From: Desulfobacterales bacterium | GTDB lineage: Bacteria > Desulfobacterota > Desulfobacteria > Desulfobacterales > UBA5852 | Length of the DNA stretch: 33,975 nucleotides | Direction: 5' to 3' | NCBI GenBank assembly: GCA_030065585.1 | Contig: JASJED010000083.1 | Location: forward strand, 1-33,975 | Shown here: positions 1-33,975 of the stretch, piece by piece | Layout of the letters: each line of letters opens with the position of its first letter | Numbering within the stretch: the first letter of the stretch is position 1 | Position numbers and translations under genes: made by a program | The notes under the pieces: model-generated | Seen by the model: only the letters and a program-made list of their open reading frames with translations | Database searches by the model: none | Told to the model about the DNA's origin: nothing

Positions 1-140
1 GATTTGTGGCGGTTGAAAGTGCGGTTAATACGCTTGGCGCTGGTTTGTTCGAAAAATTGTTCACCAAAGCGATCCAGGGCGTTTCGAAATCCTTCCCCGT
101 CGATATCACTGAAGTCCATCGAAAAGTCTTTGAGGTGCAC
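1..140 (-). CDS. Possible 5' end of a divergent CDS running off the left edge (unknown product)
   Basis: Minus-strand frame open from an in-frame stop (complement of tca at 198-200) to the window edge. Translates ...LKDVIRTFLVHLKDFSMDFSDIDGEGFRNALDRFGEQFFEQTSAKRINRTFNRHK, which looks protein-like. Possible starts are GTG (140) or ATG (119). No clear RBS. Confidence 0.3.
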   Translation of the reverse strand, partial: MHLKDFSMDFSDIDGEGFRNALDRFGEQFFEQTSAKRINRTFNRHK

Positions 141-399
141 CAGAAAGGTCCGAATGACATCTTTAAGCGTGGCCGTCGACCGATCACCGGCGCCGTGTCA
201 AAGCGATGACAGCGCTGCTTAAAAATTGACAAACCCGCGCCGTTCAGGGCGCCGCCAAATTCCAGTCAAGTACCCCTTCAGCGCACAGCACATGGTAGAA
301 TTGGTTAAACCTCAATGATGACAGGTAGTTTGATTGCCAGGCCTTTCGATCGCTGCCAGGCTGGGAGACGCTTCTGGCGCTTGCGACATGGTTTTGTAG

Positions 400-415
400 T
401 GGCATACGAATTGCA
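400..415 (+). promoter_or_regulatory. Sigma54 (-24/-12) promoter candidate upstream of the sigma54 activator / flgBC-fliE operon
   Basis: TGGCATACGAATTGCA versus consensus TGGCACGNNNNTTGCW; exact GG/GC spacing; about 78 bp upstream of the ATG at 493. Confidence 0.75.
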
Positions 416-492
416 GAAATTCTTGGCGCTACGCGTCTCATGCAAGGGGTTCTGATGATTAACGCTGATATTACAAAGTCTTAGCCAATATT

Positions 493-1914
493 ATGTCAAT
501 CATGTCTCCAACAACAGAACGTGGAACTCTTTCCGATGGATCGACGCGATTAGCCCTGATTGCCGATGCCGACGCACGAACATGCAAACATACGGCCGAT
601 ATCCTCCGAAAGTTCGGTTGGGTGGTCGAAACCGTCGCCACCTCTCAATCCGCCCAGGATCTCATCGTTCGTAAGACGTTTGACGTAACCCTCATCGATT
701 CGGCTCTGGCAGGCAACGATGATTTGCAGTTGCTTGAGCGCATCCAAAGCCTGCGGCCCAGTTCCAATATCATCCTAACCACTTCGACGCCCGATGTTGA
801 TGAGGCCGTCGAGGCCATTCGCCGGGGGGCCGTCGATTACATGACCCAACCGGTGGAAATTGAACGCGTGGCCACCTGCATCGAACACCTCGATGGGCAG
901 AGCGTGCGGGAACACGCCGATCAAGCGCCGCGGGCAATGCCTGGAAACGCCGCCAAAACATTCATCAGCGGGAATCCGCAGATGCTTGCCTTGCTCGAGG
1001 CGGCCGCCATGGTCGCCGGCACCAAGGCCACGATCTTGATCACCGGCGAGAGCGGTACCGGCAAAGAAGTGCTCGCCGCGCACATCCACCGGGCGGCCGC
1101 TAAGCCGGATTTGCCCTTTGTGGCCGTTAACTGTGCGGCCTTGCCGGATACGCTGATCGAAAGCGAACTTTTCGGACACGAAAAAGGTGCCTTCACGGGA
1201 GCGACCCAACGCAAAAGGGGTAAATTTGAGCAGGTCGGGGAGGGGACGCTGGTCTTGGATGAAATCGGTGATATGCCATTGGCCCTGCAGCCCAAGATCT
1301 TGCGCGTTTTACAGGAAAGACGAATCGAACGTCTGGGCGGCGTGGGGGATCGGCCCTTTAACGGGCAGGTGATTGCTATTACCCATCAGGATCTCGAAGC
1401 GGCCGTCAAAGACGGACGGTTTCGTGAGGATCTCTACTATCGCATCAATGTCGTACCGTTTCATTTGCCGCCGCTGCGTGCGCGACGCGACGATGTTCCG
1501 CTGCTGGCGCGGCATTTCATCTCCCGATACGCATCCTGCTACCAGAAAAACCTGGAGGCGCCGTCGCCGAATATACTGGAGCAAATGGCCGCCGAAGAAT
1601 GGCGGGGCAATGTGCGCGAACTTGAAAACCGGATAGAGCGGGCGGTTTTGTTGAGCCGCGGACCGCGATTGGACGATGACCTTTTGGTGGGCAATGGTCC
1701 GTGCATGCCGCCGGCGGACGAAACGGCGCTTATCCAGGCGGGGCTTTCCGTCAAGGGGATGGAGAAGATTCTGATCTGTAAGACCATGCACGCTGTCAAT
1801 CACAACCGGACGCGGGCCTCAGAGCTTCTGGGGATCAGCATTCGCACGCTGCGCAACAAGCTCAAGGAATACCAGACCAGTCAAACAGACTTGCAAGGGG
1901 AAGCACGGCCATGA
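493..1914 (+). CDS. flrC: Sigma54-dependent flagellar transcriptional activator (REC-AAA+-Fis type, FlrC/FleR/FlbD-like)
   Basis: N-terminal receiver-like domain, GESGTGKE Walker A, GAFTGA sigma54-contact loop, GTLVLDEIGDM Walker B, C-terminal Fis-type HTH (RASELLGISIRTLRNKLKEY). Located at the head of the flagellar genes. Confidence 0.9.
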   Translation: MSIMSPTTERGTLSDGSTRLALIADADARTCKHTADILRKFGWVVETVATSQSAQDLIVRKTFDVTLIDSALAGNDDLQLLERIQSLRPSSNIILTTSTPDVDEAVEAIRRGAVDYMTQPVEIERVATCIEHLDGQSVREHADQAPRAMPGNAAKTFISGNPQMLALLEAAAMVAGTKATILITGESGTGKEVLAAHIHRAAAKPDLPFVAVNCAALPDTLIESELFGHEKGAFTGATQRKRGKFEQVGEGTLVLDEIGDMPLALQPKILRVLQERRIERLGGVGDRPFNGQVIAITHQDLEAAVKDGRFREDLYYRINVVPFHLPPLRARRDDVPLLARHFISRYASCYQKNLEAPSPNILEQMAAEEWRGNVRELENRIERAVLLSRGPRLDDDLLVGNGPCMPPADETALIQAGLSVKGMEKILICKTMHAVNHNRTRASELLGISIRTLRNKLKEYQTSQTDLQGEARP

Positions 1915-2327
1915 AAGCGGACTTGATTTTCGGAAATACGTTGGGGCTGCTGGAACGATCGCTAAATCTACGCGCCGACAATCAGAAGTTGATCGTTTCC
2001 AACCTCGCCAACCTGGACACGCCCAACTACAAGGCGTTTAAAATGATGGTCGCCGAGCAGATGGAACGCGCGTCAGTCCGCGCGGCGCCAATGCCCATGG
2101 CCCGCACCCACAGCAGCCACATGGCGCCGCATACCGGGCAGATGGCAAACGCGGTCGTCGAGCGCGTTGAATCTAATCCTCGGTCTATCCGCGGTGACGG
2201 CAATACGGTCGAGTTGGAAACGGAAATGTCCAACCTGGCCGAGAACACGCTGCTCTACAATACGGCCACGCGTATCGTGGCCAATAAATTCAATTTACTC
2301 AAAAGTGTGATCAAAGGAGGCACCTGA
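1911..2327 (+). CDS. flgB: Flagellar basal-body rod protein FlgB
   Basis: N-terminal rod motif (NQKLIVSNLANLDTPNYKAF) and C-terminal NTVELETEMSNLAENTLLYN; ATGA overlap with the upstream gene. Confidence 0.95.
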   Translation: MKADLIFGNTLGLLERSLNLRADNQKLIVSNLANLDTPNYKAFKMMVAEQMERASVRAAPMPMARTHSSHMAPHTGQMANAVVERVESNPRSIRGDGNTVELETEMSNLAENTLLYNTATRIVANKFNLLKSVIKGGT

Positions 2328-2329
2328 TC

Positions 2330-2767
2330 ATGAGTTTTATCGATGCCCTTCGCGCCAGCGGATCAGGACTGACGGCCCAGAGCCTTAGGATGAAATTGAT
2401 TGCCGGTAATTTGGCCAATCGGCACACCACCCGTACACCGGAAGGCGGGCCTTATCGTCGCCGGGATCCGGTTTTTGCGGCCTTGCCGCAGGGCCGCAAT
2501 TTCCACGAAATGCTCAGGGCCCAGCAGGAGGGAGGGCTTATCGAAGTCGAGGCGGTCGACATCATCGAGGATAACCGCGAGCCGATCTACCGCTACGATC
2601 CCGACCATCCGGATGCCGACGAAAACGGGCGCGTGGCCCTGCCCAATATCAGCCTCTCGGAGGAAATGGTGAACATGATCTCGGCCACGCGCAGTTTCGA
2701 AGCCAACGTGGCCGCCATCAAAGCCACCAAGAACATGGTCAACAAAGCACTCGAAATTGGACGCTAA
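2330..2767 (+). CDS. flgC: Flagellar basal-body rod protein FlgC
   Basis: LRMKLIAGNLANRHT..., VALPNISLSEEMVNMISATRSFEANVAAIKATKNMVNKALEIGR. Confidence 0.95.
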   Translation: MSFIDALRASGSGLTAQSLRMKLIAGNLANRHTTRTPEGGPYRRRDPVFAALPQGRNFHEMLRAQQEGGLIEVEAVDIIEDNREPIYRYDPDHPDADENGRVALPNISLSEEMVNMISATRSFEANVAAIKATKNMVNKALEIGR

Positions 2768-2770
2768 GCC

Positions 2771-3073
2771 ATGACGGAAATCAACGCTCTCAATGGGGCC
2801 GGGAAGCTTCAATCCCGCGCGCCGCAATCTTCGGTTGCGCCGGGGACTCCCGCGCAAGGGTTTGGCAACACGCTCGAAGCGGCCCTTAAAGATGTCAATC
2901 AACAGCATCTGGATGCCGATCGCGCCGTGGCCGATTTGGTGTCCGGCCGAAGTCAGGATGTCCACAATGTCATGATCGCTTCCCAAAAGGCGGATATCGG
3001 CTTTCAACTGTTGATCCAAGTCCGCAACAAGGTGGTCAGTGCCTATGAAACGATCATGCGGATGCAGATTTGA
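2771..3073 (+). CDS. fliE: Flagellar hook-basal body protein FliE
   Basis: HNVMIASQKADIGFQLLIQVRNKVVSAYETIMRMQI C-terminus typical of FliE; follows flgC. Confidence 0.93.
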   Translation: MTEINALNGAGKLQSRAPQSSVAPGTPAQGFGNTLEAALKDVNQQHLDADRAVADLVSGRSQDVHNVMIASQKADIGFQLLIQVRNKVVSAYETIMRMQI

Positions 3074-3220
3074 CGGTCCCGTAAAAAGTCCGATAGCGGC
3101 GTTACGCTTCAGCCCTCGTCAGTCAGCGTACCGCAAGTACGCTTCTTTCCTCGGGCTTCACAAGCCTTGCTCTCGAACTTTTTTCGGAACCGTCTATTGG
3201 ATATGACTTTTTACGAGGCC
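3072..3220. repeat. MITE/REP-like imperfect inverted-repeat element between fliE and fliF
   Basis: GACGGTCCCGTAAAAAGTCCGA (3072-3093) pairs 19/22 with the reverse complement of TCGAACTTTTTTCGGAACCGTC (3173-3194). A further arm GACTTTTTACGAGGCC (3205-3220) pairs 14/16 with 3075-3090. Internal hairpin GCGTAC-CGCAA-GTACGC. No coding ORF inside. Confidence 0.65.
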
Positions 3221-3249
3221 ATCAGATATAGGGGATAAAGGATTAACCC

Positions 3250-4863
3250 ATGGACAAGGCTTTGGGGCAGTTGCGCACCGCCATCGCGACCATGAGTCTC
3301 AAGAAGAAAATCAGTCTCCTTCTGGTCGTGGGCCTGATGATCGGCGGGTTTGTCTACCTGATCAGTTGGAGCGGTCGTCCCGACTATCAGAACCTTTACG
3401 TCAACCTGTCGGCCGAAGATGCCGGTCTGATCATCGAACGCCTAAAGGGGCAGCAGATCCCTTACCGCCTGGCGGGAAACGGCAGCTGCATCCAGGTGCC
3501 CGCCGAAAAGGTCCACGAGCTGAGAATGGTCATGGCCTCGGAAGGCCTGCCCCAGGGGGCGGGCATTGGATTCGAGGTCTTTGATAACGCCAAGCTGGGC
3601 ATGACGGAGTTTTTGCAGAACGTCAATTATCAGCGGGCCCTGCAGGGCGAGCTTTCACGTACCATCAACCAGATCGACGAAATTGAAAGTTCCCGTCTGC
3701 ACCTGGTCATGCCTGAGCAAACCCTCTTTGTGGAGGCCGAGCGGCCGGCCAGCGCATCGGTGGTGCTGAAGCTCAAACCGGGTCGCCACTTGAACCAAAA
3801 CCAGATCCAGGGGATCGTTCATCTGGTATCCTCCAGCCTTGCGGGCCTGGAACCTGAAAATGTCACGGTGGTCGACAACCGGGGCAAGTTGCTGGCCGGA
3901 CGCGACGAGGCTTCGTCGGAGCAGGCTCTCAGCTCGGACCAGTTCGTGTATCAGCGCCGGATGGAGACCACGCTCGAAAACCGTGTCAAAACCATGCTCG
4001 AAGAAGTTCTGGGGCCCAACAAGGCGATTGTGCGCGTTTCCTGCGACCTGAATTTCGTCCGCCATGAAGAAACCGAAGAGAAATTCCTGCCGGACAATCA
4101 GGTGGTCCGCAGCGAGCAGCTGTTCAACGAGACGACCAGCGGTCAGGGCAACCTGCCCATGGGTGTACCGGGTGTGCGCGCCAATACCGAACAGGGCGCC
4201 ATCGGCACGGATGTGAATCCCCCGCCGGTGATCAGCAACCGCGAAAGTACAGTTTTTCAGAAGCATGACCAGACCAAGAATTATGAAATCGGCAAAGTGG
4301 TCAGCCGGAAAGTGATGCCCTTTGCGACCCTCCAGCGGGTATCGGCGGCCGTTATCGTGGACGGTACCTACGCACCGGTCGCCACCAAGAAAAAGAAAGC
4401 GGCGCCGGAATGGCAGTATGTCGCCCGCCGCCCGGAAGAGATGCAGCAATTTGAGCGCATCGTCAAACGGGCCATCAATTACAGCGAGGCCCGCGGCGAT
4501 GCCGTTGAAATCCAAAATATTCCCTTTGAGACCAGCCAGGTCGATGCCGCGCCGGAGGCCCCCGACACCGGTGGCTGGGGCACCGCTCTCAAACGGTATC
4601 AATTTGTCTTCGATTTTCTGCTGGTCGGCCTGTTTATCGTCATGAGCTTCCTGTTTCTGGTGCGTCCGCTGATCAAATGGCTGACCGCCGATTCACCTTC
4701 CAATGGCGAGATCATCCGCCAGTTGCCGAAAACCGTCGGGGAGTTGGAAGGCGAATATAACCGCGGCAGCGGTCAGGTCTCCTTCATGGATCAGGCGCGT
4801 CAGATGATTGAAAACGACGGGCAGAATTCCGTCGGCGTGATGAAGGCCTGGTTGAAGCAATAG
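3250..4863 (+). CDS. fliF: Flagellar M-ring protein FliF
   Basis: YQNLYVNLSAEDAGLIIERLKGQQIPYRL, SRTINQIDEIESSRLHLVMPEQTLFVE, C-terminal TM; precedes fliG. Confidence 0.97.
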   Translation: MDKALGQLRTAIATMSLKKKISLLLVVGLMIGGFVYLISWSGRPDYQNLYVNLSAEDAGLIIERLKGQQIPYRLAGNGSCIQVPAEKVHELRMVMASEGLPQGAGIGFEVFDNAKLGMTEFLQNVNYQRALQGELSRTINQIDEIESSRLHLVMPEQTLFVEAERPASASVVLKLKPGRHLNQNQIQGIVHLVSSSLAGLEPENVTVVDNRGKLLAGRDEASSEQALSSDQFVYQRRMETTLENRVKTMLEEVLGPNKAIVRVSCDLNFVRHEETEEKFLPDNQVVRSEQLFNETTSGQGNLPMGVPGVRANTEQGAIGTDVNPPPVISNRESTVFQKHDQTKNYEIGKVVSRKVMPFATLQRVSAAVIVDGTYAPVATKKKKAAPEWQYVARRPEEMQQFERIVKRAINYSEARGDAVEIQNIPFETSQVDAAPEAPDTGGWGTALKRYQFVFDFLLVGLFIVMSFLFLVRPLIKWLTADSPSNGEIIRQLPKTVGELEGEYNRGSGQVSFMDQARQMIENDGQNSVGVMKAWLKQ

Positions 4864-4908
4864 CGCCGCCTGCTCAGGCGATAGGGATACAGAAAGTTTA
4901 ATAACCGC

Positions 4909-5883
4909 ATGGAAGCCAAAGATCTACCCGGACCGCTGAAAATCGCCATCCTGGTCAAATCGTTGGGACCTGAAATCGGTGAAGTCATTTTGAACGGTCT
5001 GACCCCGGCGGAAAAAGAAACCGTTGCCGGACACATGAACCAGCTCGGTCAGGTGTCGGACGATCTGGTTGAGAAAATCGCCGAAGAATTCATGCAACAA
5101 AATCAGCGGGGCCTACCGCCCGCGGCCGCCGCAGCGACACCGCCGACCGCGGAAGGGCCGGCGCGCCGGGATGCCGAGCGTGACGGCGATACCGCGCTCA
5201 AGGCCGTTGCCGACCTTGAAGCCGACCAGTTGTTCAAGCTGATCGTCAATGAACACCCCCAGACCATTGCGATCATCCTCGTGCACGCCAAAACCAATGT
5301 CGCCAGCGAGGTCGTCTCGCGCCTACCCGATGAACTCAAAACCGACGTGTCCCTGCGCATCGCCCAATTGGGCAAAGTCAATTCGGGAATGGTCGATGAA
5401 ATCAACCGGGTGATTGAAGATATTCTGACCACCAAAGCCAACGCCCAGACCCACGAAACCGGTGGCGTCGCAAGGCTGGCCGAAATTCTCAACCTGGCCG
5501 ACGAAATGTCCAGCGAATTGATTATGAGCGAAATCGAAGAGAACGATCCCGAGCTGGCGGCCCAAATCAAACAGAAAATGTTCGTATTCGAAGATATTGT
5601 CCTGGTGGACGACAAAGGTTTCCAAAAACTGCTGCGCAAAGTCGAGACGGCCGAGTTGGCCGTGGCCCTCAAGGCCGCCTCCGACGAGGTCAAGGACAAA
5701 GTGCTGCGCAACATGTCGCAACGCGCCGGAGATATGCTCAAGGAGGAAATCGCGGACATGGGGCCAGTGCGCATGAACGATGTCACCGCCGCCCAACAGA
5801 AGATTACCGCTCTGATTCAGGATATGGACTTCAAGGGCGAGCTCATCATCAGCGGTCGCCGGGGAGAATCGCTCGTTGCGTAA
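4909..5883 (+). CDS. fliG: Flagellar motor switch protein FliG
   Basis: EHPQTIAIILVHAKTNVASEVVSRLPDELKTDVSLRIAQL, MFVFEDIVLVDDKGFQKLLRKVE, C-terminal charged-ridge region. Confidence 0.97.
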   Translation: MEAKDLPGPLKIAILVKSLGPEIGEVILNGLTPAEKETVAGHMNQLGQVSDDLVEKIAEEFMQQNQRGLPPAAAAATPPTAEGPARRDAERDGDTALKAVADLEADQLFKLIVNEHPQTIAIILVHAKTNVASEVVSRLPDELKTDVSLRIAQLGKVNSGMVDEINRVIEDILTTKANAQTHETGGVARLAEILNLADEMSSELIMSEIEENDPELAAQIKQKMFVFEDIVLVDDKGFQKLLRKVETAELAVALKAASDEVKDKVLRNMSQRAGDMLKEEIADMGPVRMNDVTAAQQKITALIQDMDFKGELIISGRRGESLVA

Positions 5884-6649
5884 GATCATCAAAAATTCAA
5901 ACACCCGGCAGACCAATACTTTTCGGCTGCATTACTTTCCCAACATACCGACGCGTGACCAAGCGTCCAGGGTATCGACGTCGACACCCGGCAACACCGG
6001 CGGTGAAGACCAAACCCGAAACACCAAAGCCGCGGAGGGAACCGCGTATCCTCCGGACAGCGGTTCCGACAACGGTTTCGACGCGGCCCTCCCGGATGAC
6101 CGGACGCAGCTGGAAGCCGTGGTGAAGCAAGCCTATGCCGAAGGTTTTGCCCAGGGGGAACGGGATGCCCAGGCACTGGGCGAGCAGCGCATTGCCCCGC
6201 TGGTGGCAACCCTGGAAAACATGATGAGCGAGCTTGCGGCCATGCGACAGAAAATTCAGGCGCAGATCGAAAATGAAGTGGTCGAACTGGCCCTGCATAT
6301 CGCGCGCAAGGTAATCGGCCAGGAAGTGCAGACCAACCGCAGCGCCGTGGCCGCCATCGTTCGTGAGGCGCTGAAACTTGTCGAAGACCCCGAGGAAATT
6401 ACGATTCGCATGAATCCGGCCGATATTCAGCAGTTGCAAAACGCTCAGATCGACATCGGTTGCCCGGGCGGCCACGGTGACCGCATCCAGTTTAGGGAAG
6501 ACCGCGGCATCGAGACCGGCGGCTGTCTGGTGCAGACCGAATACGGCGAGATCGACGCGCGCATCGAAGAACAACTGCGCACCATCGAAGAAGCCTTCCG
6601 GGCCGAAAGCATGCACCTGGCTGACGAGAATGGAAGCGCCTCCGAATGA
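5876..6649 (+). CDS. fliH: Flagellar assembly protein FliH
   Basis: AYAEGFAQGERDAQ..., ENEVVELALHIARKVIGQEV, GGCLVQTEYGEIDARIEEQL; TTG start overlapping fliG; between fliG and fliI. Confidence 0.9.
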   Translation: MRKIIKNSNTRQTNTFRLHYFPNIPTRDQASRVSTSTPGNTGGEDQTRNTKAAEGTAYPPDSGSDNGFDAALPDDRTQLEAVVKQAYAEGFAQGERDAQALGEQRIAPLVATLENMMSELAAMRQKIQAQIENEVVELALHIARKVIGQEVQTNRSAVAAIVREALKLVEDPEEITIRMNPADIQQLQNAQIDIGCPGGHGDRIQFREDRGIETGGCLVQTEYGEIDARIEEQLRTIEEAFRAESMHLADENGSASE

Positions 6650-7965
6650 ACGCCACCATTTCCCTTCAGCGCTATCATGATCGTCTGATCAACTGCCGGC
6701 CGATCCAGGCTTACGGAAAGGTCAGCCGGGTGGTCGGGTTTGTGGTGGAGTCCATCGGACCGGAATGCCGCCTGGGAACGGTGTGCGATATCTACACCAA
6801 AGACGGCCGCAAACACTTTCCGGCCGAGGTCATGGGGTTTCGCGACAATCGGGTGTTGATGATGCCTCTCGAAGAAATCCACGGCATCGGACCGGGCAGC
6901 CGAGTGGTTGCGCGCCAATCGCAGGCCTATCTGCCGGTGGGGCGTGGTCTGCTGGGGCGGATCATCGACGGATTGGGAGATCCGATCGACGGCTGCGGCC
7001 CGCTGCCCGGCGAGACGACCTATCCGATCTATGCCACCCCGCTTAATCCGCTCAAACGCAAACGCATCAGTGAACCGCTCGATCTCGGGATCCGGGCCAT
7101 CAATGGCCTGCTGACCGTGGGCTGTGGCCAACGGCTCGGCATTTTCGCCGGATCGGGCGTTGGCAAAAGTGTTCTGCTGGGCATGTTGGCCAAAAAATCC
7201 AGTGCCGACGTGAATGTGATCGCCCTGATTGGCGAGCGGGGGCGTGAACTCAATGAATTTATCGAAAAGCAGCTGGGTCCCGACGGGCTTGCCCGCTCGG
7301 TCATCGTGGTGGCCACCTCGGATCACCTGCCGTTGATTCGCATGCGGGGGGCTTTCGTGGCCACGGCCGTTGCCGAGTATTTTCGAGACCAGGGCCTGCG
7401 GGTCAACCTGATGATGGATTCGGTCACGCGCTTTGCCATGGCCCAGCGTGAAATCGGGCTGGCGCTGGGTGAGCCGCCGACCACCAAGGGCTATACCCCC
7501 TCGGTGTTCACCCTGCTGCCCAAACTGCTGGAACGCGCCGGCACTTCAGCCCATCGGGGGTCGATTACCGGGCTCTATTCGGTGCTGGTGGAGGGCGATG
7601 ACAACAATGAACCGATTGCCGATGCGATTCGCTCCATCCTGGATGGTCATATTGTTTTGACCCGGGAGCTGGCCACCCAGGGACACTATCCGGCCATCGA
7701 CGTCTCGCGCAGCATCAGCCGGGTCATGGACGATATCATCACCCCTTCCCAGCGCGAACTGGCCCGCAAGCTCAAAGCCGTTCTGGCGACCTACCGCAAA
7801 GCCGAAGATCTTATCAATATCGGCGCCTATGTCGACGGCAGCAACCCGCGAATCGACGACGCCATTAAAAGAATCGACCCGATCAACGCCTATCTCTGCC
7901 AAGATATTGACGCCACGGTGTCGCTTGAGGAGAGCTTCGCCCAGTTGTCGAAACTCATGGGGTAA
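6646..7965 (+). CDS. fliI: Flagellum-specific ATP synthase FliI
   Basis: GIFAGSGVGKSVLLGML Walker A, ALIGERGRELNEFIE, GSITGLYSVLVEGDDNNEPIADAIRSILDGHIVL. Confidence 0.98.
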   Translation: MNATISLQRYHDRLINCRPIQAYGKVSRVVGFVVESIGPECRLGTVCDIYTKDGRKHFPAEVMGFRDNRVLMMPLEEIHGIGPGSRVVARQSQAYLPVGRGLLGRIIDGLGDPIDGCGPLPGETTYPIYATPLNPLKRKRISEPLDLGIRAINGLLTVGCGQRLGIFAGSGVGKSVLLGMLAKKSSADVNVIALIGERGRELNEFIEKQLGPDGLARSVIVVATSDHLPLIRMRGAFVATAVAEYFRDQGLRVNLMMDSVTRFAMAQREIGLALGEPPTTKGYTPSVFTLLPKLLERAGTSAHRGSITGLYSVLVEGDDNNEPIADAIRSILDGHIVLTRELATQGHYPAIDVSRSISRVMDDIITPSQRELARKLKAVLATYRKAEDLINIGAYVDGSNPRIDDAIKRIDPINAYLCQDIDATVSLEESFAQLSKLMG

Positions 7966-7977
7966 GGGAGGCGCGTC

Positions 7978-8445
7978 ATGGCCGAGCCGTTCAAGTTGGA
8001 AAGTGTTCTGCGCCATCGGAAACATTTGGAAGAGGCGGCGCAAGCGGCTTTTGCCGCATCCCTGCGCCGATGGACCCAAGCTCGACGTGCCCTTGAGGAG
8101 CTGATCCGTAATCGGCAGGCATATCAACAGGAACTCAAACATAAAATGCAGGCCAATGCCAGGGCGGATGTACTCGTTTGCTACCATCGCTACCTGAGCC
8201 GTTTGGACAAGGAAATCGAATCGCAGGCCAGTATTGTTGAAGCGCTGGCGGTCGCCAAAGAAGAAAAACGTACCGCGCTTCTGGGAGCCCTCAAGGAACG
8301 TAAAGTCCTCGAAAAGCTCAAAGCGCACTATTTGGAAACCGAAGCCCGCAGCGAGCGGGCTCAGGAACAGAAACAAATGAACGAAGCGGGTGTCAATCGC
8401 TATCAGAAGCGGCAGCGTCAAACGGATGCCAGGGGGGAGGGCTGA
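7978..8445 (+). CDS. fliJ: Flagellar export protein FliJ
   Basis: MAEPFKLESVLRHRKHLEEAAQ..., coiled-coil, immediately after fliI. Confidence 0.85.
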   Translation: MAEPFKLESVLRHRKHLEEAAQAAFAASLRRWTQARRALEELIRNRQAYQQELKHKMQANARADVLVCYHRYLSRLDKEIESQASIVEALAVAKEEKRTALLGALKERKVLEKLKAHYLETEARSERAQEQKQMNEAGVNRYQKRQRQTDARGEG

Positions 8446-8577
8446 GCGGCAAATCCTGCCGGAACGGGGCAGATAATACCACCTCGGAAACCGACCACCG
8501 GCGGATCACGAACGCGTGCAAGCCCGCGGCAGGCCGTGATTGGCCACACAAACGGCGAGTCCCATTCATACGATGCG

Positions 8578-8593
8578 TGGCACAATTTATGCA
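8578..8593 (+). promoter_or_regulatory. Sigma54 promoter candidate upstream of fliK-flgD-flgE
   Basis: TGGCACAATTTATGCA; near-consensus with correct GG/GC spacing in a 204-bp intergenic gap, about 57 bp before the fliK start. Confidence 0.7.
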
Positions 8594-8649
8594 GATTGTG
8601 CTGAAGCAAATCCCTTGGCAATGATGATTGATTAGAAAGGATATCGATT

Positions 8650-10299
8650 TTGAACGCTGTCCCAACCTTACCGATCAAACCGGATATGCCGGCCAGCGCA
8701 GCGCCAAGCGCGTTTAACCGCGACCAATCGCAGCCTTCATCGAGTTTCAGGGCCACACTGCACAAGGTCAAAGCGGACAAGCCGTCGGCGCCCTCCGACC
8801 AAGATCCGCATGATGCCCCCCCGGCATTTTCCGGAGAAGATCAAAACGCTTCGGTCATCACCGGAGAAGAACCGCATGCCACGGATCCGACTGAGCCGCA
8901 GGCTGTGGGGCTGATCGAGGATCCGGCCGAATTGTTTTCCGGCGCGGGCCTATTGGAAGGGGCCAAGCCGGCGATCGACGGTGGGGGCTCAACAGGTGAC
9001 GAGAAGTCTCCCCTTGGGGTCGCTGCGGTAATGCCGCAAGACAAACAGGCCGCAGACGGACCACCTGATCTCAAGACCGTCGCTGCGCCGATAAGGCCAC
9101 GGGCCTCCGGACAGCCCCCCGCAAGGGCGCAATCCCATTTGCCAAACACAGCGCCGGTGGTTTTGACGACGCCCGGTAGCGAAAATGCCAATCCAGATTC
9201 TGGCTTGCGGACAGCCCAATCGCTCTCCCCGGGGATATTCGCCAGGACCGCCGAACCAAACGCTCCGGGAGTCGAGGGCACCATGGGGGATTCGGGGCCT
9301 CGCCTACTGGAGACGGGTGAGAAGGGGACGCCACTTAAAACTGAGCCGTTGGTCAACGCGGATAAACGTATTCCCGCGCAAGCCGGACCTGGGCAGCAGG
9401 GACCACTCGTGGAGGGGGCTGAAGCCGCTCAAAGCCAATCCGCGACGGTCGCCAAGATAACCATGGCCTCCGCCATTCGGCGGTCCCCAGCACCGGACCG
9501 TCAGGCCGGCCCTGGAAAGACCCCGGCAGCTTTGAACCTGATCGCCACCCTCGGACGCGAATCGGGTCATACGTCATCCGAAACACCCGAATCGACCCCG
9601 TCGGCACGCCTGGTCGGGGAAAATGCGGGGCCTCATGACGGACCGGGACTATCCGCGGATGGGGAGCGCGCGGAAGATCATCCCCGGCGTTGGTTGGGTG
9701 CCGATCAGGGGTTGGAAACGGCACGCAGCCTTCGAACCGCGCGGCTTGACGCCGATGCCCGCGCGGATTGGATTGCGACGGTCGATCGCCAGGGAATGTC
9801 ACCGGTCAACAAGCCGAGTTCAACGATCTTCGTCGAGAAGGATCCGACGCTTACGGCCGATTCTTTTCGGTCTCAGAATCTCGACCCGATCGTCGAGCGC
9901 ATCGCCGTGAGTGTCCGGGGCAACCAGTCCGAAGCGCGCATTGCTTTAAAACCGGATCATCTGGGCAGCATTCGACTCCAAATTGCCACGGATAACGGCA
10001 TCGTCAACATCAAGATCATGACGGAATTTCCAATGGCCCGCGATCTGCTCGAATCCCATCTGCCTCAGTTGAAGACCGAGCTGCAGCAACAGGGTCTCGA
10101 CCTGGATGAATTTACCGTCACCCTTGACAAGGAAGAGCAGGATTTCCGCCGGGAAGGCCGGCGGCAACAGGGGACGTTCAGGCCGCCGTCGGACCCTGGA
10201 CGCCGCGATGCGCATGCCGACCGTCCTGGCCATGATCGGCCGGAAAACCCTCCGACCGCCAAACGGTCTACGGCAACCGGTGTGGACTTCTTTGCCTGA
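8650..10299 (+). CDS. fliK: Flagellar hook-length control protein FliK
   Basis: Low-complexity Pro/Ala-rich N-terminus; C-terminal Flg_hook-like domain EARIALKPDHLGSIRLQIATDNGIVNIKIMTEFPMARDLLESHLPQLKTELQQQGLDLDEFTV; TTG start. Confidence 0.9.
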   Translation: MNAVPTLPIKPDMPASAAPSAFNRDQSQPSSSFRATLHKVKADKPSAPSDQDPHDAPPAFSGEDQNASVITGEEPHATDPTEPQAVGLIEDPAELFSGAGLLEGAKPAIDGGGSTGDEKSPLGVAAVMPQDKQAADGPPDLKTVAAPIRPRASGQPPARAQSHLPNTAPVVLTTPGSENANPDSGLRTAQSLSPGIFARTAEPNAPGVEGTMGDSGPRLLETGEKGTPLKTEPLVNADKRIPAQAGPGQQGPLVEGAEAAQSQSATVAKITMASAIRRSPAPDRQAGPGKTPAALNLIATLGRESGHTSSETPESTPSARLVGENAGPHDGPGLSADGERAEDHPRRWLGADQGLETARSLRTARLDADARADWIATVDRQGMSPVNKPSSTIFVEKDPTLTADSFRSQNLDPIVERIAVSVRGNQSEARIALKPDHLGSIRLQIATDNGIVNIKIMTEFPMARDLLESHLPQLKTELQQQGLDLDEFTVTLDKEEQDFRREGRRQQGTFRPPSDPGRRDAHADRPGHDRPENPPTAKRSTATGVDFFA

Positions 10300-10356
10300 A
10301 AGAGGGCCGCGTCCCTGACCGGCGGGTGAAGTGAACGCTAGAGGAGAAATGCCACC

Positions 10357-11040
10357 ATGACGATATCGGGTATCGAAGCCACGCTTCCCGCAACCACGGC
10401 GGGTCAAAATGTCAAACCGGGTGAACTCGGGCGGGATGATTTCCTGAATCTGCTGGTGACGCAGCTGCAGCATCAGGATCCCCTGAACCCCATGGACAGC
10501 ACCGACTTTACCGCCCAACTGGCGCAGTTCAGTTCCCTCGAGCAGTTGAGCAACATGAGCGGCCAGTTAGAAGAACTGACGGCCTCTCAAAACGTGTTCG
10601 CCAATTCCCAGGCCGTCGGGTATATCGGACATACGGTCCTCGCCAACGGCAATGCCTTTACTTTCGACGGGCACGAACCGGCAACGCTGGCGGTCGATCT
10701 GCAGGCCCCGGCCCAGAACGTGTTCCTAAGCGTCTACGACGCCACCGGAGCGTTTGTGGCCTCTTTGGAAGCCGGTACCATGACCGCCGGCCGCCAGACC
10801 GCCCTCTGGAACGGCCAGGACAATAGCGGCAATCCGCTCCCGGGCGGCACCTATCGTTTCGAAGCCGTGGCGGTCAATGCCCAGGGCGAAGAAATCGGTG
10901 TGAACCCCTTGAGCCGCGGCCGGGTCGACGGCGTGGCCTTTAAAAACGGCGCCGCGGTGCTGATGCTGGGCAGCCGCGAAGTGCCGCTGGCGGATGTGAT
11001 CGAAGTCATTCGCCTCGCCGAGGGTGGCGCGGCAGAGTAG
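10357..11040 (+). CDS. flgD: Flagellar hook assembly (scaffolding) protein FlgD
   Basis: LGRDDFLNLLVTQLQHQDPLNPMDSTDFTAQLAQFSSLEQL; FLS..DATGAFV / WNGQDNSGNPLPGGTYRFEA. Confidence 0.96.
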   Translation: MTISGIEATLPATTAGQNVKPGELGRDDFLNLLVTQLQHQDPLNPMDSTDFTAQLAQFSSLEQLSNMSGQLEELTASQNVFANSQAVGYIGHTVLANGNAFTFDGHEPATLAVDLQAPAQNVFLSVYDATGAFVASLEAGTMTAGRQTALWNGQDNSGNPLPGGTYRFEAVAVNAQGEEIGVNPLSRGRVDGVAFKNGAAVLMLGSREVPLADVIEVIRLAEGGAAE

Positions 11041-11118
11041 CATCCCGGGAAGCAATGCCATTTAAATGGGCACACCTAACAACTTTTTGTCGGACATCAC
11101 AATCAACAGGAGGAAACG

Positions 11119-12348
11119 ATGATCGGATCATTGTTTGCAGGAATTTCGGGACTCAACGCCAACTCAACGGCCATGACCGTCATCGGCGACAACATTGCCA
11201 ACGTCAACACCACCGCCTTCAAATCCAACCGGGCCTCCTTCGCCAACGTTCTCAGCCAGGCGATCGGCGGCGGCGGCAACGATATCGGTCGGGGTGTCGA
11301 ATTCTGGGGCACGGCGCCCATGTGGGCCCAGGGTTCCCTGGAAAACACGAGCGGCCCCATGGACATGGCCATCAACGGCCGGGGATTTTTCATCGTCGCC
11401 GACGGAAGCGGTTCCAATTTCTATTCACGCGCGGGGGAATTCACCTTTGATCGCGACGGCCGGCTGGTCAACCCGGACGACCTGCAACTGCAGGGTTATG
11501 CCGTCACCTCGCAAAACCCGGATGGATCGCTTAATCTGGGGCCCCTGGGCGACATCCAGGTGCCGACCGAAAGCACGACCCCGCCCCGGTCCACAACGGA
11601 GTTTACCGTGGACGTGAATCTGGATTCCGCAGCCTTGATCGGCGACACTTATTCGACCTCCATCACGGTTTATGATTCGCTCGGCAACAACGTGCCGTTG
11701 ACGCTCGATTTCGTTAAAACGGGCAATAATGCCTGGACCTGGCAGGCAGGATCCACCATGGCCTCTGCCGTTGCACCGGCCGGCCCCACGGCGATCACCT
11801 TCGATCCCACCACCGGTGCGCTCAACGGCACCACCGATCCAACCATCAACTTGACCCTGAGCAATGGGGCCACCATGCCGGCCCTCACCTGGGATCTCTA
11901 CGACACCACGACCAGCGCCAGCAACGGCGATCTGACCCAGTACGCCGCGCCGTCCACCACGACCTTTCAAACCCAGAACGGTTTTCCGTCCGGGTCCTTG
12001 AGGTCGGTGGCCGTGGACGAATCCGGCGTCATCACCGGCTCCTATTCCAACGGACAATTGGTGCCCCTGTTTCAAGTGAGTTTGGCGGATTTTCCGTCCT
12101 ATTACGGTTTGACCAAGATGGGCGGTAATCTCTATGGTGCTTCGCTGCAGTCCGGCGATGCCATGCCGGGGGTTCCCGGCAGCGGCCGTCTGGGCAGCAT
12201 CAGTCCCAGTGCCATCGAAATGTCCAATGTCGATCTCGGGCAGGAATTCGTCAAAATGATCACGACCCAGCGCGCCTTCCAGGCCAACTCCCGGGTGATT
12301 ACCACCAGCGACGAGATCCTGAATGAATTGATCAACATCAAGCGTTAA
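11119..12348 (+). CDS. flgE: Flagellar hook protein FlgE
   Basis: MIGSLFAGISGLNANSTAMTVIGDNIANVNTTAFK; C-terminal SNVDLGQEFVKMITTQRAFQANSRVITTSDEIL; strong aggagg RBS. Confidence 0.96.
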   Translation: MIGSLFAGISGLNANSTAMTVIGDNIANVNTTAFKSNRASFANVLSQAIGGGGNDIGRGVEFWGTAPMWAQGSLENTSGPMDMAINGRGFFIVADGSGSNFYSRAGEFTFDRDGRLVNPDDLQLQGYAVTSQNPDGSLNLGPLGDIQVPTESTTPPRSTTEFTVDVNLDSAALIGDTYSTSITVYDSLGNNVPLTLDFVKTGNNAWTWQAGSTMASAVAPAGPTAITFDPTTGALNGTTDPTINLTLSNGATMPALTWDLYDTTTSASNGDLTQYAAPSTTTFQTQNGFPSGSLRSVAVDESGVITGSYSNGQLVPLFQVSLADFPSYYGLTKMGGNLYGASLQSGDAMPGVPGSGRLGSISPSAIEMSNVDLGQEFVKMITTQRAFQANSRVITTSDEILNELINIKR

Positions 12349-12366
12349 ACGACGCATTGGTCTGCA

Positions 12367-12408
12367 GACCGGCACGCCCGCGCGATGATGCCCGGCGGCG
12401 TGCCGGTC
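12367..12408 (+). terminator. Hairpin downstream of flgE (possible terminator or attenuator)
   Basis: Perfect 12-bp stem GACCGGCACGCC...GGCGTGCCGGTC, 18 bp after the flgE stop. No T-tract follows. Confidence 0.5.
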
Positions 12409-12598
12409 CGTTGCCTGTCCGGCCGACCGCGGTTGACGTCAATGCGTTGACAGGCGTCAAGATCAAAACCCGCCGCGCCCGTCTGATCGTCCCGTATCTC
12501 AGCCCCAATCGCGATGGCCTCCCCGAAAACAGCCGGGCTACAGGCTGTAGGTCCTTCATCCGCCGTCCTTCCTGGCTACACCGACACCAACCGATTCG

Positions 12599-12614
12599 TG
12601 GCATATTTATTGCT
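12599..12614 (+). promoter_or_regulatory. Sigma54 promoter candidate upstream of fliL-fliMNOPQR-flhB
   Basis: TGGCATATTTATTGCT; strong -24/-12 match with exact spacing. Confidence 0.75.
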
Positions 12615-12716
12615 GAATACATATCCGATTGATCATGGGCCAATCCGGCCGCGGGCCGCACCCGGTGTGCGGACATCCGGATAGAGGCGCACCCAATGGA
12701 TCGAAAGGACGGAAGG

Positions 12717-13181
12717 ATGAACAAGACCCTGGTCATCGTGATCATTGCCGTGGCGGTGCTGTTGATCGGCGGCGTGGGCGGCGGATTCTATATGATTTGG
12801 AACAAACTGGCCGATCTGGATGCCCGCATCCAGTCGGAGGAAGTCGCCGACGAGGAGGACGAGGAGCAGGCGGCCGCCATGGGGGCCTTGTTTCCACTCG
12901 ATACGTTCATCGTCAATCTGGCCGACGAGAAAAGCAAACGCTATCTAAAAGTCACCATGCAGATCGAGCTCAAGGAGGGCGAACCACTCGAACTGCTTGA
13001 AAAGCGTCTGGTGCAGGTGCGCGATATCATCCTCATGATCTTGCCCACCAAACGGTTTCAGGAAATCCGCTCGGCGGATGGCAAAACCCTCTTGCGGCAG
13101 GAAATCATGAGCCGACTCAACGACCTGTTCAAAAAAGAGGCCGTCCACAACATCTATTTCACCGAGTTCGTCGTGCAATAG
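12717..13181 (+). CDS. fliL: Flagellar basal body-associated protein FliL
   Basis: N-terminal TM NKTLVIVIIAVAVLLIGGVGGGFYMIW; LDTFIVNLADEKSKRYLKVTMQIEL; the ATG at 12717 has a ggaagg RBS (the ORF track lists an upstream ATG at 12696). Confidence 0.93.
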   Translation: MNKTLVIVIIAVAVLLIGGVGGGFYMIWNKLADLDARIQSEEVADEEDEEQAAAMGALFPLDTFIVNLADEKSKRYLKVTMQIELKEGEPLELLEKRLVQVRDIILMILPTKRFQEIRSADGKTLLRQEIMSRLNDLFKKEAVHNIYFTEFVVQ

Positions 13182-13191
13182 GACCTCTTCC

Positions 13192-14181
13192 ATGGGCGAC
13201 AACATTCTCTCTCAGGATGAAATCGATGCGCTGCTGACCGCGATGGACAGCGGTGAAGTGGATTTGCAGGTTGAAGACGCCCCGGCCCAATCCCAGGCCG
13301 CCGCCTATGATCTGACATCCCAAAACATCATGCTGCGGGATCAGTTTTCGGCCCTGGAGGAAGTCTATGACAAATATGCCGGTTTCCTGCACAATTCCCT
13401 GACAGCCCTCCTGCAGCAATCATTCGCCGTTCAATTCGTTTCCACCGAAATGGTCAAGTTCGGTGATTTCATCCAGGCCTTTTCCAACCCCACCAGCTTT
13501 ACGACGTTCAGCATGGATCCGCTCAGCGGCTCCGCCCTGCTGGCCATCGAGCCCGAACTCGTGTTTGCGATGATTGATTGCATGTTTGGCGGCAAGGGAA
13601 CACCGCTTCCCCAGCGCCGCGAATTTACGGCGATCGAAAAAGGCATGCTCCGCCGGTTGAGCCAGGAACTGCTGAGTGATTTTGAACGGGCCTGGCAGCC
13701 GGTTTTTGCGATTCGCACCGCCCTTAGAAAAAGTGAAACCAAGCCCGAATTCGTGCACATGGTAAGCCCCGATGAGCTGATGATCGTCATTGTGTTCGCC
13801 GTCAGCACGGAAGAATTCTCGGGCAAGTTTCACTTCTGCTTATCCTATCGCATGCTGGAGCCGATCAAGGAACAATTGTCATCCCGCTACCTGCGCGCCA
13901 AAGAGACCGAGCATGCCTTCAGCGACCGCATCCAGAAAAGCCTGGAGGAAACCGAGGTCCAAATTATTGCCGAGTTGGGGCACACGGTACACACGGTCGG
14001 TGATCTGCTCGGTCTGCAGGAAAACGATATTTTCACCCTCAACACGGGTCCCCACGATCCCATTACGGTCAATATCGAAGACATCCCCAAATATCGGGGA
14101 TTTCCCGGTATCGTCAACGGTAACCGCGCCGTTGAATTGATCGAGACCATTGCCCCGGAGGAGGTTGCGAACGAGAAATGA
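13192..14181 (+). CDS. fliM: Flagellar motor switch protein FliM
   Basis: GDNILSQDEIDALLTAMDSG; YDLTSQNIMLRDQFSALEEVYDKYAGFLHNSLTALL. Confidence 0.97.
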   Translation: MGDNILSQDEIDALLTAMDSGEVDLQVEDAPAQSQAAAYDLTSQNIMLRDQFSALEEVYDKYAGFLHNSLTALLQQSFAVQFVSTEMVKFGDFIQAFSNPTSFTTFSMDPLSGSALLAIEPELVFAMIDCMFGGKGTPLPQRREFTAIEKGMLRRLSQELLSDFERAWQPVFAIRTALRKSETKPEFVHMVSPDELMIVIVFAVSTEEFSGKFHFCLSYRMLEPIKEQLSSRYLRAKETEHAFSDRIQKSLEETEVQIIAELGHTVHTVGDLLGLQENDIFTLNTGPHDPITVNIEDIPKYRGFPGIVNGNRAVELIETIAPEEVANEK

Positions 14182-14552
14182 CGAATCCAGTCAATCAACC
14201 AGACAACCCCGAACGCCCGGAAGTCGACAGCGATCCGGCACGGGACAACTACCAGTTTGGGGCCCTCGATGGAAACGATCTCCCCGACCAGGCCGGCAAT
14301 TTAAACTTCATTCTCGATATCCCCCTGGAAGTTTCCGTCGAATTGGGCCGCACGCGGATGCTCGTCAACGATCTCCTCAAACTCGGACAGGGGTCGGTTA
14401 TCGAACTTTCCAAAATCGCCGGTGAGACCCTGGAGATCATGGCCAACCAAAAACTGGTGGCCCGGGGGGAAGTCGTCGTGATCAACGAAAAATACGGCAT
14501 CCGTGTCACCGAAATCATCAGTCCCATGGAAAGGGTCGAAAAACTGCGATGA
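14178..14552 (+). CDS. fliN: Flagellar motor switch protein FliN
   Basis: LDIPLEVSVELGRTRMLVNDLLKLGQGSVIELSKIAGETLEIMANQKLVARGEVVVINEKYGIRVTEII. Confidence 0.97.
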   Translation: MTNPVNQPDNPERPEVDSDPARDNYQFGALDGNDLPDQAGNLNFILDIPLEVSVELGRTRMLVNDLLKLGQGSVIELSKIAGETLEIMANQKLVARGEVVVINEKYGIRVTEIISPMERVEKLR

Positions 14553-14950
14553 GCCCAACCCCGCTGGTTACCGACGGTTTGAGGATGATCGGCATCCTGG
14601 TGTTCATCGTGGGCGGATTGCTTTTCCTGAACTATTTTATTCGTCGCCAGATGCACGCCGGTGGTCGCCTGGCCGGACGACGCCGCATCAGCGTTCTGGA
14701 AAACGCCCATCTGGGGGTCAAGAAAAGCATTGCCCTGGTTCAGGTGCCCGGTGCCGTTCTGGTGCTGGGGGTGACCAACGACCGCATCACGCTGCTTGAG
14801 CGCATCGCGGAAACCGATGAGGCCTGGAAGGCCGTATGCCTGCCGCCGGGCGAGGCTAACGCCCCTCGGAGCTTCAAGGATCACCTCCGGCAACTGACGA
14901 CCCCTCTGAGCGGGCGTGCCGCCAGCGGCCGCGGGAGTCGATCTGAGTGA
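14549..14950 (+). CDS. fliO: Flagellar biosynthetic protein FliO
   Basis: Single N-terminal TM, RRRISVLENAHLGVKKSIALVQVPGAVLVLGVTNDRITLLE; position between fliN and fliP. Confidence 0.88.
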   Translation: MSPTPLVTDGLRMIGILVFIVGGLLFLNYFIRRQMHAGGRLAGRRRISVLENAHLGVKKSIALVQVPGAVLVLGVTNDRITLLERIAETDEAWKAVCLPPGEANAPRSFKDHLRQLTTPLSGRAASGRGSRSE

Positions 14951-14972
14951 CCGGCCGCCACAGGTTTAAGTC

Positions 14973-15737
14973 ATGATTAAACGACGCCATCTATATCTCA
15001 TCGGTCTCATGCTGACGGGGATTTTACTGCTGCCCCCCGGCGCCCAGGCCGCCGAGCAACCGGCGGCGCCGTTTATCAGCATCCAGATGGACGATCAGGC
15101 AGACCCGGGCAAGACCTCGGTGGTCATGCAGATCTTTTTGCTGCTGACGATCCTGTCCCTGGCGCCCTCCCTTCTTGTGATGCTGACATCCTTTACCCGC
15201 ATCGCCATCGTATTGTCCGTTCTGCGGCAGGCCATCGGCACCCAGTCCATGCCGCCCAACCAGATTATCATCGGACTGGCGCTGTTTCTGACACTGTTCA
15301 TCATGACGCCCGTCTGGCAGACGGTTCATCAAGATGCTTTGCAACCTTATCTGGACAACCAGATATCCCAGGGAGAGGCATTCGATCGGGCGATCCGACC
15401 GGTGCGCACCTTCATGTTCAAACAAACCCGCGAAAAAGATCTGGCCATGATGATCGATGTGGCCAAACAACCGCGCCCCCGGAATATCGAGGATGTGGCC
15501 ACCACGGTGCTGATTCCCTCTTTCATCATCAGCGAGCTCAAAACAGCCTTTCAGATGGCCTTCATGCTCTACGTCCCTTTTTTGATCATCGATATGGTGG
15601 TCGCCAGCGTCCTTCTGTCCATGGGCATGATGATGCTGCCGCCGGTAATGGTCTCACTGCCCTTCAAGCTGATGTTGTTCGTGCTGGCCGATGGATGGCA
15701 TCTGATCGTCGGCTCGTTGGTCAAGGGATTCGGTTGA
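14973..15737 (+). CDS. fliP: Flagellar export apparatus protein FliP
   Basis: LLTILSLAPSLLVMLTSFTRIAIVLSVLRQAIGTQSMPPNQIIIGLALFLTLFIM. Confidence 0.98.
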   Translation: MIKRRHLYLIGLMLTGILLLPPGAQAAEQPAAPFISIQMDDQADPGKTSVVMQIFLLLTILSLAPSLLVMLTSFTRIAIVLSVLRQAIGTQSMPPNQIIIGLALFLTLFIMTPVWQTVHQDALQPYLDNQISQGEAFDRAIRPVRTFMFKQTREKDLAMMIDVAKQPRPRNIEDVATTVLIPSFIISELKTAFQMAFMLYVPFLIIDMVVASVLLSMGMMMLPPVMVSLPFKLMLFVLADGWHLIVGSLVKGFG

Positions 15738-15753
15738 GCGAGGATAAAACCCC

Positions 15754-16023
15754 ATGACGCCTGAATTTGTGACCGGTTTTTTTCTGGAAGCGATCAAGAC
15801 CACCATCATTCTGGCGGCCCCCATGCTTTTGGCCGGTCTGGTGACCGGCCTTTTGATCAGTATTTTTCAGGCCGCCACCCAGATCAACGAAATGACCATG
15901 ACCTTCATTCCCAAAATGCTGGCCGTCGCCGTGGCCCTTCTGGTCGCTTTTCCCTGGATGCTCCAGGTGCTGATCGATTTTTTCCAAAATCTACTGATCG
16001 GCATGCCGGAAATCATTCGTTGA
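15754..16023 (+). CDS. fliQ: Flagellar export apparatus protein FliQ
   Basis: AIKTTIILAAPMLLAGLVTGLLISIFQAATQINEMTMTFIPK. Confidence 0.98.
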   Translation: MTPEFVTGFFLEAIKTTIILAAPMLLAGLVTGLLISIFQAATQINEMTMTFIPKMLAVAVALLVAFPWMLQVLIDFFQNLLIGMPEIIR

Positions 16024-16039
16024 TGAGCCCTCACACGCC

Positions 16040-16822
16040 ATGATCGCCCTGCGCCTACCCTTTGACCAGCTGATGCTCTTCATGATGGTGCTGATCCGGG
16101 TGGTGGCGATTATGGCTGCGCTGCCGGTGTTCAACAGTCGCAACTTGCCGGTCATGGTCAAAGTCGGTCTGGCCCTGGCCGTGGCCCTGGTCATCTTTCC
16201 GATCCTCAATCTGGGAGGGGCGGGCGGATTGGATCATTGGGGGCTGCTGACCCTGGGCGTTGTGGGTGAAGTCCTCATGGGCGCCTGCATCGGGCTGCTG
16301 GTGCGGTTGCTCTTTGCCGGCATCCAGATGGCCGGTCAGGTGGCTGGTTATCAGATGGGTCTGGCCATCGCCAATATCATGGATCCCGCCACCAGCCTGC
16401 AGGTTCCCATACTGGCCCAGGCCTACAACCTGATGGCCATGCTGATTTTCCTGGCCATCGATGCCCACCACTGGTTTTTTCGCAGTTTGGTGGAAAGCTT
16501 CAGCCTGCTGCCGCTGTTTCATTTTCGCCTCTCGGCCTCCATCATCAGTCATCTGGTGGACACGGCCGGTGCCATGTTCGTGATTGCCGTCAAGGTGGGG
16601 GCGCCGGTCATTGTCGTGCTGATCCTGACCAGTGTGGCCTTCGGTCTTCTGGCCCGGACGGTTCCCCAGATGAACATTTTCATCGTGGCCATGCCGCTTA
16701 AAATCGTGGTGGGTCTGGTGTTCGTCATCTTCAGCCTGCCGTATTTCCGCCTGTTTATCATTTCCCTTTACCAGGACTTCGGGAGCGGCTTGAGCGCGGT
16801 GATCCGCCTAATGGGACCTTAA
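16040..16822 (+). CDS. fliR: Flagellar export apparatus protein FliR
   Basis: RVVAIMAALPVFNSRNLPVMVKVGLALAVALV; polytopic; after fliQ. Confidence 0.96.
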   Translation: MIALRLPFDQLMLFMMVLIRVVAIMAALPVFNSRNLPVMVKVGLALAVALVIFPILNLGGAGGLDHWGLLTLGVVGEVLMGACIGLLVRLLFAGIQMAGQVAGYQMGLAIANIMDPATSLQVPILAQAYNLMAMLIFLAIDAHHWFFRSLVESFSLLPLFHFRLSASIISHLVDTAGAMFVIAVKVGAPVIVVLILTSVAFGLLARTVPQMNIFIVAMPLKIVVGLVFVIFSLPYFRLFIISLYQDFGSGLSAVIRLMGP

Positions 16823-16831
16823 GGAGGCGCA

Positions 16832-17905
16832 ATGACCAGCGATAAAAGTGACCGCACGGAAAAGCCGACACCCAAAAAGCTTCAGGACGCCCGCAAAAAG
16901 GGCCAAGTCGCCCAGAGCCGCGAGATACCCTCCGCCATGATTTTGCTGGCTTCACTGCTATTTTTCTATTTCGCCGGCGGCTTCATGTTTCGACAGATGG
17001 GCTATCTGATCACCGCGAGCTGCCGCCGGTTGAACGACGCCGTGCTGCAGGATGCCCTGTCGGCAAGCCGTTTGGCAGGCTGGTGTTTTGAGCAGTCGAC
17101 CGTGATTCTGATACCGCTCATGCTGACCTTGGTGGCCGTGGGCATTCTGGCCAACGTTTCCCAGTTTGGTTTCCTGATCAAAGAGGATGCCCTGACCCCC
17201 GATTTCAAGAAGATCAACCCGGTCAACGGCCTCAAGCGGCTGGTTTCGCTCAAGTCCCTGGTCGAACTGGTCAAATCGGTATTCAAAATCCTTTTTGTGG
17301 GCTTGATCGCCTATGTCATCCTGAAACAGGACCTGGAAGTGATCCCCACCCTGATGCAGATGGATGTCATCAGTATCATGGCGTTTACCGGCCAGTCGGC
17401 TTTCAAGATCGCCTTTTTCGTCTGTTTGGGACTGATTGTACTCGCGGCTACGGATTTTGCCTATCAGCGCTGGCAGCACCACCGCGAGCTCATGATGACC
17501 AAGCAGGAGATCAAGGAAGAGCGCAAACAGATGGAGGGGGACCCCCAGATCAAATCCCGCATTCGCAGCATGCAGATCGAAATGGCGCGGCGGCGCATGA
17601 TGGAGATGGTGCCGGAGGCAGATGTGGTCATCACCAATCCAACCCATCTGGCCATCGCCGTTCAGTTCGATGCAGATACGATGGCGGCGCCAACCGTGGT
17701 TGCCAAGGGTGCCGATTATATGGCGCAGCGTATCCGCGAAGTGGCTCACGACAGCGGCGTGCCGCTGGTCGAAAACAAACCCCTGGCGCGTTCACTGTTC
17801 AAGACCACTGAAATCGGCGATCCCATACCGGTTGACCTCTACCAGGCCACGGCCGAGGTGTTGGCCTATGTTTACCGCCTCAAAGGCGTGCGGCCCCAAG
17901 CCTGA
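16832..17905 (+). CDS. flhB: Flagellar export apparatus protein FlhB
   Basis: DRTEKPTPKKLQDARKKGQVAQSREIPSA and the NPTH autocleavage motif (VVITNPTHLAIAVQFD). Confidence 0.98.
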   Translation: MTSDKSDRTEKPTPKKLQDARKKGQVAQSREIPSAMILLASLLFFYFAGGFMFRQMGYLITASCRRLNDAVLQDALSASRLAGWCFEQSTVILIPLMLTLVAVGILANVSQFGFLIKEDALTPDFKKINPVNGLKRLVSLKSLVELVKSVFKILFVGLIAYVILKQDLEVIPTLMQMDVISIMAFTGQSAFKIAFFVCLGLIVLAATDFAYQRWQHHRELMMTKQEIKEERKQMEGDPQIKSRIRSMQIEMARRRMMEMVPEADVVITNPTHLAIAVQFDADTMAAPTVVAKGADYMAQRIREVAHDSGVPLVENKPLARSLFKTTEIGDPIPVDLYQATAEVLAYVYRLKGVRPQA

Positions 17906-18152
17906 TGAATCGCCACCCCATTGGGCGGTCGATGGCCGCCCCGGCGCCATCGGTATTCCAACCCGCGCGTGGTCGATCCCGACGGCTGTCAAAAGCTTGA
18001 CAACGGTGCCGTATTTTGTCGTTCCGCTGCATCTTCAGCGTCCTTGGGTTTAATCCACCGCAATCCGTCCAAATCCCATATCCTATTGAAACTATGCTGT
18101 AATTTAATATGCCCCGCGCCCTCGGCAGGTTTTCCGACGAGGATGGCCTTTC

Positions 18153-18168
18153 AGGCATAGATCCTGCA
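18153..18168 (+). promoter_or_regulatory. Weaker sigma54 promoter candidate upstream of flhA-flhF-flhG-fliA
   Basis: AGGCATAGATCCTGCA; GG/GC spacing conserved, -12 reads CTGC rather than TTGC; about 56 bp upstream of the flhA ATG in a 318-bp gap. Confidence 0.5.
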
Positions 18169-18223
18169 GTTTTCCCAGCCAGCATTTCGCGCAAGATCTT
18201 GCCCTTCAAAACCAACAGAGGCC

Positions 18224-20317
18224 ATGGAACACGCTCAAGAAAACAACCTGCCGCATCAATTGGCATTTCTGGACAACAACGCGGATATCGTCATGGCCTG
18301 CCTTGTGGTGGGTATCCTGATCTTGATGGTCATGCCGCTGCCGGCCTTCATCCTGGATCTGCTCCTGTCCCTCAATATCACCTGCGCGATTATCATTCTG
18401 CTGGTGGGCATGTATATCGTCCATCCACTTGAGCTTTCATCCTTTCCGTCCATCCTGCTGCTGGCCACGCTGTTTCGCCTGGCGCTGAATATCGCTTCGA
18501 CGCGCATCATTCTGATGCACGGTGCTGAGGGCACCGGCGCGGCCGGCAAGGTGATCCAGGCCTTCGGTCATTTCGTGGTGGGCGGCAATTATTTGATCGG
18601 CATCATTGTTTTTCTGATTCTGGTCATCATCAATTTCATGGTGATCACCAAGGGGGCCGGGCGCATCGCGGAAGTGGCGGCCCGTTTCACCCTGGATGCC
18701 ATGCCCGGCAAACAGATGAGCATCGATGCCGATCTCAATGCCGGGCTGATCACCGAGGATGAGGCCCGTACCCGACGCGAAACCATCGCACGCGAAGCCG
18801 AATATTACGGGGCCATGGACGGTGCCAACAAATTCGTGCGCGGCGATGCGATTGCCGGGATCATCATTACCCTGATCAACATCTTCGGCGGCCTGGCCAT
18901 TGGTGTCATGCAAAATGGGCTCAGTTTTACCGAAGCCGCGCAGAATTACACCCTCTTGACGGTTGGCGACGGTCTGGTCTCCCAGGTGCCGGCGCTGGTC
19001 ATTTCGACCGCGGCCGGCATCATCGTCAGCCGCGCCGGCTCCGAATCGAGTCTGGGGCGAGATATCACTGCCCAGATCATGTTCCACCACCGGGCTATCG
19101 CAATTGCCGCTGCGGTGCTGATCGGTTTTTCGATCGTTCCGGGTATGCCAACCTTGCCGTTTCTCATTCTAGCAGCGATCACCGCCGCCATGGCCTACGC
19201 GATTTACAAAGCCGCTCCGACGGCCGGGGAAGCCATTTTGGAAACGGAACCGGCGGGCGATGGTGATCCGGCGGTGGAGCGCCAGGAGACCCTCCCACCG
19301 CTCGATATTCTGTCGCTCGAGGTCGGTTACGGACTGATCCCTCTGGTCGATCTCGAACAGGACGGTCAATTGCTCAACCGCATCCGTGCCATCCGCTCCC
19401 AGATGGCGGAGGATGTCGGCATCATCGTTCCACCGGTCCATATCCAGGACAACATGCAGCTGCAACCGGGTGAATACCGCATCCTTCTCAAAGGCAACGA
19501 AATCGCCCGCGGCGAGCTTGTCTTGAATCATTTTCTGGCCATGGATCCCGGCGATGCCGTCGGCCAGTTGGACGGGGTCAGCACGACCGAGCCGACCTAC
19601 GGTCTTCCGGCGGTCTGGATCAAAGAGGAACAGCGGGAACGGGCCATTGCCGATGGATTCACCGTCGTCGACATCGCCACGGTCATGACCACGCACACCT
19701 CGGACATCATCAAGCGGTTCGCCCATGAACTGGTCGGGCGTCAGGAAGTCCAAGGGATGCTCGACCATCTGAAGCAGACCTATCCCAAGGTCGTGGAAGA
19801 ATTGATCCCCAATCTACTGCCGCTGGGCGGTGTGGTCAAAGTCCTGCAAAATCTTCTGAAAGAACAGGTGTCCATCCGCGACCTTCTGGCCATCCTGGAG
19901 ACATTGGCGGACTGGGCCCCGATGACCAAGGATTTGGATATCCTAACCGAGTATGTACGCCAGGCCCTATCACGCGGCATCGTTGGGACCTATCTGGGTC
20001 CCGATGGGGCCCTGACGGCCGTAACCCTTGACCAGCGCGTCGAGACCGCCATCGCCGAGGCCATTCAAAGAACCGATCATGGCAGCTTCCTGGCCATGGA
20101 GCCCCGCACGGTGGAGCGGATTGTCCAAGCCCTATCCCGACACATCGAAGCATTTGCCAACCTCAACAGCCAGCCGGTTGTCCTGGGTTCGGCCCATGTG
20201 CGCATTCATTTCAAACGCATGATTGATCGGCTCGTACCAAATCTGGCGGTGCTTTCCTATGACGAGGTCATGAACAATGCCCAAGTGAATACCATCGGGG
20301 TGCTGGAGATCAACTGA
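18224..20317 (+). CDS. flhA: Flagellar export apparatus protein FlhA
   Basis: LPAFILDLLLSLNITCAIIILLVGMYIVHPLELSSFPSILLLATLFRLALNIASTRIIL. Confidence 0.98.
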   Translation: MEHAQENNLPHQLAFLDNNADIVMACLVVGILILMVMPLPAFILDLLLSLNITCAIIILLVGMYIVHPLELSSFPSILLLATLFRLALNIASTRIILMHGAEGTGAAGKVIQAFGHFVVGGNYLIGIIVFLILVIINFMVITKGAGRIAEVAARFTLDAMPGKQMSIDADLNAGLITEDEARTRRETIAREAEYYGAMDGANKFVRGDAIAGIIITLINIFGGLAIGVMQNGLSFTEAAQNYTLLTVGDGLVSQVPALVISTAAGIIVSRAGSESSLGRDITAQIMFHHRAIAIAAAVLIGFSIVPGMPTLPFLILAAITAAMAYAIYKAAPTAGEAILETEPAGDGDPAVERQETLPPLDILSLEVGYGLIPLVDLEQDGQLLNRIRAIRSQMAEDVGIIVPPVHIQDNMQLQPGEYRILLKGNEIARGELVLNHFLAMDPGDAVGQLDGVSTTEPTYGLPAVWIKEEQRERAIADGFTVVDIATVMTTHTSDIIKRFAHELVGRQEVQGMLDHLKQTYPKVVEELIPNLLPLGGVVKVLQNLLKEQVSIRDLLAILETLADWAPMTKDLDILTEYVRQALSRGIVGTYLGPDGALTAVTLDQRVETAIAEAIQRTDHGSFLAMEPRTVERIVQALSRHIEAFANLNSQPVVLGSAHVRIHFKRMIDRLVPNLAVLSYDEVMNNAQVNTIGVLEIN

Positions 20318-20319
20318 AG

Positions 20320-21714
20320 ATGCAGATCAAACGTTTTGAAGCCAAGAACATGACGGAGGCCCTGCGTCAGATCAAACGCGAATTGGGGCCCGAGGCCGTC
20401 ATCCTGTCGGCCAAGGACATCCGCAAAGAGAGCCACCTGCTGGGGATCTCGCGCAAAGTCGGCGTTGAAGTGACGGCGGCCATCGATGGGGGCATGCCTA
20501 TGTCGGCGTCATTAAATCAAGGCCGTGCTTCGAATCTAAGGATGGCGCGTTGCGAAGGGCGATCGACGGGCATCGTCGCGATGGGCGGACAACCAGACGC
20601 GGTTGAAGATGTCGTCAAACTCAGCCCGGGAGACGCACCACCTGGCGCCATTTTACCGGACCAGACGACCGCAAGGACGACATCTTCATCCGATACCCCA
20701 TCCAAACCGTCCGGTGCCGCAACCCGATTCCATTCCGGTTTTCATGCCGGTCCGACAGGACCCGCCGTAAATCATCATACACCGCCGCCCTTCGAAGACT
20801 GGCAGCAGCAGATGCACCAGCGTCTGCAGGATGGCGGTTTGGCCATTGCCCCCTGGCCCTTCAAATCAAATGAAACCCACATTGTCGCCCTAGTGGGTAG
20901 TGCCGGGGTGGGCAAGACTACGACGATAGCCAAATTGGCGGCCCAACTTCAGCACGAACATGGGCACCAGGTCGGGATGATCGCCCTGGACCAGGATAAG
21001 ATCGGCGCTGTCGAGCAACTGCGGATCTATGCCGAAATCCTGCAGATACCGCTTGAAATCCCGCGTTCGGACAAAGCCTGGCAACGAGCACTCAAGGGCC
21101 TGCGGAATTGCCAAGTGATCCTGGTGGATACCCCGGCCCTTGGTGCGCAGCGTGAAAACCGGCCGGTGGTATTCGATGAACGCTTGCGCCCGATGCGTAA
21201 TCTCGAAGCCTGGTTGGTGATCGGTGCGGATACCCAGGTGGCTTGCATGCAGTCGGCGGCGGCGCTCTGCAGCGATCTGGCCCCCTGTGCCGCCGTTGTG
21301 ACCAAGACCGATCTGAGCTGCAATTTGGAGGGCGTCATGGAATTCCTGAGCCTTACTTCCCTGCCGCTTGTCGGTTTGACCAACGGCCCCCGAGTCCCCG
21401 GGGACTTGTGTGCCGCCAGCTACGAGCGGTTTACGCGCCTATTGCTCCAAGACGGGCGCCGCGCAGAATTCCTGACGCGGAAGGCCGGCACCGACAAGGA
21501 TCGTGGAACCCAGGACCCCTATTTGGCCAACCGGAGTTCCGATATCTTCCATCGACCGGATTGCAAATGGATTCGGCTGATCAATAAAGACAATATCGTC
21601 ATGTTCGGTTCGTTCGCCGAAGCATTGAACAATCGCTTCAAGCCCTGCCGCTACTGTAATCCGCAACACATGTCGATTACCGGTATACTTCACCAGGAGG
21701 GCGCGGTGCGTTAA
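20320..21714 (+). CDS. flhF: Flagellar SRP-type GTPase FlhF with divergent G motifs and a C-terminal Cys-rich extension
   Basis: FlhF N-terminus (MQIKRFEAKNMTEALRQIKRELGPEAVILSAKDI), GSAGVGKTTTIAKLAAQ P-loop, IGAVEQLRIYAEI, VVTKTD; extra C-terminal ...FHRPDC...PCRYCNP. Confidence 0.93.
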   Translation: MQIKRFEAKNMTEALRQIKRELGPEAVILSAKDIRKESHLLGISRKVGVEVTAAIDGGMPMSASLNQGRASNLRMARCEGRSTGIVAMGGQPDAVEDVVKLSPGDAPPGAILPDQTTARTTSSSDTPSKPSGAATRFHSGFHAGPTGPAVNHHTPPPFEDWQQQMHQRLQDGGLAIAPWPFKSNETHIVALVGSAGVGKTTTIAKLAAQLQHEHGHQVGMIALDQDKIGAVEQLRIYAEILQIPLEIPRSDKAWQRALKGLRNCQVILVDTPALGAQRENRPVVFDERLRPMRNLEAWLVIGADTQVACMQSAAALCSDLAPCAAVVTKTDLSCNLEGVMEFLSLTSLPLVGLTNGPRVPGDLCAASYERFTRLLLQDGRRAEFLTRKAGTDKDRGTQDPYLANRSSDIFHRPDCKWIRLINKDNIVMFGSFAEALNNRFKPCRYCNPQHMSITGILHQEGAVR

Positions 21715-21758
21715 GGATGGTCGCCGCGATGGGCTAATGACGCAAGGAGTCCAATTTA

Positions 21759-22670
21759 ATGTCAGCGATGCAACCCATGAATAAAGTGATCTCGCTCAAT
21801 TCCCGACGACCGGCCGCGGACCCGTCGAGAGGACGCGCGCTCCATGCGACCCGTGCGGCCACACGCGCGATTTCGATTACCAGCGGCAAGGGCGGCGTGG
21901 GCAAAACCAACATCGTCGCCAATATCGGCTACGAGTTGAGCCGCTCCGGACAGGAGGTTCTCATTCTGGATGCCGATCTGGGCCTGGGCAACTTGGATAT
22001 TCTGCTCGGACTGGCGCCGAAATACAATTTATCCCATGTCATCACCGGGGAAAAACGAATCGGCGACGTTGTCGTCGAGGGCCCCGGACGCATGAAGATC
22101 CTTCCGGCCGCCTCCGGAATCCAGGAATTAACCCAGCTTTCAGGCGACCAGAAAATCGGTATGCTCTACGCGTTGGATCAACTGCTGGATTCCGTCGATA
22201 TCCTGCTGATCGATTCGGCGGCGGGGATTTCGCCCAACGTTCTGGACTTCAGCGTATCGGCCCATGAAACGATGGTGGTGGTCACGCCCGAGCCCACCTC
22301 GATTACCGATGCGTATGCCCTGATGAAAGTTCTGGCCCTCAAATATGATGAAAAACGCTGCCGACTGATCGTCAACCAAGTGTCCAACGAAAATGAAGGG
22401 CGCGACATTTTCCGGCAGCTCAATATCGTGGCCCAGAAGTTTCTGGATATCGATGTGGACTATTTTGGATGTGTTCCCCGGGATGACATCATGACGACCT
22501 GCGTCAAACAACAGCGCATTGTCAGTCAAGCCTTTCCGGAGTCGACGGCGGCGCGCGGTTTCCGCAATCTGGCCCGCAAAACCGGCGCATTGCCCGCCCA
22601 AGCGCTATCCAGCACGGATAGCCATTTGCTTTGGAACCATATCACTCGGGAAGACCTGTCCTGGAAATGA
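21759..22670 (+). CDS. flhG: MinD-like ATPase FlhG/FleN (flagellar number regulator)
   Basis: ISITSGKGGVGKTNIVANIGYELSRSGQEVLILDADLGLGNLDILLGLAPKYNLSHVI; follows flhF. Confidence 0.96.
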   Translation: MSAMQPMNKVISLNSRRPAADPSRGRALHATRAATRAISITSGKGGVGKTNIVANIGYELSRSGQEVLILDADLGLGNLDILLGLAPKYNLSHVITGEKRIGDVVVEGPGRMKILPAASGIQELTQLSGDQKIGMLYALDQLLDSVDILLIDSAAGISPNVLDFSVSAHETMVVVTPEPTSITDAYALMKVLALKYDEKRCRLIVNQVSNENEGRDIFRQLNIVAQKFLDIDVDYFGCVPRDDIMTTCVKQQRIVSQAFPESTAARGFRNLARKTGALPAQALSSTDSHLLWNHITREDLSWK

Positions 22671-22740
22671 AGCCGACATGTTTTTCGCATAAGCCTTTGC
22701 TGACCAACAACGTAAAAGATGCTAACGAGTAGGTGCCCTT

Positions 22741-23496
22741 ATGAAAGCAGCCCGCAATCAACCATCGCCCCCGAAAAGCAAGGTGGCCGCGGACCGAGAT
22801 CAGCTGATGGCCACATATCTTCCGCACGTCAAGCGCATCGTCAATCGCATGGCCATTCATCTTCCGGCCACGGTCGATATCGAAGACCTCTACAATGTTG
22901 GCGTCATCGGACTGATTCAGGCCATTGATCGCTTCGATCCCGGACGCAACAACAAGTTCATTACGTATGCGACCCACCGCATCCGCGGTGCGGTCTTGAG
23001 TGAGTTGCGCTCACGAGACTTTCTCTCGCGTTCCAACCGGCGCAAAATTCGTGAAATGGATAACACCTACGCCCTGCTGGAACAAAGGCTGGGCCGTGAT
23101 GTCGAAGCCCATGAACTGGCCGAGGCCATGCAGATCGATCTGGACGAACTGGACAAAATCAAAGGGCTTTCCAGCATTTCCTTCATCAGTTTTGAAGAGA
23201 TGGGGTATTCGGAATCCAATGACAAAGGACGTCTGATCAAATACCTGGCGGATGACGGCATGGATGCCCTGTCCCTAACGAATCTGAACGAACTCAAAGC
23301 CGCGATGACCAAGGCCATTGAACAGCTTCCCGAAAAAGAGAAACTGGTATTATCGCTGTACTATTTCGACGAACTCAACATGAAGGAAACCGGGAAGGTT
23401 TTAAACGTTACCGAGTCGCGCGTCTCGCAGATTCACTCCCAGGCCGTCATCCACCTGCGCAACAAACTGCGACGCGAGAAAGTTATTGAAAATTGA
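22741..23496 (+). CDS. fliA: RNA polymerase sigma factor FliA (sigma28)
   Basis: DLYNVGVIGLIQAIDRFDPGRNNKFITYATHRIRGAVLSELRSRDFLSRSNRRKIREM; region 4 LSLYYFDELNMKETGKVLNVTESRVSQIHSQAVIHLRNKL. Confidence 0.97.
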   Translation: MKAARNQPSPPKSKVAADRDQLMATYLPHVKRIVNRMAIHLPATVDIEDLYNVGVIGLIQAIDRFDPGRNNKFITYATHRIRGAVLSELRSRDFLSRSNRRKIREMDNTYALLEQRLGRDVEAHELAEAMQIDLDELDKIKGLSSISFISFEEMGYSESNDKGRLIKYLADDGMDALSLTNLNELKAAMTKAIEQLPEKEKLVLSLYYFDELNMKETGKVLNVTESRVSQIHSQAVIHLRNKLRREKVIEN

Positions 23497-23580
23497 TCCG
23501 GGCCTCGCTGGAGACTTTCCGAAGATGCCGTACGATAAAATTCGCGCCTATTGCTGCCGCCCGGGCGGAGATGAACAATC

Positions 23581-23829
23581 ATGGTGGATCACATCCGACC
23601 AACGGGACGCGTCGGCGCCGTATTGACGCCGGCACGACCACGCAAGGTCAAGCACGATCAAAACCGTCGCGATCAGCGCCAGCGGGAAGCGGATGAGGAA
23701 AAGACCGGCGGTGACACCGATGGCCGTGAAGGCGCACCGGCCACCGCGCAAGACGGTGGCACGCCAACGCCTGATCAGGCGGGTCGCAAGTCAGCCACCC
23801 GGGGCCAGCGGATCAATGTGGTCATTTAG
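23581..23829 (+). CDS. Small charged hypothetical protein between fliA and the DUF2802-like ORF
   Basis: 82-aa ORF MVDHIRPTGRVGAVLTPARPRKVKHDQNRRD...RGQRINVVI in the operon direction; hydrophilic, disordered-looking. Confidence 0.5.
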   Translation: MVDHIRPTGRVGAVLTPARPRKVKHDQNRRDQRQREADEEKTGGDTDGREGAPATAQDGGTPTPDQAGRKSATRGQRINVVI

Positions 23830-23886
23830 CCAGCCAACTGACGTATAAGAGCGAAACCCGGCAAACAAACGATTACGGAAAGGGCA

Positions 23887-24366
23887 GTGACGGAAATGAT
23901 GGCGAACGCTCCAAACTGGGCGATGCTAATGGATCTTTTGGCCCTGGGGGCCAGCGTGATTTTGATCGGTTGGCTGATTTTCAACCGGATACGTTACGGC
24001 CATCTGGTATCGCGCCCACATACCGCGAGGGCCGATTTCAACGCGGAGATAACCCTGCAGGCCTTAACGCAGCAATCCCTATTAAGCTACCGTACAATTC
24101 AGCAAACCTTACAGAACGAGTTTGAGAGTCTGCAGCGTTTGACGGCGGGCGATCAGCACGGCTGGCCGGACGGCGACAGGCAACTTTGTCGTGAGGACAA
24201 TCGTGGTGTGTATGCGTCTGAAGCGGGCTTCCGACATGCGGGCAGTTACCAGCGGGCCTTGGGCATGATTCAAAAAGGTCTTGATCAGCCGGATATCGCC
24301 CGGCGCTGCGGCTTGACGCTCGGTGAAATCGATTTAATGACCTACATGCAGCAAAAGCAGCGCTGA
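23887..24366 (+). CDS. Membrane-anchored hypothetical protein, DUF2802-like
   Basis: N-terminal TM (LMDLLALGASVILIGWLIFNRI) followed by a C-terminal HTH-like tail (ALGMIQKGLDQPDIARRCGLTLGEIDLMTYMQQK), as in DUF2802 proteins near fliA. The true start may be ATG at 23896 or 23899. Confidence 0.65.
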   Translation: MTEMMANAPNWAMLMDLLALGASVILIGWLIFNRIRYGHLVSRPHTARADFNAEITLQALTQQSLLSYRTIQQTLQNEFESLQRLTAGDQHGWPDGDRQLCREDNRGVYASEAGFRHAGSYQRALGMIQKGLDQPDIARRCGLTLGEIDLMTYMQQKQR

Positions 24367-24551
24367 CGCCCGCAACACGACCCCCCTCTGAGAAGATAGG
24401 CGCCGATCCCCGCCGCTTTTGTGCCGCCGCATCCCGCCAGCGGAAAAAATTGCCGCGCACCACCCGGACTTTTCTTCCCTTGAATACGGTCTTTGGCCGG
24501 GGATCGATGATGATTCCCGAATAAACAAGTGTTTCAAGGCCGGCCGTATTG

Positions 24552-24567
24552 TGGTCCGATTTTTGCT
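24552..24567 (+). promoter_or_regulatory. Sigma54 promoter candidate upstream of flgF-flgG-flgA-flgH-flgI-flgJ
   Basis: TGGTCCGATTTTTGCT; exact -12 TTGCT, G at -24 side, correct spacing; about 69 bp before the flgF ATG. Confidence 0.7.
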
Positions 24568-24635
24568 ACTATTAATGGCAATCGGATTTCAATGGAATCC
24601 TTCCCCGGAACACGCAGAAGAAAAGAGGACGCGAC

Positions 24636-25382
24636 ATGAGCGGATCAATTTATGCCGCCACTTCGGGCGCTGAGGTCCAGCGTATCAGGATGGGGCTATT
24701 GTCGAACAATCTGGCCAACATCAACACGACCGGCTTTAAACTGGATGAGGTGGCCTTCCGTGTGGAAAACGACGGTGTCAACCCGGAAGATGGCGAGGCG
24801 CGGGATACGGAAGAGCGGATGAAGCTGCCCGTCATTCCGCTGACAATGCGGACGGACTTCTCTCAAGGCCCGTTGCAGTCGACCGGCAATCCGCTGGATC
24901 TCGCCATTCGGGGCGAGGGTTTCTTCAGCATCCAGACGGAACGCGGCATTCGCTATACACGCGCCGGATCATTTTCCCTGGACGCCGAAGGACGGCTCAC
25001 GACCCACCAGGGCGACCCGGTCATGGGCGAAGGCGGTGAAATCACCATCGACGGGGCGGCGGTGGAGGTGGATGGCAGCGGCAACATCCTTGTCGACGGT
25101 CAGATTACGGACAAACTGCGCATCGTCAAGATATCGGATCCAGAGGCCCTGGCCAAAGAGGGCGCCAACCTGTTTATCCTCGATGAACGCAAGGGCACCG
25201 AAGAAGATGTTGAATATGCCGGTATCCGTCAGGGATTTGTGGAGCGTTCCAATGCAAATGCTGTCAAAATAATGACAGACCTGATCGAAGTCATGCGTGG
25301 TTACGAGTCTTACCAGAGGATAATTCGAACGCTGGATGAAAATAACGGCAAACTGATCTCGGGGGTCGGCAACCCCCTGTAA
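24636..25382 (+). CDS. flgF: Flagellar basal-body rod protein FlgF
   Basis: MSGSIYAATSGAEVQRIRMGLLSNNLANINTTGFKLDEVAF; NPLDLAIRGEGFFSIQTERGIRYTRAGSFSLD; precedes flgG. Confidence 0.93.
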   Translation: MSGSIYAATSGAEVQRIRMGLLSNNLANINTTGFKLDEVAFRVENDGVNPEDGEARDTEERMKLPVIPLTMRTDFSQGPLQSTGNPLDLAIRGEGFFSIQTERGIRYTRAGSFSLDAEGRLTTHQGDPVMGEGGEITIDGAAVEVDGSGNILVDGQITDKLRIVKISDPEALAKEGANLFILDERKGTEEDVEYAGIRQGFVERSNANAVKIMTDLIEVMRGYESYQRIIRTLDENNGKLISGVGNPL

Positions 25383-25409
25383 GGCCCCCAGGGGAAAACG
25401 GAGGCGATT

Positions 25410-26198
25410 ATGATTCGTACGTTGTGGACCGCGGCATCCGGCATGAAAACCCAGGCCGCCAATATCGACATCATTTCCAATAACCTGGCCAACGTCAACA
25501 CGGGCGGATTCAAGCGCAGTCGGGCCGATTTCCAGGATCTGCTGTATGAATCCCTGCGCCAGGCCGGCACCTCCTCGTCCGAAAACAGCGACGTGCCCAC
25601 CGGTATCCAGATCGGTCACGGCAGTCGACTGGTATCCAGTCAAAAAATATTCACCCAGGGCGATTTCCAACAGACCAAGAATGAACTGGACATCGCCATC
25701 GAGGGCGACGGTTTTTTCCAAATCATTCAGCCCAGCGGGGACATCGCCTATACCCGCGACGGTGCCTTCAAGATGGACGCCAACGGACGGATCGTGAATG
25801 CGGACGGATTCGTGCTGGAGCCTGAGATCACCATTCCCACCGACAGCATATCCCTGTCCATCGGCATCGACGGCACTGTGTCGGTTTTACAGGCGGGCAG
25901 CTCGGCGCCCACCGATATCGGCACGATCACACTGGCCCGCTTCATCAATCCAGCCGGCCTGCACAGTATCGGGCGTAATCTGCATCTGCCCACCAATGCT
26001 TCCGGCGACGCCATTGTCGGAACGGCCGGACAGGACGGTCTCGGCACCCTGGCCCAGGGGTTTCTGGAAATGTCCAACGTCAGCGTGGTCGATGAAATGG
26101 TTAAAATGATCAGTGCCCAGCGCGCCTACGAGATCAACAGCAAAACCATTCAGGCCGCCGATGAAATGCTGCAACAAGCCAATTCAGTGAAACGGTAG
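25410..26198 (+). CDS. flgG: Flagellar basal-body (distal) rod protein FlgG
   Basis: [48 protein letters not shown]-terminal [24 protein letters not shown]. Confidence 0.97.
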
Positions 26199-26204
26199 TT
26201 CGCG

Positions 26205-27218
26205 ATGATCACGCAAAGAGCAGTTAAGCCATCCCATCGCCTGACGATGGCGGGAATCCTGGCGGCCACAATACTTCTACTGGTGCTGTGGGCGTCGGGT
26301 GCTCCGGCCAGCACTTTATCACCGGTGGTCATGACCGCAAAAGATATGACGGAAGTCGATTCGCCGCGGATTCATCTGGGACAGATCGTCAATATCGATG
26401 CGGCCCCATCGGAAATGGCCGGCCGTCTGGGCCGCATCGAAATCGGGCGCGCCCCGCTGGCCGGGCAGACACGCGGCATAAGTCGTGACTACATCCTGTT
26501 GCGACTGCGCCAGAGCGGCATCGACACGGCCACGCTCGATTTACAGTTGCCGGCCAAGATCCGGGTGCGGCGAAGTGCCGTGAAAATCACCCGGGAAGAA
26601 ATGGAGATGATGGTCCGTGATCACCTCATGGCCACGGCATCATCGGAGGAAGCCGAGGTCAACATTACGGCCGTGCGCATCAAAGATGACGTCTTGCTGC
26701 CCAAGGGTAGAATCCAGCATGAAGTCCAGCGCCAGCGTCAGAGCGCCCCCTCACGCCTGCAGCCCGTGTCGATCGTTTTTAAAGTCGACGGCCGGTTCGT
26801 GCGCAAGGTATCGGCGCTGGTCAGCCTTGAAATCATGCAGAACGTGGTGGTGACCCGCAAACCGCTCCCACGCTTCAAGGTGATCACAACGCAGGACGTG
26901 ATGATACGTCAAGTCAATGTGACGGGCATCGCCGACACCGTCATCCGCTCGATCGAGAGTGTGGTTGGTAAACGGGCCCGAAGAGCGATCGGCATGCATG
27001 ATGCGTTGCATTCTAACATGGTTGAGTGGCCGCCGGTGGTGCAGAAGGGTGATCGTGTAACGATTATTGCCGAGTCCGGAAATTTGCGCATCACCGCCCT
27101 GGGGGAAGTCCGCGGTACGGGCAAGGTGGGCGAGCAGGTGCGCGTGGTGAACCTGGATTCGAAGAAAAACATAACGGCCCAGGTCGTCGATAACCGCACT
27201 GTTCGAGTGGTGTTTTAA
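26205..27218 (+). CDS. flgA: Flagellar P-ring assembly chaperone FlgA
   Basis: N-terminal TM/signal, SAF-like C-terminus (VVTRKPLPRFKVITTQDVMIRQVNV..., GDRVTIIAESGNLRITALGEVRGTGKVGEQVRVVNLDSKKNITAQVVD). Confidence 0.93.
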   Translation: MITQRAVKPSHRLTMAGILAATILLLVLWASGAPASTLSPVVMTAKDMTEVDSPRIHLGQIVNIDAAPSEMAGRLGRIEIGRAPLAGQTRGISRDYILLRLRQSGIDTATLDLQLPAKIRVRRSAVKITREEMEMMVRDHLMATASSEEAEVNITAVRIKDDVLLPKGRIQHEVQRQRQSAPSRLQPVSIVFKVDGRFVRKVSALVSLEIMQNVVVTRKPLPRFKVITTQDVMIRQVNVTGIADTVIRSIESVVGKRARRAIGMHDALHSNMVEWPPVVQKGDRVTIIAESGNLRITALGEVRGTGKVGEQVRVVNLDSKKNITAQVVDNRTVRVVF

Positions 27219-27228
27219 AGGAGGTAAG

Positions 27229-27954
27229 ATGATTTCTCCAAACCTTTTCGCCAAGGGGCGCCATGCCTGGATTACATTGATCTTGACAATCGTTGCGGGT
27301 CTGATCTGCAGTTGCGTGAGTTATCCCTCGATCCAGTCGGAGCGTCCGTTTCCCGCGGAGACGGATGACACGAACCCGGCACTCGGCCGATCCGAAAATG
27401 GGGGTGATCCCGACGAAATGTCGCTCTGGGCGGACAATACAATCATGGTCGATCTGTTCAGCGACACCAAAGCCCGTCGCATCGGGGACATCGTCACGAT
27501 TCAGGTGTCCGAATCATCCAGTGCCGAAAACAGCGCATCGACGGATACGGACCGCGAATCGAGCCTTTCCGCCGGCATCCAGGAGTTCTTCGGTGCCGAA
27601 GTGGACACCCTCGATAATTTCAATGTCCAGGGCGGGATCGAAAGTGAATTCCAAGGCAGCGGCAGCACGACCCGCCGGGGCAACCTGGAAGCCTTTATTA
27701 CGGCGCGGGTCGTCGAGGTTCTGCCGGGCGGCAACCTGAAAGTGATCGGTTCCCGCGAAATCCTGGTCAATAACGAAAAGCAGTTGATGACGATCTATGG
27801 TGTCGTGCGCCCGCGGGATATATCCAAAGACAATGTCGTGCTGTCGTCATTCGTCTCCGATGCCCGTATCGCCTACAGTGGCGCGGGGATCGTCGACGAC
27901 CGCCAGCGGCCGGGATGGATGGCCAACACCCTGAACACCATATGGCCATTTTGA
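27229..27954 (+). CDS. flgH: Flagellar L-ring protein FlgH
   Basis: MVDLFSDTKARRIGDIVTIQVSESSSAENSASTDTDRESS; EAFITARVVEVLPGGNLKVIGSREILVNNEKQLMTIYGVVRPRDI. Confidence 0.96.
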   Translation: MISPNLFAKGRHAWITLILTIVAGLICSCVSYPSIQSERPFPAETDDTNPALGRSENGGDPDEMSLWADNTIMVDLFSDTKARRIGDIVTIQVSESSSAENSASTDTDRESSLSAGIQEFFGAEVDTLDNFNVQGGIESEFQGSGSTTRRGNLEAFITARVVEVLPGGNLKVIGSREILVNNEKQLMTIYGVVRPRDISKDNVVLSSFVSDARIAYSGAGIVDDRQRPGWMANTLNTIWPF

Positions 27955-27973
27955 TTCGGACCGGGATTTTAGC

Positions 27974-29119
27974 GTGAGGAAAGATTTGATGTTCGTGTCA
28001 CTCCGTTTCCGACATTCACTGATCGGTATGCTGGCGACATTGCTGGTGGGGTTGTGCCTGCTGGAGCCCTCGGCGCAAGCCGCGCGGATCAAAGATATTG
28101 CCAGCATCCGGGGGGTTCGGCAAAACCAGCTGGTCGGCTATGGTCTGATCGTCGGGTTGGACGGGTCGGGCGATACCAACAAATCCGAGTTCACCCAACA
28201 GTCCCTGGCCAGCATGCTGGAGCGCATGGGGGTCACCGTCGACCCCGAGGATTTGAAAGTCAAAAACATTGCGGCGGTCATGGTGACGGCCGAATTGCCG
28301 CCTTTTGCGCGCAGTGGCAGCCGTATTGATGCACTGGTCAGTTCGATTGGTGATGCCAAGAACCTTCAGGGCGGCACGTTGTTAATGACGCCCATGAAGG
28401 GTTTGGACGGCAAGGTTTATGCGGTGGCCCAGGGGCCGGTGAGCACCGGTGGTTTCTCCTATGGCAAGGGGACCGGCACCGGGGTCCAGAAGAATTTCCC
28501 CACCGCCGGCCGCGTGGTCGGCGGGGCCAGCATCGAGCGGGAAATCCGCACGCAATTCAACGCGCGCGAAACGCTGACCCTGGCGATCCACAAGCCGGAT
28601 TTCACCACCGCCACCCGGATGGCCATGGCCATCAATGCCGCCTTTGCCGACAGTTTGGCCAAGGCCTTGGATGCCGGCACGGTGGCGGTAAAGGTGCCGG
28701 ATCTTTACAAAGGGCGCACGGTCGAACTGGTGGCCCTGATCGAAAACGTCGGGGTGACCCCGGACAATATTTCGAAAGTCATCATCAACGAACGGACCGG
28801 AACCGTCATTATGGGTGAGAATGCACGCATCGCCACGGTCGCCATTGCCCATGGCAATTTGAGCATTCAGGTCAATAAGACCGACAATGTCTCCCAGCCG
28901 GCGCCTTTTGCCCGTAGGGGCGATACCGTCGTGACCAGCGACCGGGAAGTGATTGTGGAAGAAGGGCGCAACCCGCTATTCCTGGTGGAATCCGGTGTCA
29001 GCATCGGCGAAGTCGTGCGGGCTCTCAATGCGCTGGGGGTCTCGCCCCGTGACCTGATCGCCATTTTCCAGGCCTTGAAAGCCGCGGGGGCTTTGCAGGC
29101 CGAATTGGAAATCATCTAA
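27974..29119 (+). CDS. flgI: Flagellar P-ring protein FlgI
   Basis: ARIKDIASIRGVRQNQLVGYGLIVGLDGSGDTNKSEFTQQSL; start is GTG at 27974 or ATG at 27989. Confidence 0.97.
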   Translation: MRKDLMFVSLRFRHSLIGMLATLLVGLCLLEPSAQAARIKDIASIRGVRQNQLVGYGLIVGLDGSGDTNKSEFTQQSLASMLERMGVTVDPEDLKVKNIAAVMVTAELPPFARSGSRIDALVSSIGDAKNLQGGTLLMTPMKGLDGKVYAVAQGPVSTGGFSYGKGTGTGVQKNFPTAGRVVGGASIEREIRTQFNARETLTLAIHKPDFTTATRMAMAINAAFADSLAKALDAGTVAVKVPDLYKGRTVELVALIENVGVTPDNISKVIINERTGTVIMGENARIATVAIAHGNLSIQVNKTDNVSQPAPFARRGDTVVTSDREVIVEEGRNPLFLVESGVSIGEVVRALNALGVSPRDLIAIFQALKAAGALQAELEII

Positions 29120-29136
29120 AGGACGGAAGGACTACC

Positions 29137-29502
29137 ATGATCTCGAAGCTGCCGTCAGAGGGGGTGCCAATCAAAGAATTTCCGGGATCAACGGTATCGC
29201 GGTCGGATCAGTCCCCGACGGTCGTTGGTCATCGAAAGGCCGATGATCGGGAGCAGGCGCGACTGCAACAGGCTTGTGCCGATTTCGAAGCCCTGCTGAT
29301 CCAGAAGCTGTTTCAAACCATGCGGGCCGCCATACCCAAATCCGGCCTGATCGATACCGGCCAGGCGGGCGATATCTATACCAGCATGCTGGATCAGCAA
29401 GTCGCCCGGGACCTCGCCCTCCAGGGCGGTCTGGGGCTTTCCACCCAACTCAAAGCGCAAATTGTGCGATACATGGAGAATACCGGAAACCCGAATGATT
29501 AG
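29137..29502 (+). CDS. flgJ: Flagellar rod-binding protein, FlgJ N-terminal domain only
   Basis: ACADFEALLIQKLFQTMRAAIPKSGLIDTGQAGDIYTSMLDQQVARDLALQGGLGLSTQL; 121 aa, no muramidase domain. Confidence 0.9.
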   Translation: MISKLPSEGVPIKEFPGSTVSRSDQSPTVVGHRKADDREQARLQQACADFEALLIQKLFQTMRAAIPKSGLIDTGQAGDIYTSMLDQQVARDLALQGGLGLSTQLKAQIVRYMENTGNPND

Positions 29503-29519
29503 GCCGTGACACAAAGATC

Positions 29520-29547
29520 TAAAGCTTCAAGCTGGCGGAGCCGATAA
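29520..29547 (+). promoter_or_regulatory. Sigma28 (FliA) promoter candidate upstream of flgM-flgN-flgK-flgL
   Basis: TAAAGCTT-N12-GCCGATAA versus consensus TAAAGTTT-N11-GCCGATAA; perfect -10 element in the flgJ-flgM gap. Confidence 0.8.
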
Positions 29548-29668
29548 TCACCTTGCGAGTCAACCCGCGCCAAGAGACCAATGGCGTCGTAAGCATAATC
29601 AAGCATTTCCGCCAAATCGCCTGACGGAATGCCAAACCAGCGGTTGTCGGTCAGTTTGGAGGTTCGGT

Positions 29669-29977
29669 ATGAAAATCAATGATCAAAGCGCCTTTATCAA
29701 TTTCGAAGCGCATGCCCCGCGGCCGCAGGAATCGTCGGTGCCTCCCGCGCGCGTATCCCCGGCGCAAAGCACACGGCCGTCAGCCGACAAGGTGGTGCTC
29801 TCACCCAAGGCCCGGGAACTTCAGGATGCCAAAACGCAGTTGGCACGTATGCCGGATATCGATGCCCAGCGGGTGGGGCGGATTAAATTGCAAATTGAAA
29901 ACGGCACCTACAAAATCGACGGCGGCCAGATCGCCGAACGCATGCTTGAGGAAATGAGGCTGAATTCACACTTTTAG
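29669..29977 (+). CDS. flgM: Anti-sigma28 factor FlgM
   Basis: DKVVLSPKARELQDAKTQLARMPDIDAQRVGRIKLQIENGTYKIDGGQIAERMLEEM. Confidence 0.94.
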   Translation: MKINDQSAFINFEAHAPRPQESSVPPARVSPAQSTRPSADKVVLSPKARELQDAKTQLARMPDIDAQRVGRIKLQIENGTYKIDGGQIAERMLEEMRLNSHF

Positions 29978-30027
29978 TCTGTGATTCTGATTGATCGGCG
30001 ACACGCACGGATCATACGGAGAATCAA

Positions 30028-30528
30028 ATGCAATCATGCTTGAAACAGCTCAATCAGTGTATCCAGAGACAACAGCATCTCTACCGGGCCCTTAAGGACC
30101 TGTTTGTTGCCGAACGTTCCGCCATACTGATATCGGATGTCGAGCGTTTGAATCGCATCGTCGTCGACAAGGAGCGTGTCCTCAAGGATATTGGTGCCGT
30201 GGAAGTGCAAAGGCGCCGCAATATGCAGCAATTGGCCACCTATTTGGAGGAAGACGCTGCGGCACTGACCCTCTCCCGTCTGTGTGCCCGGATTGAGGAG
30301 CCCATGGCCACGATGCTCAAACGCGCCGGGCGCGATTTGCAAAATCTCGTTGAAGCCATCCAAACAGAATCCGAGCGCAACCGTTCACTGTGTCTGCAAG
30401 CGCTTCAGTTCATCAGCGGATCAATCCAGTTGATCACCAACCTCATCGACCCCCAATGCGTCTACCAGTCGACCGGCAAAATGGGAAATGACCGACCGAT
30501 CGGCCGGATGCTTTCGGGTGCGGTATGA
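30028..30528 (+). CDS. flgN: Flagellar export chaperone FlgN
   Basis: Helical protein YRALKDLFVAERSAILISDVERLNRIVVDKERVLKDI between flgM and flgK. Confidence 0.88.
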   Translation: MQSCLKQLNQCIQRQQHLYRALKDLFVAERSAILISDVERLNRIVVDKERVLKDIGAVEVQRRRNMQQLATYLEEDAAALTLSRLCARIEEPMATMLKRAGRDLQNLVEAIQTESERNRSLCLQALQFISGSIQLITNLIDPQCVYQSTGKMGNDRPIGRMLSGAV

Positions 30529-30689
30529 GGCTCTCCAAGGATTTTAGGGCAATCATGGAGGATAGCGGCGTAAGGGGCAGGAAACCGAACATAGGAACCC
30601 TTCCGTTTTTGGGCGCGGTTGCCGCGACCGTGCACCCAAGGGCATTTATCGAAACGGTGCTGATCAATGAGCTGGTTGCCGAGAGGTGA
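30525..30689 (+). CDS. Small 54-aa ORF between flgN and flgK (not in the ORF track; below its size cut-off)
   Basis: ATGA overlap with the flgN stop; MRLSKDFRAIMEDSGVRGRKPNIGTLPFLGAVAATVHPRAFIETVLINELVAER*, ending 6 bp before the flgK ATG. Confidence 0.55.
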   Translation: MRLSKDFRAIMEDSGVRGRKPNIGTLPFLGAVAATVHPRAFIETVLINELVAER

Positions 30690-30695
30690 AATCCA

Positions 30696-32111
30696 ATGCC
30701 CGATGTCTATGGAATCCTGAATACGGCCTCGCGTGCCCTGCTGACGCAGCAGAAGGCGATTGACATCACCGGCCAGAATATTGCCAACGTCAATACGCCC
30801 GGGTATTCCCGCCAGCGTGTCGTCATGCAGCCGAGTACACCCATCAATTTCGAACCCGGGCAGATGGGCACCGGGGTCAAGGCCGCGGAAATCGAGCGCA
30901 TCTTCGATCGCTATATCGGCGGGCAGATCAATCGTGAATCCATGAACCGCGGGCAATGGGAAGCAGCCCACGGTGCACTGGAACGCATTGAGGTGGTATT
31001 TGACGAGACCAGCGGCGTGGGCCTTGAAGACGCCCTGAACGCTTTCTGGTCGGCCTGGCAGGATCTGCTCAACAATCCCGGTGGTTATCCCGAACGAACC
31101 GTGCTGGCTGCTAAAAGCGATACCCTTGTGCGTACGTTCAACAGCATGGCCACGCATTTGCGTCAGATCCAAGAAGACTATGACCGCAACATCAGCGGCA
31201 CGCTCGATGAGATCAATCAGATGGCCGCCCAGATCGGTGACCTGAATCACAAGATCAGCCAGGTCGAAGTCACGGGTCTCAATGCCAACGACTACCGCGA
31301 TCAGCGCGATTTGCTGCTCAAGGATTTGTCGAATCTGATCGATTTGACCAGTTTCGAAGATGACGCCGGGCAAGTGACCGTTTTGGTTGGGGATGGGAAA
31401 CCATTGGTTCAAAGCCCGAATACCTGGCAGTTGAATACCCAGACCAATGCCTTCGGCCTCCAGAACGTGGTCTGGCAGGACGGCTCCGGAGCGGCGGTTG
31501 ATATCACCGCCGCCATCAGCGGCGGCCAGCTCAAGGGGTGGCTCGATGTGCGCGATGGCCACGCCCCGGACTATATCAGCCGTCTGGACACCCTGGCCCA
31601 AACGATTGTCGTTGAAGTCAACCGTCTGCACCAAAGCGGTTATGGGATCGCGACCGATCTGGTATCGGGAATGCCTGTGAGCGGCCAGGATTTTTTTGTG
31701 GCCGCCGGAACGACCGCGGCTTCCATGGCCGTCAACCCAGACATTCTCAACGATGTCAATCGCATTGCGGCGGCGACCACCGCTGCCGACGTTCCGGGTG
31801 ACAACCGCAATGCAGTGGCGATTGCCTCCCTGCAGACCCAAGCCACGATGAGCGGCGGTTCAGCCTCGTTCAGTGATTTCTTCAATGCCCTGGTCGGCCG
31901 TGTGGGCAGCGATGTCCGCCACGCATCCGTCAACGCCGAACATGAAGCGGCGATGGTCGCCCAGCTTGAAAATTATCGGGAATCGGTCGCCGGGGTGTCG
32001 CTTGACGAGGAAATGATTAATCTGGTCAAATACCAGCATGCCTATGAGGCGGCGGCTCGGGTGATCACCTCGGTGGATGAGATGCTCGATACGATCCTCA
32101 ACATGGCGTAG
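30696..32111 (+). CDS. flgK: Flagellar hook-associated protein 1 FlgK
   Basis: ILNTASRALLTQQKAIDITGQNIANVNTPGYSRQRVVM; C-terminal VSLDEEMINLVKYQHAYEAAARVITSVDEMLDTIL. Confidence 0.97.
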   Translation: MPDVYGILNTASRALLTQQKAIDITGQNIANVNTPGYSRQRVVMQPSTPINFEPGQMGTGVKAAEIERIFDRYIGGQINRESMNRGQWEAAHGALERIEVVFDETSGVGLEDALNAFWSAWQDLLNNPGGYPERTVLAAKSDTLVRTFNSMATHLRQIQEDYDRNISGTLDEINQMAAQIGDLNHKISQVEVTGLNANDYRDQRDLLLKDLSNLIDLTSFEDDAGQVTVLVGDGKPLVQSPNTWQLNTQTNAFGLQNVVWQDGSGAAVDITAAISGGQLKGWLDVRDGHAPDYISRLDTLAQTIVVEVNRLHQSGYGIATDLVSGMPVSGQDFFVAAGTTAASMAVNPDILNDVNRIAAATTAADVPGDNRNAVAIASLQTQATMSGGSASFSDFFNALVGRVGSDVRHASVNAEHEAAMVAQLENYRESVAGVSLDEEMINLVKYQHAYEAAARVITSVDEMLDTILNMA

Positions 32112-32193
32112 CAACGGTTGTGCGGTCCGGGATGCATCATGAACCGGCTGGTTGACGGGCCGGAAAAGCGGAGAGGGGCTGAAGGAGGCCATT

Positions 32194-33063
32194 ATGCGCA
32201 TCACCAATAAGATGATGACCACGACCATCAAACGCAATGTATTCAGACAGTCGGAACAATTGCTGCGCAATCAGGAAATCCTATCATCCCGAAAACGAAT
32301 CAACCGCCCGTCTGACGATCCCGTGGGGACCGTCAAAGTTCTGGATTACCGGCAATCATTGGCATCCTTGCAGCAGTACGATCGCAATATCCAGAAAGCC
32401 CAAAACCGCATCGAATTCATGGAGACCGTGCTGGAGGGTGCCGAAGCGTTGATCGTCGATGCCAAGAATTGGGCGGTCAATCAGACGGCATCCTCGACGA
32501 TGGAACGCGAAGCGGCCGTCAGCAACGTCCAGCGGATCAAGGATCACCTGCGGCAACTGGCCAACGCGCAAATGGGCAATCAATACATCTTCGCAGGTTT
32601 TCAAACCGACAGCGCCGCCTTTGATGCCAGCGGCAATTACCTGGGTGACAACGGCTATTTTAGCACGCTGACGTCGAACAATGCCGAAATGCGGATCGAA
32701 GCCGACGGTCGCCGCGTCTTTCAGGGGACGGAAGATGTTTTCGCGGTCCTGGACGATCTGCTGACCGGACTACAGACCGACGATGTGGCCCTGATCGAGG
32801 CCCAGATCGACCGCTTGCAGGGTGCGCAGGCCCAAGTCCAGCAGGTGCGGGCAGAAAGCGGCGCCCAATACCAACAGCTCGAAATGACCGCCAATCAGAT
32901 GGCCCGCTTCAAACTAAACGTCGAAGACCTGCTGGAGCGTGAAGAAAATGCCAATCTGGAAGAAGCGATCATCAATCTGCAAAGCCAGGAGATGGCCTAC
33001 GAAATCGCCTTGAACACCTCCGCCCGCATTATTCAACCCACGCTGATGAATTTTTTGAGGTAG
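32194..33063 (+). CDS. flgL: Flagellar hook-associated protein 3 FlgL
   Basis: MRITNKMMTTTIKRNVFRQSEQLLRNQEILSSRKRINRPSDDPVGTVKVLDYR; RBS gaaggagg before the ATG at 32194. Confidence 0.95.
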   Translation: MRITNKMMTTTIKRNVFRQSEQLLRNQEILSSRKRINRPSDDPVGTVKVLDYRQSLASLQQYDRNIQKAQNRIEFMETVLEGAEALIVDAKNWAVNQTASSTMEREAAVSNVQRIKDHLRQLANAQMGNQYIFAGFQTDSAAFDASGNYLGDNGYFSTLTSNNAEMRIEADGRRVFQGTEDVFAVLDDLLTGLQTDDVALIEAQIDRLQGAQAQVQQVRAESGAQYQQLEMTANQMARFKLNVEDLLEREENANLEEAIINLQSQEMAYEIALNTSARIIQPTLMNFLR

Positions 33064-33065
33064 TC

Positions 33066-33530
33066 ATGAATAAAATCATATCCCTGACGATGATCGCCCT
33101 GATCCTCATCTTCATGGAAGTCGTTCCGGCGCAGGCCATGTCGGTCGAGACCATGGTGGAACTGAAAAAAGCGGGATTGAGCGATGCCACCATCCAGATG
33201 GCGGCGCGCGAGAAAGTCATTGAAACCGTGGCCTTTACCGCCGAGGAGTTGATTCAACTCAAGCAAGCCGGCTTCGAGGAGCGGACCATTCAAGTTCTGA
33301 TCCAGGAACGATCGTTCATGCGCGGCCCCCAGAAAGTCGTCTATGGCCGTGACACCCGACCGCTGCGTTTGTCTTCGGTCAATGATATCATTGCCTTGAA
33401 AGATGCGGGCATGAGCGACGATGTCATTCAGGCCATCGTCAGGGTCGCGGGATCGAGGAAAGACGAAGACTACTACCGCTCCTGGGAGATGCTGGAAAAT
33501 ATGAACCTGGAAGTGGACGTTGGGCGCTGA
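33066..33530 (+). CDS. Secreted/periplasmic hypothetical protein with three LKxAGxxxxxIQ repeats
   Basis: N-terminal signal peptide (MNKIISLTMIALILIFMEVVPAQAMS); repeats LKKAGLSDATIQMA / LKQAGFEERTIQVL / LKDAGMSDDVIQAI; 2 bp after the flgL stop. Confidence 0.75.
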   Translation: MNKIISLTMIALILIFMEVVPAQAMSVETMVELKKAGLSDATIQMAAREKVIETVAFTAEELIQLKQAGFEERTIQVLIQERSFMRGPQKVVYGRDTRPLRLSSVNDIIALKDAGMSDDVIQAIVRVAGSRKDEDYYRSWEMLENMNLEVDVGR

Positions 33531-33642
33531 TTGCAGGTCGACCCGTACCCCAGAGGACTGGACCCGGCTGACAAGCTCTGAGTGCCCCCGCCGACCTCCG
33601 CCAATGCTGCGGGTTTTCCCATCGCTCATCGACCGATCGAAG

Positions 33643-33720
33643 GTTAACGCGCTCCGCGCGCTAACGGTGCTCAGGGTTAAGGCACGCAACCGGCGTGCAT
33701 TTGCTCCTTATACGGCGTAT
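33643..33720. repeat. Run of short hairpins in the intergenic region after the flagellar block
   Basis: GTTAACGCGC-TCC-GCGCGCTAAC (33643-33665), GCACGC-AACCG-GCGTGC (33682-33698), ATAC-GGC-GTAT (33710-33720). Confidence 0.45.
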
Positions 33721-33784
33721 TTCCTGACGCCCAGCCGTCCATGCGCCCTGATCCAGTTTTTATGATCGTTGCGCTGAAATCAAA

Positions 33785-33975
33785 ATGATCAAAATCCACC
33801 GACCAACCCGTCCCGCCTGCATCGCTTGTCGGCATTACTATGTTACGTGGGACCCTGGCCGGCCCTATGGCTGCCGCGTCTTAGGCTTCAAAAGCCGTAT
33901 CGCCCCCAACTTGATCGTCCGCCTAACAACGCCCGGCATGAACTGTCAGTGGTTTAGCCCTCAGACACGCAAAGC
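33785..33975 (+). CDS. Partial small Cys-motif protein (putative metal-binding), running off the right edge
   Basis: Open frame with no stop: MIKIHRPTRPACIACRHYYVTWDPGRPYGCRVLGFKSRIAPNLIVRLTTPGMNCQWFSPQTRKA. CxxC...C...C pattern. Missed by the ORF track because it is incomplete. Confidence 0.7.
   Translation, partial: MIKIHRPTRPACIACRHYYVTWDPGRPYGCRVLGFKSRIAPNLIVRLTTPGMNCQWFSPQTRK

Follow-up and report, generated by a model that had tools for sequence, protein, structure and literature searches.

The segment at 3072-3223 of our window, a stretch of 33,975 nucleotides of DNA from a Desulfobacterales bacterium, is with very high confidence a miniature mobile element (MITE) inserted at the end of fliE. 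Most likely it was moved in trans by the transposase of an insertion sequence (IS) of the same genome, with duplication of a 6-bp target and no change to FliE. Observed are the copies, their ends and duplications, relatives free of the element, an IS that shares the element's ends, and a fold with compensatory changes. The element consists of a long imperfect hairpin unit, in which arms L and I enclose a conserved core, and of an additional right end R of the IS type. We infer that the DDE transposase of the same-genome IS, 1.9 kb long and carrying the same 19-bp ends, acted in trans to move the fliE copy, and that the insertion, transcribed as a hairpin, is tolerated by the operon. Insertion into AGATWT, overlapping the end of fliE, duplicated the 6-bp target and lengthened the fliE-fliF spacer by 158 bp.

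Alignment of the copies with their flanks showed that the element spans GACGGTCTCGTAAAAAGTC at its left end (L) to GACTTTTTACGARTCCATC at its right end (R), which gives a long form of 152 bp at 3072-3223 on the forward strand, the strand that also carries fliE, fliF, the arms and the helices. The first-pass annotation, which had delimited it as 3072-3220, was right about the start and fell short at the end. Its arm positions hold: the left terminal arm L (GACGGTCCCGTAAAAAGTCCGA, 3072-3093) is identical at 19/22 positions to the reverse complement of 3173-3194, and a third arm (GACTTTTTACG...) begins at 3205. This third arm, however, had been called truncated and is actually the complete right terminus R (3205-3223, GATGGCCTCGTAAAAAGTC on the complementary strand), directly followed by the right target-site duplication AGATAT (3224-3229), which was recognized by reading copies individually. 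The left duplication, AGATTT, visible in the aligned flanks, occupies 3066-3071. L (3072-3090) and R (3205-3223) form terminal inverted repeats with the consensus GACGGTCTCGTAAAAAGTC / GATGGACTCGTAAAAAGTC, R resembling IS ends (GAT...) and L being of the MITE type (GAC...). The internal arm I (3173-3194) repeats L in inverted orientation and serves as an alternative right end, that of a 124-bp short form, because short copies stop there with duplications of their own: L023 (1002-1125) and L034 in the same genome carry exact 6-bp duplications around L..I, and L235, from another family, has an exact duplication around the short form as well.

The repeat far exceeds what chance would produce: in the host's own genome, 40 scored hits were found among 135 candidates (best non-self E 7e-51), and reading one by one yielded at least 51 copies with both left and internal arms. 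The pattern of the terminal inverted repeat hit 201 times, its reversed control 7 times. The 6-bp target-site duplications match at 4.81/6 positions, compared to 2.31 when partners are shuffled (maximum 3.22 in 2000), and the window's own pair, AGATTT / AGATAT, matches at 5/6. Judged by its sequence, 3072-3223 is a non-coding MITE that agrees with the definition on every feature tested: it is short (152 bp), lacks a transposase gene, is present in at least 51 copies, and has its ends in common with an autonomous element (L132, 147-2045, in the own genome; G001, G015, G006 and G113 elsewhere). The earlier suggestion of a miniature mobile element is borne out by this multiplicity, by the 6-bp target duplication, by the empty site of relatives and by the same-genome IS. 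Targeting of pre-existing hairpins or terminators was considered and rejected, the joined empty sites having less structure than controls from nearby (mean -16.6 vs -20.9 kcal/mol).

fliE (2771-3073) encodes a FliE of 100 amino acids (Pfam FliE, E 6e-29), and the next gene of the operon, fliF (3250-4863; 537 amino acids; Pfam YscJ_FliF, E 6e-69), begins 176 bp past the fliE stop. The left arm indeed overlaps the fliE TGA (3071-3073), as noted at first pass; its T comes from the target and its GA from the element. Since the target T joins the GA at the element's start, the fliE frame still ends after ...MQI, which leaves FliE unchanged. The proposal that the element supplied the stop codon is hence correct for the letters GA but not for the effect. 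The unoccupied target would here read ATG CAG ATW TAG, as against ATG CAG ATT TGA after insertion, so that FliE would end at this very codon without the element. Likewise, in four same-genus relatives that lack it (G001-G004), fliE ends at this codon with ...ATGCAGATY and then a stop (TAG in G003 and G001, TGA in G002, TAA in G004); fliF follows 26 bp after the fliE stop in G003 and lies close by in G001. Read from these sequences, the insertion rebuilt the fliE stop with FliE unaltered. Near the element, neither terminators nor sigma-70-type promoters exceeded the level expected by chance. Gene context by a longest-ORF proxy was dropped as unreliable, as it miscalls the fliE locus itself.

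A candidate cognate transposase with the same ends, which the first-pass annotation had proposed to look for, is present in the host genome and is of the DDE type. Contig ends in relatives led to the IS, which is about 1.9 kb long and has the same 19-bp ends as the element. The own genome holds a complete copy (L132, 147-2045; ends GATAGACTCGTAAAAAGTC / GATGAACCCGTAAAAAATC; 582-aa ORF) and a second, partial one at a contig end; G001 has a complete copy as well (L094, 164-2073; 586-aa transposase). Exact 6-bp duplications, AATCTT and AATTTT, surround the IS copies in G015 and G006, while the flanks of the L132 copy, TTGGTT / AACTTT, show no matching 6-bp duplication. The transposase combines DUF772 and DDE domains, and its residues D152, D360 and E485, invariant in six relatives, correspond to the DDE catalytic triad. 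It is like the IS1182 family (DDE) in this acidic triad and in its nearest NCBIfam model, IS1182, yet the score of 162.7 bits lies under the curated cut-off of 270 bits, and plasmid relatives annotated as IS1182 family share 23-27% identity; the partner transposase is distantly related to IS1182. The ISDol1 group of ISNCY, with 6-7 bp duplications, may, we presume, be nearer. Support for the mobiliser comes from G113, of another family of the phylum, where the pairing of IS and MITE is found independently: this genome holds 13 IS-end copies, mostly 98% identical (terminal inverted repeat GATGGACTCGTAAAAAGTC), whose end matches the final stretch of the transposase gene of G108 at 75%, and many MITE copies besides. 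A candidate for the mobiliser is now at hand in two families distant from each other, and the 582-aa DDE transposase of the same-genome IS is likely to be the one that mobilises the element. A homologous transposase was found in only 4 of the 148 genomes sampled from the phylum, whereas a covariance model built from the own-genome copies of the element matches 53 of them; in most hosts, therefore, the mobiliser has been lost, collapsed in assembly, or is a different one. A second multi-copy IS end type, GATGGACTCGTAAAAAGTATTTTTATTC..., was seen at contig ends of G003 (L078-L080), which points to a further IS whose terminal repeat is almost identical.

The fold of the element is real and is kept by compensatory changes. 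As RNA, it reaches -56.5 kcal/mol (z -3.5). When 38 copies from the own genome were scanned for mutual information without supervision, the top-ranking pairs formed one nested structure (columns 57-75, 26-102, 6-122, 8-120), and 14 pairs changed on both sides in the own-genome copies, against 6.6 after shuffling. Within this structure, covariation marks an inner helix, 3111-3115 pairing with 3153-3157, and a central hairpin, GCGTAC-loop-GTACGC (3125-3143), whose closing pair covaries. Across 52 copies from the phylum, both-side changes were found in 29/36 pairs and in 201 cells (57.5 shuffled), with a covariation score of 0.314 compared to 0.123 for shuffles and at most 0.074 for slid structures. 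The slid structures are the safer control, since the phylum alignment followed the model to which it was fitted, and the kinship of the sequences inflates the excess over shuffles.

Three readings of the fold remain: that it is needed for movement, that it is a functional RNA, or that palindrome correction produced it incidentally. Template switching and hairpin repair are known to correct near-palindromic DNA, and such correction during copying may have matched the arms, an explanation we regard as a serious one even if we would not bet on it, and one that concerns the origin of the fold and leaves the MITE identity unaffected. Indeed, L and I agree more within a copy than across copies (0.824 vs 0.743), which is not so for L and R (0.57 vs 0.61). 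Some mismatches, however, stay at fixed places across families (columns 7-9 vs 136-138 in A4), and the short inner helices covary too. We suggest only tentatively that this is a phylum-wide hairpin family with the whole fold, and not just the ends, under selection, so that the mobile element would at the same time be a structured RNA or single-stranded DNA that has its own function. The element as such lends itself to testing whether selection or palindrome correction maintains the hairpins of bacterial MITEs.

We consider it rather unlikely that the folded unit is a functional structured RNA, or a host processing or attenuation site, that was spread by transposition and putatively tunes fliF at fliE-fliF. 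The phylum-wide compensatory changes speak for such an RNA, as do the covarying central hairpin and inner helix, which are not terminal repeats, the folding z-score, and the position of the insertion between co-oriented fliE and fliF. Yet insertion sites vary among relatives, with four same-genus fliE-fliF regions free of the element, no terminator exceeds chance, and Rfam 15 gave no covariance-model match at the gathering score or at E up to 10. Furthermore, mismatches on the transcribed, L-to-R strand are more often A.C than G.U (51:9 and 61:37, counts dominated by a few columns), the opposite of what selection on that RNA strand would produce; this excess of A.C over G.T gives no hint of selection acting on the L-to-R strand as RNA.

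Like REP/BIME, ERIC and Correia-type repeats, the element is short, palindromic, multi-copy, intergenic and foldable when transcribed, but it differs from them in sequence, ends and host group, ERIC and Correia being set apart by description. The first-pass label "REP-like" finds no support, because REP elements are moved by a Y1 transposase without target duplication. Palindromy and many copies are what would favour a REP/BIME element mobilised by a REP-associated tyrosine (Y1) transposase, which we judge highly improbable: the 6-bp target duplications refute this identity, and the 19-bp ends held in common with a DDE-transposase IS and the length of 124-152 bp also oppose it. We give practically no credence to a plain intergenic spacer whose inverted repeat arose by chance, the case of a conserved spacer raised at first pass, as we found nothing in its favour and it is refuted by the copies, the duplicated target and the fliE-fliF regions of the four same-genus relatives without the element.

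Searching the literature (open-licence papers) by terminal-repeat and core sequence and by topic, we found no description of the element family. The closest published precedent that we found comes from Geobacter, which belongs to the same broad group as the host. Chunjie of Geobacter uraniireducens, as summarised in PMC10969869, is a MITE of 178-235 bp (compared to 124-152 bp here) with terminal and direct repeats and tens of mostly intergenic copies, one of them inserted in an operon whose structure is undisturbed according to the title of the original paper; the likeness to our element, a MITE in an operon, is one of description.

The covariance model matches 44/76 relatives, and the best matches listed for the 53 positive genomes of the phylum are full length. 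In named genomes, the matches listed for the core pattern fall almost only in Desulfobacterales or 'Deltaproteobacteria' assemblies, including Desulfosarcina cetonica, D. alkanivorans and D. widdelii; outside these, they comprise single hits in one Syntrophobacterales and one Nitrospirae assembly. Whereas a MITE sequence is usually restricted to a narrow group, the 124-nt core described here, which has a covarying fold, target duplications of 6-7 bp and two alternative right ends, is spread through much of one phylum. The model and covariance profile can be used directly to annotate repeats that are so far unexplained in these genomes. The Nitrospirae hit, an exact core match outside the host phylum (L193, 787-823), points to inter-phylum transfer or to misbinning.

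Several copies in distant genomes (L259, L270, L249 and L252) are flanked by duplications of 7 bp and not 6 bp, for instance AATTATT and ATCACTT. A repeated motif, TTTTCTTT-N(5-10)-AAAGAAAAG(T)AACC, adjoins many insertions (L074, L076, L079, L041 and L084, beside IS or MITE ends) and forms a short hairpin at several sites that have no relation to one another; insertion may favour this motif as a target, or it may be a repeat family in its own right. In one subfamily of the element (L033, L044, L045, L140, L144, L147, L149, L150 and L151), an additional hairpin-like stretch, CCACCCGAGGCGGATAA, adjoins the left arm on its inner side. Finally, at L143 (208-314), a miniature of the element, 87 bp long, is enclosed by the two halves of a 14-bp inverted repeat (GCTGCCCCATCTTT ... 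AAAGATGGGGCAGC).
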